This document shows, one piece after another, positions 1-64,000 of a stretch of 64,000 nt of DNA. A program made the position numbers and the translations under genes. The notes below the pieces were generated by a model. The model saw nothing but the letters and a program-made list of their open reading frames with translations. It was not told the DNA's origin and ran no database searches. How positions within the stretch are numbered: the stretch's first letter is position 1; every line of letters starts with the position of its first letter. The DNA comes from Pseudomonadota bacterium (lineage in GTDB: Bacteria; Desulfobacterota; Binatia; Binatales; Binataceae): NCBI GenBank assembly GCA_021324755.1, contig JAJPIL010000014.1:1-64000 (forward strand), given 5' to 3'.

Positions 1-2332
1 AGCGCGCCAGGTCCGGTTGCACCTTCGGGTCCGAAAGCGTCCCCGAGGCGCGCAGCGGAACGCGCACCAGATCGTCCGCACCCTTCAGCGCCCCTAATAA
101 CGTGCCCTTCGCCACCAGATCCCGACTCAACTGCGGCGATAGCGCAATTACGCCGCGGAAGTCGAGCTGCTGATCGAGATTTAACCAACCTTCACCGGAA
201 AGCGTGTAGTCCTGAGCTACCACTTTGATGTCTTGCGAGTAAGCAACTGGGCCTTTGATCACGAACGTGGCACTAGCAGTCTGCAAACGCATATCGGGGC
301 TTAGCGCCACAGGATGACGGTCAACCAATACAGGGGTGATTAGGTCGCCAAGTCCGGGCAGACGGGACAGCTTGGCAAAAACCTTGGTCGTTGGATTAGC
401 TCCAACGATTACGGCATTGTTGACTAGCAACCTTCCGGTACCATCCAATGACTGCACAAGCGCAGGGGCACTGCTGTAGCGACCAGTTAATTTAATTTCG
501 CCATTTAAGCGCCCCTGTTTTACCGCTGAGTTCCTACCCTGGAGCTGCGACGCAATCTGCCCGATGTCGAGATTGTCTGCCCGAAGAAAGAGATTGAACG
601 GCGAGGTGCCGGACAAGGTAATCGACCCATTGCCGTGGAGCTCTCCGTCGCCCACGCCCACCTGGAAGGCGTCTACACGAGCGACCTCTGGTATCCATCG
701 TACCGACGCAGAAAGCTGCTCACATGGAATCTTGGCAAAAAAGCAGGAGTTAGCGCGCAGTTGCGCGTCGAGAGAAGATCGCGCCGATACGCCGTCTCGG
801 CGGAGTATTCCCTCTACCGACAGACCGTCGAGCGCGTATTGCTCGTAAGCAGCCTTGCGCGGAATAAGGTCGGCAAGTGTCACGTGTTGGCTTGCTAGTT
901 TAAACGTGGCTTGCGACAAATTGAGCGATTCGCTTGTAGCTTGCCCGATGAAGCGGGCATTGCCGAGGCTGAACGCCAACGAGCGTAGCGTCGCCTTGTC
1001 TCCGTAAAAGGCGAGCTGGGCCTCGACGTTAGTGAAGCGGTTTAGCGGCGAGTCAGGTAGGACGAAGCCAGCTTCGGAAAGTTTGACCAGCCCGTTGATT
1101 TTTGCTCTGCCGTCACTCGCTTCGACCTGCCCTTTCGCCTCTACCCATCCGGAAGGCTTGTAGCGAGCAACTGGCGCAGACAGCTTGGCTAACTGGCCAA
1201 GCTGCAGGCGGTCGATCTGGACATTACCGCTCACAGCCGCGGGAGCAAACCTGAAATCAGTCACACCTGCGCTCAGTCCCGCAACCGCAAGCGTGCCTTT
1301 GCTTATCACTGTGCCATTCGACCCACGGTTTCCCTCAACTTCCAGGTAGGATTTTATCGCCGTCGCCTTCTCAAAAAGCCCCGGGTACGACAACTTAACG
1401 GCGCTTAAGTCAGCCCGGGTCCTGAAGCTTATCGCCTCGGGCATACCACTTGCGTGCACTTCGACCGTCGCTGGCCCGGTTAACACGAACTGCCGCGCAA
1501 AAGCCCAAGCCACGGGCATCAAAGCGACCAACTTCTCAGCTTCAAGAGGGGCAAGCCTCGCTGCAATCGTAAAAGGTAGCGACGTTATATCGACACGACC
1601 ATCACGCATCAAAGGTCCGACCTGTCCCCGAACATGTAGATTCCTCTCCTCCCCCAGGATCGCCCCGCTAAGTTCCACTTCGCTGGGTAGCGCCAGACTT
1701 ACCGGACTTAGCCGAATATTGAGATGGGTCAGGGAAAGGTCGAGGCCGAGCATGCCGTCGGAGTAATAAAGCTCGCTGTCTTTAAAGCTCACGCTACTAA
1801 CCATAAAGGCGGTCGGCGAAAGAGGCGCAGTTGTTGGGACTTCGGACATCTGACCAACTTTTACGAAGCCGGTGCGCAAGCGTAAAAAGCTGCTTTGCGG
1901 CCGATTCGTAGATTGGTCCGCGCCGATCGTGCTGACGTTCAAAACGCCCTGGGCGTTGCGAATGAGACGAATCGTTGCGTGGTCGAAACTAAGATCGCTG
2001 ATTTCAACGCGCCCGAACAGTAACTGGAGTAAACGGATTTTCGCGTGAGCCGTAGTGGCGTGAAAAAACGGCGTGCGCGCAAAAGCAGGATCGTCCGCGA
2101 TAGATAGTTCGGAAACTTTGATTGAAAAACCTAGACCAAGCGAGCCCGTAATCTTGCCGACGCTGACCGGTCGGCCGAGCGCTTGCGTGGCAAGGTTGGT
2201 TAAATAGCTCTGCCTTGAAGCAATAATTCGATTAAGGTTCAGCAAGGCAACAGCTAGCACAAGCGCTACGAGTGCAAGCGCGCTAACAGCCGCAAACGTA
2301 ACAAGGCGCCCTATTTTCCACATGAGATTCAT
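1..2332 (-). CDS. AsmA family protein (C-terminus outside window)
   Basis: Frame open from an ATG at 2332 (second in-frame ATG at 2323) to the left edge, about 777 codons without a stop. The N-terminus has a single membrane helix (residues about 8-30, rich in Ala, Leu and Val), followed by a motif typical of AsmA proteins in which a Tyr-Leu-x-x-Leu helix leads into 'GRPVSVGKI'. The last readable residues, 'VPLRASGTLSDPKVQPDL', match the usual end of the AsmA-like C-terminal domain, so little is missing. Family members are inner-membrane-anchored periplasmic proteins with long beta-rich repeats, linked to outer-membrane assembly and lipid transport. The precise role here is unknown. Confidence 0.85.
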   Translation of the reverse strand, partial: MNLMWKIGRLVTFAAVSALALVALVLAVALLNLNRIIASRQSYLTNLATQALGRPVSVGKITGSLGLGFSIKVSELSIADDPAFARTPFFHATTAHAKIRLLQLLFGRVEISDLSFDHATIRLIRNAQGVLNVSTIGADQSTNRPQSSFLRLRTGFVKVGQMSEVPTTAPLSPTAFMVSSVSFKDSELYYSDGMLGLDLSLTHLNIRLSPVSLALPSEVELSGAILGEERNLHVRGQVGPLMRDGRVDITSLPFTIAARLAPLEAEKLVALMPVAWAFARQFVLTGPATVEVHASGMPEAISFRTRADLSAVKLSYPGLFEKATAIKSYLEVEGNRGSNGTVISKGTLAVAGLSAGVTDFRFAPAAVSGNVQIDRLQLGQLAKLSAPVARYKPSGWVEAKGQVEASDGRAKINGLVKLSEAGFVLPDSPLNRFTNVEAQLAFYGDKATLRSLAFSLGNARFIGQATSESLNLSQATFKLASQHVTLADLIPRKAAYEQYALDGLSVEGILRRDGVSARSSLDAQLRANSCFFAKIPCEQLSASVRWIPEVARVDAFQVGVGDGELHGNGSITLSGTSPFNLFLRADNLDIGQIASQLQGRNSAVKQGRLNGEIKLTGRYSSAPALVQSLDGTGRLLVNNAVIVGANPTTKVFAKLSRLPGLGDLITPVLVDRHPVALSPDMRLQTASATFVIKGPVAYSQDIKVVAQDYTLSGEGWLNLDQQLDFRGVIALSPQLSRDLVAKGTLLGALKGADDLVRVPLRASGTLSDPKVQPDLAR

Positions 2333-2677
2333 TTCCACTCAGGCTATTTCCAACGTAAGACCGATAGTGAGGCAAATTTCGCCGACCGACCCAGTAAGGA
2401 GTAGCTGCTTAGAGAAGAGCGCTCGCCGCTTTCGAGATCCACGATCTTATCGTTTCTCGTCAGCGTGAGTGCAAACAGCCTTTGCGTAACTCTAGCTCCG
2501 AGCTCCAATTCGCCGTAAAATCGCTTTTCAAGCCAGTCCCGATAAAATTGCACATGCAGGCTCTCTGAGTTAGTCGGCGCAAAGTCCGGCTAGGTTGACG
2601 CATTTGACGGTGTCGAGCGTATCTGGTTGCTTTCGACACCATACAAAAGCAATTCACTTTTGGAGAGAGTCGCTAGG
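2333..2677. other. Intergenic region between AsmA and Smr genes
   Basis: No confident gene. A leftward reading frame from a GTG at 2553 to a TAG at 2344 could encode 69 residues and ends 11 bases before the AsmA start. Its composition is protein-like, but I recognise no family and see no clear ribosome binding site, so I leave it as a possible small hypothetical gene. The rightward strand just before 2678 should hold the promoter of the Smr gene. Confidence 0.3.
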
Positions 2678-3457
2678 ATGGCGAAACGGCAGGTAGGCCA
2701 AGGCGAGCTTGCGGCAATCGGCGATTACTCACTGCGCAACCAGAAGGTCTTCAACTCGCCATTTCGCGAGCTTAAAAAGCTCGTAAATCAATTGCAAAGC
2801 ATCAGCCGAAAGCCTAAGTCGGCACCTCTGCATCAAGCCGCGTCGCCAACGCCGGCGTCAAACGGTTCCAATAGTGCTCACAGTGAGGCGGAGGAAGAGC
2901 TTTTTCGACGCGCCATGGAGGGCGTGCGGCCGCTCGAAGGGCGAGAACGAGCACGTCGCCCTATGCCAGCACCTGGGCGGGTGCAAATCGTCGATGAGGA
3001 CGCGGAAGTTATCGCTGAACTTTGCGGCCTGGTTTCTGGCAACAAGCCGTTCGACGTGATGGAAACGGAGGAGTACGTCGAAGGCCGTCGCGTGGATCTG
3101 GATGTTCGCATACTGCAAAAGCTAAAGCGCGGCGAGTTTGCTGTCCAGGCGCATGTCGACTTGCACGGGATGACGCGCGAGGAGGCAAAAGAAGCATTGT
3201 CAGAATTTATCAAGGGCGCCGTCCGTGCAGGCCATCAGTCGGTCCTAGTTGTATGCGGGCGCGGCTTGAGGTCACCCGGAGGCCAACCGGTACTCAAACG
3301 CGCTGTCACGTATTGGCTTTCCCACGGGTCGCTATCAGCTCACGTGTTAGCCTTTGTGACCGCGCGTCCCACCGACGGGGGAACCGGCGCGATGTATGTC
3401 CTGCTGCGTAGGCAACGGCGTCGAGCTCGCTTTAAAGTGGTCAGCCCCTTGATCTGA
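2678..3457 (+). CDS. Smr/MutS2-type domain protein
   Basis: 259 residues from ATG 2678, which follows a purine-rich stretch (GGAGAG). A longer TTG start at 2627 is possible but has no clear ribosome site. The first 110 residues are polar and low-complexity. The C-terminal 85 residues form an Smr domain: 'VDLHGMTREEA' carries the L-D-x-H-G motif and 'VVCGRGLRSPGG' the G-R-G motif, ending in 'GAMYVLLRR'. Smr domains act as nucleases, cutting branched DNA or, in SmrB-type proteins, mRNA at collided ribosomes. Stand-alone Smr proteins like this one are common in proteobacteria. The substrate cannot be told from sequence. It converges with atpE. Confidence 0.85.
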   Translation: MAKRQVGQGELAAIGDYSLRNQKVFNSPFRELKKLVNQLQSISRKPKSAPLHQAASPTPASNGSNSAHSEAEEELFRRAMEGVRPLEGRERARRPMPAPGRVQIVDEDAEVIAELCGLVSGNKPFDVMETEEYVEGRRVDLDVRILQKLKRGEFAVQAHVDLHGMTREEAKEALSEFIKGAVRAGHQSVLVVCGRGLRSPGGQPVLKRAVTYWLSHGSLSAHVLAFVTARPTDGGTGAMYVLLRRQRRRARFKVVSPLI

Positions 3458-3558
3458 ACAATAGTCGAGCAGAGTGCGCAAGCGATGCATGTGCTCGAAA
3501 AAGCCTTGTAAATAAATCCCCTTTGCAGCAAAGGCTTCGTGTCGGGGCGACTTCACGA

Positions 3559-3894
3559 CTACATTCTTCCCATCAAGAGGAATGCGATCACCAAAGCGTA
3601 CAGGGTCAACGACTCAATAAAGGCAAGACCGATAATCATCGGTGTGAACAGCGTACCCGCGCTGTTGGGGTTGCGCCCGATCGAATCCATCGCCGAAGCC
3701 ACAAGCCGCCCTTGGCCGAGACCGCCACCCAAAGCAGCCAGTCCAACGCCAATATTTGCTGCCAGAGCTATCAAGCCGGCCCTCAACGAAGCATCCGAAG
3801 CGGCCTGCGCCATTGCACCTGCGGGCGCGGTCAACACTAGTCCCAATGCCAAGCTCGCTGGGACCCAAATCCACCTTACAGCACGTCTAATCAT
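3559..3894 (-). CDS. atpE: F0F1 ATP synthase subunit c with signal-like leader
   Basis: 111 residues from ATG 3894, preceded by GGAGGA; a longer frame to 3960 lacks support. Residues 1-30 look like a cleavable signal ('AGAMAQA'), as seen in other delta-type subunit c proteins. Two transmembrane hairpin helices follow, with polar loop Arg74-Asn-Pro76 and the ion-binding carboxylate Glu94 in helix 2 ('AFIESLTLY'). Helix 1 carries Gln61 (GQG), and Ser95 and Tyr99 flank Glu94, the residue set of Na+-binding rings. It forms the rotor ring of the membrane F0 sector. Last gene of the leftward hemL-atpZIBE operon; the F1 genes are not in this window. Confidence 0.93.
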   Translation of the reverse strand: MIRRAVRWIWVPASLALGLVLTAPAGAMAQAASDASLRAGLIALAANIGVGLAALGGGLGQGRLVASAMDSIGRNPNSAGTLFTPMIIGLAFIESLTLYALVIAFLLMGRM

Positions 3895-4026
3895 CCGCGT
3901 TTCGTCCTCCTCCATACACCGCTGCTCAAAGCTTGCTACCACTGACACAAAGGCGACCACGCATTTCAGCTCGTCGCTACGTTAAGCGACCACACCCACG
4001 AGTCTTCGGCTAAAGCGCGGCAAGCC

Positions 4027-4704
4027 TCAATGATGCTCGCTGCGCGCCATCTTTACATAACCCATCGATAAGACGGTAAAGACCGTGGCCTGAATAACGC
4101 ACACGAGCGAGCCGAGCGCGTAGAAGGCCAGTGGAATCACAAGTTTGGTCAATTTTGTAAAAATACTCAAGACTTGATGGTCGGCAAACATGTTGGCATG
4201 AAGTCGTACGCCGAGCGAGAACGGTCGGAAAAGGTTATCCGCCACCTCGATCGGCAGCATCAAAGGTGACATCACAAGAAGCGGGCCTAAAAAACTTCGC
4301 AAGTAATGGACACCGCGGGCTTTGAAGCCGTGATAGATGTAATAAACTAGTGTGACCGTTCCCAAGGCAAACGTCAGGTCGGAGTACGCCGTAGGTGGTT
4401 CAAAGCCCGGAATGAGCCCGACAAAATTACACGCCAAGATGAGAAGAAAGAGACTGCCAAAATAGGGGACGAAGCCTTTGTAGTCATGGCTCTCGAGTAC
4501 CTCGGCGGTCAACTTGTCCAGAGCCTCGACAGCTACTTCGGCGATCGAGCGAGCAGAAAGCGTCTCGTCGGGCAAAAGCGGGTTCTCGGCAGCAAGAAGC
4601 GCACGACGAGCGATGAGAGCAAACACGATTAAAACGGCCATTACCGTCCACGTCCCGACAAGCACAGGAGGCAACCCTCCGCTCCACTCTTCGAAAACAT
4701 TCAT
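4027..4704 (-). CDS. atpB: F0F1 ATP synthase subunit a
   Basis: 225 residues from ATG 4704. Subunit a forms the stator ion channel against the c-ring in the inner membrane. Five to six hydrophobic helices are visible. The conserved helix 'FRPFSLGVRLHANMFADH' contains the essential arginine that separates the two half-channels, followed by the usual His-Ala-Asn-Met-Phe core. The C-terminus 'VFTVLSMGYVKMA' is typical of the family. Lies between atpI (27 bases upstream) and atpE (132 bases downstream) in the same leftward transcript. Confidence 0.95.
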   Translation of the reverse strand: MNVFEEWSGGLPPVLVGTWTVMAVLIVFALIARRALLAAENPLLPDETLSARSIAEVAVEALDKLTAEVLESHDYKGFVPYFGSLFLLILACNFVGLIPGFEPPTAYSDLTFALGTVTLVYYIYHGFKARGVHYLRSFLGPLLVMSPLMLPIEVADNLFRPFSLGVRLHANMFADHQVLSIFTKLTKLVIPLAFYALGSLVCVIQATVFTVLSMGYVKMARSEHH

Positions 4705-4730
4705 CGCTGTGTCTCTCCCTCTACCTTCGC

Positions 4731-5135
4731 CTAGGCATTCAGGCCCTCTGTCGAGCGTGCGCTGTGGATGAACAGCCTGGCTGTAGCAACTATCGCTGCC
4801 AAAAACGGGCTCGAAATGCCGATTGCGAAACCGAGCGGTTCAAGCTTAAGGCGCCACACTACGAGATAGGCTAGAGCGACCAATGCGAATAGCTTCAACG
4901 GTGCAACGGCAACCCAAAGTGACGGGCTTGCGCGTCTAGTTGCAGCCTTAATTAAAGCGTGAACAAAAGCACTGAGCGCAAGCAGGTTCAAGGCGGCTAA
5001 CAGACCGCCGGCAAGACAGGCTAGCGCAAGTTGCTTCGAGCTGAAAAGCAGAAGCGCGCACAGCAACGCCAGTACGCAAAAGTTGGCGCGCTGAACAGAA
5101 GCTATAGGTGGAATCTGGGAACCGAACCTACTCAA
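4731..5135 (-). CDS. atpI: ATP synthase subunit I-like membrane protein
   Basis: 134 residues with four predicted membrane helices and no soluble domain, placed directly before atpB, the usual position of AtpI. AtpI proteins help assemble the c-ring. The start proposed is TTG at 5135, whose last bases form a TTGA overlap with the stop of the upstream atpZ-like gene, indicating translational coupling. The sequence is poorly conserved, as is normal for this family, so the call leans on topology and position. Confidence 0.75.
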   Translation of the reverse strand: MSRFGSQIPPIASVQRANFCVLALLCALLLFSSKQLALACLAGGLLAALNLLALSAFVHALIKAATRRASPSLWVAVAPLKLFALVALAYLVVWRLKLEPLGFAIGISSPFLAAIVATARLFIHSARSTEGLNA

Positions 5136-5344
5136 TCTCGTCCGTTTCGCAAACTCGTCGTCAGTAGAATCAAACGGTAAAAGCTAACGGCCACGCCGGC
5201 AAGCAGCAGCGCCATCGTCAGGTACGGGGACGTTTTCAAGTAATCGTCAAGATAATACCCGACTACCGCGCCCACGATAGGTGGCGACGTCAGCTCCGCG
5301 CCCAACGATGCATAACGCACCATTTTAGTTACGTTAAGCGCCAT
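5132..5344 (-). CDS. atpZ: AtpZ/AtpI-type small membrane protein
   Basis: 70 residues from ATG 5344 (a frame to 5389 exists, but would overlap hemL). Two membrane helices: the first ends 'GAVVGYYLDDYL' and the second is 'LTMALLLAGVAVSFYRLI', a pattern typical of the AtpZ family (putative F0F1-ATPase subunit, Ca2+/Mg2+ transporter-like). It sits 25 bases after hemL and overlaps atpI by four bases, so it opens the atp part of the operon. Confidence 0.75.
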   Translation of the reverse strand: MALNVTKMVRYASLGAELTSPPIVGAVVGYYLDDYLKTSPYLTMALLLAGVAVSFYRLILLTTSLRNGRD

Positions 5345-5369
5345 TGCAACACCGGCTTTATCGAGCTTG

Positions 5370-6662
5370 CTAGGTTGACAGTGCCACAACTCGCGCCGCC
5401 GCGTCTACCGTGCGCTCGATGTCCTCCTCGCTGTGAGCAAGCGATACGAACATCGCTTCGAACTGGGAAGCGGGCAGAAAAACTCCCGCTTCCAACATAC
5501 CCGCGAAAAACCGCGCAAAAAGCGAGGTGTCAGCTTCCCGCGCTTGCTCACTGGTGCTCACCCGCTCACATCCGAAAAACACCGTAAGCAGCGAGCCAGC
5601 CCGATTCACGCATGCCTTGACCCGTGCCCGGTCGAGCGCTTTTTTGATACCTCCTTCGAGCGCCGAGCTAAGTTTGTCCAGCCGCTCGTAGACGCCCGGT
5701 TCGCGCAGCAAAGCAAGCGTCTCCAAACCCGCCCTTACAGACAGCGGGTTTCCTGCAAGCGTCCCAGCTTGATAAACCGGGCCACAAGGAGCCAGAAGCT
5801 CCATTAAGTCACGTCTTCCCGCTACTGCCCCTATCGGCATACCGCCGCCTATAACTTTGCCGAGCAGTATTAGGTCGGGTGCCAGACCTAGAGTCTCTGA
5901 GAACGCACCGTAGCACAGGCGAAAACCAGTGATTACTTCGTCGCAGATAAGCAGGCAGCCAAAGCGACGCGCCAAGTCCTGGAGGCCGCTTAAAAACTCT
6001 GGCTCGGGCCTGACGACCCCCATGTTAGCAGCAACCGGCTCGACTATTATCGCCGCTACTTCGCCGCGATTTGCCTCAAGGCATTGTTCGAGCGCGTCAA
6101 GCTTATTGTAGGGCACACTAAGGGTCAAGGAAGCGATTTCAGGCGGCACGCCAGCACTGTCAGGTACGCCAAAGGTAAGTGCGCCCGATCCTGCCCGCAC
6201 CAAAAGCCCGTCGCTATGCCCGTGATAGCATCCCTCAAATTTCACGATTTTGGGCCGGGAAGTGGCAGCTCGAGCGATCCGGATAGCGGTCATGGCAGCT
6301 TCGGTGCCGGAGTTCACTAGCCGGACTTCTTCGGCGCTCGAAACTGCACGCGTGATTTCTTCGGCCAGCGCAAGCTCGAGCTCGGTTGCAGCGCCGTAGC
6401 TAAATCCCTCGGTCGCTTGCTCTGCTACGGCCTTGACCACGCGCGGGTGAGCGTGGCCAACGATTGCCGGCCCGAACGCGCCGACATAATCGATAAAGCG
6501 ATTACCGTCGGCGTCGAAAACGTATGCACCCTGGGCACGCTCGATGAAAAGTGGCTTCAACCCTACCGCGCGCCAGGCTCGAACGGGTGAATTGACTCCT
6601 CCTGGAATCCTGCGCACAGCGCGCTCAAAAAGGAGCGCTGAACGCTCGCGTGAAATCCCCAT
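5370..6662 (-). CDS. hemL: Glutamate-1-semialdehyde 2,1-aminomutase
   Basis: 430 residues from ATG 6662, preceded by AAGGAAGAAGG; full length for the family. A class III PLP aminotransferase fold that converts glutamate-1-semialdehyde to 5-aminolevulinate, the C5 entry to heme. Visible signatures: 'PGGVNSPVRAW' at residues 20-30, 'NSGTEAAM' at about 117-124 (phosphate binding), 'DEVITGFR' at 241-248 and the PLP lysine Lys269 in 'LLGKVIGGG'. It is the first gene of a leftward transcript running into atpZ-I-B-E, so heme and ATP synthase supply may be co-expressed. It diverges from dnaA. Confidence 0.95.
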   Translation of the reverse strand: MGISRERSALLFERAVRRIPGGVNSPVRAWRAVGLKPLFIERAQGAYVFDADGNRFIDYVGAFGPAIVGHAHPRVVKAVAEQATEGFSYGAATELELALAEEITRAVSSAEEVRLVNSGTEAAMTAIRIARAATSRPKIVKFEGCYHGHSDGLLVRAGSGALTFGVPDSAGVPPEIASLTLSVPYNKLDALEQCLEANRGEVAAIIVEPVAANMGVVRPEPEFLSGLQDLARRFGCLLICDEVITGFRLCYGAFSETLGLAPDLILLGKVIGGGMPIGAVAGRRDLMELLAPCGPVYQAGTLAGNPLSVRAGLETLALLREPGVYERLDKLSSALEGGIKKALDRARVKACVNRAGSLLTVFFGCERVSTSEQAREADTSLFARFFAGMLEAGVFLPASQFEAMFVSLAHSEEDIERTVDAAARVVALST

Positions 6663-7118
6663 CTTTTGCCTTCTTCCTTAAAGCTTCTCGTCTCTTGCCA
6701 TCCTGCTGTCTAAGCCAACAAATCTAACCAAAGCAAAACAGGTATCAACTAGACGCCATTTTGGCTCCCCATCGTCTTGCGCTCTTGTCTTCTTGCCAAA
6801 GACCGACTTCGAATTCGCCTCTTTAAAACCGTCGTGGCACTAAAAAATTTGCACGGAAAATCAGGGGGTTAGGAAGATTTTTCAGCCACGAGCTTGTCCG
6901 TAGTCGCAAAAGCGTCTAACAATTTTCACCGCATCCGCCCTCGTCGCAGCGATGACCGGTTAATTAGCGGGGCGATGTATTCCGCCATGGAGGATAGGCA
7001 GGCAGTTCGATATGGCGGCGAATCACTGGTCATCGCGACGACTATCCAGCTTGAAAACAAGTTAATAGACACAACTAGCATACCGCCTATCCTCGGTCAG
7101 GATCGGCAAAAAATCTTG

Positions 7119-7127
7119 TTATCCACA
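7119..7127 (+). promoter_or_regulatory. DnaA box TTATCCACA
   Basis: Exact match to the consensus TTATNCACA, 90 bases before the dnaA start. With the inverted near-match at 7142-7150 it forms TTATCCACAG-N12-CTGTGTGTAA, an arrangement suited to DnaA autoregulation or origin binding. Confidence 0.75.
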
Positions 7128-7141
7128 GGTGTTGATAAAGC

Positions 7142-7150
7142 TGTGTGTAA
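7142..7150 (-). promoter_or_regulatory. Near-consensus DnaA box (TTACACACA on minus strand)
   Basis: One mismatch to TTATNCACA, inverted relative to the perfect box at 7119-7127. Taken as a second site only because of that pairing. Confidence 0.45.
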
Positions 7151-7216
7151 CCAGTCAGTAAGTGACCTGCGTCGACAGGGCGCTAGGCTTACGTGGTCGC
7201 AACTCAGGAGGACGGA

Positions 7217-8581
7217 ATGAACGGCTTGTGGGAAAGAGTTTCCGACCGCTTGCGAGAGACACTCGGTCCAGTGTGCTACGAGACCTGGATCGAGCCACTT
7301 AAGCTGGTTGGAATCGAAGGTAAGAAAGTTACTCTTGCCGCCCCTAACCGCTTCTTTCGTGACTGGGTTGAGCAACGCTACGTCGACGTGGTGCGTGCCT
7401 CGGTGGCCAAAGAAGCTGGCCAAGACGTAGAGGTTGCGCTCGTCCTGCCCCCGCCTAAGCAGCAAAGCGGGGCAAAAAACTCAGCCCAGCCCGAGCTTTA
7501 CGAAAACCTCGAGCTTACGCGCCAGCGCAACTCGTCGCCTGCTCGGGCCGAGCGCGGCGCAAATTTAAACCCGCGGTATACGTTCGCCGAATTCGTCGTC
7601 GGATCGAGCAATCAATTCGCTCACGCTGCCGCCTGGGCAGTTGCCAATCAACCGGGCGAGAAATACAACCCGCTGTTTATCTACGGCGGAGTCGGGCTTG
7701 GCAAAACGCATCTCGTGAGCGCCATTGGGCACCATCTACTGTCAAACCGCGAGCGAAAGCACAAGGTTATTTATCTTTCTGCCGAGCTTTTCATGAACGA
7801 GCTGATAAGCTCGCTCAAGCGCGACCGAATGGCCGAATTCAAGGAGCGCTTTCGCAAGGTCGACGCACTTATTATCGACGACGTGCAGTTCTTGGCAGGC
7901 CGAGAGCGCACCCAGGAGGAGTTTTTCCATACCTTCAACTCGCTGCACGCCGAACGGCATCAGATCGTGCTTACCTCCGACAAAGTACCGCGCGAGATAC
8001 CCGACCTCGAGGAACGCTTGCGCAACCGCTTTGAATCCGGCCTTATCGCCGACATCGCGCCGCCTGATCTCGAGACGCGCGTGGCGATCCTGCATAAAAA
8101 AGCTGCTCACGAAAATATCACGCTTTCTCCCGACGTGGCGCTCTACATAGCCCAAAACGTTACGTCCAACGTGCGCGAGCTTGAAGGCTCGCTCACTCGA
8201 CTAGTAGCGATGGCGTCGCTGCGCGATTGTCCAATAACGCTGGAATTCGCCCGCCAGGCCCTGCGAGACCTTATCGCGCAGGCGCCCGCCAAGCCTGACA
8301 TGGAAGCGATCGAACGCGCTACGGCCGAAGTCATGCGCGTGCGACTTGCCGACCTGCGCTCCAAAAAGCGCACTCAGCAGATCGCCTTCTGCCGGCAGGT
8401 AGCGATGTACTTATGCCGCAAACTAACTGACGCTTCGTTTCCCACGATCGGGGAGTACTTTGGGCGCGACCATTCCACCGTGATTCACGCCTATAACCTG
8501 ATCTCGAAGCGTGTCGCGGACGATCCAGCCTTTCGGCAGACGATCGAACGAATCGAGCGTCAGCTACGGCTACATCATTGA
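7217..8581 (+). CDS. dnaA: Chromosomal replication initiator DnaA
   Basis: 454 residues from ATG 7217, seven bases after AGGAGG; the upstream GTG at 7193 would hide that ribosome site. Domain I begins '[14 protein letters not shown]' and contains the W-x-x-P segment for helicase contact. The AAA+ core has Walker A 'GGVGLGKTH' (about 157-165) and Walker B 'LIIDDVQF' (about 218-225). The DNA-binding domain IV ends with '[11 protein letters not shown]', which reads the DnaA box. It melts the origin and loads the replicative helicase. The variable domain II is short and rich in Ser, Ala and Arg. Confidence 0.97.
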
Positions 8582-8828
8582 GACCTTGTGAGCAAAGGTG
8601 TGAACAACTGATGAATAACGCCTGGTGTTGCCGACAGGAATACAGAAGCAATGGGCAAGGCTCGCTTTAAGTGTGAACATCTGGCTGGGCCTACACACGG
8701 CTTTTGCACAGCGGATTTCCGCGATGGAATCTCGACTTTTAGCTTGTGTCCACATTTCAACAGGTCCTACTACCACTGCGAACCTAAATTTTTAAGAGTA
8801 AAAGCCAAGCAATAACAGAAGGCGAACA
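8582..8828. other. dnaA-dnaN spacer with DnaA-box-like sites
   Basis: 247 bases, no gene. Contains several one- or two-mismatch DnaA-box-like sequences: TGTGAACAA 8599-8607, TGTGAACAT 8672-8680 and TTTTGCACA 8702-8710. This density suggests the spacer may be part of the origin or a DnaA-binding control region. The dnaN ribosome site lies just before 8829. Confidence 0.4.
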
Positions 8829-9962
8829 ATGGAAGTCACAGTAGACCGAACGTCTCTCAAAAGCGCGCTGGCCCTGGTTCAAGGAGTGGTCGAACGACGT
8901 ACCACGATGCCTATCTTGAGTAACGTGCTCATCCAGGCCGAGGGCGACAGGCTTCGATTGGCAGCGACCGACCTAGAAATTGGTATTCGCACCGAGCTTG
9001 TGGCCGAAGTTAACCACGAAGGACTTGTAACGGCTTCAGCACGCAAGCTGTGGGAGATAGTTCAGGAAGCTGGCGCAGACGAGATAATACTTAGCGCATC
9101 GAATAACGAGCATGTCGAGGTGCGCTGCGGGCGGGCTCTCTTCAAGATGACGAGCCTTGACCCGAAGAGTTTTCCAGCGATGCCGACCGCTGGAGTCGAT
9201 TCGCAGGCCTCGGACAAGGAGCGAAGCCACCTAATGCTAAAAGCTTCGGTTCTTGCGCAAATGATCGACCGAGTGCTTTTCGCGGCCAGCCAGGACGAGA
9301 GTCGGTACACGCTAAATGGGGTGCATATCGAATCGCCTGATTCGGGAAAGCTGCGGATGGTGGCCACGGATGGGCACAGGCTTGCGCTGATCGAGCGGGA
9401 GGTGTCGGGCATGCGGCTTACGCGTGGCGCGATCCTGCCGCGAAAAGGCGTTGCGGAAATAGAACGATTGCTCAAACTCAAGGAGCAGGACGGGGAGGTC
9501 GAGCTAATCGTTGAACCGCGCCTGGCGTGGATCAAGGCTGGCAACACCCAAGTTTCGATGAGGTTGGTCGAAGGAGAGTTTCCTGACTACCAAGCTGTTA
9601 TCCCCAAGAGTTCTCGCTACGAAGTTGTGGTAAGCCGAGATCTGTTGGAAGCGGCGATCAAACGCGCAGCGATTTTCTCCAACGAGCGCTTCCACGGGGT
9701 CAAGCTCGAGCTCAGCGGCCAGACGCTTACGGTATCTTCGATCACACCCGGCCTTGGCGAGGCCAAGGACGTTATCGACGTCGAGTTCTCAGGCAACGAC
9801 TTCACGGTTGGGTTCAATGCGAGCTACCTTCTGCAGGTGCTTGCTGCCTTGCCGCAAGGATGCTCGATAACAATTGGACTTACCGACGAGGTCAGCCCGG
9901 GCGTAATCACGACACCAACTGATTCTAGCTACACGTATGTGGTGATGCCGATGCGGCTTTAA
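8829..9962 (+). CDS. dnaN: DNA polymerase III sliding clamp (beta)
   Basis: 377 residues from ATG 8829; the normal length is about 370. Three repeated clamp domains: 'MPILSNVLI' near residue 27, 'LNGVHIE' in the middle domain, and the ending 'SSYTYVVMPMRL', which is the conserved C-terminal peptide that lines the partner-binding pocket. The dimeric ring tethers the polymerase to DNA. It follows dnaA in the standard order. recF and gyrB, often next, are absent; the convergent glycosyltransferase follows after 43 bases. Confidence 0.97.
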   Translation: MEVTVDRTSLKSALALVQGVVERRTTMPILSNVLIQAEGDRLRLAATDLEIGIRTELVAEVNHEGLVTASARKLWEIVQEAGADEIILSASNNEHVEVRCGRALFKMTSLDPKSFPAMPTAGVDSQASDKERSHLMLKASVLAQMIDRVLFAASQDESRYTLNGVHIESPDSGKLRMVATDGHRLALIEREVSGMRLTRGAILPRKGVAEIERLLKLKEQDGEVELIVEPRLAWIKAGNTQVSMRLVEGEFPDYQAVIPKSSRYEVVVSRDLLEAAIKRAAIFSNERFHGVKLELSGQTLTVSSITPGLGEAKDVIDVEFSGNDFTVGFNASYLLQVLAALPQGCSITIGLTDEVSPGVITTPTDSSYTYVVMPMRL

Positions 9963-10005
9963 GGCGGCGCTTGCCTTTGGCTTTCAGTAAATCAGCTCAA
10001 GCCGT

Positions 10006-11811
10006 TTATGGGGATTTCGCTTGCGCGCTTGCCTTTTGCTGATCGCTCATAGAGCGGGTTACATCTCCAGTTCGCTCGAGTAGCAGATACTTCACTTGGG
10101 TGCGCTCGGCTGGCTCCCACGGAAAAGTCGGTTCGATGGACACGGTGGAAGTGGGAAAAGGAAGTGAGGCCGCATCTTTCGAGCGCGTGATAATCCATCT
10201 TAGGCGACCGTTGCTCGCGTAATTTTTCAGTTCCTCTGGATTTTCGAAGTCAGGTATCGGCTTTTTGGACCCAAGGTAGAAATCGAGTCCAGGTGCCCAG
10301 ATCTTGTACATTACAAGCGTACCGTCGGGTATACCGCCAGTGTGGGCAACCACCGTGCGGGCAAATGTGCGCTCGGGACGGTAGCGCTCGGCTGCAGGCA
10401 TCGCAAGCATGAAGATATAGACACAAACTAGCGTTGCGCCGACAAAAGTCGACACCAGCGTGGCGCGAAAAGTTTTTTTAACCGACGCATAAACGAACGC
10501 AATCGAAGCCGCAAGCCACAGCGCGGCAAAAGCTGCTCGATGGGGAAGTGGGGGAAGATTCGCAAAGCGCCCAGGCAGGACAGAGGGCGGCAAAAGCGCG
10601 AGCACGCCCAAAAGCGTCACAAACGTGAGCGCGAGATGGCCTAACCCGACGAGCCGGCGCGCCCAGGCCTGGCGCGGTGCGTCGGCAGCGGTAAGCGCGC
10701 GCGCAACGATAAGCGCGCAGGCGGGCAAAATCGGCAGTATGTAGTAGCTGCGACGGGAGCCAGAGGCGGTGAAGAAGGCAAAAATAGTCCAAAAAAAGGC
10801 GAGGACAAACCGGTCGCCCAGAACCTCCCTGTCGCTTCGACCCTGGAAGGTCTGGCTGTGGAAATATGTCAGCGCGCCAGGAAGGAACACCGACCACGGT
10901 GCCATGAGCGCGAAAATAACTGGAACGTAGAGCCAAATCGGCCCGCGATGGTCAAAAGGATGGACGAAGCGTAGGACGTTTTCCCGATAAACCATGTAGA
11001 GCCCCAAGTTCGAGCCGGTCTTGAGGTAGGAAAGCGCGAAAGGAGCGAGGTAAATCACCGCGGCTACCGCGACCGCAAGCGGCGTGTAACGATTGAAAAA
11101 CCACCGGTTGCGCTCGGCGATAAGCCTTGGAAGCGACTTAACCCCCCGATTTCGGATATCGCTCACAAAGGCCTTCCGTCCATCGGCAAAGGTGCTGTAT
11201 ACGCTTGCTACTAGAAGCGGCAACACAAAGCCCAACAGTCCCTTTGTAAGCGATGTAAGCGCCATCACCGACCAAAACGCTATCAGCCAGCTCAGCGCAG
11301 GATTCGGCCAGTTCTTGACGAACAGCGCCAGCGCGGCTAACTCGCCGGTGACGGTCTCCATGTCGGCCGAAGCGTGTCGGGAGAAAAATATAAAGCTATA
11401 GCTCGTGGTGAGAACTAGTCCTGACCAAAGCGCGGTCTCCGCGGAATAAAAATGCCTGCCCAAAACGAGAAGAATGGCCACCGCCATCAAGCCAGCGCAA
11501 GCCGAAGGCAAGCGGGTGGCTAGCTCGTCGACGCGCCGATTGAGTCCGCTTGCCGCCACAACAAACCAGTAAGAGAGCAGCGGTTTGTCATAGTAAACGC
11601 GGCCGTTGATCGTTGGCCAGAAGTAATCGCCGCTCACCACCATCTCGCGCGCCACTTCCGCCCATCTTCCTTCGGACGCCCACAGCGAGCGTGCTCCTAG
11701 GCGGGCAAAGAACATAAACGCCGCGAACAGCAGCACGCAACAAGCGCAGAGCTTGAAGTTCGTCTCGACAAAGCGTCCTTTCGAGTCTCCACCAGCCCTA
11801 TCCGCAAGCAT
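10006..11811 (-). CDS. ArnT-like glycosyltransferase, GT39/PMT family
   Basis: 601 residues with about a dozen hydrophobic helices. The first periplasmic loop has the acidic motif 'SEGRWAEVAREM', where family members place their catalytic acid, followed by 'NGRVYYDKPLLSYW', typical of ArnT/PMT lipid-linked sugar transferases. These enzymes move a sugar from an undecaprenyl-phosphate carrier onto lipid A, a protein or another acceptor at the outer face of the inner membrane. The soluble tail is about 100 residues. Donor and acceptor cannot be inferred. Monocistronic, convergent with dnaN. Confidence 0.85.
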   Translation of the reverse strand: MLADRAGGDSKGRFVETNFKLCACCVLLFAAFMFFARLGARSLWASEGRWAEVAREMVVSGDYFWPTINGRVYYDKPLLSYWFVVAASGLNRRVDELATRLPSACAGLMAVAILLVLGRHFYSAETALWSGLVLTTSYSFIFFSRHASADMETVTGELAALALFVKNWPNPALSWLIAFWSVMALTSLTKGLLGFVLPLLVASVYSTFADGRKAFVSDIRNRGVKSLPRLIAERNRWFFNRYTPLAVAVAAVIYLAPFALSYLKTGSNLGLYMVYRENVLRFVHPFDHRGPIWLYVPVIFALMAPWSVFLPGALTYFHSQTFQGRSDREVLGDRFVLAFFWTIFAFFTASGSRRSYYILPILPACALIVARALTAADAPRQAWARRLVGLGHLALTFVTLLGVLALLPPSVLPGRFANLPPLPHRAAFAALWLAASIAFVYASVKKTFRATLVSTFVGATLVCVYIFMLAMPAAERYRPERTFARTVVAHTGGIPDGTLVMYKIWAPGLDFYLGSKKPIPDFENPEELKNYASNGRLRWIITRSKDAASLPFPTSTVSIEPTFPWEPAERTQVKYLLLERTGDVTRSMSDQQKASAQAKSP

Positions 11812-12234
11812 CGGCGTGGGTTTTGCTCCTTGCCTTTGAAAAGCTAATTGTTCAGGCCACTATTTTAAACGAATCTCATTTCGCAGGCGGCCTTGAGCGC
11901 AAAGGATCGCGTTGTGCGCTTGACGCCGATATGTCGGCAAAACAGTTGCCGACGTCTATCGTCAGGAGCTGCCTGTGAACATGAGGCCCTAGAATCGTCT
12001 CTCGGTATTAGGCGCGTCGGCCGAGACGGGCGGTCACTTAGGTTTAATACTTTTTGTCGGCAGTTTTTTGTGGGCAAGCGGGATAGTAATCCGAGTGCTC
12101 TGCGTGCTATCGTGAAAGTAGCGACACCCGCAAAGAGCCCTGCCGATAACGTTTTTGCCAGTACCTGGTCGAAGCATTCTCTGCGGATAAGACGTTGCTT
12201 GCAAAGGATTGCGGACGCTTGAGGAGGAAATAAC
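11812..12234. other. Intergenic region between divergent genes
   Basis: 423 bases between the GT39 gene and the DUF255 gene. Short open frames exist on both strands, but none resembles a protein. It presumably contains both promoters. Only the ribosome site GAGGAGG at 12221-12227 is clear. Confidence 0.4.
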
Positions 12235-14325
12235 TTGAGCCATAGTAACACGCCACACGGCGCTTCGGGCAGAAAGCCGAACCGTCTAATCACGGAGCAG
12301 AGCCCCTATCTTCGCCAGCATGCCTACAACCCTGTGGATTGGTATCCCTGGGGCGAAGAGGCGCTCGCGCGTGCCAGGGCCGAGGACAAGCCGATACTGC
12401 TTTCGATCGGGTACTCGTCCTGTCATTGGTGTCACGTGATGGAGCGCGAATCGTTCGAGGACGAGGAAACTGCGCGCATAATCAACGAGTTTTTCGTCCC
12501 GATTAAGGTGGATCGTGAGGAGCGGCCTGACCTTGACCAGATTTACATGGACGCGGTGCAGCTCCTTTCGGGTCGGGGCGGATGGCCACTGACGATGTTT
12601 TTGACGCCCGAGGGAGAGCCGTTTTATGGCGGTACGTATTTTCCCCGCGAGGACCGTTTCGGGTTGCCCGGCTTTAAGCGTGTTCTGATGGCGGTCGCCC
12701 AAGCGTATCGGCAACGACGCGAGGAGGTCGCCCAAAGTGTCGAGCGAATCGGTCAGGCACTTGCCACCCTATCCCATTTCAAGCCTAGCGGCGGGCAGCT
12801 ATCCACCCAGGACATCGACGCGGCTGCGCAGTCCTTGGCCAAGTACTACGACGAAGTAAACGGCGGTATCGGCCAGGCGCCAAAATTCCCGAACACGTTT
12901 ATTTTTTCCTTGTTTCTACGCGTTTGGCGCAGGACAAAGGAACCGCTGTTTGCGCAGATGATGCGCCATACGCTCACGAAAATGGCCAAGGGCGGAATCT
13001 ACGACCAGATCGGCGGTGGCTTTCACCGTTATGCCGTCGATTCAGCTTGGCTTGTACCGCACTTCGAAAAGATGCTCTACGACAACGCCCTGCTTGCGCG
13101 GCTGTACCTCGACGCAGCTCGTGCCCTAGGCGAACAGGAGTTCGCCAACGTCGCGCGCGACATCTTCGCCTATGTGCTGCGCGAGATGACCTCGCCTGAG
13201 GGTGGTTTCTATTCCAGTCAGGATGCTGATAGCGAGGGCGAAGAAGGCAAGTTTTTCCTATGGACACGTCAGGAAGTTCGGCAAATTGTGGGCGAGGAGC
13301 TGGCGCCCCTTGCTGAGCGCTTTTTCGACGTTACTGAGGAAGGAAACTTTGAAGGCCGCAATATTCTTCATCGCACGATCGACCCTCCTGAAGCTGCGCG
13401 CTTGTTCGGACTGGACGAGACGACCGTCGTCAAAGCGATAGAGGAAATCAAAAGACGGCTGTTCATCGCTCGGGAACAGAGAGTAAAGCCCGAGCGGGAC
13501 GAGAAGATTCTGGCGGCCTGGAACGGACTGATGATTAGCGCCTTCAGCGAAGGTTACCTGGCATTGGGCGAGCCGCGCTACTTGCAGGCAGCTCAACGCG
13601 CTTTTGACTTCGTAATGAGTAAGATGTGGACCGAGGGACGTCTTAAGCGCTCGTATAAAGACGGTGTAGCGCGCTTCAACGCCTACCTGGAAGACTACGC
13701 CTGTATGGCAAGCGCCGCTCTTGACCTGTATGAGGCGACCCTTGACTCGGCCTATCTAAGCGCGGCTGAGAGGCTTGCGCAGGTCGTCCTCGACCACTTC
13801 GCCGATGCCGAGAATGGTGGCTTTTTCTTCACCGCCGACGACCATGAGCCATTGATAACGCGTTCCAAGCCGGTTTTCGATGGCTCCACGCCTTCGGGAA
13901 ATAGCGAGATGGCGATGGCCCTGTTGCGCCTTCACGCCTATACCGGCCAGGAGCGCTACCTCAAAGAGGCAGAGAGCGTGCTCGCTTTAGTTTCGTCCGC
14001 GATGCGCGAGCAACCGATTGCCTTCGGGCGTTTGCTGGAAGCCGCTGACCTGTACGCCGAAGGTCCCGACGAAATCGTGCTGGTGGGAAGCGCAAGCCCT
14101 GATGAGCTAAAGAAGTGGCTACGATACATCGGCCAGCATTATCTACCCAACCGGGCCTTGTTCGCGGTCGACGACACTTCGTCTGGGAGCGGCTTTGTGC
14201 CTGAGGCAGCGGTCGGCAAAACTAAAGTCGATGGTCGTCTGACCGTCTATCTCTGTCGCAAACGGACCTGTTCTGCGCCGCAAACGACGCTCGAGGGCCT
14301 AGGCGCGCTGCTCGCGCAAACCTAG
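12235..14325 (+). CDS. Thioredoxin-domain protein, DUF255/YyaL family
   Basis: 696 residues, full length for the YyaL/spermatogenesis-associated protein 20 family. The start is TTG 12235, seven bases after GAGGAGG; no ATG lies nearby in frame. Residues 20-180 are a DsbH-like thioredoxin fold, with the family hallmark 'NPVDWYPW' and the CHWC motif at Cys63-Cys66. The remainder is an (alpha/alpha)6 toroid like N-acylglucosamine epimerases ('[21 protein letters not shown]'-type segment). The biological role of the family is unsettled (redox or sugar-related). Monocistronic. Confidence 0.9.
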
Positions 14326-14437
14326 AGAGCCCCGAGGCGAAGATCGCCTAATAGGCCGCTCTGTCGGACCAAAAACCGAGCAGCCCGCAATATAGACGCC
14401 GCGCGGGACCTTGCTATTTGGCCGCCGCACTATAGGG

Positions 14438-16114
14438 CTAATCGGTTACTGCGCCCTGGCTTGCGGAGGAGACAAGCTTGGCGTATTTGGCCAGTACGCC
14501 GGAGGTGTAGCGTGGCTCGGGTGGACGCCATCGTCGCCGCCGTTCAGCCAACTCGGCCTCCGATACGTTTAGCTCGAGTCGCCGCTGGACGCCGTCAATC
14601 GTAATCGAATCGCCGTCCTCGACCAGCGCAATCGTGCCGCCTACCTGCGCTTCAGGCGCCACATGGCCCACGACCATTCCGTGCGTCCCGCCGGAGAAAC
14701 GGCCATCAGTGATCAAGCCCACCGAATCCCCAAGGCCCGCGCCGATCAGCGCCGAGGTCGGCGACAGCATCTCGCGCATTCCAGGGCCGCCCTTTGGCCC
14801 TTCGTACCGGATGACGACTATGTCGCCCGGTTTGATCCGCCCGTTGATAATCGCGTGCAGGCACGACTCCTCGTCGTTGAACACGCGCGCCGGGCCGGTC
14901 ATCACCAACTTTTTTACGCCTGACAGCTTGGCGACCGCACCTTCTTCGGCAAGATTGCCGCGCATTATTGCGAGATGGCCTTTCGGGTATACCGGATTGT
15001 TGAACGGGCGAATTACGTCCTGCCCTGCCGGCGGCTCGTCCGGAACGTCAGCCAGAACTTGCCCGATAGTTTTGCCGGTTATCGTAAGCTCGTCGCCGTG
15101 GAGCAGGCCGCGGTTGAGCAACATCTTCATCACTTGGGGCACGCCGCCAGCGCGATGAAAGTGCACCGTCAGGTAGCGTCCGGCCGGTTTCAGATCGCAC
15201 AATACCGGAACGCGCTCTCTGATCCGTTCGAAGTCGTCGAGCGAAAGCTCCACCTTGGCTGCATGCGCCATTGCCAACAGATGGAGAACCGCGTTGGTCG
15301 ACCCGCCGAGCGCCATCACCACGGCTATAGCGTTCTCGAACGCGCGACGCGTCATGATTCGTCTGGGGGTCAAATTTTTCTTAATCGCTTCGAGCACGAC
15401 TTCGGCCGAGCGCGCCGCACTTAGTGCTTTTTCCTCGTCCTCGGCCGCCATCGTCGAAGAATAAGGCAGGCTCATTCCGAGCGCCTCGATCGCGGAGGAC
15501 ATCGTGTTCGCGGTATACATTCCCCCGCAAGAGCCGGGGCCAGGGCAGGCGTGGCGCTCTATCTCCAGTAGCTCCTTGTCGCTGATACGGCCCGCGGCGC
15601 GCTCGCCTACCGCCTCAAAGGCGCTTACGATGTTCAGTTCCTTGCCGTCGTAGTAGCCCGGCTTGATCGTGCCGCCGTAGACGAAGATCGACGGAATGTC
15701 GAGCCGCGCGATCGCGATCATCGCCCCTGGCATGTTTTTGTCGCAACCCCCGATCGCCACCAGGCCGTCTACGGCCTGCGCGTTGCATACGGTCTCGATC
15801 GCATCGGCGATTACCTCGCGCGAGACAAGCGAATACTTCATGCCCTCGGTGCCCATCGAGATCCCGTCGCTTACGGTTATGGTGCCGAACTCCTGGGGCA
15901 TGCCACCGCCGTTCCGCACGGCGGCACTGGCTCGTTCTGCCAGCTCGCGAAGGCCAATATTGCAAGGCGTTATATTGCTGTAGCCGTTGGCGATCCCGAT
16001 AAGGGGCTTGTCAAAGTCGTCGTCCTTAAATCCTACCGCCCTAAGCATGGCGCGGTTCGGGGTTCGTTCCAGACCCTGCGTGATTAGTTTGCTTCGCCAA
16101 TTATATGGTGGCAT
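14438..16114 (-). CDS. ilvD: Dihydroxy-acid dehydratase
   Basis: 558 residues from ATG 16114. GGAGGT lies just upstream, and a GTG at 16138 would place that site inside the gene. The enzyme dehydrates 2,3-dihydroxy-isovalerate and -methylvalerate, the penultimate step of valine, leucine and isoleucine synthesis. Fe-S ligands are visible in 'GGCDKNMPG' and '[16 protein letters not shown]'; the family signature '[15 protein letters not shown]' is near the C-terminus. No other ilv gene is adjacent. Confidence 0.96.
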
Positions 16115-16371
16115 CGCTAAGACCTGACCTCCCCACACAAGGCTCTACGCTTCGGGCCTAGCGGGATTTCTCTCTTTGGCCCTCTACAGAATGTGTTTTT
16201 TTAAAACTACCGGAACCGGGCTTCGAAAGAAAAGCGGTGCTCCCCGGTTCTGCGGCTTAGGTCTTCGAATGAGCCGTTCCCGATTGCAAGCGAGCGCTTG
16301 TGCAGTTCGTCCCACCTCGAGCATCAACTCCCCCTTGATTGATTGGCCGGTCAGTCTGTGACCAGCTCGAA

Positions 16372-17481
16372 TCAAACGCACCCGTTTGACAGCGGCGCTT
16401 GAGCCAGCTGATGCTCCGGCGCAACTCCTTTTTCTGCCAACAGTTGCCGCAGTTTGAGCAGCAAGGGGAAAACTTCCTGATTGAGGTCTGCGCCCTGCTG
16501 GTCGTAAGCGCGCTGTTCAGCTTCGACGATAGCCTTGTCCTGGCGGAACACTCTTTCAGTGAAGTAGCGCATTATGGGCCAGGCGAGGTAAATCAATCCC
16601 GGAATCGGCGGCTTGCGAACCATCAAAAGTCCGAAGCTTCGGTTAACGCGTTGTTCGCGGTCTGTAGGCACGTAGACGGCCCAAAGTTTGACCGCGGTCG
16701 TTTCCACCTGGGCGGGATATACGGTGAGCACCTGGTAAGGATACTGCGTGCGCACGACCATCAGCTCGAAGTCCCGCTCGCTGCGCGCTTTCGTTGCTTG
16801 TCTGGCACCGAGTACCAAAAAGCGCGAACCTACGTGAGGCTGTTCGCGGTCATGGCGAAACTTGTAGCGAGCTTCGATATAGCCTTCGCCTTGTTCGAAG
16901 CTCAGCATCACCGGCTGAACGTTGCCCATCAGGCGACGATGGAGGAATTGATGGTTCATGTCCATCAAGTTCTCGTGCAAAAAGGTGTAATGGCACCTGA
17001 CGGTACGCGAAAAGTACATCGTGAAGTACTCGGGCGACGACCACTCGGGGATATCCGGCAGCGAAACTTTCTCGGCCTTCTTCGGATCGCCGGGGAAGAC
17101 GAAAATCAAGCCGTACGCCTCTTTACAGGGGTAGCTGCGCACGGTGCGGCGCGGTGGCAGTGAACCCTTGGGGAGATAAGGCACGCGCGTGATTTTTCCC
17201 GTGGTGTCGTAGCACCAACCGTGGTAGGCGCAGCGCAAGCTCTCGCCCTCGATAACCCCCATGTGCAGGGGCACCTGGCGATGCGCGCATCGGTCTTCGA
17301 GCGCGAACAGCACGCCACTACTTGTGCGGCCCAGCACGATCGGTTCCCCGCCGAAGCAAGCGCCGATCGTTTTGCCTGGCTTGAGATCCTTGGAGCGCGC
17401 CAGAGGGTACCAGTAATCGGGATTAATCGCGACCCGTCGTAGGTCTATTGTCGATCCGCTCCGATCATTCATCGCCGACAT
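16372..17481 (-). CDS. Rieske non-heme iron oxygenase, alpha subunit
   Basis: 369 residues from ATG 17481, preceded by AGAGGC. The N-terminal Rieske [2Fe-2S] site is complete: Cys65-x-His67 and Cys84-x2-His87 ('CAHRQVPLH', 'CAYHGWCYD'). The catalytic domain has an Asp-x2-His-x3-His facial triad in 'LMDMNHQFLH'; many relatives have four residues between the histidines. Such enzymes hydroxylate or demethylate aromatics or lipids with electrons from a reductase. No reductase gene is adjacent. It is followed downstream by ilvD and preceded by a second Rieske gene. Confidence 0.85.
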   Translation of the reverse strand: MSAMNDRSGSTIDLRRVAINPDYWYPLARSKDLKPGKTIGACFGGEPIVLGRTSSGVLFALEDRCAHRQVPLHMGVIEGESLRCAYHGWCYDTTGKITRVPYLPKGSLPPRRTVRSYPCKEAYGLIFVFPGDPKKAEKVSLPDIPEWSSPEYFTMYFSRTVRCHYTFLHENLMDMNHQFLHRRLMGNVQPVMLSFEQGEGYIEARYKFRHDREQPHVGSRFLVLGARQATKARSERDFELMVVRTQYPYQVLTVYPAQVETTAVKLWAVYVPTDREQRVNRSFGLLMVRKPPIPGLIYLAWPIMRYFTERVFRQDKAIVEAEQRAYDQQGADLNQEVFPLLLKLRQLLAEKGVAPEHQLAQAPLSNGCV

Positions 17482-17622
17482 ATTTGCCTCTTAACCGAAA
17501 GGACTGGCCAAGGCGGGCGAAGTTTAAAGCCAAGTTTCTTCGCCCTTGGGCGCTTTGTGCCCTCGCATTGTCGGCGCCCGCGTATATACCCTGCCGAGGC
17601 GCCGCTCTTTTCTGCGTGCGCT

Positions 17623-18543
17623 TCAATTTGCCGCGCCTATTTCGAAGCGGCGGCAAAATTCACGATACGCAAGTACGGTGGCATCCTCAGGCAGGTAATT
17701 GGGCGTGATATCGGTGGTCAGGTTCTCCCAGACCGGCCGATCTTGCTCGAGCCCCATGCTTTCGAACTGAAGCAAAAGTTCGGCTACCTGGCGATCTGGT
17801 GGCGAGCCATCGGGCGGTCGCGGCATCGCGATCGAAAGCCGTACCAGCGAAGTGCCGTCGGGTTGTGGTACGGCACCCGCTATGACGTAGTGTGGTTTGT
17901 CGCCCCCGGCGCCGATCGCCGTGATAGTGAGGTTGGGGCTAAAAGCGCGCGCCAAAAGCGGAACGTCGATATACGTGTTGTCGTCGTCACTGCTGCCGCC
18001 TTGCCACGCCGACGGTCCGACGCGCAGCGTCGCGTCCACGGTGAACACGCCATCCTCCACCACAGGCGGCTTGGCAAATACCTGCTTTACGTCGTGTATG
18101 GGTTTAAAGTGGGCTGCGTCGAAAGCGTTTTCGATAACCAGCTCGGGCGCAACGCGAATCGATTTCTGCCACCCGGGTATTATCTCATGGCTGCGGACAA
18201 GCTCTTCGAGAAAACGCGGCAAAGCCCCTACGTCATTTGTGCCTAAAAGCGCGAACACCAAGCCGCCGACGGTGAGCGACGGGTACTTTCGCACGCAGAA
18301 CGGATGCGATCCGCGCTCGCCCAGGCCGATACGGTAGCCGTGATAGCCGCAGATCACTGCATTTCCCACAAGCTTTCCGTTGACGCTGAGGTCGGCTCCG
18401 CGATGGGGACAGACGGCGTCGTAGACCGCGATTCCAGACTCGCTGCGCACGCAAAGAATTCTTTTTTTCCCCACGCGAATAGTCGTTAGTTCGCGCTCGA
18501 GCTCGCGCTCGAAAGCGATCTTGTACCAGCCTCCGTATCGCAT
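17623..18543 (-). CDS. Rieske oxygenase, KshA-like
   Basis: 306 residues from ATG 18543, preceded by GGGAGGCGG about 16 bases upstream. Rieske ligands Cys45-x-His47 and Cys65-x2-His68 ('CPHRGADLS', 'CGYHGY'). Mononuclear iron motif Asp-x2-His-x4-His in 'ENAFDAAHFKPIHD'. The C-terminal 'EQDRPVWENL' segment resembles 3-ketosteroid 9-alpha-hydroxylase oxygenases, which suggests a hydrophobic polycyclic or steroid-like substrate; this is inference. 141 bases separate it from the next Rieske gene on the same strand. Confidence 0.8.
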   Translation of the reverse strand: MRYGGWYKIAFERELERELTTIRVGKKRILCVRSESGIAVYDAVCPHRGADLSVNGKLVGNAVICGYHGYRIGLGERGSHPFCVRKYPSLTVGGLVFALLGTNDVGALPRFLEELVRSHEIIPGWQKSIRVAPELVIENAFDAAHFKPIHDVKQVFAKPPVVEDGVFTVDATLRVGPSAWQGGSSDDDNTYIDVPLLARAFSPNLTITAIGAGGDKPHYVIAGAVPQPDGTSLVRLSIAMPRPPDGSPPDRQVAELLLQFESMGLEQDRPVWENLTTDITPNYLPEDATVLAYREFCRRFEIGAAN

Positions 18544-18869
18544 ATTTCTCGACTAATCCGCCTCCCATCGTTTATGTAAGCGAAATACAGATCGAAAGCG
18601 CGATCTTCAGTTATCTGGAAAGTTTTTATCCTCCAAACTCTAGACGCTGATCAACTCTTCTTATTTCAGCAAAGCATAGTCGGGCGACGCTCACAAACGC
18701 CCGTCTGAATCACGTGCCGATCTCTGCGCCGACTGTCGAGCGTGCTCACGAGACCAAATCGACTTGTGCGAGCGCAAAAGAATATTCGCTTGCTAGCACC
18801 ACCGTAACCGGTAGCGCAGCGATTAGCGCGTTGGAAAGTCTTGAGCTTGTTTTGCGTTAAGCGGTGCGT
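18544..18869. other. Intergenic region
   Basis: 326 bases between two leftward genes, the CCA-adding enzyme and the KshA-like gene. I see no reading frame, tRNA or clear terminator. It probably holds the leftward promoter of the Rieske pair. Confidence 0.4.
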
Positions 18870-20204
18870 TTATTGAAGCTTGAGGTTGGCGATGCGCTCT
18901 TCGGCATAGGCGAGGGCTTGAGCGCGGTCCTTGAGCTTTCCCTCGAGTTGGAGGTCTTCCACCTCTCTCAACAGTTTGCCAACGTCCGGTCCGGGTTCGA
19001 GCCCCAAAGCGATAAGGTCGTGACCGGTAAGCAGGCGCGGCGGCTTAGCTTTCTGGGTTCGACACGCTTCCATCGCCTGGCGACAAAGATGGTAATAGCC
19101 GAGGTAAGAGTTGGAGGCTAAAGCGTCGAGCAAACACAGCTCGAGCAACTCGGAAAATCCTTCCTCCATTACCATCCGTTTAAGTGTTGCTTCTCGCATT
19201 CGAGGCGCCATACAGGGGCGCAAGTGGTATCGCACGAGGTATGCGACCCTGTCTTCCACGGCCTTGGGGCGGCGCAGGCGACGAAGAATAGCGCGCGCCA
19301 TCTCGGCTCCCACTTCTGAATGGCCGTAAAACGTTATCTTGCCTCCGTTGATGGCTCGGCATCGAGGCTTGGCAATGTCGTGGAGCATCGTGCCGAAGGC
19401 CAGCGTCTCGCTGCACCCTTGACCGAGCATCGAAAGTGCGAGCAGCGTATGACGATAGACGTCGCCTTCTGGATGGAAGTTTGCGGGCTGCTCACAGCCC
19501 TCTAGCTCCAGCATCTCGGGCATCACTTCGCGCATCAGCTTGGTTTGTCGCAAAAGATCCACGCCACGCGCGGCTCCCCCTTCGGTGAGTATTCTTACAA
19601 ACTCTTCGCCGATACGCTCGGCTGAAACGCTTTTGATGAGCGGCGCGTTTCGCTGAATGGCAACCAGCGTTTGCTCCTCGATCTCGAAGTTGAGGCGCGC
19701 CGCAAAGCGCACAGCGCGCAACATCCGCAGCCGATCCTCCTCGAAGCGCTGATTCGCATCACCTATCGCGCGGATTTTTCCAGCGCGCAGATCCTCCATT
19801 CCGCCGACTAGGTCGATAACGCGGTCGGCGTTTGGATCGTAGTACATGCCGTTGATAGTGAAGTCGCGCCTTTTGGCGTCTTCCTCCAGGGTACCGAAGC
19901 GCACGGATGACGGATGGCGCCCATCTAGGTAGGGCTCGTCGGCGCGAAAAGTGGCCACCTCGAAACGATCGCCTTCCAGAACAACGACGATCACGCCGAA
20001 GTGGGCGCCTACCGCCACGGTATGCTCGAAAAGCTTCTGGACCGTCTGTGGGCGAGCGTCAGTTGCGATGTCGTAGTCCTTTGCCGGCACGCCTAAAACA
20101 TGATCGCGAACGCATCCGCCTGCAAGGTAAGCCTTAAAACCATGCTCGGCGAGCCGTCGAACTATCGCCAGCGCCTTTTCTTCCTTGACACCAATTGGCT
20201 TCAT
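18870..20204 (-). CDS. cca: CCA-adding tRNA nucleotidyltransferase
   Basis: 444 residues. The class II nucleotidyltransferase head has 'LAGGCVRDHVLG' (about 28-39) and the metal-binding 'DYDIAT', followed by 'RRDFTINGM' and the base-selecting 'EEDRLRMLRAVRFAARL'. The C-terminal part carries an HD domain ('MLHDIAKP', 'YGHSEVG'). The enzyme adds or repairs the 3' CCA of tRNAs. A poly(A) polymerase (pcnB) has the same architecture, but the DRLRML motif favours CCA addition. The window's tRNA-Val already encodes CCA, so repair is at least one role. Confidence 0.85.
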   Translation of the reverse strand: MKPIGVKEEKALAIVRRLAEHGFKAYLAGGCVRDHVLGVPAKDYDIATDARPQTVQKLFEHTVAVGAHFGVIVVVLEGDRFEVATFRADEPYLDGRHPSSVRFGTLEEDAKRRDFTINGMYYDPNADRVIDLVGGMEDLRAGKIRAIGDANQRFEEDRLRMLRAVRFAARLNFEIEEQTLVAIQRNAPLIKSVSAERIGEEFVRILTEGGAARGVDLLRQTKLMREVMPEMLELEGCEQPANFHPEGDVYRHTLLALSMLGQGCSETLAFGTMLHDIAKPRCRAINGGKITFYGHSEVGAEMARAILRRLRRPKAVEDRVAYLVRYHLRPCMAPRMREATLKRMVMEEGFSELLELCLLDALASNSYLGYYHLCRQAMEACRTQKAKPPRLLTGHDLIALGLEPGPDVGKLLREVEDLQLEGKLKDRAQALAYAEERIANLKLQ

Positions 20205-20339
20205 CGCACGTTTTCTGCGTCGTGATTGGCAGGCAGAGCAAACGAATATTTCTCGCGCGCACGCCTTGCACGGGTTGATACGATGGCGTCCACTTTTATG
20301 CTCGTGCCTGTGTCGCTTTTCGGTCGATCTTCCGTCACG

Positions 20340-21422
20340 TCACACTGGCGCCGGTGCTTGCTTGCGAGGCTGGCCGTAGCTTCGCCTGTAAGCTTCTACA
20401 AGCGCAACGAATATTGAAATCACAACCGGACCCACAAAAAGGCCCAGAACCCCAAATTCCTTAAGTCCACCTAAAATACCGAAAAAAAGCGCCAGTACGG
20501 TAAGGCCCGACTCGTAACCGATGAAGACCGGCTTGGCCACATGCTCGACTGGAATTACAAAAGCGACACTCCAGATCGCCAGAGCCGCGGCGTGCCAGAC
20601 TCCGGAGGCGTAAAAAAGGTAGATCGTAAGTGGCACCCACACTAGGGCCGTTCCACCCACTGGGAGCAGGCCACAGGCGGCCGCTGCTAGCGAAAAAGAA
20701 GCCCAAAACGGCACGTCGAGGTAGTAAAAGGCGATTCCGAGCAGGGCACCTTGCAACAGCGCCGTCAGCATCACGCCTCGGACCACGGCCGCCAGCGTGC
20801 GGGTCAGAGCGTCGAATACGGCGCGTTTGTCCTGCTCGTATAGCGGCGTAATCTCGAAAAGCGTTCGGTAGTACTGGCTGCCATCCCGCAAGACGAAAAA
20901 GAACGTAGTCAGCATAATAGCGAAGTCTAACGTCAACGAGGCGACGTTGCGCGCAACGCTTGAGAGATTATGCACGACCCAGCTGCTTATGCGCCGCGCG
21001 CCCTGCACGGCGAGCGACGAAAGCTCCTGCTTTAGGTCAAGGCCGTGGCGAGCAAGAAAGCTGTCTACGCTTGCAGTCGGCCCCCACGCGAAGAAGTGAT
21101 CGAGAAGGGTGCTTGCGCCGGGATGGCCGATGAGACCGGTGGCTTGCGCGTAAAGGGTTTGAGCCTCGCGCACGAGCAAAGTCGCCAGCCAAAACGACGG
21201 CCCGATTACCAAAAATGCCACTAGCAAAACAATCAGAAGGGCAGCCAGCGAACGGTACCGGATCACAAGTTGCACCCATTCGGCCAGCGGGTGAAAGATG
21301 AAGCCCAAGATGAGCGCCCAAGCGATCGGCGCCAAAAATGGTTTCAAAATTAGGTAGAGTTCGTAGCTTACCGCCACGAACGCAGCAAGGAAAAATAGAC
21401 GTACGAGCCGTTCGTATTCCAT
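20340..21422 (-). CDS. AI-2E family transporter (PerM/YdiK type)
   Basis: 360 residues with seven to eight membrane helices arranged 3+1+4 and a central amphipathic region of about 70 residues, the layout of the AI-2E/PerM permease family. The conserved C-terminal segment 'GILGGLKEFGVLGLFVGPVV' is diagnostic. Members export autoinducer-2 (TqsA), Na+ (in H+ exchange) or unknown solutes; which applies here is not visible. A stand-alone leftward gene. Confidence 0.85.
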   Translation of the reverse strand: MEYERLVRLFFLAAFVAVSYELYLILKPFLAPIAWALILGFIFHPLAEWVQLVIRYRSLAALLIVLLVAFLVIGPSFWLATLLVREAQTLYAQATGLIGHPGASTLLDHFFAWGPTASVDSFLARHGLDLKQELSSLAVQGARRISSWVVHNLSSVARNVASLTLDFAIMLTTFFFVLRDGSQYYRTLFEITPLYEQDKRAVFDALTRTLAAVVRGVMLTALLQGALLGIAFYYLDVPFWASFSLAAAACGLLPVGGTALVWVPLTIYLFYASGVWHAAALAIWSVAFVIPVEHVAKPVFIGYESGLTVLALFFGILGGLKEFGVLGLFVGPVVISIFVALVEAYRRSYGQPRKQAPAPV

Positions 21423-21566
21423 GGCTGAAAACCGATTCTAACAGCACCAGACGAAAGCCGCTGCAACAGAAGCCGGACGTCGAGCATCAGCTCTTAAGAA
21501 ACCCCCGTTGCATCGGCTGCTCTTTTTTGTTAGCGAAAAATTTGTTTGTATCCTTCGCAACAAAAC

Positions 21567-21641
21567 AGGCACGTAGCTCAGCGGGAGAGCACTTCCTTGA
21601 CGCGGAAGGGGTCGGCGGTTCAATCCCGCCCGTGCCTACCA
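21567..21641 (+). tRNA. tRNA-Val (anticodon GAC), CCA encoded
   Basis: A full cloverleaf can be folded: acceptor AGGCACG/CGTGCCT, D arm around AGCTCAGCGGGAGAGC, anticodon stem CTTCC/GGAAG with loop TTGACGC (anticodon GAC), T arm GGCGG-TTCAATC-CCGCC, discriminator A and an encoded CCA. It reads GUC and GUU valine codons. It lies 100 bases before thrS on the same strand. Confidence 0.95.
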
Positions 21642-21741
21642 CTGTCTTATCAGTCATTAGCCTTACTCGAGGGCGCAGCCAAGCGAAGCGTAACCATAAA
21701 AAGACCGGGAGTCGTTTGCGAGACTCCATCCGCTTAAAACC

Positions 21742-23688
21742 ATGTCGCAAGCGCAATCTCAGCTTTCCCCTCAGGCGGGTTCAGAAATTACGGTAACTGT
21801 CTCGGCTTGCACGCGAAAAGTTCCCAAAGGCACAAGGGTCGCAGACCTCTTCGACCCTGAGCAGCGGAGTCGGTTGGTAGCCGCTCGGGTGAACGGAAAG
21901 CTGGTCGATCTCAGCTATCCGCTAGAGCAGGACGCCGTGGTCGAGCCTGTCAGCGTGGATAGCCCGGACGGGCTTGCGATTCTACGTCATTCCGCCGCTC
22001 ATCTGATGGCGCAGGCAGTTCAAAGCCTTTATCCGGGCACGCAGGTAACGATCGGCCCTGCTACGGAGGATGGTTTCTATTACGATTTCGCTCCGCCTCG
22101 ACCGTTTACAGCCGAGGATTTGCCCAAGATCGAGCAGCGGATGCGTGAGCTGGCCGCGGCCGACCTCAAAGTGGAGCGGCTCGAGATGTCGCGGGAGGAA
22201 GCGATCGAGCTGTTTGAGCGGATGGGCGAGCATTACAAGGTCGAAATTCTCCGGGATCTTGACGAGCCGCGGGTGTCGGTCTACAAGCAAGGTGATTGGA
22301 TGGATTTGTGTCGCGGGCCGCACGTGCCTTCCACCGGTTACCTTAAGGCCTTCGCGCTGCTCAACGTTGCGGGAGCGTACTGGCGCGGTGACGAACGCAA
22401 CGCCATGCTCTCGCGCATCTATGGCACGGCCTTTCCCGACCAAGCGGCTCTCAAAGAGCATCTTGCGCTACTCGAGCTTGCCCGCTCGCGCGACCATCGC
22501 AAGCTCGGTCGCGAGCTCGAACTGGTTCTTTTCGACCCACGGGCTCCTGGCTCGCCGTTTTTTCTGCCCAAAGGAACGATTCTGTTCAACGAGCTTGTCG
22601 CCTACGTGCGGCGCCTCTACCGGCGCTACGGCTTTAAGGAGGTGATTACGCCGCAGCTTTTTCGCAACGAGTTGTGGCGAACCTCCGGTCACTGGGATCT
22701 TTTCCGCGACGCGATGTTTCTTACCACGGACGGCGAAAACAAAACCGGCGAGCTAGACTACGCGCTCAAGCCGATGAACTGTCCGGCACACGCCTTGATT
22801 TATGCCTCGCAGAAACGCTCGTACCGAGAGCTGCCCCTCAGGCTTGCGGATTTCGGTCGCCTGCATCGGGCGGAACGCTCGGGCGTGCTCCACGGGCTTA
22901 CGCGGGTGCGCGCGATGACCCAAGACGACGCCCATATTTTCTGCACCATGGAGCAGGTGGCCGAGGAAGTAGACGCGAACCTGAAGATGGTGCGCGAGGT
23001 GTACCAAACCCTGGGCTTTGAAAGGCTCGAGCTTAAGCTTGCCACGATGCCGCAGGAACATCTGGGCAGCGAGGAGACATGGCGCCAGACCGAGCGGATG
23101 CTGGCCGAGGCGATGGAGCGCAACGGGCTTGAGTTCGAAGTAAATCCGGGCGAGGGAGCGTTCTACGGCCCCAAGATCGAGATTTACGTGCCGGACGCGC
23201 TCAAGCGGAAATGGCAACTGGCGACGATTCAGCTCGACTTCAACATGCCCGAGCGCTTCGGCCTCGAGTACGTTACCAGCCAGGGCAGTGTGCAGCGCCC
23301 GGTGATGATTCATCGCGCCGTTTTGGGCACGCTCGAGCGTTTTATCGGCGTGCTAATCGAACATACGGGCGGGGCGTTCCCGTTCTGGCTTGCGCCCGAA
23401 CAAGTGCGCGTATTGTCGATTAACGAACGCGTCGAAGCCTACGCGCTCGATCTCAGCGCTCGGCTTGAGCGGCTGGGTTTTCGTGCAAGCGCCGACGTGC
23501 GCAGCGAAAAGCTTGGCTTTAAGGTACGCCAGGCAGAGCTCGCCAAGGTGCCCTACATCGTGGTGGTTGGCGAGCGAGAGGCCAGTACTGGTACCGTCTC
23601 CCTGCGCAAACTCAAGGGCGAGAAAGCACAAAGCATGAGTGTCGACCAGCTCGTCGACATCCTGAAATCGGAACCGCTTCCTGGCTAA
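21742..23688 (+). CDS. thrS: Threonyl-tRNA synthetase
   Basis: 648 residues from ATG 21742. TGS domain (residues 15-75), then the editing domain with 'HSAAH' (His83, His87), then the class II catalytic core. 'MNCPAHALIY' supplies a zinc-ligand cysteine and 'GVLHGLTRVRAMTQDDAHIF' is motif 2. The C-terminal anticodon-binding domain includes 'VPYIVVVGEREA'. It charges tRNA-Thr and clears mischarged Ser-tRNA. First gene of the thrS-infC-rpmI-rplT-pheS-pheT-ihfA-merR series. Confidence 0.96.
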   Translation: MSQAQSQLSPQAGSEITVTVSACTRKVPKGTRVADLFDPEQRSRLVAARVNGKLVDLSYPLEQDAVVEPVSVDSPDGLAILRHSAAHLMAQAVQSLYPGTQVTIGPATEDGFYYDFAPPRPFTAEDLPKIEQRMRELAAADLKVERLEMSREEAIELFERMGEHYKVEILRDLDEPRVSVYKQGDWMDLCRGPHVPSTGYLKAFALLNVAGAYWRGDERNAMLSRIYGTAFPDQAALKEHLALLELARSRDHRKLGRELELVLFDPRAPGSPFFLPKGTILFNELVAYVRRLYRRYGFKEVITPQLFRNELWRTSGHWDLFRDAMFLTTDGENKTGELDYALKPMNCPAHALIYASQKRSYRELPLRLADFGRLHRAERSGVLHGLTRVRAMTQDDAHIFCTMEQVAEEVDANLKMVREVYQTLGFERLELKLATMPQEHLGSEETWRQTERMLAEAMERNGLEFEVNPGEGAFYGPKIEIYVPDALKRKWQLATIQLDFNMPERFGLEYVTSQGSVQRPVMIHRAVLGTLERFIGVLIEHTGGAFPFWLAPEQVRVLSINERVEAYALDLSARLERLGFRASADVRSEKLGFKVRQAELAKVPYIVVVGEREASTGTVSLRKLKGEKAQSMSVDQLVDILKSEPLPG

Positions 23689-23756
23689 GCTCTGAGGATG
23701 GTTTCGCTGACAAGCTTCAGGACGCAAGTCGAATAACCCCGGCTAAGTCCGGTAGA

Positions 23757-23764
23757 AGGAGGTG
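23757..23764 (+). promoter_or_regulatory. Strong ribosome binding site of infC
   Basis: AGGAGGTG, near-perfect complement to the 16S 3' end. The GGAGG core is six bases before an ATA codon at 23769 that is in frame with infC. The next conventional start, GTG at 23811, is far too distant, so this site decides the start. Confidence 0.85.
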
Positions 23765-23768
23765 TTAC

Positions 23769-24305
23769 ATAGTTAGGTTTAATCGTACGCCGCCAAGTCC
23801 CGAGCCGACCGTGCGGGTCAACGAGGCGATAAAGGCCCCTCAGGTGCGGGTCATCGATGCCGATGGCAAGCAGGTAGGGATAATGAGCACAGCCGAGGCT
23901 TTACGCCTTGCGCAAAACGTCGGCCTTGACTTGGTCGAGGTTGCCCCGAATGCTCAACCGCCGGTCTGTCGAATAATGAACTTCGACAAGTACCGGTACA
24001 TGCAGAAAAAGAAAAGCCACAACGCAAAAAAGGCCTCCGCTGCCTCAACCGTAAAAGAGATCAAGTTGGGGGCTCGCACAGATAAACACGACATCGAATT
24101 TAAAGTTCGGCATATACGGCGCTTTGTAAGCGAAGGTCAGCGTGTTAAACTTTCAGTTTCCCTAAAAGGACGCGAAAACGTGCATCCGGAGCTCGGTCAG
24201 GCGATGCTCGACCAAGTGGTCAAGATGGTCGAAGATGTGGCCCAGGTAGAAGGTGGAGCGCGGCGGGAGGGGAGAAGCCTTTCGGTCATGCTGCTGCCGC
24301 GCTAG
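23769..24305 (+). CDS. infC: Translation initiation factor IF-3 with AUA start
   Basis: 178 residues if started at ATA 23769, close to the usual 170-180; starting at GTG 23811 gives only 164 and leaves the strong ribosome site stranded. Rare AUU/AUC/AUA starts are a known feature of infC and support self-repression, because IF-3 rejects non-standard start codons. N-domain 'RVNEAIKAPQVRVID', linker rich in Lys ('QKKKSHNAKK'), C-domain 'KEIKLGARTDKHDIEFKVRH'. It binds the 30S subunit and checks the initiator tRNA. Followed by rpmI after 26 bases. Confidence 0.9.
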   Translation: MVRFNRTPPSPEPTVRVNEAIKAPQVRVIDADGKQVGIMSTAEALRLAQNVGLDLVEVAPNAQPPVCRIMNFDKYRYMQKKKSHNAKKASAASTVKEIKLGARTDKHDIEFKVRHIRRFVSEGQRVKLSVSLKGRENVHPELGQAMLDQVVKMVEDVAQVEGGARREGRSLSVMLLPR

Positions 24306-24331
24306 GCTCAAGGGGTGAACGTATTACGGTC

Positions 24332-24529
24332 ATGGCAAAGCTTAAGACGAATCGTAGCGCGGCTAAGCGGTTTAAGGTTACTAAGACCGGCAAGGTCAAA
24401 CACAAAAGAGCCAATCTGCGCCATTTGTTGGCCTCGAAGGCGCGTAGTCGAAAGCGCCGTTTGCGCAAGAGCGGCCTGCTAAGCCCTCAAGACGCAAAGA
24501 AGATGAGGGCGCTGCTGCCGTACGCCTGA
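24332..24529 (+). CDS. rpmI: 50S ribosomal protein L35
   Basis: 65 residues, very basic. Starts 'MAKLKTNRSAAKRFKVTKTG' and ends 'KKMRALLPYA', both standard for bL35. It lies between infC and rplT as in most bacteria. Confidence 0.96.
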   Translation: MAKLKTNRSAAKRFKVTKTGKVKHKRANLRHLLASKARSRKRRLRKSGLLSPQDAKKMRALLPYA

Positions 24530-24698
24530 GCTTTTGCTTGCGCAGCAAACTGCATTGTCAAAGAAACTGCTTCGCTGTGGGTGAAACCTGAAGTCATCCA
24601 AAGCAGAGCGTGCCTGATTGCCGCGACGATCGCAGTTCGACTTACGTTGCGGCGTCTGGTCGGCACGGAGCAAAGCTAGAAGCTGCTCGGCCCGGAAC

Positions 24699-24732
24699 AG
24701 CGTCCTTCGACGCTTGGGTGGTGTTTTTTCTT
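24699..24732 (+). terminator. Hairpin plus T-run between rpmI and rplT (attenuator candidate)
   Basis: Perfect hairpin AGCGTC-CTTC-GACGCT at 24699-24714, then nine bases later a T-rich tract (about 24724-24732). The gap between stem and T-run is longer than in a classical terminator, so function is uncertain. It sits in an unusually long 269-base spacer inside a ribosomal operon. Confidence 0.35.
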
Positions 24733-24798
24733 TAGCCTGCGTGTATATCTAGTAAACTATACGCATCTCGATCATTCAGACGAAGAGAGATTTTTCCG

Positions 24799-25158
24799 AT
24801 GCCTAGGGTTAAGGGCGGTCCGAAAACTCGCAGAAGACATAAGCGGCTACTTAAGCTTGCGTCGGGTTTTGTCGGCGGTCGCAAACTTTATCGGCAGGCG
24901 CGTAGCACCTTAGAGAAAGGTCTAACGTACGCCTACCGTGACCGTAAGCAGAAAAAGCGTAATTTTCGAGCGTTGTGGATCCTTCGGATCAACGCGATGG
25001 CGCGCCATCACGGTCTTACGTACAGTCGTTTTATGCATGGGCTGAGGCGAGCGGGCGTCGAAGTTGACCGAAAGCAGCTCGCCTTGCTTGCGATGGAGCG
25101 GTCGCCTCTGTTCGAAGAGTTGGCGAATACAGCCAAGCAGGCGCTTGCCGCCGGCTAA
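24799..25158 (+). CDS. rplT: 50S ribosomal protein L20
   Basis: 119 residues, typical length. 'MPRVKGGPKTRRRHKRLLK' start, 'GFVGGRKLYRQARST' and 'RDRKQKKRNFRALWI' are the bL20 signatures. L20 is an early 50S assembly protein and in several bacteria represses its own operon by binding mRNA. The 269-base spacer before it could host such a control element. It may also have its own promoter in the AT-rich stretch at 24735-24770. Confidence 0.96.
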   Translation: MPRVKGGPKTRRRHKRLLKLASGFVGGRKLYRQARSTLEKGLTYAYRDRKQKKRNFRALWILRINAMARHHGLTYSRFMHGLRRAGVEVDRKQLALLAMERSPLFEELANTAKQALAAG

Positions 25159-25235
25159 TCGACTAGGCGCCGTAGTTTGCCCCAACCAGACAGCTAGCGG
25201 TTATCCCCTTTAATTGAAAGCTTTCGTCTTCGTCG

Positions 25236-26276
25236 ATGTCGACGTCGACAATCAGGGAACGCCTTGAAGAGATTCGTCGCCAGGCGCTCGAGGCTCTCAG
25301 TCAAAGCTTAGAGCCTGCGCAGGTCGAAAGCGTGCGCGTGCGCGTGTTGGGGCGTAACGGAGAGCTTACGGAGCTCATCCGCTCGCTGCGAAGCCTGCCC
25401 GAACATGAGCGACCCGTCGTTGGCCAGTTAGCCAACCAGCTCAAGCGCGAGCTTGAGGAGCGTATTGAGGCGCTTGCCAGGGAACTTCGACGTCGACGTA
25501 TCGAGCAATCGCTTGCGCAGCCTGCGCTAGATGTGACGCTTCCGGGCATGGAATTCGGTCGCGGTCGGATCCATCCTCTGACCCAGATAACGGGGCAGAT
25601 TCTCGAGATATGGACCGCGATGGGTTTTGAGGTAGCGCTGACGCCAGATATTGAGGACGATTTCCATAACTTCGGCGCACTTAATTTCCCACCGGACCAT
25701 CCAGCCCGCGAAATGCAAGACACGTTCTTTCTCGAAGGGGGTCGGCTGCTTCGCACTCATACATCGAACGGTCAGATTCGCGTGATGGAGCGTCGAAGAC
25801 CGCCGCTGGCGGTCGTGTGCCCGGGCACCTGCTATCGGCGCGACGAGTTAAGCGTGCGTTACTCGCCGATGTTTAGTCAGCTCGAAGGCTTTATGGTCGA
25901 TGATTTCGGCAAGGTGACGATGGCGCATCTTAAAGGCACGCTGACGGAATTTTTGCGCGCGTTTTTCGGGCCCGAGGCCGACGTGCGCTTTCGCGCAAGC
26001 TTCTTTCCGTTCACCGAACCCAGCGCTGAAACCGACGTTCGCTGTATTTTCTGCAAAGGCGCCGGCTGTCGAGTGTGTAAGCAAAGCGGCTGGATCGAAA
26101 TTCTCGGCTGCGGGATGATACATCCCAACGTGTTACGCGCGGTGGGTTACGATCCGCAAAAGCATGCTGGTTTCGCCTTCGGTATGGGGCTTGAGCGGCT
26201 AGCCCTGATAAGGCTTGGCGTGGAGGACATGCGGCTTTTCTTCGAAAACGACTTGCGCTTCCTGGCTCAGTTTTAA
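25236..26276 (+). CDS. pheS: Phenylalanyl-tRNA synthetase alpha chain
   Basis: 346 residues from ATG 25236. N-terminal coiled coil (to about residue 95), then the class II core: motif 1 region 'GRIHPLTQITGQI', motif 2 'TSNGQIRVME...RRDE', and motif 3 'GFAFGMGLERLALIRLGV'. The aminoacylation pocket segment 'FTEPSAETDV' is present. It forms an alpha2-beta2 enzyme with PheT. No strong ribosome site is seen before the ATG. Confidence 0.96.
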   Translation: MSTSTIRERLEEIRRQALEALSQSLEPAQVESVRVRVLGRNGELTELIRSLRSLPEHERPVVGQLANQLKRELEERIEALARELRRRRIEQSLAQPALDVTLPGMEFGRGRIHPLTQITGQILEIWTAMGFEVALTPDIEDDFHNFGALNFPPDHPAREMQDTFFLEGGRLLRTHTSNGQIRVMERRRPPLAVVCPGTCYRRDELSVRYSPMFSQLEGFMVDDFGKVTMAHLKGTLTEFLRAFFGPEADVRFRASFFPFTEPSAETDVRCIFCKGAGCRVCKQSGWIEILGCGMIHPNVLRAVGYDPQKHAGFAFGMGLERLALIRLGVEDMRLFFENDLRFLAQF

Positions 26277-26313
26277 GTTCGTCCCTAACAAGCGTTGGTA
26301 AATATTTCGCGCG

Positions 26314-28785
26314 ATGAGATTACCGGTAAGCTGGCTTCGCGAGTTCATTCCCGTTGTGCCCGCGCCAGAGCAGATAGCCGAGCGGCTAAGTCTTGCGGGG
26401 CTTGAGGTCGAAACGATAGACCGTATCAGGCCAGCCTTCAGTGGAGTCGTCGTTGCCAAGGTTTTGCGCGTCGAGCGCCATCCAAACGCCGACAGGCTGA
26501 CCGTTTGCGAAGTTGACGCGGGGCCCAGGGGACAGTTCCGCGTGGTTTGCGGCGCCCCTAATGTCAGACCTGGCATGATGTCAGCGCTTGCGCTCGTGGG
26601 AGCCCGCCTTGCGCCGCCAAAGAGTGCTAATCGCACCGACGATGAACTGGGCGCGCCGGTTGGGGCGGCGGTGATTCGCGGCGTCGAGTCCCAGGGAATG
26701 CTTTGCTCGGAGCGCGAGCTTGGCCTTTCGGATGACCACAGTGGGATTATCACGCTCGATGACACAGCATCGCCCGGTGATGACCTGGCTACCATATTGT
26801 TCCTCGATGACCACGTTCTTGACGTCGCCGTTACGCCTAACCGTGGCGATTGCCTCTCAATTTTAGGTCTAGCGCGCGAAGTGGCAGCTCTGTTCGGATT
26901 GCGGCTTAAGCGACCTCGTTTAAGGGCGCGCCTGCCACATCGCAGCCGGGGTGAAGTCGCAGATAGGGTGCAGGACGATGCCCCAATAAGCGTGGAAATT
27001 AGCGCTCCCGACTTATGCCCTCGTTACGCGGCCCTTGCCATGGACGGAGTGACGATCGGCAGGTCCGCGCTTTGGCTTCGTCGGCGTTTGATGCTTTGCG
27101 GGATGCGACCCATAAACAACGTCGTCGACGTGACAAACTACGTGATGTTGGAGATGGGACAACCGCTGCACGCATTCGACCTCGACCGTTTGCGCGATGC
27201 CCGTATAGTCGTGCGCCGGGCGGGCCAAGACCGCGAACTTGAGACTTTGGATCACGTCCGGCGCATGCTCGACCCCGACGACTTGGTGATTGCCGACGGT
27301 CGCGGCCCCGTGGCGTTGGCGGGTGTGATGGGCGGTCTTGAAAGCGAAGTCAGCGACTCAACCAAACGTATACTTTTGGAAAGCGCGTTTTTCGAGCCGC
27401 GAACCATTGCTCGTACCTCGCGCCGATTCGGACTGGTCAGCGAAGCCAGTTACAGGTTCGAGCGTGGGGTCGATCCCAAAGGACAGGTGGATGCCTTGGT
27501 GCGCGCGTCGGTCTTGATGCGCGAGCTGGCTGGCGGGCGAGAGATGGGCAAGCTTATCGACGTTGACGTTCGGCGTTTCGTCGAGCCCGAAATAGAGGTG
27601 AGTCTCGAGCGCGTCGAGGGCTTATTGGGGGTCAAGCTTTCGGCGGCCGAAGTCGCAAGACGGCTTAAAGGGTTGGGCATCAACGTTAAGCACAAAAAAG
27701 GAGGCCGAATAATCGCGTCTATACCGTCGTTTCGCCTCGATTTGCGCGAGGAGGCCGATCTTGTCGAAGAAATCGCTCGCCTCAACGGATTTAGCGACGT
27801 TCCTGCGGTGCGATGTCGTCCACTGCGAGAAATCACAGTGGAAGATCGGCGCCGCCAGGTAACGGATACGCTGCGCGCATGCCTTGTCGGTTGCGGTTTG
27901 TTCGAAGTTGCCACCCTCGCCTTTGCCTCGGCGGAGCAAAATCGTAGCTTTGCGGGATTGGCGGGCAGCGACGCCATTCGGATTATCAATCCGCTTTCGA
28001 CCGAATTTGGCGAACTGCGTCGAAGCCTTATTCCTGGCCTTGTCGCAACCTTGCGCTTTAATCTCAATCGCGAAGCGCAAGCATGTCACGTGTTCGAGAT
28101 AGGCAAGGTTTTTTACCTCGAGGCGGGTGAGCTAAAAGAGGCGCAGCGACTAGGAATTCTAAGCTATGGCGAGCTTGCGCTCGGCAAGCTCGGAGAACGC
28201 CGCCCGCAGGCAGACTTTTTCACGGCCAAAGGGATGGTCGAGACCTGTTTAACTTCCTTAGGACTGGCTAATAAGGTCGATTTCGTGCGAGATCCCGCGC
28301 ATTGCGTGTCCTGGTTACATCCCGGGCGTCAAGCTCGGTTATCGCTCGAAGCCGACCGACTCTTGGGCTATATCGGCGAGCTCCATCCGGAACTGGCCTC
28401 TGAGCTCGACCTTGACGACCGGCCCGTCGTCGTATGCGAACTTGACCTAGAACAGCTAATCGCTTATGGTTCGCTACGCAGAAACGTGGTGCCGCCACCG
28501 AGGTTCCCTTCAGTGCGGCGAGATTTGGCCCTGGTAGTAGACCGGGACGTCCCGGTCGGGCAGGTGCAGAAAGTTGTGGCTCAGGCAGGCGAAGGCCTAA
28601 TGCTTGAGAGTGTCGAGCTTTTTGATGTATACGAAGGTGCCTCGTTGCCCGCAGGCAAGAAAAGCGTGGCGCTCAGCTGTCGTTACCGAGCCAAGGATCG
28701 CACGCTGACCGACGCCGAAGTAAACCAAATCCATGCGCAGCTGGCGGCGCAGGCAGTGAGGCAACTCGGAGCAACTTTGCGCTAA
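26314..28785 (+). CDS. pheT: Phenylalanyl-tRNA synthetase beta chain
   Basis: 823 residues, full length (about 800). 'MRLPVSWLREF' start, N-terminal OB-fold tRNA-binding domain with 'HPNADRLTVCEVDAG' (about 50-64), B3/B4 editing domain ('NNVVDVTNYVMLEMGQPLHAFD'-type segment near 270-290), B5 domain, pseudo-catalytic core and a C-terminal ferredoxin-like anticodon domain ('FPSVRRDLALVVD' near 730). 37 bases after pheS, so co-transcribed. Confidence 0.96.
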   Translation: MRLPVSWLREFIPVVPAPEQIAERLSLAGLEVETIDRIRPAFSGVVVAKVLRVERHPNADRLTVCEVDAGPRGQFRVVCGAPNVRPGMMSALALVGARLAPPKSANRTDDELGAPVGAAVIRGVESQGMLCSERELGLSDDHSGIITLDDTASPGDDLATILFLDDHVLDVAVTPNRGDCLSILGLAREVAALFGLRLKRPRLRARLPHRSRGEVADRVQDDAPISVEISAPDLCPRYAALAMDGVTIGRSALWLRRRLMLCGMRPINNVVDVTNYVMLEMGQPLHAFDLDRLRDARIVVRRAGQDRELETLDHVRRMLDPDDLVIADGRGPVALAGVMGGLESEVSDSTKRILLESAFFEPRTIARTSRRFGLVSEASYRFERGVDPKGQVDALVRASVLMRELAGGREMGKLIDVDVRRFVEPEIEVSLERVEGLLGVKLSAAEVARRLKGLGINVKHKKGGRIIASIPSFRLDLREEADLVEEIARLNGFSDVPAVRCRPLREITVEDRRRQVTDTLRACLVGCGLFEVATLAFASAEQNRSFAGLAGSDAIRIINPLSTEFGELRRSLIPGLVATLRFNLNREAQACHVFEIGKVFYLEAGELKEAQRLGILSYGELALGKLGERRPQADFFTAKGMVETCLTSLGLANKVDFVRDPAHCVSWLHPGRQARLSLEADRLLGYIGELHPELASELDLDDRPVVVCELDLEQLIAYGSLRRNVVPPPRFPSVRRDLALVVDRDVPVGQVQKVVAQAGEGLMLESVELFDVYEGASLPAGKKSVALSCRYRAKDRTLTDAEVNQIHAQLAAQAVRQLGATLR

Positions 28786-28807
28786 GGTCTGGGGGCTACC
28801 AGTCTTA

Positions 28808-29128
28808 TTGAATCGACAGCTTCGAGGTCGTGGGGTAAATATCACAAAGGCTACCCTGGTGAACTCCATTAACCAGCGCGTAGGGCTTGCCAAGACGCAG
28901 GCGCAGGACTTGGTTGAGGTTGTGTTCGAGATTATTAGCGAGCGGCTGTGCGAAGGCGAGCGAGTCAAGGTCTCCGGGTTCGGTGCTTTCGTAGTTAGCC
29001 AAAAGCGTGCGCGACGGGGCCGTAATCCGCAAACAGGTGCGCCGCTCGTGGTCCAACCTCGCCGCGTGCTTTCTTTTAAACCCAGTCAACTTCTAAAAGA
29101 GCTGGTGAATAGCGGCAAAAGTTGGTAG
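28808..29128 (+). CDS. ihfA: Integration host factor alpha subunit
   Basis: HU/IHF fold: 'ITKATLVNSINQRVGLAKTQAQ' start region, 'VKVSGFGAFVVSQKRARRGRNPQTG' with the DNA-intercalating Pro in the beta-arm, ending 'LSFKPSQLLKELVN'. It bends DNA at specific sites. Start uncertain: the frame's only upstream conventional codon is TTG 28808 (106 residues), which adds about eleven residues compared with relatives. The family start would fall at or just before ATC 28841. The position after pheT matches ihfA in proteobacteria. Confidence 0.88.
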   Translation: MNRQLRGRGVNITKATLVNSINQRVGLAKTQAQDLVEVVFEIISERLCEGERVKVSGFGAFVVSQKRARRGRNPQTGAPLVVQPRRVLSFKPSQLLKELVNSGKSW

Positions 29129-29580
29129 CAACGCGTTATACGTCCGGCTCAAAAGGACGGCGGCGACCGAGACGGGCGTCGAGCAGCCCCGGTGAAGGTA
29201 CGCTCAAGGGCCTAAAGATCGGCCAAGCGGCTAAGATAATCGGCGTGCCAGCCTACGTGTTGCGCTTCTGGGAAACCCAATTTCCGCTCCTGCGTCCGGC
29301 TCATACGCCTTCGCGCCATCGAGTCTACCAACCAAAAGACCTTGAAGTTCTCAAGCTGATTAAACGCCTGCTTTACCAGGAAGGGTTTACGATCGCGGGC
29401 GCGAGAAAGCGGCTTAAGGAACTCGGATGGCCTCGCGAAGAAGTTGGTCTGAAGGAAAACTCGAGCGAACCCGTCGCCGGTGAGCAAAGCGAGCTCCTGG
29501 CGAGGCTCAACTCGCTTAAAGAGGGTCTCCTTGACCTTAAACGCGAGCTCTTGTCCATCCATCAGATGCTCGAGCACTAA
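29122..29580 (+). CDS. MerR-family transcriptional regulator
   Basis: 152 residues from TTG 29122, overlapping the ihfA stop by seven bases. After a basic tail (residues 1-28) comes a MerR-type winged helix: 'LKIGQAAKIIGVPAYVLRFWETQFPLLRP', then 'RVYQPKDLEVLKLIKRLLYQEGFTIAGARKRL'. A C-terminal coiled coil of about 35 residues likely dimerises. There are no metal-binding cysteines. It is the uncharacterised MerR homolog regularly found after ihfA; its targets are unknown. Confidence 0.85.
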   Translation: MVATRYTSGSKGRRRPRRASSSPGEGTLKGLKIGQAAKIIGVPAYVLRFWETQFPLLRPAHTPSRHRVYQPKDLEVLKLIKRLLYQEGFTIAGARKRLKELGWPREEVGLKENSSEPVAGEQSELLARLNSLKEGLLDLKRELLSIHQMLEH

Positions 29581-29777
29581 TTTTTTCGCCGGAGCATCGG
29601 GCGGTAATTTCGGATCTACATGAACACCGTTTTAACGGGAGGTTTTAAGCGAGCGAAGGCCCGAAGCTAGCGCTCCAGACTGGTTCAATGTGGTATCGTG
29701 CATACATCGGTGTTATCATGAGATTAGGGTCATTTTAATTCGCTATTCTTGCGCGCTTTTGGGCTAAGAAGCGCTCG

Positions 29778-31532
29778 GTGAGCCTGGGCATGGGTGCCAG
29801 ACAGGAGATCGACAAAGAGCACAAGAACGAGACCGCGCAGCTTACGCCCATGTGCGGGGACGGTCCCGTACTGCATCAACCAACCGACGCTGAGATTGTA
29901 GCAAGCCCAGAGGACCAAGAGGCCATCCGAGCAAAGCTCAAGACGATTCGTTCAATCCTCGAACCGTTGTTTCGCGGCGTTTATGGAAGCGAGCCGTCCG
30001 CACGACGCATCCGACGGCGCCTTGCACAGATTATAGACCGCGGTTTTGACGAGATTGTCGATCGATGGGCCAATGCGGTACGGCAGATCGAATGTGCTGA
30101 AAACGGCTCAGGCCTGGTCAAAGAAGTCGGCGACATCGAGCTTAGCCTGCGCAACGCGCTAGCCCGCTTCGTCGCCTACCTACGTGATTCAAGGGACATT
30201 CGCACCTACATATACTTGCGCTATCACTGCCAGGAAGGGATCCTTGCACGCGCAAGTCCGTGTGGTTTTGACGCCATTCATATCGCGCTCAAACAGATTC
30301 TGCTCGATCATATCAGGGCGCAGGTCAAAGGCGGGTCGGTGCGCCGTTTGGTTGATGCTACGGTTGCGGCCATCGACGAGCGCCGTCTGATGGTTTCGCA
30401 GTTCTACATCGAGTCGCGAGAGAAAGCTCTGCGGGCCTCGGAGGAGAAATATCGCAACGCCATCGACAAGGCCCCGGATGCGATTATCGACGTCGACCCC
30501 GACAGCGGAATCGTGTTGGGCTTGAACTCGGCAGCTCAGCGACTACATCGCTTGATCAGCGACGAGGACGTTCTGGGCAAGCCACTGTGGACGTTCGTGT
30601 CTCCGTCGGTTGCATCGGGCGTAAAACGCCATCTCGAGGCGGTCAAGACGCGCGGTTCCGACCAAATCTACGACCTTCCGATAGCAGGTCATTACTTCGA
30701 CGTTAACTCGGCCCTGATTCAGTATGGAGACCGCCGGTTCATCCAGATGACGCTTCGGGATGTGACCCAGCGGCGCGAGATGCTGGATGAGCTGTTAAAG
30801 GTCGAGCGCCTGGCTGCCGCGGGCACGTTTGCCGCGGGAGTGGCGCACGAGGTAAATAACCCGTTGGCGTCGATTTTTTCGCTCGTTCAGTCGTTGCTTA
30901 CGGGTGAGAACGACCCCAACCGACGGATGACGCTTCACACGATTTTGTCTCAGATTACGCGAATCTCTGGCACGCTTAAGGATCTTGTCAATTTCGCGCG
31001 ACCGTCGGCCTCGCTTCAGCGAAAACCGATCGACTTGAATGCGATCGTTAATGAGAGCCTAAGGCTCATTGCCTACAGCAAGCGTTTCAACGGCGTGCGC
31101 TTGGAGACGGATTTAGCGCCCGACCTAAAACCCGTTTTCGCCGATGATCGCGAAATTCAGCAGGTTTTACTCAATCTCTTGTTCAATGCGGCTGACGCTG
31201 GACTGAACGACGGCGGAGTTATCCGAATCGTCACCCGTAACGAGACCAACTGCGACGGGGGTGAACGAGTCGCGCGGGTAGTGCTAAAGGTAATCGACAA
31301 CGGCATCGGTATTCCGCGCCAGCACCTTTCGCGCATTTTCGATCCTTTCTTTACCACCAAACCAGCTGGCGCGGGCACTGGCCTTGGCCTGTCGCTTTGC
31401 CAGCGGATTCTTCTGTCTCATCGCGGCACGATTCACGTCGACAGTGAAGTTGGCAAAGGAACCACCGTGACGGTCACGTTGCCCGCTTACGAGGCGGGTG
31501 CTGGGGAGCAACCGTTGGGTGTGTCTCAATGA
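29778..31532 (+). CDS. PAS-domain sensor histidine kinase (NtrB-like)
   Basis: 584 residues from GTG 29778 (ATG 29790 is an alternative). Residues about 45-215 are an all-helical region resembling RsbRD-type sensor domains ('[13 protein letters not shown]'). A PAS domain follows (about 220-335, '[16 protein letters not shown]'), then HisKA with the phosphorylated histidine at about 357 ('[13 protein letters not shown]') and an ATPase domain ('NLLFNAADA', 'DNGIGIP', 'GTGLGLS'). There are no membrane helices, so it is cytoplasmic. Its stop overlaps the start of the NtrC-type regulator by four bases; they form a two-component pair. Confidence 0.9.
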
Positions 31533-32956
31533 GTGAAGAACAAACGTGGTCTTCGTCTTCCTCGTCGACCGCAGGCGCGCGGCTTCTCGTGGTCGAAGAC
31601 GAGGAGCTGATGAGGATGATCCTCGGCCAGATTTTGCGCTCCGAGGGCTACGAGGTGTTCGAGGCGCATGACGCACAGGTAGCACGACAGATTTTCGAGC
31701 GCGAGCAGATCGACCTTGCCATTATCGACGTGAACCTGGGCGGCGGGGCAAGCGGCCTTGAGCTGCTCGGATGGCTGCGTGAGATGGATCCCGAAGTGAT
31801 GGGGATCATTTTGACCGCCTACGCTAGCGTCGAGTCGGCGGTGGATGCCCTTCACAAAGGTGCCTACGATTATATCACCAAGCCGTTTGCTAACGACCAT
31901 CTCAAGGCGGTCGTGCGCAACGCGCTGGCGCAAAAGTCGCTGTTTCGGGAAAACCGCTTTTTGCGCCGCGAGCTGCGCGAAAAGTACCGCTTCGAGAACA
32001 TCATCGGCAACAGTGACGCGATTCAGCAGCTTTTCCGCGTCATGGAGAAGGTGGCGCGCTCGGACTCGAGCGTGCTCATCGTGGGTGAATCGGGAACCGG
32101 CAAGGAGCTCATCGCGCGAGCGATCCACTTTAGCTCCGAGCGCAGCAATAATCGCTTTTTGCCAATCAATTGCGGTGCCCTGCCCGAAACGCTCTTGGAA
32201 AGCGAGCTTTTCGGCTACAAGCGCGGCGCTTTCACTGGAGCGACGCAAGACAAAGTGGGTCTGCTCAAGGCGGCCGACAAGGGTACGCTGTTTCTCGACG
32301 AGATCGGCGAAATGCCGCTCGCGCTTCAGGTCAAGCTCCTGCGTGCTTTACAGGAGCGCGAATGCTATCCGGTAGGCGCCAACGATCCCGTCAGCTTCGA
32401 CGTGCGCATCATCTCCGCTACTAATCGCGACCTTGAAAAGGAGGTCAAAGCGGGGCGCTTTCGAGAGGAGCTGCTTTACCGAATCAACGTGATCACCATC
32501 CACGTTCCGCCGCTGCGCGAACGCCGCGAAGACATCCCGCTTCTGGCAAATCACTTCTTGCGCAAGTTCGAAAAACAAGTCGGACGTTCGGGGATGCGCT
32601 TCTCCAAGGGCGCGATGCGGCTTTTGATGAACTATCACTGGCCGGGCAATGTCCGCGAGCTAGAGAACGCCGTAGAACGCGCCGTGATTCTGGCCGAAAC
32701 TGACGTGATACATAGCCACGACCTGCCGGAGAAGCTTCAAAGCTCGTCGGTCGTCGTTACCGACGATTCCGGTGGCGTCGAGCCTACCCTGGAAGAGGTG
32801 GAGCGCGAACACATCAAACGCGTTCTGCGCAAGGTGGAAGGCGACAAGGCCAAGGCCGCGCGCGTGCTAGGAATCCATCTGTCGACCCTTTATCGGAAGC
32901 TTCAGCGTTTGAAAATCGAGGAGGGCGGCGAAAGCGAATCGGCTTTGCAGGCCTAA
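31529..32956 (+). CDS. Sigma-54-dependent response regulator (NtrC family)
   Basis: 475 residues from ATG 31529. The receiver domain has acidic pocket 'VEDEE' and phospho-acceptor Asp66. The AAA+ domain has Walker A 'GESGTGKE' (about 186-193) and the sigma-54 contact loop 'GAFTGA' (about 231-236). The C-terminal Fis-type helix-turn-helix is 'AARVLGIHLSTLYRKL'. It activates sigma-54 promoters when phosphorylated by the kinase encoded just upstream. The acidic cluster, loop and HTH all look intact. No obvious -24/-12 promoter was found next door. Confidence 0.93.
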   Translation: MSEEQTWSSSSSSTAGARLLVVEDEELMRMILGQILRSEGYEVFEAHDAQVARQIFEREQIDLAIIDVNLGGGASGLELLGWLREMDPEVMGIILTAYASVESAVDALHKGAYDYITKPFANDHLKAVVRNALAQKSLFRENRFLRRELREKYRFENIIGNSDAIQQLFRVMEKVARSDSSVLIVGESGTGKELIARAIHFSSERSNNRFLPINCGALPETLLESELFGYKRGAFTGATQDKVGLLKAADKGTLFLDEIGEMPLALQVKLLRALQERECYPVGANDPVSFDVRIISATNRDLEKEVKAGRFREELLYRINVITIHVPPLRERREDIPLLANHFLRKFEKQVGRSGMRFSKGAMRLLMNYHWPGNVRELENAVERAVILAETDVIHSHDLPEKLQSSSVVVTDDSGGVEPTLEEVEREHIKRVLRKVEGDKAKAARVLGIHLSTLYRKLQRLKIEEGGESESALQA

Positions 32957-32977
32957 TCGCTGCGCGTCGCTCCATCT

Positions 32978-34054
32978 TCAAGAAAGCTCGCGCATGCCAC
33001 TTGCGCGGCGCAGAAAAGCCGTTTCAACCAAGCCCGCAATAATCTGTTGGATTAGATTGTAGAGAATTATCGGCAGGACGACCGCTGGATGGTCGGCCAT
33101 GGTCAAGGACGAGAGGACCAGGCTCGAGCCATTATTGTTCATCCCCATCGCAAACATAAGCGCACACCGGTCACCCGCGCTGGCCTTGAGCAATCCACCC
33201 AGTCCCCATCCTACCCAGAATGCGAGACCGCACAGCGTAGCCACGATTAGAAGTATCACCGCAAGAAAGTCCCAATCCGGCGCCGCTAGGACCTCAGGAA
33301 TCGCCACCGTCGCATTCGAGTAGTTCAGCAGCAGAAGGTCCAGAAGGTTCAGCGCCTTGAGCGCTTTGCGGTAAGGCTCGATGCGCTCGGCACCCAAAAT
33401 AGCCTGTAATCCAAGCCCAAAAGCTGCTGGAGCGAGCACCGCCACGGCTAAAAACAAGCCTGCGTTGTTGTCTGCAACCTCCGACAAGTCCTCGGCGTAG
33501 TCGTCCGTCGTGACCAGGCTTACTGCGCGCAAGCTCGCAGGTGTGACCACCGGGCTTATCAGCGTGCTGATTACCACCAGCCCAAGGCTCAACGAAAGGT
33601 TGCCGTCAACCTTTTGCGACCAGGCTGCCGAAGAAGCTGCAATCGGGGTCGAAGCTACAAAAGCAAGCCCCACAAGGATCTCCTGCGCCTCCTTCGGGTT
33701 GTGCCAAAAGACCATTAAAGCTGCCATCACGAAGGTAAAAATCAAAGGCAGTAAAGTATTGGCCAGTGTGCCGGCAAGTAGTGTCTTTGGACGACGTACC
33801 AACTTGCCAAGCTCTCCATAGTCAACACTTAGACCTACGACGAAAAGCAAAAGCGAAAGCATCAGCGCCGGCAGCCTAAAGTTCATCGCAATAGCACTGA
33901 GCCCGAACCTCGAAGGAAAAAGGCTCATACGGCGTAGCGCCAACCCAGGACCTGGCCACAAGCCAGCGGTAAGATATGCGCCAATCAAGAGGTAAAAGAA
34001 TTTTTGATCGATAAACGCAACAGCACTGTCGACTAGATTTTTTAGATTTTTCAT
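32978..34054 (-). CDS. BASS-family Na+-dependent transporter
   Basis: 358 residues with about ten membrane helices. Two half-repeats typical of bile acid:Na+ symporters: 'VASTPIAASSAAWSQKVDGNLSLSLGLVV' around the first crossover and 'MGMNNNGSSLVLSSL' in the second. Bacterial members carry organic anions; ACR3 arsenite exporters share the fold but lack these motifs. An insertion of about 25 acidic residues ('VTTDDYAEDLSEVADNNAG') sits in the middle. Substrate unknown. Leftward, convergent with the ntrC-type gene. Confidence 0.8.
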   Translation of the reverse strand: MKNLKNLVDSAVAFIDQKFFYLLIGAYLTAGLWPGPGLALRRMSLFPSRFGLSAIAMNFRLPALMLSLLLFVVGLSVDYGELGKLVRRPKTLLAGTLANTLLPLIFTFVMAALMVFWHNPKEAQEILVGLAFVASTPIAASSAAWSQKVDGNLSLSLGLVVISTLISPVVTPASLRAVSLVTTDDYAEDLSEVADNNAGLFLAVAVLAPAAFGLGLQAILGAERIEPYRKALKALNLLDLLLLNYSNATVAIPEVLAAPDWDFLAVILLIVATLCGLAFWVGWGLGGLLKASAGDRCALMFAMGMNNNGSSLVLSSLTMADHPAVVLPIILYNLIQQIIAGLVETAFLRRASGMRELS

Positions 34055-34239
34055 AAGGCTCGAGCTGCTAGTAAATTAGCGTTTTATGGGCGCAGACTGA
34101 GCTTGCAAAGCCCAACCGAAAGGTAAGCGCGGGCCGCTCGAAGCGATTTTTGCGTCCTTGAAGCTTGCCAATTGCGGTTCATAGGAAGTCGGGCTAAGCT
34201 TTAATTTTGCCGTTGTAAAGCCTGACGCGGAGAGTTGTT

Positions 34240-34443
34240 ATGGACCTTTTTGCCCCGTCTCATCTTTTGCTATTGCTGCTAATCGTACTGGTTATCTTCG
34301 GCCCAAGTAAGCTCGGCGACATCGGAGGCGCTCTGGGTCGAGCGATCAGAGATTTCAAGCGCGCAACTAGCGAGCCAGACCCCGAACCCAAAAGGGCCGC
34401 TGAAAGCTCGGCGGTCGAGCAGAAGACCGAAAAGGCTAGCTAG
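34240..34443 (+). CDS. tatA: Sec-independent translocase protein TatA/E
   Basis: 67 residues: short N-terminal membrane helix ('[22 protein letters not shown]') with the Phe-Gly-Pro hinge, then an amphipathic helix '[14 protein letters not shown]' and a polar acidic tail. This is the pore-forming component of twin-arginine export in the inner membrane. tatC is not adjacent, so the other subunit must be elsewhere. Confidence 0.93.
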
Positions 34444-35024
34444 CGTTTTGAGCGCTGCGATCTCGTTCGTCAGAAGGGATGGCTCCGCCTCCAACGGAGG
34501 TGGCAAAGAAGCCTGTTTCCCAGTGTTGTCGACCGTAGAGACTGGGCCACGTCAATTTAGGCAGTAGCTAGGCTCGCGGCAGTGCGGTCCGTACTCGTTT
34601 TGTCTTGCCTCCATCCACGTTTAGTTTCAATCGTTAGCTTTTAGGCTTTATCCTTAGGCCCGGCTCAGAAGGCTTTTGACTTTTCTGGCACGGCTGCTGG
34701 CTCAAAGTCCTGCTTTTGGAAGGGCGCAGGGTGTCTGTTCGTTTTTCTGGAGTGCACAAAGACTTATCGACAAGCTTTCAGAGCCGGTTTGCTAAGGACG
34801 CGAACGTGTTTGCTCTCCGCCACTAAACGGGCGATCACACAGCTGACGTTATGACGTGGAGCCTGCCGTTTCGCACCAGAGGTTTCGTTCGACTTTTACG
34901 TGAGGCGAGAATCTTTCCGAGGCTTACGACGCCGTCGAGTGCCATGTGGTGGAACGGAATTGTAGCTGCCGCGTAGCATATTAGCGAAAAGGCATAATAG
35001 TTGCGGGTTGCGCTAGGTGAACCG
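34444..35024. other. Long intergenic region before MFS gene
   Basis: 581 bases. A short inverted repeat GCCTCCA-ACGGAGG near 34490 follows tatA. The rest shows no gene I can support; a leftward frame at 34835-35140 overlaps the MFS gene and is probably chance. I checked by eye for 4.5S, 6S and tmRNA core motifs and saw none. Confidence 0.35.
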
Positions 35025-36602
35025 ATGAAAAGTTCCGACGCCATTCCAGGTCGGGCAGATGTCCCGTTTGCAAACCAGCCAAGCACTGCGACCACAGCCG
35101 CCGAAGCGGCAACCTTCCCTTGGCAACCGACGGGGAGCAAATGGGTAGTCGCCCTAACTGTGATGCTGCCAGCGGCGTTGCCGCTGCTGAACGGGACGAT
35201 CGTTAATGTGTCGCTGCCTTACATGCAGCGAAGCTTTGATGCCGACGTCGATCACATCAGCTGGGTGCTGACGAGTTACCTTCTATCTAGCGGGGTGGTT
35301 ATCCCGCTGACTGGATGGCTTGCGGCGCGGATCGGCCGCCGACGATATTTTCTGATCTCGGTGGCGGCTTTCATGATCACCTCAGCGTTGTGTGGCGCGG
35401 CCAAGACGTTGCGCGCCATGATCGTGTTTCGCTTCCTGCAGGGCGCGGCGGGCGCGGCGATGGTTCCGACGTCGCAGGCGATCTTGATGGAAGTGTTCCC
35501 GCCCGCGGAGCATGCGCTCGCGATGGCTGTATGGGGAATCGGTTTGATGGTCGCTCCGGTTTTGGGCCCCACTTTGGGAGGTTGGATAACCGAGCATTTG
35601 AACTGGAGATGGAATTTTTACATCAACCTTCCGGCGGGCGCGCTCGCTTTTTTGATGGTTCGCGAATTTATCGAGGATCCGCCCTATCTGAGCAAGGGCC
35701 GCGCTGCGTCAGGTAGGATCGATTATGTCGGTATCTTGTGTTTGACGCTAGGCTTGGGTTTGCTTCAGGTGGTTCTTGACCGCGGCCAGCGTTCGGGATG
35801 GTTTGCGGCTTTGTGGGTCAAAGCGTTCACGGCCAGCTCGCTTGCGTTTTTGCTCTTTCTTATAGTTCACGAATTGCGGGTGGAAGACCCCGTAGTCGAC
35901 TTGCGTGTTTTTTGCAACCGGTCTTTTTCGCTCGCGGTTTCGCTGGTGACGATCGCGGTATTTGTTGTTTTCGGCGTAAATCTGATGAACCCGCTTTTTC
36001 TCCAGCTGCTTTTGGGTTACGGTCCGGCTCGGGCAGGCTACGTAGTGGCGGTGCGAGGGCTGGGAGTTATGATGTCGATGATGCTGGTGGGGCAGCTTTC
36101 ACGGATGGGTTACCGAACGACGCGGTTGGTAGGATTGGGCTTCGCCATCATGGCCGGCGCAAACTGGCAGATGGCGCGCTGGGAGTTGCATACGTCGCTT
36201 CGCGCGCTGATGGGGCCGATATTTCTCTCCGGCGTCGGAGCTGGGATGGTGTTTCCGAATCTGTCGGCTGTGGCGCTTTCCGCAGTTCCGCGCGAGCGGA
36301 TAGGCTTTGCGGCCAGTTTGTTCAACATGATGAGAAATCTCGGCTCGGCTTTCGGCATATCGGCAGCGACTAATTTGCTGATGAGCCGCAAGGCCGCCGA
36401 ATACAGAACCTTGCTCGCCCATGCACGAGTGCCTAGCGATGTCTCTGCGCGCACGGCTTTGTTACTCCAGATACGGCAGTGCGCTGATTTGCGCGCCTTC
36501 CATACAGTCTACGTTACGTTCGCGATAATTCCGTTGCTGCTGATCGTTCCCCTCTTCTGGCTAAAGAGCGATAGCTATAGCGAAGCGAATAGGGAGGAGT
36601 GA
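35025..36602 (+). CDS. DHA2-family MFS drug exporter (EmrB/QacA type)
   Basis: 525 residues from ATG 35025 (the frame opens at TTG 35001). About 14 membrane helices, as in the DHA2 family. Signatures: 'LNGTIVNVSLPYMQRSF' in helix 1, motif A 'GWLAARIGRRRYF' in the 2-3 loop, and motif C 'GLMVAPVLGPTLGGWI' in helix 5, the antiporter motif. It exports drugs or other hydrophobic compounds using proton exchange. No HlyD-type partner is adjacent. Confidence 0.9.
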   Translation: MKSSDAIPGRADVPFANQPSTATTAAEAATFPWQPTGSKWVVALTVMLPAALPLLNGTIVNVSLPYMQRSFDADVDHISWVLTSYLLSSGVVIPLTGWLAARIGRRRYFLISVAAFMITSALCGAAKTLRAMIVFRFLQGAAGAAMVPTSQAILMEVFPPAEHALAMAVWGIGLMVAPVLGPTLGGWITEHLNWRWNFYINLPAGALAFLMVREFIEDPPYLSKGRAASGRIDYVGILCLTLGLGLLQVVLDRGQRSGWFAALWVKAFTASSLAFLLFLIVHELRVEDPVVDLRVFCNRSFSLAVSLVTIAVFVVFGVNLMNPLFLQLLLGYGPARAGYVVAVRGLGVMMSMMLVGQLSRMGYRTTRLVGLGFAIMAGANWQMARWELHTSLRALMGPIFLSGVGAGMVFPNLSAVALSAVPRERIGFAASLFNMMRNLGSAFGISAATNLLMSRKAAEYRTLLAHARVPSDVSARTALLLQIRQCADLRAFHTVYVTFAIIPLLLIVPLFWLKSDSYSEANREE

Positions 36603-36809
36603 AGTCCGCACCTAAGCGTAAAAATTAGCCGAATTTGGCGAATGACCGATAGCGTGTCAAAGGCGAGAAAAGGAGCGTTGGGTCGTACAGGGCGGTGCTA
36701 CAAGACAAGCGCCTTAGGCAAGCTGCGCTTTCGCTCGAAACTTGACTCCAAAGAGAGCTAACCAGTAGGTAATGAAAAGTAAGGCGACATAGAAAGGGGG
36801 ACACGGGCG

Positions 36810-37238
36810 ATGCCCATCGAAAGGTTGGACCACTATACCATCCGAACAAGCAAGCTCGACGAGACCAGACGCTTTTACGTGGACGTCATAGGTTTAGAGG
36901 TGGGCGAGCGCCCACCATTTAACTTTCCGGGCTTGTGGCTTTATAAGGGTGACCGGGCAGTGGTTCACGTTATCGCTGTCGACGAAGGCGATCCGAAGGC
37001 TTTGGGCGAGTACCTTGGTCGCCGTCCGGAGGGGCAAGCAGGAACGGGAACGATCGACCATGTGGCGTTCGCGGCCACGGGACTCGCAGAAATGCGTGAG
37101 CGGCTCAAGCGCTATAACGTTGCTTACCGCGAGCGCACCGTGCCTAATCTTATGATTCACCAGCTGTTCGTCGAAGACCCAAACGGCGTGACGCTGGAAC
37201 TCAACTATCCCGCCTCCGAATCGTCTGAGCGGTCGTAA
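36810..37238 (+). CDS. VOC-superfamily (glyoxalase/extradiol dioxygenase fold) protein
   Basis: 142 residues, ATG 36810 after a GGGGGA ribosome site. Two beta-alpha-beta-beta-beta modules. Candidate metal ligands are the His in 'LDHYTIRT', His in 'TIDHVAFAA' and Glu in 'GVTLELNY'. Such small VOC proteins isomerise, cleave or bind small substrates; the activity here is not predictable. It is 51 bases before a flavin monooxygenase, so the two may share a catabolic pathway. Confidence 0.8.
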   Translation: MPIERLDHYTIRTSKLDETRRFYVDVIGLEVGERPPFNFPGLWLYKGDRAVVHVIAVDEGDPKALGEYLGRRPEGQAGTGTIDHVAFAATGLAEMRERLKRYNVAYRERTVPNLMIHQLFVEDPNGVTLELNYPASESSERS

Positions 37239-37289
37239 GCAGAAAGCCTTATCCGGCGTGCGGCGCGAACGCGTTACTGCAAGGTTTCG

Positions 37290-38534
37290 GTGTTAACGAT
37301 GACCGCGGCCAACGAAAGCCGACGCGCGATCGTTATCGGAGGATCGCTAGCCGGACTTTTTTGCGCCAACCTTCTGTGGCGCGCCGGCTGGGACGTTCAC
37401 GTCTACGAGCGCGTGGCTCAGGAGCTTGCCAGCCGCGGAGCGGGAATCGTCACCCATCCCGAGCTTTTGCAAGCGCTCGAACGCGCGGGCGTCAAAGTCG
37501 ACAGCTCTCTTGGGGTCGAAGTTTTCGAGCGAGTCACTTTCAGCACTGACGGAGAGATCCTGGGACGGTTGCCGTTGCGCCAGCTAATGACTGGATGGAG
37601 CCGCCTCTACCAGCTGCTTCGCAAGGCTTTCCCTAGCGAGCGTTACCACCCAGGTCGGGCCTTGGTCGCGATCGAACAAGAAGCATCGCGTGTAACAGCC
37701 CGAATGGCCGACGGCGGAACCGTGACCGGCGATCTTTTGATCGGCGCGGACGGAATTCGCTCCACCGTGCGCTCTATTTTCCTTCCCGGGGTGAAACCTA
37801 CATACGTGGGATACGCAGCGTGGCGTGGTCTGGCCGAAGAGAGCGCGTTTTCGCCATCGGTGCGCGACCAGCTTTTTGAACGATTTTCTTTTTGTCTGCT
37901 GCCAGAGGAACAGATCCTAGGTTATCCGATCGCCGGCACCGGCGACAGGGTCGAGCCTGGCCATCGATGGTTCAATTTTGTCTGGTATCGACCAGCGGAC
38001 GAAAACGGTGAGTTGCGCCGGCTTTTGACCGATGACGCGGGGAAGTTTTACCCCGATGGAATCGCGCCCAATTTGGTGAGCGGGCAGGTGGTAAACCAGA
38101 TGCGCGCCGACGCGCGGCGGCTGCTGGCGCCTCAGTTCGCCGAAGCGGTGCAGCTTGCCCCGCGACCGTTTATTCAACCGATATTCGACCTCGAGTCTCC
38201 CCAGATCGTTTTCGGCCGCGTCGTCCTCGTGGGTGACGCGGCTTTTATAGCTAGACCCCATACCGCGATGAGCGTGACCAAGGCAGCGCAGGACGCGATC
38301 GAACTCGTAGAGGCGTTGGCCGGTGCAAACTCGTTGACAGAGGCGCTCAAATTGTTCAACGAGAAACGCACGCGCTACGGCAGGGCTATCGTTGCCCACG
38401 GGCGCCGCTTGGGAGGTTATGTGGGAGAGCAGTTTAGAAAGAGGGCTGAAAATTACGGCTTCTCTGGCCTTCGCCGAACGCCCGAATCGGTGATGCGAGA
38501 GATCGCCGTGCCGCCCTCATTCGCCACGCTCTAA
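37290..38534 (+). CDS. FAD-dependent monooxygenase (aromatic hydroxylase type)
   Basis: 414 residues from GTG 37290 (AAGG five bases upstream); ATG 37299 is an alternative. Rossmann FAD-binding motif 'VIGGSLAGLFCANLLWRAGW', second FAD motif 'LLIGADGIRSTVRS' and third 'VLVGDAAFIARPH' mark a single-component flavin hydroxylase. It most resembles 2,6-dihydroxypyridine 3-hydroxylase-like enzymes, in which 'GRVVLVGDAA' is followed by Pro-His. It inserts one oxygen into an activated aromatic ring. Substrate unproven. Confidence 0.85.
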   Translation: MLTMTAANESRRAIVIGGSLAGLFCANLLWRAGWDVHVYERVAQELASRGAGIVTHPELLQALERAGVKVDSSLGVEVFERVTFSTDGEILGRLPLRQLMTGWSRLYQLLRKAFPSERYHPGRALVAIEQEASRVTARMADGGTVTGDLLIGADGIRSTVRSIFLPGVKPTYVGYAAWRGLAEESAFSPSVRDQLFERFSFCLLPEEQILGYPIAGTGDRVEPGHRWFNFVWYRPADENGELRRLLTDDAGKFYPDGIAPNLVSGQVVNQMRADARRLLAPQFAEAVQLAPRPFIQPIFDLESPQIVFGRVVLVGDAAFIARPHTAMSVTKAAQDAIELVEALAGANSLTEALKLFNEKRTRYGRAIVAHGRRLGGYVGEQFRKRAENYGFSGLRRTPESVMREIAVPPSFATL

Positions 38535-38572
38535 AGCGCAGAATCTGCTCGCAAGGTTTGAGTCCACACAAT

Positions 38573-38716
38573 TCAAGCACGCTTTTCCGAATAACGAGTT
38601 GGCGTCAAGTCACCGATAAAACCAACCGCGAGATTGAAATTGGCGGCCCGTGCCAGAGAATAATCTCCCGCGATCACCGCGCTGCTAAATGCGCGATTAA
38701 AAGCAAAAGCCCCGCA
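38573..38716 (-). pseudogene. Possible coding remnant, 47 residues without start
   Basis: Leftward frame between two stops that reads like a real protein end: 'GAFAFNRAFSSAVIAGDY' followed by 'NLAVGFIGDLTPTRYSEKRA'. It has no start codon and no ribosome site, and the stop before it is TGA. I do not recognise the family. It may be the C-terminal relic of a gene lost from the region between the monooxygenase and the PPOX gene, or a coincidence of composition. Confidence 0.3.
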
Positions 38717-38794
38717 TCACAGGGAAGCTGCTAAAGGCGCCCGACTGTGGACCTGTGCTCCGTTGGTTTGGAATCGCTGGCAAAGCGCGCGTAG

Positions 38795-39304
38795 CTAAGG
38801 TTTGCCAAAGGTAACGATGCGCGTGGGTTGAACCCTGTATAAGACTCGAACCTCGCCCTTCGGGTCGCGAAATGGATACGGGCGCCTTTTTAAATACTTT
38901 TCGGATAGAGTGTCGATATTCTCGGTGGCAAGATGGCCCCGAGCTTTGTCGTCTTCCTCAATAAACTCGACCACTTGCCCGTAGATCGTCATCCAATGAT
39001 AGGCATTCTTCGGGTTGAGCAGCATTAGCGAAAGCTTGGGCTGTTTCCTGAGGTTACGGTCCTTGACCCGTCCCCGCACCGAGTTAAGGTTGATAAACGT
39101 TTCGTCGTGATTTACCCAGACCGGGGTCAATTGCGGAAGGCCGCTAGGCGTGATGGTGGCCATTGTCGCCGTAATCGGCTCAGTCAAAAGCATCAGGTAC
39201 TCCGGCGCAAGCTCGGTAATACGCTGTGCCACTTTCCTTTCTCCGATGGTGAAAGCTCCAGCGTTACCCGGCATAATTAGCGAACAAATCTCAAAGGTTG
39301 CCAT
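38795..39304 (-). CDS. PPOX-fold F420/FMN-dependent oxidoreductase
   Basis: 169 residues from ATG 39304 (39274 possible). Split-barrel flavin fold of the pyridoxamine 5'-phosphate oxidase superfamily: 'ATMATITPSGLPQLTPVWVNHD', 'GRVKDRNLRKQPKLSLML' and 'YHWMTIYGQVVEFIEEDD' match the PPOX class F420-dependent subgroup (TIGR03618-like). Members reduce small molecules with F420H2 or FMN. Cofactor choice cannot be proven from sequence; no F420 synthesis gene is in the window. Confidence 0.8.
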   Translation of the reverse strand: MATFEICSLIMPGNAGAFTIGERKVAQRITELAPEYLMLLTEPITATMATITPSGLPQLTPVWVNHDETFINLNSVRGRVKDRNLRKQPKLSLMLLNPKNAYHWMTIYGQVVEFIEEDDKARGHLATENIDTLSEKYLKRRPYPFRDPKGEVRVLYRVQPTRIVTFGKP

Positions 39305-39358
39305 TATTACTACCCCCCATTATTTCGCTTCAAACAATCGAACACTGCTACAGGATAA

Positions 39359-39475
39359 CAGTATGGTGCAAGGATCTGGAAGCTCGATCTAGCTCGTTTC
39401 CATACTGCGCATAGGCTTTCGGCGGCGACGAGGCTAATCGGAGCTGGATCGGGCCAGTGTGATGCTTCCAGATCC
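39359..39475. repeat. Two interleaved perfect inverted repeats
   Basis: CAGTATGG (39359-39366) pairs with CCATACTG (39410-39417), and GGATCTGGAAGC (39372-39383) pairs with GCTTCCAGATCC (39464-39475). The order A-B-A'-B' is that of a pseudoknot rather than nested hairpins. It lies between the PPOX gene and the Spy-like gene, upstream of PPOX. Confidence 0.5.
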
Positions 39476-39506
39476 GTTGCTTTCAGGCGTTAAAGGTTCG
39501 TCGGTG

Positions 39507-39974
39507 TTATTGTTGCGTCGTGGTTTGAGCCTGTTTACGTGCTTGCTCGAACGCGCTTTCCAGCTGTCGGTGCGCGCTTATGATTTTCGTCAGCAGGTCG
39601 GAGGCGGCTGAGCGCTGAGCCGGCGTAAGCAACGCTATCACTTGCTGTGCAACTTTTATTCGCTCTCGGAAGAGGTCCTGATGAGCCCGCTCCACCTCTT
39701 GCGCTGGCCCCTGGATATCCCCACCTGACAAAAGCGCTTGAGCAAGCGCGATCCGGGCAATCCTCAACGAGCGACGTTGAGCTTCGAGCACGGGACGTTC
39801 CTTTTCAAAAATTTCCTTCACCTGTGCCTTTTGATTCGGCTGAAGCAACGGCCACACCGCCATCATTCCAGGCACGTCAGCACGCCCGTGACGCCAGTGC
39901 GCGTAAGCAAATGGCAGGCTAACGCAGAGCGTACTTATTGTTACAAGCGTTGCTACGAGGTATCGAGCTTTCAT
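39507..39974 (-). CDS. Spy/CpxP-like periplasmic protein
   Basis: 155 residues. Residues 1-25 form a signal peptide ending 'FAYAHW'. The mature part is helical with two LTxxQ-like motifs ('LQPNQKAQ' near 47, 'LTPAQRSA' near 117), the hallmark of the Spy/CpxP group of periplasmic chaperones and envelope-stress sensors. Rich in Gln and Arg with no cysteines. No stress two-component system is adjacent. Confidence 0.75.
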   Translation of the reverse strand: MKARYLVATLVTISTLCVSLPFAYAHWRHGRADVPGMMAVWPLLQPNQKAQVKEIFEKERPVLEAQRRSLRIARIALAQALLSGGDIQGPAQEVERAHQDLFRERIKVAQQVIALLTPAQRSAASDLLTKIISAHRQLESAFEQARKQAQTTTQQ

Positions 39975-40435
39975 AGTTCAACCTCCAAAACGTTTCTAAC
40001 GATTTAGACGAGCCGGGCAATTCCTGGTTGACATTCAGCTCCAAGTCGCTTGCCGTGCGTTATCATCCCCATTGTGCCCTGGAAACCTTCTCGGAGGCTC
40101 GATGTGTAAGAGGCGTTGAGTCGGTTTGGCTTTGGGCTTTTGTCCGAGGGCAAGCGGATCGAAACAATTGGGGCGTCTTGTATCGCTTCGCTCGGTTTAG
40201 CCGATAGCGCTAGCGCAGCTTTTCCGCATTCAATTTAAGCCTTGCTGGGACGCCTAAGGCTCTGCGTAGCTCAGTTATCGGCTTTGAAACGACAAGGTTA
40301 ATTGGGACAGTTTTCACCTTTTCTTAGATATTGCGCTGAGATATGGTTTATCTGCTGACCGCGAAGAAATTGGCGCAACGGTGTAACGGGTGCCAAAAGC
40401 TTCGGTTACGTTCGCAGTTCGAGGAATTGCGCTTC
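39975..40435. other. Intergenic region before exopolysaccharide cluster
   Basis: 461 bases between divergent genes. A TTGACA lies near 40029, but no well-placed -10 follows at 16-18 bases. The frame of the Wzz-like gene is open from 40343, yet GAGGAA at 40421 favours the ATG at 40436. I see nothing else supportable. Confidence 0.35.
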
Positions 40436-41455
40436 ATGGCGACTACGAGAACGCAAAGAGAAGTGAGAGAGCCGATGGCACAGCCACGTGCTGACAGCCG
40501 ATGGGGCAGCAGTAGCTTGCCATCTGGGGATGACGCCGAGATGGTTCCGTACCTGGTGCTGCTTCGGCGGCGCTGGTGGCGAGTAGCGTTGGCTGCGACA
40601 GCGGCAGCATTTGGCACGGGTGTGTTGACCGCGTTTGTGTTCACCAAGTGGTATAAGGCCGAGGCGCTGATAAGGCCGGTGGCACAATCAGCCATTCAGG
40701 CCCGGCTGGCTGGCATGGTGGGGGGATTTGGTGGAGGACTAGGAGATGTGTCAGGATTTCTCGGCTTCGGGGAATCGAATGATGCCGAAGAGTATATCGC
40801 GATTCTCAAAAGTTTCGATTTCAGTGTCGCTCTTGTTCGTCGCCATCACCTCGAAGCATCGCTGCTTAAATACGAGCAGGGTTCGGGCCCAAAGGGGTTT
40901 TTAAGCTTAGTCGGCATCCGCTCTCCAAGCGATCGTCAATGGCAAATCTATCGTATCCTTGAGCAACGGTTTGACGCCTTTTATTCAATCAGGACCGGCA
41001 ACATTACGCTTTCGTACATTGACGATGACCGTCAGCGTGCTCAGCAAATTCTTCGGTTTTATGTCGACGACCTGCGGGATCTGCTTCGTAAGCGCACGAT
41101 CGAAGACACATCCGCGGCGATCAAGTCCATGATTGCGGAAGCGGATGCGACCCCTGACACGCTGTTACAGGCGCGGCTTTACGAGCTTATCGCGCGCCAG
41201 ATGCAGCAGCGCAAACTCGCCGAGGTCGAGGCGGACTTTGCCTTTCGCGTGATAGACCCGCCAGCCGCCTCCGACAAGCCTTACAGCCCCCGCGTGCTGT
41301 TCGACAGCGCTTTGGCTGGTTTGCTGGCGGCCGTTTTCTATGCCCTGGTAATTTGGCTAAGGCATGTTCCTCAGGTCCGAGCGCATGGCATGTCCCAGCT
41401 ACCGAGGGCGTTTGCTCCGGCCGATCCAGTGCCGTTGACGGACGAAGCGCGTTAG
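40436..41455 (+). CDS. Wzz-like polysaccharide chain-length/co-polymerase protein
   Basis: 339 residues from ATG 40436 (RBS GAGGAA). Two membrane helices, near residues 50-70 ('VALAATAAAFGTGVLTAFVF') and 305-325, flank a periplasmic region with coiled-coil potential. The proline motif near the second helix, 'IDPPAASDKPYSPRVLFDS', is the Wzz/PCP signature. It controls O-antigen or capsule chain length in the inner membrane. It opens the polysaccharide cluster 40436-50169. No kinase domain is attached. Confidence 0.8.
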   Translation: MATTRTQREVREPMAQPRADSRWGSSSLPSGDDAEMVPYLVLLRRRWWRVALAATAAAFGTGVLTAFVFTKWYKAEALIRPVAQSAIQARLAGMVGGFGGGLGDVSGFLGFGESNDAEEYIAILKSFDFSVALVRRHHLEASLLKYEQGSGPKGFLSLVGIRSPSDRQWQIYRILEQRFDAFYSIRTGNITLSYIDDDRQRAQQILRFYVDDLRDLLRKRTIEDTSAAIKSMIAEADATPDTLLQARLYELIARQMQQRKLAEVEADFAFRVIDPPAASDKPYSPRVLFDSALAGLLAAVFYALVIWLRHVPQVRAHGMSQLPRAFAPADPVPLTDEAR

Positions 41456-41575
41456 CCGAGAGCGGCTAGTTTCATGGCTTGTGGACCGGGCGGGAGGGGC
41501 ACGAGTCGGTGGTTTGATGAGCCTTTTTTATTTCTGTGATCTGCCCGGCGATGCCGTCTTCGCGGACAGGAAACG

Positions 41576-42619
41576 ATGGGTAAGCGCGCCAGAATATCGA
41601 TCGCGATGGCTGTGTACAATGGGGAGCGATTTATCCAAGAGCAGCTCGAAAGCTATCTTGCGCAGACGCGCCTTCCCGACGAGTTGGTTATTAGCGATAA
41701 CGGCTCTAAGGACGCGACAATCGCGATCGTGCGCGACTTTGCCGCTCGGGCTTCTTTTGCCGTTAGGCTGCATGTCAACGAAACCGACGTCGGCATATGT
41801 AAGAACTTTGAACGAGCTATCAGTTTGTGCACAGGCGATATTATCTGTCTTAGTGATTCCGATGACGTATGGCTTCCCCGCAAGCTGGAACTGATGGAAG
41901 AAGTCTTTCTTCTGGAACCCAAGGTCGCACTGGTTCAGTTTAACTCGAGCTTGGTCGACGACGCTTTGCGCCCTCTAGGCTGGACATTTTATGACTTTTG
42001 GCGTCAGCGGTTGGTTCGAAAAGCGCCGCGCGTTGGCTCAGTTCCTAAATACCGTGTTTTTCGAGCTGGGCGCGAAGTATGGCGAGCTTTCATAAGCCAT
42101 GAGCTGCCGGCCTTGGGGCACGGGATGGGGTTTCGTAGGGCCGAGGTTCGTCGCGCCCTGCCCTTTCCGGAGCATCACATTCGTTGCTTCGACGCTTTGC
42201 TCCTGTTGGCTATTGGGTCAGCTGCTGACGTAGCTTGGCTTGATGAGCCCCAACAGTTGCATAGGATTCATACAACCCAGGCTACCGTAAGTCGTATTCA
42301 TTACGGATTAGCGCAGCGGGTAAAAAACGCGCTCGTGGGCAGGGAGCTGGGGCAATTCGAAGCGCGCATTCAAGAGTTGACTGCAGCGCTTGAGTGGGTC
42401 AAGCAAAAAACTTGCCTTGAAGGTTTTTGTGACGAGGTCGCGCTAGCCCTAATCGAGAGCTATCGAAGTTTTTTGTTGTTTCGGGCCGAGCTCGTCCATC
42501 GAAGGCGACTGGCGCGAATATTGCCTGTGCTGCGCGAACTCGGTCGGGGGCGCTATCATGCTTTTGCTAAGGGCGTTTTAGCTGCGGCCAGAGATCTCGC
42601 CGTGCCACAGGCGGTTTAG
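41576..42619 (+). CDS. Family 2 glycosyltransferase
   Basis: 347 residues. GT-A fold: 'ISIAMAVYNGERFIQEQLES' start, donor-binding 'SDNGSKDAT' and the metal-binding 'DSDDVW' (residues about 94-99). It transfers a sugar from an NDP donor to a lipid-linked acceptor in the cytoplasm. Rhamnosyltransferase-like in overall features, but donor unproven. A tail of about 90 residues with a helical, basic character follows the catalytic part. Confidence 0.88.
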   Translation: MGKRARISIAMAVYNGERFIQEQLESYLAQTRLPDELVISDNGSKDATIAIVRDFAARASFAVRLHVNETDVGICKNFERAISLCTGDIICLSDSDDVWLPRKLELMEEVFLLEPKVALVQFNSSLVDDALRPLGWTFYDFWRQRLVRKAPRVGSVPKYRVFRAGREVWRAFISHELPALGHGMGFRRAEVRRALPFPEHHIRCFDALLLLAIGSAADVAWLDEPQQLHRIHTTQATVSRIHYGLAQRVKNALVGRELGQFEARIQELTAALEWVKQKTCLEGFCDEVALALIESYRSFLLFRAELVHRRRLARILPVLRELGRGRYHAFAKGVLAAARDLAVPQAV

Positions 42620-42696
42620 CTGTTGCTAGTGTTGCTTCACAACCGAGCTCAACTTTCGCGTCCGGTTCCGCTTAATTCCAAGGCGTATTATTTTCT

Positions 42697-43965
42697 TTGA
42701 AAAGGGAAAGCCAACGCTCAGCTTTGGGCATGCTTCCTTTAGAAGAGATTCCGTCAACTCCGCTATGGAGGGGTTTTTACGCGCACAACCGCTTGCTGCG
42801 CCTTTATCTTCTAGCATCGCATATCATAACTCGAGACCTGCTTTTTGCCAGTAAGAACAGGTCGAGTACTTTGTCGCTGGGGGGCCTTGCACCCAGGCGG
42901 ATATTGGTCTGCAACGGTGCCCATTTAGGGGACGTAGTTATTGCTAGCTCTGCACTTCCCGTGCTGCGCTCGAGGTTTCCCACCGCGGAGATCGGGTTTC
43001 TTTGCGGTAGCTGGGCGCAGGAGCTCGTAAAAGCGCATCCCTTGGTTAACTACGTCCATGTAGCCGATCACTGGGTGCTTAACCGATCCAAACTCTCCCT
43101 TACCAGGCGTATCGCCCGCACGGTGCGCACAAGCTTACAAAGCATCAGCGAAATCCGTCGCCTCAAGTACGACCTTTCCATTGATTTTTACATTTTCTAC
43201 CCAAACCTTGCGGAAATTCCGTGGGCAGCGGGTGTTCCGGTGCGGATCGGATACGGAAGCGGCGGTTTCGGAGCGTTTTTCACTCATTGTTTTGAGTTGC
43301 CTTTTCGGCTGAACGCGCACATGCTCGACTACCACGGTTATCTGCTTGCGAATCTGGGGTGTGCAGATGAAGAGGTCAAAAAGATGCGTCCTTCGCTCGA
43401 CTACTTAGTAAGGCCTTTGTCCCAGGTTAAGGCCGCCATGAACGATGGCGAATCCCTCGAGCCAGGAGCATATATCGTCCTCCATATTGGAGCTGGTGAC
43501 CCGCACAAGGAATGGCCTGTGACAAACTGGCGGACGGTTGCGGCTGAGCTTTGTGGCCAGTATAAGCTCGTATTCACCGGCCGGGGCAGGCGCGAAAGCG
43601 AGCTTATTGCGCAAGTGATCGACGGTTTGCCAAATTCAATTAACCTGTGCAATCGTCTTGACCTGAGTTCCTTCGCAAGCGTGGTGAGCAAGGCTCGGCT
43701 TGTGATCGGCCTCGACTCGGTAGCGGTCCATATAGCGAGCGCATTGGGCGTGCCTTCGGTTGCGTTGTGGAGCGGGATATATCCTTCTTTATTTAAGCCG
43801 CGTTTTGGACGTTGTGACGTGATAATTGGCTCGGTGCCGTGCGTTCCTTGCCTTCGTGGATGTGGTGAGCGGGAGTGCATCAGGTCGGTTTCCGCTCAAA
43901 CCGTGCTGGCTAGGGTCAACAGAGCGCTGGAAGCGACTTCTCCTGATGGTCTCGCAAAAGCGTGA
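42697..43965 (+). CDS. Family 9 glycosyltransferase (heptosyltransferase-like)
   Basis: 422 residues from TTG 42697; ATG 42730 is a possible shorter start. GT-B fold of the ADP-heptose:LPS heptosyltransferase family: 'GAHLGDVVIASSALPVLRSRFP' near the N-terminus and 'GLDSVAVHIASALGVPSVALW' near the C-terminus (donor site, equivalent to the D-S-G-x-x-H motif, with Val in place of Gly). 'CLRGCGERECIRS' is the typical Cys-rich end. The final codons overlap a recombinase-like relic in another frame. Confidence 0.88.
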   Translation: MKRESQRSALGMLPLEEIPSTPLWRGFYAHNRLLRLYLLASHIITRDLLFASKNRSSTLSLGGLAPRRILVCNGAHLGDVVIASSALPVLRSRFPTAEIGFLCGSWAQELVKAHPLVNYVHVADHWVLNRSKLSLTRRIARTVRTSLQSISEIRRLKYDLSIDFYIFYPNLAEIPWAAGVPVRIGYGSGGFGAFFTHCFELPFRLNAHMLDYHGYLLANLGCADEEVKKMRPSLDYLVRPLSQVKAAMNDGESLEPGAYIVLHIGAGDPHKEWPVTNWRTVAAELCGQYKLVFTGRGRRESELIAQVIDGLPNSINLCNRLDLSSFASVVSKARLVIGLDSVAVHIASALGVPSVALWSGIYPSLFKPRFGRCDVIIGSVPCVPCLRGCGERECIRSVSAQTVLARVNRALEATSPDGLAKA

Positions 43966-44179
43966 TCTACCTCGGGTCGGCTCAGTCGGATACGTTCGCG
44001 TGCCGACACAAGGGCAAAACGATGCGTTCTAGACGTTTTTCGCGGCGGCGAAAAACCATGGTCTTGAATCCTTCCAGGTTTCAAGGAAAGCGCACGCAAT
44101 TTCCCAATCGATTGGCCGCGACAATCCACCTTTGCGAGCGTTTCTCAAGTGTGACCGGCCTGCAAACCGCCGGCGGTAG
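43946..44179 (+). pseudogene. Serine-recombinase remnant
   Basis: Starting at ATG 43946, in a different frame from the end of the GT9 gene, the translation 'RVGSVGYVRVPTQGQN' closely matches the N-terminus of serine resolvases/invertases (consensus G-Y-x-R-V-S-T-x-x-Q); the catalytic Ser is replaced by Pro (V-P-T). A TAG at 44030 stops it. The frame continues to 44179 with resolvase-like but unaligned residues. Broken and truncated, it probably marks an old mobile-element insertion in the sugar cluster. Confidence 0.45.
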
Positions 44180-44418
44180 GTTGAATTGCGTGCTCGTTCG
44201 TGCGGGCGGAGGATATTCTTGCGGCAGACGCTTCGGGCAGCGTGCGTTATGGGGCATAAGAGTTGAGGTTTCCACGACGCGCCTTGGGTAGTAGGCTACA
44301 TTTCGAGTAACGAGCTGTTGAAGGTTCGAGAGTTACCAACCACCTCTATGGAATCGCAGACGCTTCAATTGGGGCGGACCATTGAGTATCTGCTGCCAAG
44401 CAGAATTAGGCGATCGCC

Positions 44419-45825
44419 ATGCCTACTTTAGTTTTTGTTGCCCTGTTTTTTATTTGTTATTTGCTGACCTTTAATCGTTTCTTGGATCACGCTTATTCCT
44501 ACTTTGCGCTTACCGCAACTGCTTGCCTCCTCGCCGTGACGCTTGCGCGATTTGTCCTTCAGGGTTTTAAGCGTTTGCTTCCATTGTGGGTGATTTTCGC
44601 GGTTTTCATCTGCTGCTACTACCTTAAGTTTTACGCCATAGTGATTTGGCCAGACCTGATGATATACGTTCCCATGCCGATGGCTTATAACCCGGCAGCA
44701 GCAGCGCCCGCCAATCTAATGAGGGTCTATGAGTTGACCACTTTAGGTTTTTGCGGCTTTTTCGTGGCAGCAGTTGCCGTTCACTATTTCGATCGCGCGA
44801 TTATCGACTCGGCTCGCGTTGCGCCGTCGCGTGAAGCCGCTTGTGCTGCCGTTTTTCTCGGCGTGGCTTTGTCAGTGCTGACAAACATTGTGATGCTTCG
44901 ATACGGCATGACGATGGGATCGCCGGTTCGCACGACTCTTCCATTTCATCTTAGGGGTGTCGTGCTCTTGTCGCGTAAGACATTGATACCGATGCTTATG
45001 CTGTTGGGCGTTCAGTATGCCTTTCAAAGCCGCGACAGACTTCTAGGCGCCATCGGGGGATTGTTGGCCATTCTTTATGGCGTTAGCAACGTCGTATTTC
45101 TGGGAAGCAAAGCGGGTATCGCGCATATCCTACTTCAAATCGCTTTTCTGCCTTTTTTGCTGGGTTACCGCATTCGACCGGTAAGAGCGGCTTTGGTTGG
45201 CGCGTTGGCCGTCTTGAGCGTGGCAGCTGCTTACCCGCTGGCGGGAGCCTTTAGGGAGGCACACGCAGTGGGACTGGGGCTCAGCGATAGCCTGAAACTG
45301 GCGAATTCCGTGGGGATCGACTCGGAGTCATTGGCCAGGATGTTGGTCATGCGCTTAACTGGCGTGGATGCCTTTACTGTCGTGGTTGATGCCGAGCCGA
45401 AACCTGTGGGAATGAAATTTTGGGGCATCGCGCAGAGCTACCCAAATGGTTTCGGCGGCTACGTGAACGAGGAAGTGCTGGGGGTACCATCAGATCTTTC
45501 AGAAAGCGGAATTTGGGCGGTTGCACCGTCGTTGTTGGGTACACTTTATGTGCTCGACGGCAGGACGGGGGTTTTCGTGGGAACTGCTCTTTTCACCCTT
45601 CTCGTTTCGTTTTTGTGGTTGTGGCTGCGGGACAAGAGCTTGCTGTCTGGTCCCGTGGTGCAAACGGTATTTTTGGAGGTTGTGGTGCTCGGAACGGCGA
45701 CCGATGGGGCTTTGGGCCTCGAGCTTCGCAGTGAACTGCCGTTCTTCTTAATTTCGGTGGCCTTACTCGAGGTGGTAGCGCGAGTGGGCTTTGCTCAAAA
45801 GTTGTGGAAAGCGAGTGAGGTTTAG
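44419..45825 (+). CDS. Oligosaccharide repeat-unit polymerase (Wzy-like)
   Basis: 468 residues, 11-12 hydrophobic helices with one large extracytoplasmic loop (about 280-370) carrying charged and Gly-rich segments. This is the topology of O-antigen polymerases, whose sequences are barely conserved. The position between glycosyltransferases and the Wzz-like gene supports the role. It would join lipid-linked repeat units at the outer face of the inner membrane. A flippase (Wzx) is not found in the cluster. Confidence 0.65.
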   Translation: MPTLVFVALFFICYLLTFNRFLDHAYSYFALTATACLLAVTLARFVLQGFKRLLPLWVIFAVFICCYYLKFYAIVIWPDLMIYVPMPMAYNPAAAAPANLMRVYELTTLGFCGFFVAAVAVHYFDRAIIDSARVAPSREAACAAVFLGVALSVLTNIVMLRYGMTMGSPVRTTLPFHLRGVVLLSRKTLIPMLMLLGVQYAFQSRDRLLGAIGGLLAILYGVSNVVFLGSKAGIAHILLQIAFLPFLLGYRIRPVRAALVGALAVLSVAAAYPLAGAFREAHAVGLGLSDSLKLANSVGIDSESLARMLVMRLTGVDAFTVVVDAEPKPVGMKFWGIAQSYPNGFGGYVNEEVLGVPSDLSESGIWAVAPSLLGTLYVLDGRTGVFVGTALFTLLVSFLWLWLRDKSLLSGPVVQTVFLEVVVLGTATDGALGLELRSELPFFLISVALLEVVARVGFAQKLWKASEV

Positions 45826-45992
45826 GTCAATGTTGTCCACAGCTGCGAATGACATTGCACCAAACAGCCGAGCCCGCTTGCACCCTAGCCCAATAGTGCT
45901 CGCACGTCGACTACGAGATGCCGGTAACTTTACCACCAGGGAAGTTCGCCTAATGCGGGCTAGCATTCTCAGGTTAGAGCCTCCCTTGAAAG

Positions 45993-47114
45993 ATGCGAAT
46001 CGGTATTGACGCTAGGTTTCTTTCCCGACCGGTTACTGGGATCGGCCGGTATGTGCTTGAACTGAGTAAGGCGCTCGAAGAGCTTTTGCCCTCCGCGTCT
46101 TTGTTTGCTTATTTGCCTTCAGCGCCTTTACCTGGAGTCTTGTCTCGGCGATGGACGATCAGAGTCGAGTCTTTGCCCGCGCCACAATGGTCGATGTTCC
46201 TGTGGGCTGCGTTGCGCGTCGGCGCGCTGTGTAGGGCGGATCGTTTAGACGCGTACTGGGCGGTACAGGCTCCCTTTATTCCAAATTTGGGGAGAGGCGT
46301 CAATGTGGTAGCGACGGTATACGACCTTCACTATAAGGTTTTGCCGCATACGATGCGCCCGTGGGTTCGGGCGCTTTTTCGACTTTTCGAGGGACGCTAT
46401 AGGTACGCCACCACTCTGGTCGCGATCTCCCATGGGACCGCCGCGCGTTTGGAGCGGACACTGAAATGGCAAGTCGCGGCAGTGATTCCGCCCGCCGTGG
46501 CTGAGAACTTCGTGCCTCCGCCTCCCGAGGAAGTTGCCCGGCGGCTGGCTGCCCATGGGGTTCGCCGGCCGTATCTAATTACGGTGGCGGGCTGGGATCC
46601 GCGTAAGAACCTCGATTTGCTGGTTCGTGTTTTTGCCGAGCTTAAGCGCTGGGGATTGCTTGGCGACTTTTCATTGGTAATTGTCGGCGAAAAGCGCAGC
46701 GGCGCAAGCGTCGATCGAGACGTGCAGCGTATCCTCAGAGAAGATGAAGGTAGGACGATTCGGCTGCTTGGATACGTCTCCGACGAAGATCTGCCGGCGC
46801 TGTACGCGGGTGCGCACGCGCTGATTTTTCCTTCGCTTTACGAGGGCTTTGGAATTCCGGTGGCGGAGGCTCTTGCTTGCGGGACCAGAGTTGTAGCCAG
46901 CGATTTGCCGGAGTTGCGCGAAGCTGGAGGGGAGTACCCGATTTACGTGGAGCCAACTTTTGAAGGAATTCGCAGAGGGATCCTTGCCGTGGTGGAAGAC
47001 AAGCGCAGGCCGGTAAGCGTGCGGGCTGGCTGGACTTGGCGTGACGGGGCAAGAATCATGGCGGATTTGCTCAAGGGCGAGTTTTCCACATTAGGCGTTC
47101 GCGGCGCGCACTGA
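45993..47114 (+). CDS. Family 4 glycosyltransferase
   Basis: 373 residues. GT-B fold with 'GIDARFLSRPVTGIGRYVLEL' at the N-terminus, phosphate-binding 'VAGWDPRKNLDLLVRVFAEL' and the E-x7-E motif 'SLYEGFGIPVAEALACGTRV'. Such enzymes are retaining mannosyl-, glucosyl- or galactosyltransferases; this one has the WbaZ/mannosyltransferase-B style of start. Part of the polysaccharide cluster. Confidence 0.9.
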   Translation: MRIGIDARFLSRPVTGIGRYVLELSKALEELLPSASLFAYLPSAPLPGVLSRRWTIRVESLPAPQWSMFLWAALRVGALCRADRLDAYWAVQAPFIPNLGRGVNVVATVYDLHYKVLPHTMRPWVRALFRLFEGRYRYATTLVAISHGTAARLERTLKWQVAAVIPPAVAENFVPPPPEEVARRLAAHGVRRPYLITVAGWDPRKNLDLLVRVFAELKRWGLLGDFSLVIVGEKRSGASVDRDVQRILREDEGRTIRLLGYVSDEDLPALYAGAHALIFPSLYEGFGIPVAEALACGTRVVASDLPELREAGGEYPIYVEPTFEGIRRGILAVVEDKRRPVSVRAGWTWRDGARIMADLLKGEFSTLGVRGAH

Positions 47115-47220
47115 ACGCGCTGCCGTTTGGGTAACAACCCATGGTTGTGGACGCGTTCAGACCGAATCAGCGTGTCGCTTCCAACGACGCTATTTCACTT
47201 TGTGGAAGGGAGACGAGCGT

Positions 47221-48345
47221 TTGAGCCTGCGCTTGTTGCAAGTCAACAAAGCGTACTTTCCCCATATTGGCGGAGTGGAGCATGTGGTTGCGCAACTGGC
47301 CGAAGGGCTTAGCGCGCGTGGTCGGTTCGAAGTGCGGGTGTTGGCTTGCGCCGAGCGTGGCACCGGTTCAAGCGAGGTAATCAACGGAGTCCTGGTCGAA
47401 AAGGCTGCGACGCTTGCCTGGGTGATGAGCATGCCCGTCTCGACAGACTTCATGCGCCGCTTTCGCCGAAATGCAGGAGATTGCGACCTGATACTGCTGC
47501 ACCATCCCTTTCCTCTCGGTTTTCTGGCAGCGCAGTTGAGCCAAAACAAGAAGCCTATTTCGGTTTGGTACCATGCCGACGTCGTGCGTCAACGCATGGC
47601 TGGTCGCCTACTTACCCCATTGTGGCACGCCGTGCTCGGTAGGGCGAAACGAATCTTCGTTTCAGACCGTCAACTCGCCGAACGATCTAAGGTTCTAAGC
47701 CGGTACCGCTCCAAGTGCGTGGCAGTGCCCTTTGGAATCGATCTGAGGCGCTTCGAAGATACGCCGGAGGTCAGGTCAGCGGCCAGTGAAATACGGCGGC
47801 GTTACGGAACGCCGCTTGTACTGTCGGTAGGGCGCTTTGTCTATTACAAAGGCTTCGAGTACCTGATCGAGGCGATGAGGTACGTCGATGCCAAGCTGTT
47901 GCTCGTAGGTAGCGGACCACTCGAGGCACGGCTACGTGCGCTTGCCGCGGCGCACGGCGTCGACGATAAAGTCCATATTATTGACTCTGTTCGCTGGCTA
48001 ACTCCCTACTACCATGCCTGTGACATCTTCGTGCTGCCTTCAGTGGAGCGTGCGGAGTCGTTCGGTCTGGTGCAGTTGGAGGCGATGGCATGTGGGAAGC
48101 CGGTGATCAATACGTGGCTGCCCACGGCCGTTCCCACTGTAAGTCTGAACAATGTAACTGGCCTAACTGTGGCGCCCCGCAGTAGTGTCGGGCTTGCCGA
48201 AGCTATCAATCGGTTGCTTGGAGACGAGGCCCTACGAGCCAGGCTCGGAGCCAATGCCCTGCAGCGCGCAGCCGAGCATTATAGCCTCGAACGGTTCATA
48301 GCGGCAGTTGAACGCGAGCTTAGCGCAGCTTGCTCGTCGTCGTAA
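47221..48345 (+). CDS. Family 4 glycosyltransferase
   Basis: 374 residues from TTG 47221, preceded by GGGAG; a GTG at 47200 would give 381. 'LLQVNKAYFPHIGGVEHVVAQLA' is the GT4 acceptor-domain start, 'VLSVGRFVYYKGFEYLIEAM' and 'LVGSGPLEARL' are donor-domain signatures, and 'SVERAESFGLVQLEAMACGKPV' holds the E-x7-E motif. It probably adds a sugar in the repeat unit. Last gene before the sugar-phosphate transferase. Confidence 0.9.
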   Translation: MSLRLLQVNKAYFPHIGGVEHVVAQLAEGLSARGRFEVRVLACAERGTGSSEVINGVLVEKAATLAWVMSMPVSTDFMRRFRRNAGDCDLILLHHPFPLGFLAAQLSQNKKPISVWYHADVVRQRMAGRLLTPLWHAVLGRAKRIFVSDRQLAERSKVLSRYRSKCVAVPFGIDLRRFEDTPEVRSAASEIRRRYGTPLVLSVGRFVYYKGFEYLIEAMRYVDAKLLLVGSGPLEARLRALAAAHGVDDKVHIIDSVRWLTPYYHACDIFVLPSVERAESFGLVQLEAMACGKPVINTWLPTAVPTVSLNNVTGLTVAPRSSVGLAEAINRLLGDEALRARLGANALQRAAEHYSLERFIAAVERELSAACSSS

Positions 48346-48768
48346 AAGCTAAGCTTCCTTAAAGTCTTAAGCCCTACTTTTTCCGCTGCTTTGTTGAGTC
48401 TCACCGCTTACGTACAAAACGTTGTTTGATTATCCCTTTTTATCGTCAATTATCGTCCAAGATAATTTTTAATTATCATTGACAAGCATAGTTTATCAGG
48501 GTACGATGTCGCCATCGCCAGTGGAGGACGCGCAGAGGCGAGTGAAAACGGTGGAGGTCGACCAACTGGTTTTCGGACCTGGCTCTGCTCGGACACGTTT
48601 TGAGGCGAGCGTGGTACGGAACCCGTTAGTTGGCTCTTGGACAACTTGCGGTCTTGGGGACTGCGGAAAGATGGTGTCGAGCTGCAGCTCCATTGGAGCT
48701 CGTGGTCTTTCGGCATGTCTTTGCTGCGGCGGCTCGACCGTCGCCTTGCGCTGTAGGACGAGCTGACG
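48346..48768. other. AT-rich promoter region and long leader of the sugar transferase
   Basis: 423 bases. The first 160 are unusually AT-rich and contain six TTATC/GATAA pentamers and a promoter-like pair (listed separately). The next 250 form a leader with a stem such as CGAGCT...AGCTCG near 48677-48702. A frame from 48479 to 48766 is open but does not look like a protein. Confidence 0.4.
48479..48507 (+). promoter_or_regulatory. Sigma-70-like promoter TTGACA-N17-TACGAT
   Basis: Perfect -35 TTGACA at 48479-48484, 17-base spacer, -10 TACGAT at 48502-48507 (four of six consensus bases). It would start transcription near 48514, giving about 255 bases of leader before the ATG at 48769. Confidence 0.55.
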
Positions 48769-50169
48769 ATGGCGATCTTTGCCCCCTGGGAACTGTCTCG
48801 GCGCTTCATCGCGGTAATTGGCGCCGATTTTGCGCTTGCTTGGGTGGGAGCAACAGCTGGGGAGTTGGCAATGCGGCAGATGCGCCTGGCTGAGGTTCCC
48901 AGACACGGTATTGCTTTGACCGCTGCTGTGCTGGCTGCTCTGTGGCTTATCGCTCTGTATTTCCACGATTTTTACACTCCCCATCGCGCCCGTCAGCCCG
49001 CAAGACTTGTGGTCGACTTGATAAGCGCTGCTGCGTTGACGTCGCTGATGGTTGTGGCTTTGGCGTTTATGGTGCCGGCCCTCAACCTGGGTCGCCGTTT
49101 TTACGGGATGGCTTTACTGGCCGACACGGTTCTTTTGATAGCCTGGCGTCTGGCGTTGGGTTCGTTATTAGCACGATGGTTCGTGAGCAAAGTCCTCGTG
49201 ATCGGCGATGGCGAACGCGCCAAACTGATCAGTCAAGAATTAGAGCGCCACGGACATTTGGGCTACCAGCTGGTCGACTTCGTCGCGCTTGAGTCCTTGA
49301 AGATGCCAAAGCTGGCCGCAGGGGTCGGTTCGAGTGCAATCAGCGCGCCTAGACCGGTGAGCATTGCAGGAACTGAAGCTATTGGTTCGGAAGTACGCAC
49401 GGTAGTTCTCGCCGATCCCAACGCAAGTCCGATCCCAACCAGACAGCTTTTGATGTGGCGCATTTGCGGTGTAGACGTGGTTGATTTCGAGTCGTTCTAT
49501 GAACGGCTTACGGGTCGGTTACCTCTAAGTCAACTTCGCGAATCATGGCTTATCGTCGCTCCAGGATTTTTGCGTTCGACTCCGCGCGAGTGCTTGAAGC
49601 GAGTAGTGGACGTGATAGCGGCAAGTTTACTGGCAATTCTGACTTTACCCGTGGCAGCTCTTATTGCGGTGGCTATCAAGCTCGACTCGCCGGGTCCCGT
49701 TATCTATCGGCAGAAGCGAGTCGGGCAAAATGGTAGGGTCTTTGACATTTACAAATTTCGCTCGATGTACCATAACGCGGAGGCGCTTAGCGGACCGGTT
49801 TGGGCAAAGGCCCAAGACCCGCGAATTACCCGCGTGGGTCGCGTGATTCGCAAGCTTCGCCTTGACGAGCTTCCGCAGTTAGTCAATGTACTCAAGGGCG
49901 ACCTCAGCATCGTCGGACCACGTCCGGAGAGGCCCGAACTGGTGCCGCGTCTTGCTCAGGAGATTCCTTTCTACGAATATCGCCACGTCGTCAAACCAGG
50001 CCTCACTGGTTGGGCACAGGTGTGCTATCCGTACGGCTCGACGATCAAAGACGCGGAAGAGAAGCTTTCTTACGATTTATACTATGTCAAAAATCGTTCG
50101 CTGATTTTTGACCTGCAAATTATTGTGCAAACGATCAAGGTGGTGCTCTTCGGACGTGGCGCCAGGTAG
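48769..50169 (+). CDS. Polyprenyl-phosphate sugar-1-phosphate transferase (WcaJ/WbaP type)
   Basis: 466 residues. The N-terminal half has four membrane helices and a Rossmann-like middle domain ('VLVIGDGERAKLISQEL'); then a fifth helix ('VIAASLLAILTLPVAALIAVAIK') leads to the catalytic domain. Signatures: 'DSPGPVIYRQKRVGQNGRVF', 'YKFRSMYHNAE', 'LRLDELPQLVNVLKGDLSIVG' and 'GPRPERPE'. It starts repeat-unit synthesis by moving a sugar phosphate to undecaprenyl phosphate at the inner membrane. It closes the cluster and has its own promoter-like region. Confidence 0.92.
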   Translation: MAIFAPWELSRRFIAVIGADFALAWVGATAGELAMRQMRLAEVPRHGIALTAAVLAALWLIALYFHDFYTPHRARQPARLVVDLISAAALTSLMVVALAFMVPALNLGRRFYGMALLADTVLLIAWRLALGSLLARWFVSKVLVIGDGERAKLISQELERHGHLGYQLVDFVALESLKMPKLAAGVGSSAISAPRPVSIAGTEAIGSEVRTVVLADPNASPIPTRQLLMWRICGVDVVDFESFYERLTGRLPLSQLRESWLIVAPGFLRSTPRECLKRVVDVIAASLLAILTLPVAALIAVAIKLDSPGPVIYRQKRVGQNGRVFDIYKFRSMYHNAEALSGPVWAKAQDPRITRVGRVIRKLRLDELPQLVNVLKGDLSIVGPRPERPELVPRLAQEIPFYEYRHVVKPGLTGWAQVCYPYGSTIKDAEEKLSYDLYYVKNRSLIFDLQIIVQTIKVVLFGRGAR

Positions 50170-50205
50170 GCACAGCGGGGCTCGGTAGTGACCGTCAGGC
50201 GATGG

Positions 50206-51480
50206 TTAATCCGCGGTCACCACTGTGCACACGCATTCGCCGAAACCGACGCGTCTGCCTTCGACGTCGCCGTAACCGACAAGCGTAATCTGGTCGCCGT
50301 CTTCCAGAAATGCGCGCGTCTCTCCCGAGGGCAGCAACACCGGTGATCTTCCTGCCTGACTAAGCTCGAGCATACAGCCCAGCGAGTCGGGCGTGGGGCC
50401 CGACACTGTGCCAGAGGCAAAAAGGTCGCCCACGCGCATGCGCGCACCGTTGATTGTGGCGTGAGCCAACATTTGGGCGACACTCCAGTAAAGGTAGCGA
50501 AAGTTGGTCTTTGTCAGGCGCGTCGGGGCGTCCATTTCGACAGTTTTGAGCCAAGCTTCCAGATGTAGGTCGAAAGCCCAGTCTTCGGCCAAGCGCAAAT
50601 ATGGTAACGGTTCTGGCTCTTGCTTGACACCCGGCACGCGCAACGGTTCGAGAGCAGCCAATGGGACTACCCATGGCGAAATGACGGTGGCGAAAGACTT
50701 GCCCAAAAACGGCCCCAGAGGCTGGTACTCCCACTGTTGGATGTCGCGGGCGCTCAGATCGTTGAGCAAAACGGCGCCAAAGATGTAATCGCGCGCATGG
50801 TCGACGGGGATCGGTACACCTTCCTCGCTAGCCTGGCCGACAACGAACGCTACCTCGAGCTCAAAGTCGAGGCGCTGCGTCGGGCCAAAGATCGGCGGTT
50901 TGGTCGGGTCGGGGCGATACTGCCCCTTCGGACGGCGCACTTTATGGGGCGAGACGAAAATCGTGCCGCTCCTTCCATGATAGCCAAGCGGCATGTAGAC
51001 AAAATTGGGCGGCAACGCAGCGTCGGCACGGAACAACCGGCCGACGTTGCTTGCGTGCTCGCGCGAGGTGTAAAAATCGATGTAATCCGCGACTTCGACA
51101 GGCATCTCAAGGGTAACCTCGCGCATCCTTATTAGCGCTCGGTCGCGAAGCGGCTGACGTTGGGACAACTCCGAGTTATCGGCGTCTAGCAACTCGAGTA
51201 ATCTTTGTCGAATCTGGCCCCAGGCGGCTCTTCCTAACGACATAAAGTCGTTCAGGCAATGCCTCGCAAATACGTTTTCGCCCGCTACCGCAGTGCCGGC
51301 AAACATCCCTGCCTCGTGCAGCTCGGCAAGGTCAAGGACATAGTCGCCGATCGCCACTCCGACACGTTTTTTCCCGTTTCGGTTAAAAACGCCGTACGGA
51401 AGGTTGTAGATCGAGAAGTCGGAGGTAGGCTCGATATCGAGCCATGCTCGATAGCTTGTGTCAGTGCGCTCGGCATTCAT
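50206..51480 (-). CDS. fahA: Fumarylacetoacetase
   Basis: 424 residues from ATG 51480; the frame stays open to 51810, but that part overlaps the LLM gene. The enzyme hydrolyses fumarylacetoacetate to fumarate and acetoacetate, the last step of tyrosine/homogentisate breakdown. Signatures: 'VYMPLGYHGRSGTI' with the catalytic His, 'FELEVAFVVG' (metal ligand Glu), and 'LLNDLSARDIQQWEYQPLGPFLGKSF' with Asp and Lys of the active site. Third gene of the leftward hmgA-LLM-fahA operon. Confidence 0.95.
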   Translation of the reverse strand: MNAERTDTSYRAWLDIEPTSDFSIYNLPYGVFNRNGKKRVGVAIGDYVLDLAELHEAGMFAGTAVAGENVFARHCLNDFMSLGRAAWGQIRQRLLELLDADNSELSQRQPLRDRALIRMREVTLEMPVEVADYIDFYTSREHASNVGRLFRADAALPPNFVYMPLGYHGRSGTIFVSPHKVRRPKGQYRPDPTKPPIFGPTQRLDFELEVAFVVGQASEEGVPIPVDHARDYIFGAVLLNDLSARDIQQWEYQPLGPFLGKSFATVISPWVVPLAALEPLRVPGVKQEPEPLPYLRLAEDWAFDLHLEAWLKTVEMDAPTRLTKTNFRYLYWSVAQMLAHATINGARMRVGDLFASGTVSGPTPDSLGCMLELSQAGRSPVLLPSGETRAFLEDGDQITLVGYGDVEGRRVGFGECVCTVVTAD

Positions 51481-51500
51481 CGTTGCCGTAATTTCAACCT

Positions 51501-52505
51501 TCAAGCATTGTCGCGGAAGGCCGGCATGACTTCGCGCGCAAACCGTTCCATCGACCGCATCACCGCCTTGTGCTCCATTCCTCCATAATCGGCGAGACTC
51601 AAGAACAGATCGAAGCCTGCCTGCTGATAAAGACGGACTACCTCGATTACCCGTTCCGGTTTGCCAGCAGCAATGAGCTTGATCTGCTCCAAAACTTCGA
51701 ATGGCCGCGACGTGGCATAAAGTCGCGTGCGCACGTAGCGCTCCATCGCCGGCTTCGCGTACCGCTCGACCTCGGCGGCCTTGTCGCTTACGTAGGTATG
51801 GAGAGCGCAAACCACCAGGGCCTTCGACGGGTCGTTATGGCCGGCGCGCGCGTAGGCTTCGCGGTACTCCTTGACCATCTCCGCCAGTGGTTCGATTCCT
51901 GTCGCTCGTGCGTAAGGTATGGTCATCACGGGGTAACCACGCGCCCCGACGTATTTTGCCGCGTCATTGCGAAGCACGGCGATAAAAATCGGTGGATGGG
52001 GCTTCTGCAGCGGCGCGATCTGAAGCTTCACTCCACTGATTTTGTTGAAGCGCCCCTCGTAAGAAAACCGCTCTCCCGACCATGCCAGTTTGATAATTTC
52101 GAGCGCCTCGTCGAAGCGTGCATACTTTTCGTCGAACTTGATGTTGAAGCCCTCGAATTCGTGTTTGAGGTAACCCGAGCCGACGCCAAATTCTAGGCGG
52201 CCGCCGGAAAGTATGTCGACCATAGCGTACTGTTCGGCCACCTCCAGCGGATTGTGAAACGGCAACACACTGACCGCGACTCCCAATCGAATGCGGCGCG
52301 TGCGGACAGCAGCGGCTCCCATCCAAACCGGCGGCGCGGGTATCGCGCCGTACTCGTGGAAATGGTGCTCGGCGACCCAGAACGATTCGTAGCCTAGCTC
52401 CTCAGCAAGTTCGACCCTTTCGAGCAACTCGTTATAGAACTGGGCAACAGTTCGCGGCAGTTCGCCTGGGTAATGGTCGACAACCGAAAACACGCCAAAA
52501 CGCAT
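51501..52505 (-). CDS. LLM-class flavin-dependent oxidoreductase in homogentisate operon
   Basis: 334 residues, (beta/alpha)8 bacterial luciferase-like fold: 'MRFGVFSVVDHYPGE' start, 'SFWVAEHHFHEYG', 'RLGVAVSVLPFHNPLEVAEQYAMVDILSGGRLEFGVGSGYLKHEFEGF'-type segments with the Gly-rich F420/FMN site, and 'RPFEVLEQIKLIAAGKP'. Such enzymes are F420- or FMN-dependent monooxygenases or dehydrogenases. It sits nine bases after hmgA and 20 bases before fahA, so it is very likely part of the same pathway, in the slot where maleylacetoacetate isomerase is often found. Confidence 0.85.
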   Translation of the reverse strand: MRFGVFSVVDHYPGELPRTVAQFYNELLERVELAEELGYESFWVAEHHFHEYGAIPAPPVWMGAAAVRTRRIRLGVAVSVLPFHNPLEVAEQYAMVDILSGGRLEFGVGSGYLKHEFEGFNIKFDEKYARFDEALEIIKLAWSGERFSYEGRFNKISGVKLQIAPLQKPHPPIFIAVLRNDAAKYVGARGYPVMTIPYARATGIEPLAEMVKEYREAYARAGHNDPSKALVVCALHTYVSDKAAEVERYAKPAMERYVRTRLYATSRPFEVLEQIKLIAAGKPERVIEVVRLYQQAGFDLFLSLADYGGMEHKAVMRSMERFAREVMPAFRDNA

Positions 52506-52514
52506 AGGGACCTT

Positions 52515-53633
52515 TCACCTTTCGGTTGCGCGCAGTTGGCGCACCCAGCTTGTAGCGTAGTCCGCCACCTCGATAGCCAGTGCGTCTTTGGTTACTCGAA
52601 GCGGGTTCTTCGTCTCGACCAGGATAGCAACTTCCCGCGTTTCGGTTTTGTCGCGTACCGACTGGCGGGCGGTCGGTTGGGGTCCGTGATGAATTCCCTG
52701 AGGATGGAGGGTAATCGAGCCGGGCTCCACGCCTCCGCGGCTAAAAAATTCGCCCGAATGGTAAAAAATAAGCTCGTCCCAGTCGACATTGCGATGGTAA
52801 AAAGGAACCTTCTCGCATCCGCGGTCGCTTTCTAGCGGCCGAGGCGCGAAGGTACAGATGGCGCAGCTATCGGAAAAGAAAGTGGCGTGGACAGTGGGCG
52901 GCAAATGATAGCGTGCGCTAACAATGGGGCGCAGGTCGCGCACGTTAAAACGAAGCGGTGCAAGGTCCCCCTGCCACCCCACGACATCGAGCGGATGGTA
53001 GGGGTAAAAGAAACTGGTCAACTCGCCCCGCCTGAGTACCCGCACTTCCCATTCTCCCTGCTCTTCTGTGTGAGGGTTAGGCTGGGGTGTCTCGACCATC
53101 AACGGGTCGATAAAGGCGTGCTTGCCCAAAAGCCCGCGCTCGGGCCAATTAAGCTCGGCGAGGCTCCGAATGATCAGGAAAAAGTTGTCCTCCTGCGAAG
53201 GCAGTACCTGATACGTGGTTCCTTTGGGAAGGTAAATGTAGTCGCCTGGCTCGTAGGCAAGCGTTCCGTAGTCGGTATCGAAAACGCCCTGGCCGCGATG
53301 GACGAAATGAAGTTCGTCGCCGTCGGCGTTGCGGAAAAGGTACGGCATCGGTGCACGCCGCCTGGAGATCAGAATCGCCGCATCTTCGTTTTCCGCCACC
53401 GTCATGGGGCCTGCGTTCGGGTCGCGCAGGTCGGGCGGTTCGGCGCGCGCGCCGGCGAACATCCGCGGGCGCAAAGGCCCTTCCACGCGCACCCATCCAG
53501 TCGGCATATGGAGATGGTAGAGCTGCGAGCTCTTCCCGAAAAAACCCTTGCGGCCGTGCTCTTCTTCGTATGTACCTTCAGGAATGTTCACATGGGCCTG
53601 GCGTGTTGCGCGGCCTTTGATTGTTGGAAACAT
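52515..53633 (-). CDS. hmgA: Homogentisate 1,2-dioxygenase
   Basis: 372 residues from ATG 53633 (GGGGGA upstream); the frame opens at TTG 53654. It cleaves the homogentisate ring to maleylacetoacetate with Fe(II). A cupin double-barrel: 'YLPKGTTYQVLP' in the first, and in the second the metal-binding cluster 'DELIFYHSGEF' plus 'GSITLHPQGIHHGPQP' (His and Glu ligands). Shorter than the 430-440-residue human-type enzyme, but in the range of bacterial forms. First gene of the operon. Confidence 0.92.
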   Translation of the reverse strand: MFPTIKGRATRQAHVNIPEGTYEEEHGRKGFFGKSSQLYHLHMPTGWVRVEGPLRPRMFAGARAEPPDLRDPNAGPMTVAENEDAAILISRRRAPMPYLFRNADGDELHFVHRGQGVFDTDYGTLAYEPGDYIYLPKGTTYQVLPSQEDNFFLIIRSLAELNWPERGLLGKHAFIDPLMVETPQPNPHTEEQGEWEVRVLRRGELTSFFYPYHPLDVVGWQGDLAPLRFNVRDLRPIVSARYHLPPTVHATFFSDSCAICTFAPRPLESDRGCEKVPFYHRNVDWDELIFYHSGEFFSRGGVEPGSITLHPQGIHHGPQPTARQSVRDKTETREVAILVETKNPLRVTKDALAIEVADYATSWVRQLRATER

Positions 53634-53832
53634 CGCTTCTGTCCCCCACAGCAAAAAGATCTCGCCAAAGCGCTTGAGTTAAATCTTAGAACCCAGCGTC
53701 AGCGATTCACAAGCGCTGTTTTTATTTAATCGCCGAAAGTGGGCTTTTCTTGACAGAAATACGCACGAAAGATTAGCGTCATGTCTTGAAACTTGTTCTT
53801 TACTCGGGAAGTTTGCGGGAGGTGCAGAGCCG

Positions 53833-54633
53833 ATGAAGCTTCGCGTGTTAGATTTGGGAACGGTGGTCGCCGACCAAGGCTGGTCACTGATGGGGGCAGG
53901 CGCGGCAACGCAAAGCAATCCTAGACCCGAGCCGGTTCGTCGCTCATTAAAGTTGATCGCCACCCTTATCGAGCATCCGAAGGCGGGAGTGCTTCTTTAC
54001 GAGTGCGGGGCGGCACCGAAGTATCAAGAGCTGTGGCCAGCGCCCGTACAGGACGCCTTTACGATCTCCGGCTATTCGGACGAGCATCGACTGGACAAGC
54101 TGCTCAATAAAGCGGGCTACGAAATCAAGGATGTAAAAGGCATAATCATGGGCCATCTGCACATCGACCACGCAGGCGGGCTTGAGTTCTTCCGCGGCCA
54201 CAACGTGCCGATCTACGTCCACGAGCAGGAACTCAAGTACGCTTTCTACGCCGTTGCCACAAAGGAAGACTTCGGCGCCTACCTGCCCCATTACCTTGAC
54301 CCGTCGTTCAACTGGAAAGCTCTGCACGGCGACAGAATCGAGCTTTTCGACGGCCTGACCTTACATCACACGCCCGGCCACACGCCGGGGCTTATGACGC
54401 TCGAAGTCAAGCTTAAGAATAGCGAGCCTTTTCTTCTTACGTCCGACCAGTTCCATCTCAAAGAGAACTACTTCGAAGAAAGACCCTTGGGATGGCTAAT
54501 TCGCGACATGTCAGCCTGGTGGGTGAGTTTGCGCAAAATTCAACAGATCGCAAACAAGACCAATGCCAACCTGGTATTCGGACACGACCCGGACATTCTG
54601 GCTAAGTACAGCAAAGAGAAGTATTACGACTAG
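53833..54633 (+). CDS. MBL-fold hydrolase, N-acyl homoserine lactonase family-like
   Basis: 266 residues from ATG 53833 after GGGAGGTG. Metallo-beta-lactamase fold with the zinc motif 'GHLHIDHAGG' (H-x-H-x-D-H), a third site in 'HHTPGHTPG' and a C-terminal 'GHDPD'. It has the arrangement of AttM/AiiB-type lactonases ('AHL lactonase family'). It may hydrolyse lactones from quorum signals or from a catabolic pathway; the setting beside hmgA, in divergent orientation, makes a catabolic lactone plausible. Confidence 0.8.
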   Translation: MKLRVLDLGTVVADQGWSLMGAGAATQSNPRPEPVRRSLKLIATLIEHPKAGVLLYECGAAPKYQELWPAPVQDAFTISGYSDEHRLDKLLNKAGYEIKDVKGIIMGHLHIDHAGGLEFFRGHNVPIYVHEQELKYAFYAVATKEDFGAYLPHYLDPSFNWKALHGDRIELFDGLTLHHTPGHTPGLMTLEVKLKNSEPFLLTSDQFHLKENYFEERPLGWLIRDMSAWWVSLRKIQQIANKTNANLVFGHDPDILAKYSKEKYYD

Positions 54634-54844
54634 GGTTGAAGTCGGTGCTTTTTAGCTGTGATGGCTCGGGCAGAGCTTCGGTGGGCGCGGCAAGCGGTCT
54701 AAAGAGCGGGCGATAACTCTTTTTATTGCGTCAAAAGTTTGGCCGCTAGGCTTGCGCCTGCCTGAGTTTTTGTGCCGGGTCGCTTACTGCTTCGGCGCCA
54801 GCAGGCTTCGACGCAAAAGGAGCTACCGCTGCCACTTCTGGTTA

Positions 54845-55543
54845 TCAACCCTTTTGACCGAACAACTCGAACTGGCGCTGGACCTCTTCGAGCTGTGCCT
54901 GACCAAGCAGCGCGGGCGTTCCAATTAGTCGCGCTTTTATATAAACCTCGGCTAAGTATTCAAGCACCCGTGCGCGGGCATAGGCTTCTTCCAAGCTTTT
55001 ACCGACCGTCACCGCCCCGTGATTTGCCATCAACGCGGCGCTTCCTCCATCGCCAAGTGCTTTCGCAACGTTGGCGGCCAACTCTTGCGTGCCGAATGTG
55101 GCGTAGTCGGCAACTGGAACCGTCGAACCACCAAGTAGCTGGATGAGGTAATGAATTGGCGGTATGGGCTGCCTGGCGACAGACAAAGCAGTAGCGCACA
55201 GGGAATGCGTGTGCACGATGGCGCGGATCCACGGAAGTTGCTTGTACAGCGACAGGTGCATCGGCGTCTCGCTCGATGGTCTGCGCGAGCCCTCGAGCAC
55301 TCGGCCGTCCAAACTAAGCACTATCAAGTCGCGAGGCGTCATTGCCTCGTATTCGATTCCGCTCGGAGTAATCAAAACCGCTTCGGCCTTTCGTGCGCGC
55401 GTCGGCAGACGCATGCTCAAGTTGCCCAAGCTGCCGAACGCCAGACGGTCCTGAATCATCCTTCGCCCAGTTTCTATCAGCTGCTTGCGTTCCTTAAGCC
55501 ACTTCACTTCTTGCACCTTTACGCTGATGCTGAATTTCATCAT
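54845..55543 (-). CDS. Class II aldolase/adducin family protein
   Basis: 232 residues. Zn-dependent aldolase of the L-fuculose-phosphate aldolase type: 'GSLGNLSMRLP', 'ITPSGIEYEAMTPRDLIV', the acid Glu in 'SSETPMHLSLYKQLPWIRAIVHTHS' with zinc-binding His-x-His, and 'LMANHGAVTVGKSLEEAY'. It splits a sugar phosphate or related aldol into two. The substrate is unknown; no sugar kinase or isomerase gene is adjacent. Monocistronic. Confidence 0.88.
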   Translation of the reverse strand: MMKFSISVKVQEVKWLKERKQLIETGRRMIQDRLAFGSLGNLSMRLPTRARKAEAVLITPSGIEYEAMTPRDLIVLSLDGRVLEGSRRPSSETPMHLSLYKQLPWIRAIVHTHSLCATALSVARQPIPPIHYLIQLLGGSTVPVADYATFGTQELAANVAKALGDGGSAALMANHGAVTVGKSLEEAYARARVLEYLAEVYIKARLIGTPALLGQAQLEEVQRQFELFGQKG

Positions 55544-55771
55544 ATCACCAGGTAGCAGCGGCAGGCTTAATTCTGAATCGCTGACCTCGTCCTATCGCCT
55601 GCGCCTGGCGCCGTTGGCGTGCCGCGGTCGTTACATCCTGCTTGCCTTCGCCATTGCGTGTAGGGCGCATCGAGTAGTCGGCGCTTGAAAGCGATTTTGT
55701 TACGTTGTTTAAAGTCAGCTCGCAAGGTTAAGCTTAAATTGAGGTATTTTTGGACCGAACGCTCTCAAGCC

Positions 55772-55975
55772 ATGAAGGTAGTTATCCGCAATCCTAGGCG
55801 CGCGGAAGTCGAGCTTAAGGGGCCTATGACCGTGGGCGAGATTCTTGCCGCGCTTAGATTAAGCCCGGAAAGCCATCTCGTAATTCGTAACGACGAGGTC
55901 CTCACCCGCGATATCCGGGTTGAGGACAACGAACAGGTCGAGATTCTTTCCGCAATTTCCGGGGGTAGCGCGTAG
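55772..55975 (+). CDS. ThiS/MoaD-like sulfur carrier (TtuB-like)
   Basis: 67 residues from ATG 55772; the frame opens at 55685, but extra residues are unlike the family. Beta-grasp fold with 'MTVGEILAALRL' and 'LVIRNDEVLTRDIRVEDNEQV', ending 'ILSAISGGSA'. The terminal di-Gly (64-65), normally thiocarboxylated by an E1-like enzyme, is followed by Ser-Ala and so needs trimming. It is three bases before the TtuA-like gene, so it probably delivers sulfur for tRNA 2-thiolation. No E1-like gene is adjacent. Confidence 0.85.
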   Translation: MKVVIRNPRRAEVELKGPMTVGEILAALRLSPESHLVIRNDEVLTRDIRVEDNEQVEILSAISGGSA

Positions 55976-55978
55976 AGG

Positions 55979-56932
55979 ATGAGATGCCTTAAGTGCAAGG
56001 AAAACGCGGTCATCGAACTTCGGCAGCATAACGCCAGTTACTGTCGCACGCACTTCCTTTCGTACTTTACAAATAGGGTGCGCCAAAATATCGAGCACAG
56101 GCGAATGTTTGCCCCTGATGACCGAATTTTGGTTGCTGTCTCAGGCGGCAAAGACTCGCTGGCCCTATGGGATGTACTGCTCGGGCTGGGCTTCAACGCG
56201 TCTGGCCTTCATCTGCATCTAGGAATTGGCGAGTACTCGAATCTGTCGCTTGAAAAGACGCGACACTTTGCTTCTTCTCGCGGCGCAGAACTTATCGAGG
56301 TAAATCTCGCCAAGGAATATGGGATGGGCGTTACGGAGCTATCGTCCAAAACCGGACGCGTACCCTGTTCCGCGTGCGGTCAGAGCAAACGATACTTGTT
56401 TAACAAGGTGGCGCTAGACCGAGGGTTTTCGGTTTTGGCTACCGGGCACAACCTCGATGACGAAGCGGCAACTCTGCTCGGCAACGTCCTGAGCTGGCAG
56501 ACGCAAGCGCTTGCGCGCCAATCGCCCGTGCTGCCGCGCACGCGTCCAACTTTGGTGAAAAAGGTAAAACCTCTCTACACCCTGACCGAGCGCGAAACGG
56601 CGCTGTACTGTCTGCTCAAGCGCATCGACTACGTCGAAGACGAGTGTCCCAACGCATTGGGCGCGAAATCGCTATTGTTTAAGGAAGTTTTGAACCGACT
56701 CGAAGAAAACATGCCGGGGGTTAAGCAAAGCTTCGTCAAGTTGTTCCTAAAGCGCATCCAGCCGCTGCTAAAGAGTGAACAAGACGTCGATGTCCGAGAT
56801 TGCGCCGTCTGCGGACAACCGACCACGCGCGAGATTTGCGCATTTTGTAGCCTCTGGCAGAAGGCGCTCAGCGGTGGCGTGGCATACAACGCGTCGAGCG
56901 GCGCTCAAATCGAGGACAGGCGCATCGATTGA
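55979..56932 (+). CDS. TtuA/Ncs6-type tRNA 2-thiolation enzyme
   Basis: 317 residues. N-terminal zinc site Cys3-x2-Cys6 and Cys22-x2-His25; PP-loop 'SGGKDS' (55-60) that adenylates the target uridine; [4Fe-4S] ligands Cys130, Cys133 ('VPCSACG') and Cys223 ('YVEDECPN'), the pattern of Thermus TtuA, which thiolates U54 of the T loop. C-terminal zinc finger 'CAVCG..EICAFC'. Related TtcA acts on C32 but lacks the N-terminal zinc site, and Ncs6/CTU1 acts on U34. Operonic with a sulfur carrier. Confidence 0.88.
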   Translation: MRCLKCKENAVIELRQHNASYCRTHFLSYFTNRVRQNIEHRRMFAPDDRILVAVSGGKDSLALWDVLLGLGFNASGLHLHLGIGEYSNLSLEKTRHFASSRGAELIEVNLAKEYGMGVTELSSKTGRVPCSACGQSKRYLFNKVALDRGFSVLATGHNLDDEAATLLGNVLSWQTQALARQSPVLPRTRPTLVKKVKPLYTLTERETALYCLLKRIDYVEDECPNALGAKSLLFKEVLNRLEENMPGVKQSFVKLFLKRIQPLLKSEQDVDVRDCAVCGQPTTREICAFCSLWQKALSGGVAYNASSGAQIEDRRID

Positions 56933-57082
56933 GCCTCCCAAGCGGGATAGTGATGTACGGAATTAGCGCGCTGCGCCATTCTCGCCCCGTCTGGCGCTGG
57001 GAAAGTTAATTTTTTTGCGCCAATCTCTGGTGGCCGCTCAGACACTCGGCGGCTGTTCGGCGCTAGTTGCCAATGAGTTCTA

Positions 57083-58507
57083 TTACTCCGCGCAGCAACT
57101 CAGTCTCGAAATGTCTTTGGTAAACGAGAGCGCGACGATCTTCAACGCCTCTGCCATCGTTGGATAGATGTGCAGCATTCCGACGAAGTCATCGATGGTC
57201 GCGCCAAGCCGTATCGCCATCGCGGCCTCGTGAATGACCTCGGCTGCGTCCATCCCGACGAGCGAAACGCCCAGTACGCGGCGGCTCTCCCGGTCGGCGA
57301 CCATCTTGACAAGACCCTTTGGATTGCGCACCGCCTGCGCTCTCGGCACCGCCTCCATCCTGACAAGGCGACAGGCGCATCGATAACCTCGCTCGATCGC
57401 CTGCTTCTCGCTAAGTCCGACAACGGCTACTTGGGGGTCGGTGAAGATGGCGCGCGGGATCACCCGATGGTCAACTTTGCGCCGCGCGTCGGTCAGCGCG
57501 TTGAGCGCCGCGATACCACCGTCCTGGGCCCCCACCGGCGTGGCCATTTGGCTATCTACGTTCGAGCCAATTACGTCGCCAGCGGCCCAAATGTGTGGTG
57601 CTGTAGTCTTGAGCTCTTCGTCGACGATAACTGCGCCGCGCTGATCTGTGCGGACGCCCGCTTTTTCCAGGCCAAGGTTCTCTGTGTTTGGGACCCTACC
57701 GGCCGCTACGAGCAGATGGGAAGAGCGCACAATCGTGCGGTTTGAGCCTTGCACTTCGACCGCAACTCCCGAGCCCTCGCGGCTGACCGATAAAACCTTA
57801 CTTGAGGTCAAAATGGTGATACCTTCCTCGCGCAAAATTTCTGCAAGCGTCTGGCCGACCTGCGGTTCGTAGGTTGGCAGAATCTGCTCGCTTGGCTCCA
57901 GGATCGTGACTTGCGTGCCTAGACGGTTAAAGAACTGTCCGAGCTCCAGGGCAATATAGCCGCCCCCGATTATGCTCAGCGACTCGGGCTGATCCTTGAG
58001 CTCCATGTCCTCATTACTGGTCAACAAGTCGCTAGTCAGAAAGGGCACCGAATCAAGCCCCTTGATCGCGGGAATAAACGGTCTTGAGCCAGTGGCGATT
58101 AAAAAACGATCCGCCTTTAAACGAACGTCTCCCACCTGAACCGTATACGGGTCTACAAAGCGCGCCGTGCCCTCGAAGACTCGGATTTGTTCGCCCAGGA
58201 TGCTTTCGTATTTTTTCTGGCGATAGTACGCGATGACCTCGTCCTTTTGATCGATGAGCTCATGGAAACTGAACTCTAAGCGAGCCGGCTTAATTCCGGG
58301 GTAACGCGGATGGGCGCTCTGGTGGATGAAGCTTGCGGCGGCGATCAGGTTTTTGGAGGGTAGGCAGCCCCGGTTTACGCACGTGCCTCCGAGTGTGCGG
58401 TTCTCCGTCATAGCTGCGGTCTTGCCAAGTTCAGCAGCTCGGATAGCCGCGGCAAAAGCAGTGGAGCCCGAACCTAGGATCACCAAGTCAAAATTTTCCG
58501 TTAGCAT
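57083..58507 (-). CDS. merA: Mercuric reductase
   Basis: 474 residues from ATG 58507 with GGAGGA just upstream; the frame continues to 58564. Flavin disulfide reductase: FAD motif '[20 protein letters not shown]', redox pair '[14 protein letters not shown]', NAD(P)H domain '[13 protein letters not shown]', dimer domain with '[10 protein letters not shown]'. The end 'RLSCCAE' is the vicinal cysteine pair that captures Hg(II) in true MerA proteins. It reduces Hg(II) to volatile Hg(0) in the cytoplasm. No N-terminal HMA domain is present. Confidence 0.92.
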
Positions 58508-58749
58508 AACTTCCTCCAATTGAGCGCCGTAGCGCTTATCGGCCAGCCGGTTATTAATTACCAAGGGCGTAAAGCAGCTTCGTACGATCTTTCGGCGCTG
58601 CTGACGAAATCGGCACTGGTGGAAATCGTACGTTCTTCACGCTTCGCCTCTTATGTTGGTTGCCGATTAAGGCTTCGCTATCGGACCGCATCCTGCCCTG
58701 CGCCCGTGGGAAAAGGTCTTACATAACGATAAATCGTTGCTCCGGCCAA

Positions 58750-58967
58750 AGCTCCGAGCGTGACGTAAATTTTTTTCGCGGCTCCATGCAGCCGAAGAAA
58801 CGTGGCCTGGAAACAGTTCTCTGCTATCGCTTAGTCGCCACGTCCGCGCAGCAGGTAGTTAAAGAGCCTTGTGCAATAAGCCTAAATAACTGCTCGAAAG
58901 CGGCCTTATCGCCCGCGGCGTGTGCGAGTATCAGGCTCTTGGCATCGCGCTCGCTACTTCGACGCAT
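58750..58967 (-). pseudogene. Broken ECF sigma factor gene
   Basis: On the minus strand, ATG 58967 begins 'SLILAHAAGDKAAFEQLFRLIA', the start of an ECF sigma factor region 2. After one frame change near 58870 it continues 'LFNYLLRGRGD', a TAA, then 'AIAENCFQATFLRLHGA', matching the usual 'GD..AEDLLQETFLRLH' of region 2. Later regions are not recognisable. So the gene has a frameshift, an in-frame stop and a lost 3' half. It lies just upstream of merA in the same direction. Confidence 0.65.
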
Positions 58968-59123
58968 ATATGCCCACTATCTTAAAACGGCTCTGTTCGA
59001 ATAAAGTTACTTTCAAGTGCGCGTGTCACGCTCGGTTTATTGTGCGGTTTTAAGTGATAGATTGAAATTTCGAGCGTCGAGAGTACGAGGGGATCCCTAA
59101 ATACCAGGTGAGGGTAATGTGGC
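58968..59123. promoter_or_regulatory. Divergent spacer before the MerT-MerP fusion
   Basis: 156 bases holding the rightward promoter of the MerT-MerP gene. I see no clear MerR-type operator (the dyad in a 19-base -35/-10 spacer). The ribosome site of the fusion gene is GAGGG at about 59110. Confidence 0.35.
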
Positions 59124-59732
59124 ATGAAGTCGGAAAAACTAGGATGGTTGTCGGCCGTCTTGGCGTCGGTGTGCTGCTTGGTGCCGGTGGCTGCTGCGTT
59201 GATTGGTTTGGGAAGCGCTGGTCTCGGTTCGACGCTCGGGAGTCTTAGTCCTTACTTTTATCTCGGCGGACTTACGGTGCTGGCGTGCGCCTGGTTTTAC
59301 TTTGCGCGCGAAAGGCGCAAGGCTTGCGCCCTGAATACGGATGTCGGATGTCAACGCAGAGCGGTAGTCGCTCTCTCGGTTGCGAGCGTGATCGTAGCTT
59401 TCTTCGCAGGCTCGGGACTGGCGCCGATAGTTTTAAAGTTGCTCTTGCCTCCCGCTAAATTGGCTAGAACCTCGCAGGCTCGAGCGTCGCAGCGCGTTGC
59501 CGACAACCCTGGGGCATATTTGCGCAAGGTTCTTGCGGTCAAAGGGATGGATTGTGCCGCTTGTGTGCCCGTGATCAAGGGCAATTTAGATAAGGTCGAG
59601 GGCGTGCGCTCTATCGAAGTCAGCCTGCGCGACCAGACGGTCACGGTCGAGTACAACCCTGCTAAAGCGTCGGCAGAGCGACTGCTCGAGGCGATCAAGG
59701 CGGCCGGGTACGAAGCCCGTGTGGTGAATTGA
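59124..59732 (+). CDS. MerT-MerP fusion mercuric transport protein
   Basis: 202 residues. Residues 1-105 form a MerT-like membrane part with three helices and the Hg-binding Cys-Cys in helix 1 ('ASVCCLVPVAAALIG'). Then a linker of about 30 residues leads to a MerP-like HMA domain ('VLAVKGMDCAACVPVIKGNL', C-x2-C motif, ending 'AIKAAGYEARVV'). It imports Hg(II) and passes it to MerA. Fused MerTP proteins are known. It diverges from merA with the sigma relic between; merR and merB are not in the window. Confidence 0.88.
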   Translation: MKSEKLGWLSAVLASVCCLVPVAAALIGLGSAGLGSTLGSLSPYFYLGGLTVLACAWFYFARERRKACALNTDVGCQRRAVVALSVASVIVAFFAGSGLAPIVLKLLLPPAKLARTSQARASQRVADNPGAYLRKVLAVKGMDCAACVPVIKGNLDKVEGVRSIEVSLRDQTVTVEYNPAKASAERLLEAIKAAGYEARVVN

Positions 59733-60008
59733 CCCGGGGCGCAAAGGCTCAAAGCTTTCGTGAACTTCTAGCAGGAATAGCTTTGTTGTTAGACGCCGTA
59801 GATGACTTGTCCGGTGCGTTTGCCCTGGCGGACATAAGCATCTAGCGTATCGCGATAGCTAGTATCGCTCACCGGGGATTTTTAGACACCACACGCCTCG
59901 ATTGGGGACGGATGCTGGGGGCAAAAAGAAATCGTGTGCTCGCTGTCGCTAAGCGTCATGACAGCTGAGATTGAGCAGGTTGTCGCCCCGTCGGCGTATA
60001 GCTTGTAT

Positions 60009-61250
60009 CTAGAGTCGTGGGGGACCGGTGATGCCTAGGCGCTCCAGCTCCTCGAATTCTTGGTCGGACAGCCCAAGTAAAGTGCACAGGACATAACGGT
60101 TATCCTGGCCGACTAACGGTCCTACCCGAGTGATTGGTGCACGTTGCCCGTCGAACGTGGCTGGAAGCGAGGCGTAAGGATGGCGTCCAGCATAAGGATG
60201 ATCGACACTTTGGAAAAAGCCCGTAGCTTTGAACTGGGGATCGGAAAGCAATTCCGAAGGAGTTCGCACAGGAGCGCAAGGTATACCCTTTTCTTGCAGC
60301 TTTTGAACTAAGGCTTCCTTATCCTGGCTGGCGGTCCACTCCGCTACCCGCTCATTGAGCCATTCGAGATTGCGAGTCCGCTCGAGCGCCGAGCCGAGCT
60401 CACGTTGTTTCACCCATTGTGGAAAGTTCATCGCTTCGACCAAGCTGCGCCATTGCTCGTCGGTCCGAATGCTCAGCGCAATCCATTGGTCGCGCCCTGC
60501 AGTGGGAAAAGTTCCATAGGGGGCGGCGCTTAAACCTGCCGGCGAGTCGAACGACCGCACCCTTCCGCACAGCATGTATTCCATCAAAGCGTCGGCGATA
60601 AATGGGATCGTTGCCTCTAGCTGCGCGACCTCGATATGGCATCCCACGCCAGAGCGCCGCGCTCGCCGGATCGCAGCCAATGTTACCAACGCCGCGGTGA
60701 TACCCGTGTAAGGGTCCGACGATCCCACGCAGTTCATCAGCGGTCCCTCGCCACGATAGCCGATCAAGCTGTTCATTCCCGACAGCGCTTCGCCGATCGC
60801 CGCAAACGAAAGATAGTCTCGCCACGGCCCGGAGTCGCCGAAGCCGGAAATTGAGGTAAGCACGATTTCTGGCTTGACCTTACGAAGGGTTTCGTAATCG
60901 AAGCCGAGCTGGTAGAGGACTCGCGGCGTGAAATTGGTGACTACCGCGTCGCTTATTTTGACGAGCTGATGGAACACGGCCCGGCCGCGCTCGTGAGCAA
61001 GGTTGAGGGTGAGCCCAAGCTTGTTGCGGTTTGGCGCGTTGAACAAGGGCGAGCACTCGTATTCTGGCTCCATCTTGCGCACACCCGAAGGCACGCCGTA
61101 ACTGCGAAAGGGATCGAGACGTTGCGGCGCTTCCACCTTGATTACTTCCGCGCCCAAGTCGGCAAAAATCATCGAGGCAAGCGGTCCTGCCCAAAAGATA
61201 GTAAGGTCCAAGATCCTGTAGCCTTGTAGCGGACGGGTAGGGTTGTTCAT
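60009..61250 (-). CDS. CaiB/BaiF CoA-transferase (class III)
   Basis: 413 residues from ATG 61250. Class III CoA transferase: 'LQGYRILDLTIFWAGPLASMIFADLGAEVIKVEAP' fold start, 'YECSPLFNAPNRNKLGLTLNLAHERGRAVF' and 'LVGQDNRYVLCTLLGLSDQEFEELERLG' end. These move CoA between carboxylates such as carnitine, bile acids, oxalate or succinate. Its ATG overlaps the upstream CaiB gene's stop (ATGA). Substrate unknown. Confidence 0.9.
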   Translation of the reverse strand: MNNPTRPLQGYRILDLTIFWAGPLASMIFADLGAEVIKVEAPQRLDPFRSYGVPSGVRKMEPEYECSPLFNAPNRNKLGLTLNLAHERGRAVFHQLVKISDAVVTNFTPRVLYQLGFDYETLRKVKPEIVLTSISGFGDSGPWRDYLSFAAIGEALSGMNSLIGYRGEGPLMNCVGSSDPYTGITAALVTLAAIRRARRSGVGCHIEVAQLEATIPFIADALMEYMLCGRVRSFDSPAGLSAAPYGTFPTAGRDQWIALSIRTDEQWRSLVEAMNFPQWVKQRELGSALERTRNLEWLNERVAEWTASQDKEALVQKLQEKGIPCAPVRTPSELLSDPQFKATGFFQSVDHPYAGRHPYASLPATFDGQRAPITRVGPLVGQDNRYVLCTLLGLSDQEFEELERLGITGPPRL

Positions 61251-62419
61251 ATGACGCCGATGTCGACCAAAGCTCGATAGTCGCTTTCGCTGTAACCGAG
61301 TTCGTCACAAATTAGGGCGCGACTGTGCTCGCCCAAAAGCGGCGCTCTTCGCGGCACTCCAGGTCGCTGACGATCCACGATCCATGGTACGCCAGGCACC
61401 ATAAACTCACCCAGTTCAGGATGGTGCAACGTGGCGAAATAATCTCGCGCCTTCAGCTGCTCGAGCGAGAAGACTTCGTCAATAGTTGCGATTTTTGCCA
61501 TCGGCACGCGCGCTGCCTGGGCGCGATGGAATATCTCGTCTTTGGCATTGGTTTTGAACCATCGCGCCAATGCTTCGACGAGTTCTTCCCGATTCGCCTC
61601 TCGGTCAGCCCTGGTAGCGAATCGTGGGTCGTCTATACCCGCGAGCGCGAGCAAGGTCTCAATCTGCGGGTCGGTGGCGGCTGCACAAGTAACGTAACCG
61701 TCGCAGGCCTCGAAAATGCGGTAGGTGGGAAACCCGAAGAAAGTGCGGCCCATACGCTTAATTTCAAAGCCGGTGTAAGAGTAGTAGGTTTCGTTGAAGC
61801 GGGTAGTGAACGCTAGCGCCTCTTCATGGCGTACCTCGACCTCGCAACCCGTGCCTTCGACCTCGGCCCGCATTGCGGCGGCCAAACCCAGGCTGCCAGC
61901 GATCACTCCGGCGACGAACGCCGTAGCCGTTTCGCTGTTGGGCGCAAGCGGGGCACGCTCAGCTTCGCCCAGTTGCGCCATCCAGCCACCCAGCGCCGCG
62001 CATAGCAATTGGTCAGTCGAGGAGCTTGCGCACGAATCGCGCAGTTTCGGAGCACATACGACCAGGCGCACCAAACGGGGAAAAGTCTCGCGCCACCTTT
62101 CGTCTATACGTTTGCTAAGCACTTGGCCGTCATCAATAACCAGCGCGGCGCTAGCGAGTAATTTAAGCGCGATCGCTCGTCCGTCGGCGTGGCTTAGATC
62201 GAGCGTGACACTCTGCTTGCCGCAAGCGGCGTATTGAAAAAGCACGCTTCGCTCCGGCCCAGGACGGTCCGATACGAACGGAGGACGCCAGCGCAAGGCA
62301 CATCCGGTCTTGGTCGGTTCGACTAAAATTACCTCGGCGCCCAGATCTGCTAAAAACTTGCCGCAGATCGCCTGCGCCGGCTCGCTCGCAAGCTCGATTA
62401 CTCTCAAACCAGAAAGCAT
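61247..62419 (-). CDS. CaiB/BaiF CoA-transferase (class III), second copy
   Basis: 390 residues from ATG 62419. 'LSGLRVIELASEPAQAICGKFLADLGAEVILVEPTKTGCALRWRPPF'-type start, 'SVTLDLSHADGRAIALKLLAS', ending 'LLGEHSRALICDELGYSESDYRALVDIGVI'. Family fold is clear, but it differs strongly from the downstream copy and looks less conserved around the active-site Asp. The two may act as a heteromer or as a catalytic and a divergent subunit. Overlaps the next gene by four bases. Confidence 0.88.
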   Translation of the reverse strand: MLSGLRVIELASEPAQAICGKFLADLGAEVILVEPTKTGCALRWRPPFVSDRPGPERSVLFQYAACGKQSVTLDLSHADGRAIALKLLASAALVIDDGQVLSKRIDERWRETFPRLVRLVVCAPKLRDSCASSSTDQLLCAALGGWMAQLGEAERAPLAPNSETATAFVAGVIAGSLGLAAAMRAEVEGTGCEVEVRHEEALAFTTRFNETYYSYTGFEIKRMGRTFFGFPTYRIFEACDGYVTCAAATDPQIETLLALAGIDDPRFATRADREANREELVEALARWFKTNAKDEIFHRAQAARVPMAKIATIDEVFSLEQLKARDYFATLHHPELGEFMVPGVPWIVDRQRPGVPRRAPLLGEHSRALICDELGYSESDYRALVDIGVI

Positions 62420-62816
62420 CGCGAACCGTTGACGCTAATGTCTCTACTATTCCAAAACCCGAAGCGTTTTGCGGATTCTCGCTCCCCCCACAGGCGAGTA
62501 ATGAGGCGATCGCCGTCTCTGTTTAGTACGCTTGCGCTTGCCTGTCAAGCGGCCTCACGCTAACACGCCACCGGACCAGGCTGCAAAACCACTCCGTAAC
62601 CCTTTGAGTCAATGCGCGAATCCGGCGAGTATCGGTGAAACCTTATCTTGCTTCAGCTGTTGACCGTCTGGTCATGCAGCCCGTAAGCCATTTCCTCTCA
62701 TATCGCGGGCACGGCCGTCGCACGACGTAGCTTCTCGAGAAACCAAGCTGTCATACCGAAACCCGCCGACAAGCTCCCGTTTTCGCTCCTGATAACTTTC
62801 TTGATGATTCTCACGT
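62420..62816. other. Intergenic region with CaiB promoter
   Basis: 397 bases between leftward genes. It contains the promoter candidate at 62520-62548; otherwise I see no gene or RNA. Confidence 0.4.
62520..62548 (-). promoter_or_regulatory. Promoter candidate for CaiB pair: TTGACA-N17-TAAACA
   Basis: On the minus strand a perfect -35 TTGACA (62548-62543), 17-base spacer and a weak -10 TAAACA (62525-62520), about 100 bases before the ATG at 62419. Confidence 0.4.
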
Positions 62817-64000
62817 TCACATCACGCTTTCGAGGGCTTCGGCGTATGCCACCGGTTCGACTTTACCGTCTTGGCTTAGCGGCCTGCTTCCGGGTTTGCG
62901 CGTAAACGGGTCGACCAAGCCGAGCTCCTTTCCTATCTCGCGAACCGCGGGCAGCACTTCGCGCCCGATCAGGCGCAGACACGTCATTCGGTCTTTGGCC
63001 GACAGAGGACCGTCTATCCAGAACGAGAAAATGCCAGGACGAAGAATTTCGAGCACCTTTCGGATGCGAGGGATCACATAGTCCGGAGTCCCCGCGATTA
63101 TCTGGAGCTCTTGGCGAGCCTGTGGGTATCCGGCGTAAATTTCTTGTTTGATCCGTTCAATTTCTTCGTCAGTTTCTTGGCCGGTGCTGCGATGGAGCGG
63201 CTTGCCGGGGAGGTTAGTTGCAGCGTTGAGGCGAGCCAGCCGGCGCGTGGCCTCCTTCGAGTTGTATCCCGGCGGAAACATCCATTCTGGGCGAGCAAAA
63301 TGAGCAAAGCCACCGCCGAACATGAACCGTTTGCCTAACTCTTCGGCGCGTTGTTGGTTCTCTCCCACGTAAACTGGCTGCATGTAGCCAAAGTTTTCCG
63401 GTCCCGCCTGATACCCTTCGCGCGCGGCCACCTGAGCATACAGCTCCCAGAGCTCTACCGTCGGCTTAAGCCGTGTCGCCAGCGCGATATATGGGTATCG
63501 GCGCTTAGCGCACCATACTACCGTGTCCGGGCTGACCAAACCGGGAATCCAGAACGGCGGATGGGGCTTTTGCAGGGGCAATACCCACGGGTTGACAAAC
63601 CGGAAATGGAAGTGCTTCCCTTCGTAACGAAACGGCCCCGGTGTTGTCCACGCTTTGATGATAAAATCGATTCCTTCTTCGAACAGTTCGCGGTTATAAG
63701 CCGGGTTCGCGTTGTTAGCAAGTTGCTCGCTACCGGCGCCTCTTACCCATCCGGGGACCAACCGACCTTTCGAGATTAGGTCGATCATCGCCAGCTCTTC
63801 GGCGAGGCGCAGCGGATTGGCAACCGTCGGTACGGGGTTTCCGAGAAGCACGATTTTGACGCGTTTGGTCGTCTTGGCGAGAATCGCAGCCTCGACGTCC
63901 ATCACTGCGCCGAGACAAAAAGGCGTGCCATGATGCTCGTTCAGCATTACGCCGTCAAATCCCAACTCTTCGGAGTAAATCTTCTCGTCCAGGTATTGGT
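62817..64000 (-). CDS. LLM-class flavin-dependent oxidoreductase (N-terminus outside window)
   Basis: Frame open to the right edge; residues before the internal codon at 63965 ('YLDEKIYSEELGFDGVMLNEHHGT') are typical luciferase-like family residues, so the gene starts beyond the window. About 394 residues are readable. Fold markers: 'NEHHGTPFC', 'LLGNPVPTVANPLRLAEELAMIDLISKGRLVPGWVRG', 'PYIALATRLKP'. It belongs to the FMN/F420 monooxygenase group near alkanesulfonate monooxygenases. Upstream of two CoA transferases on the same strand but 397 bases away. Confidence 0.85.
   Translation of the reverse strand, partial: QYLDEKIYSEELGFDGVMLNEHHGTPFCLGAVMDVEAAILAKTTKRVKIVLLGNPVPTVANPLRLAEELAMIDLISKGRLVPGWVRGAGSEQLANNANPAYNRELFEEGIDFIIKAWTTPGPFRYEGKHFHFRFVNPWVLPLQKPHPPFWIPGLVSPDTVVWCAKRRYPYIALATRLKPTVELWELYAQVAAREGYQAGPENFGYMQPVYVGENQQRAEELGKRFMFGGGFAHFARPEWMFPPGYNSKEATRRLARLNAATNLPGKPLHRSTGQETDEEIERIKQEIYAGYPQARQELQIIAGTPDYVIPRIRKVLEILRPGIFSFWIDGPLSAKDRMTCLRLIGREVLPAVREIGKELGLVDPFTRKPGSRPLSQDGKVEPVAYAEALESVM

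Follow-up and report, generated by a model that had tools for sequence, protein, structure and literature searches.

Adenylation of a sulfur carrier requires a free C-terminal glycine. Carriers that are trimmed occur in Wolinella (HcyD/HcyS), a system on which no report was found in the open-access literature. A known tRNA thiolation pair with a sulfur carrier is TtuB and TtuA of Thermus thermophilus (PDB 5gha, 5ztb and 5b4e), in which m1A58 speeds the transfer of sulfur by TtuA to U54 (available parts of PMC6418473 and PMC7912444). The product, m5s2U54, is described in reviews as a feature of thermophiles, as far as the accessible text of PMC7912444 goes. According to the sections available of PMC3980101, TtuB of T. 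thermophilus is also conjugated to proteins, and deletion of the JAMM protease roughly halves the tRNA thiouridine. Capped carriers with one or two residues behind the di-glycine are known together with JAMM proteases, namely QbsD, and PtmS2 and PtmS3 with PtmS1, all serving natural-product pathways (available text of PMC6006322), and in Deinococcus radiodurans the JAMM protease DR0402 cleaves a MoaD-MoaE fusion in which the carrier is joined via Gly-Gly to its client enzyme (PMC8832034, in part). The U34 thiolation of the NcsA/Urm1 type likewise combines a PP-loop Fe-S enzyme with a ubiquitin-like carrier. In the accessible portion of the open-access literature on TtuA/TtuB, sulfur carriers and JAMM, no report of a capped or fused TtuB was found.

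The window, a stretch of 64,000 nucleotides, contains a pair of this kind. The gene ttuB (55772..55975, plus strand) is an open reading frame for a ThiS/TtuB-type carrier of 67 aa ending SAISGG-SA, and its TAG stop is followed by AGG and then by the start of ttuA (55979..56932, plus strand; 317 aa), a predicted PP-loop [4Fe-4S] tRNA U54 2-sulfurtransferase. The spacer is thus three bases, and ttuB stands directly before ttuA as in the Thermus loci L094 and L102. The carrier scores 38.1 bits against the ThiS family (PF02597), for which the cut-off is 22.5, and matches T. thermophilus TtuB (5ztb, E 1.3e-11) in an alignment that includes SAISGG and ends there. It shares the family, the Ser-Gly-Gly end and the linkage to ttuA with TtuB, but the Thermus protein ends in the encoded Gly-Gly and here the codons for Ser-Ala follow (55967..55972, plus strand), making it a capped sulfur carrier for which removal of the cap is expected; because of these two residues a maturation step is needed. 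The enzyme is full length, with the N-terminal zinc domain (TtuA_LIM_N, PF22082, 35.1 bits) and the PP-loop domain (PF01171, 43.6 bits), and aligns over residues 1-295 with T. thermophilus TtuA (5gha/5b4e, E about 1e-102). It matches the NCBIfam TtuA model NF049949 at E 1e-86 and 290.6 bits, which is below the cut-off of 450 and compares with 126.7 bits for NcsA and 58.7 for TtcA; among PDB entries NcsA is far behind (6e-27). The alignment of 13 TtuA proteins shows C3, C6, C22, S55-G56-G57-K58-D59-S60, C130, C133, K137, C223, C275, C278, C287 and C290 as invariant, so that the SGGKDS of the PP-loop (residues 55-60; 56141..56158, plus strand), two of the three Fe-S cysteines in Cys130-x-x-Cys133 (56366..56377, plus strand), the third, Cys223 (56645..56647, plus strand), and the two zinc sites are all in place; the role of the Fe-S cysteines is taken from the available parts of PMC6225789 and PMC3980101. 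At position 25 the enzyme has the histidine of the CxxH motif, like T. thermophilus and unlike most relatives of the same class, which have cysteine. The initial annotation had read this locus as a 67-residue carrier ending Gly-Gly-Ser-Ala placed three bases before a TtuA with all its Fe-S and zinc cysteines, CxxC and CxxH, and the open reading frames, the alignment columns and the Pfam, NCBIfam and PDB matches bear it out. Judged by these sequence matches the identity of the pair is real and far beyond chance, and the pair is an ordinary TtuB-TtuA system with a capped carrier.

The pair lies 56 kb into a contig of 504 kb, in an assembly of 3.07 Mb that is 95.5% complete with 0.27% contamination. 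The genome is probably one of Binatota, class Binatia: four relatives of its class have loci that coincide in sequence with named records, L012 with L090 (Deltaproteobacteria NC_groundwater_231), L021 with L110 (Deltaproteobacteria DP_23), L033 with L131 (Polyangiaceae UTPRO1) and L038 with L148 (Deltaproteobacteria NC_groundwater_1023), and UTPRO1 names an order of Binatota, a group to whose 16S sequences RDP gives the label unclassified Deltaproteobacteria (PMC8262859). A misassembly is unlikely, given this position and an E1 on the same contig. Beside the pair are a mercuric reductase-like flavoprotein gene (57083-58564, minus strand) and a gene for a membrane protein with the heavy-metal-binding motif GMDCAACV (59124-59732, plus strand), both judged by eye.

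The E1-like partner and the JAMM peptidase that had been proposed as search targets are both present in the genome. The E1 is a MoeB with an N-terminal rhodanese domain, and the only JAMM (Prok-JAB) peptidase, with an intact HSHx7SxxD motif, is on a different contig from ttuBA; in the Ptm system, by comparison, ptmS1 clusters with ptmS2 (PMC6006322, in part). TrmFO (contig C14) and TrmI (contig C20), two further enzymes of the m5s2U54 pathway, are encoded as well. Five ThiS-family carriers were found, namely the TtuB of the window, a MoaD-MoaE fusion in which Ser-Gly-Gly runs on into MoaE (L001:1501-2202, G000 C20), a MoaD/CysO-like carrier ending AGGR, and two carriers with GGG at the end, one a ThiS and the other MoaD-like. 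Like D. radiodurans, the genome has a MoaD-MoaE fusion, here beside its one JAMM, and the fusion is expected to be a further substrate. Three of the five carriers would need cleavage after Gly-Gly, with one JAMM on hand. The suggestion of a dedicated peptidase is not supported, as the sole JAMM is unlinked to ttuBA and has at least two other candidate substrates in the genome. Genes resembling E1, threonine synthase and cysteine synthase lie close to the CysO-like AGGR carrier (L002 and L041, about 5957-10641, minus strand; neighbours named by eye), and the cluster is possibly one for thiocarboxylate-based amino-acid biosynthesis.

The tail behind the di-glycine had been taken as an oddity of this carrier, a view that the comparison with other loci does not support. 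The comparison covered 122 non-redundant TtuA loci, 46 from relatives of the class and 76 from named genomes among the matches listed (four duplicates dropped). A TtuB ending at most 1.2 kb upstream of ttuA was counted as linked, which gave 106 linked pairs and 16 loci without one (3 from the class and 13 from named genomes, with two fusions among them). Among the matches listed, 74 of the 106 linked TtuBs carry a tail past Gly-Gly, mostly of two residues (none in 32, one in 18, two in 44 and three or more in 12). The presence of the tail is tied to the start of the next gene: of the 55 pairs in which the two genes overlap at the ttuB stop and ttuA start, 54 are tailed, compared to 20 of 51 other pairs (Fisher p 5e-12, among the matches listed). 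A quick tree of TtuA requires at least 15 changes of the tail, and independent pairs agree in direction (6.6 the same way and 0.3 opposite on average; median p 0.03). TtuB was also searched for in 16 genomes that lack a copy close to ttuA and in four others. Nitrospira loci with ttuA alone (L111, L129, L132, L134, L138, L142, L144, L163 and L164) have TtuB elsewhere in the genome, and all nine of these strong matches end exactly in Gly-Gly. Two unlinked TtuBs of the class are still tailed (TADRIEKSA and AA); no strong TtuB match was found in two Nitrospira-labelled genomes (G200 and G207), and the pattern search did not recover the TtuB of L181.

The codons of the di-glycine suggest what the tie consists of. 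A gap of exactly 5 nt separates the Gly-Gly codons from ttuA in 42 of the 106 linked pairs among the matches listed. Where the distance (d) from these codons to ttuA is at most 13 nt, 58 of 76 pairs have GGA or GGG as the first glycine codon, against 6 of 30 pairs farther away (p 1.3e-7, among the matches listed). As a control, the di-glycine of the SGGKDS motif was scored in the same enzymes; its first codon is GGA or GGG in 28 of the 76 near pairs and 9 of the 30 farther ones, and the paired comparison with the near-ttuA codons is clear (58/76 versus 28/76, p 9e-6, among the matches listed). The range was first set at 3-13 nt (54/71 versus 10/35), and other cut-offs give a like result. The class loci show a strong bias (25/27 versus 1/16), the named genomes by themselves a weak one (33/49 versus 5/14, p 0.06, among the matches listed); in independent pairs of the tree the direction agrees with a median p of only 0.07. 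This suggests a second role for the di-glycine codons, as the site where ribosomes bind for ttuA, the tail being the spacer, and we infer, as the simplest reading, that they act as the Shine-Dalgarno sequence of that gene. The pair of the window shows only a loose geometry. The codons GGG GGT (55961..55966, plus strand) are at most a weak Shine-Dalgarno of ttuA, and because d is 12 and the genes do not overlap, the coupling there is weak or relict and the rule fits poorly.

In some Actinomycetota the two genes are one open reading frame with Gly-Gly kept at the junction. Such in-frame fusions were found at L150:2297-3442 (plus strand, genome G204), in genome G196 (L117/L186, at L186:502-1692, minus strand) and at L199-L204, L206-L208, L210 and L215; L205 is not fused. 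Both the L150 and the G196 fusion match ThiS, TtuA_LIM_N and ATP_bind_3. Among the relatives of G196, 35 of 149 genomes matched (G196 counted) in 36 places, and of the 30 loci examined 12 are fused (G196 counted), 12 have a separate TtuB (8 tailed) and in 6 TtuB was not found by pattern. Together with L150 this makes 13 actinobacterial genomes, and the fusion state changes at least three times on the quick tree. In all of them 4-11 residues lie between Gly-Gly and the first zinc cysteine, and trmI usually follows. A frameshift artefact is unlikely, as the arrangement is common to 13 genomes and most linkers lack Met. G196 holds both a separate capped pair (L180) and the fused pair, which could be two systems or contamination. 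These fusions resemble MoaD-MoaE and differ from it in that the carrier is joined to a tRNA thiolase; they come from Actinomycetota relatives, and the window has none.

Since the carrier needs a free C-terminal glycine, a fusion that retains Gly-Gly argues for cleavage. Caps and fusions together make maturation by a cut after Gly-Gly likely, in line with the trimming first proposed for this carrier. The JAMM protease is the most likely candidate for this step. The window carrier resembles QbsD and the Ptm carriers in its cap and genomic JAMM and differs from them in sitting with a tRNA thiolase. JAMM is above the cut-off in 12 of 13 fused genomes, though in most others too, and it does not track tails in either the class genomes (22/25 tailed, 17/17 tailless) or the named genomes among the matches listed (27/36 and 11/14). 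In G046, a genome that is 99% complete, TtuB is tailed and PF14464 has no match. As a marker of tails JAMM is ruled out, being equally high in tailless genomes.

The tail could also be a neutral accident, with the stop codon shifting by a codon or two for reasons unrelated to ttuA translation and a general carboxypeptidase or JAMM trimming the product. The varied residues agree with this (the first is Ala in 28, Ser in 17 and one of twelve others in the rest of the 74 tails, among the matches listed), as do the loose pair of the window and the 20 tails among the 51 non-overlapping pairs. However, the tie between tail and overlap appears in both sets separately (18/18 versus 7/25 in the class; 36/37 versus 13/26 in the named genomes, among the matches listed), and the 5 nt peak, the codon bias in excess of the SGGKDS control and the nine tailless unlinked Nitrospira carriers also speak against drift, which we regard as rather unlikely. 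Another possibility is that the capped carrier is mainly a protein modifier or serves another sulfur pathway (cysteine, Moco), with TtuA acting on U34 or C32. The protein conjugation in T. thermophilus (PMC3980101, in part) and the five carriers of the genome would fit, but bit scores and PDB matches both place the enzyme much nearer to TtuA than to NcsA or TtcA, and at E 1e-6 none of the 25 TtuA-less genomes examined, 18 of which belong to the same family, yielded a TtuB. In addition, a TrmI-like gene lies directly after ttuA in 35 of the 39 class loci and 41 of the 74 named ones with at least 250 nt downstream (among the matches listed), and the copy at L150 matches PF08704 and PF14801; with m1A58 speeding the thiolation, this linkage supports U54 as the target. 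The ttuA of the window has no trmI neighbour, and neither do the f2 relatives. Altogether we find this possibility improbable.

The initial annotation had also seen in the pair a hint of a thermophilic host, and the pair would then be a thermo-adaptation. The reviews that tie m5s2U54 to thermophiles point in that direction, and on the quick TtuA tree the nearest rows to the window by path are a class relative and then Bacillota and Thermaceae, without a supported clade. In contrast, the scan of named genomes, which listed 80 of at least 580 loci, gave Actinomycetota, Nitrospirota, Rokubacteria, Chloroflexota, Bacillota, Thermaceae and others, and the TtuBA carriers among the matches listed include Nitrospira, Acidimicrobiia, Rokubacteria and other genomes from soil, freshwater and groundwater. 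TtuA is also carried by 46 of 145 relatives (own genome counted). As TtuBA occurs in so many mesophilic lineages and non-thermal habitats, it is not a thermophile marker and a thermophilic host is not implied, and we consider such a host very improbable. Among the 145 relatives TtuA is present in many other families and was not found in any other genome of the same family, so that either horizontal transfer into the genus or loss elsewhere in the family would explain it.

We consider it probable that the pair is a TtuB-TtuA relay for U54 with a capped precursor cut by JAMM, the cap arising from ttuA coupling. TtuB would be made as a short precursor, which a peptidase, most likely the single JAMM metalloprotease of the genome, would cut after Gly-Gly; the MoeB-rhodanese E1 would adenylate and thiocarboxylate the exposed glycine, and TtuA would pass the sulfur via its [4Fe-4S] cluster to the m5U54 made by TrmFO, assisted by m1A58 from TrmI, yielding tRNA 2-thiolated at position 54. 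Across the relatives, the cap would exist mainly because of the translational coupling of ttuA to ttuB, the invariant Gly-Gly being encoded by GGR-GGN, a putative Shine-Dalgarno for ttuA, and the cap codons forming the spacer to the overlapping start; some Actinomycetota may have taken the pair further, to the in-frame fusion. The pattern of coupling, caps and fusions, read from sequence statistics, is the interesting part. It suggests that the cap is a by-product of how the start of the second gene is encoded, and that the carrier has to lose it in order to work. Extended to most mesophilic bacteria with TtuA, the proposal is evenly balanced for us: TtuB would be a proprotein whose Gly-Gly codons, as the ttuA ribosome-binding site, force a cap that a peptidase (probably JAMM) removes, the end point would be the actinobacterial TtuB-TtuA polyprotein cut after Gly-Gly, and m5s2U54 would be found in many mesophiles. 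This would give a physical reason for a C-terminal extension on a ubiquitin-like carrier, as an amino-acid motif and the start signal of the next gene share the same DNA, and would link ubiquitin-style precursor processing to tRNA modification. If this is true, carrier maturation is a possible control point, and the ttuB-ttuA-trmI operon predicts m5s2U54, so far a mark of thermophiles, in many mesophiles, which makes s2U54 widespread outside thermophiles a testable prediction.
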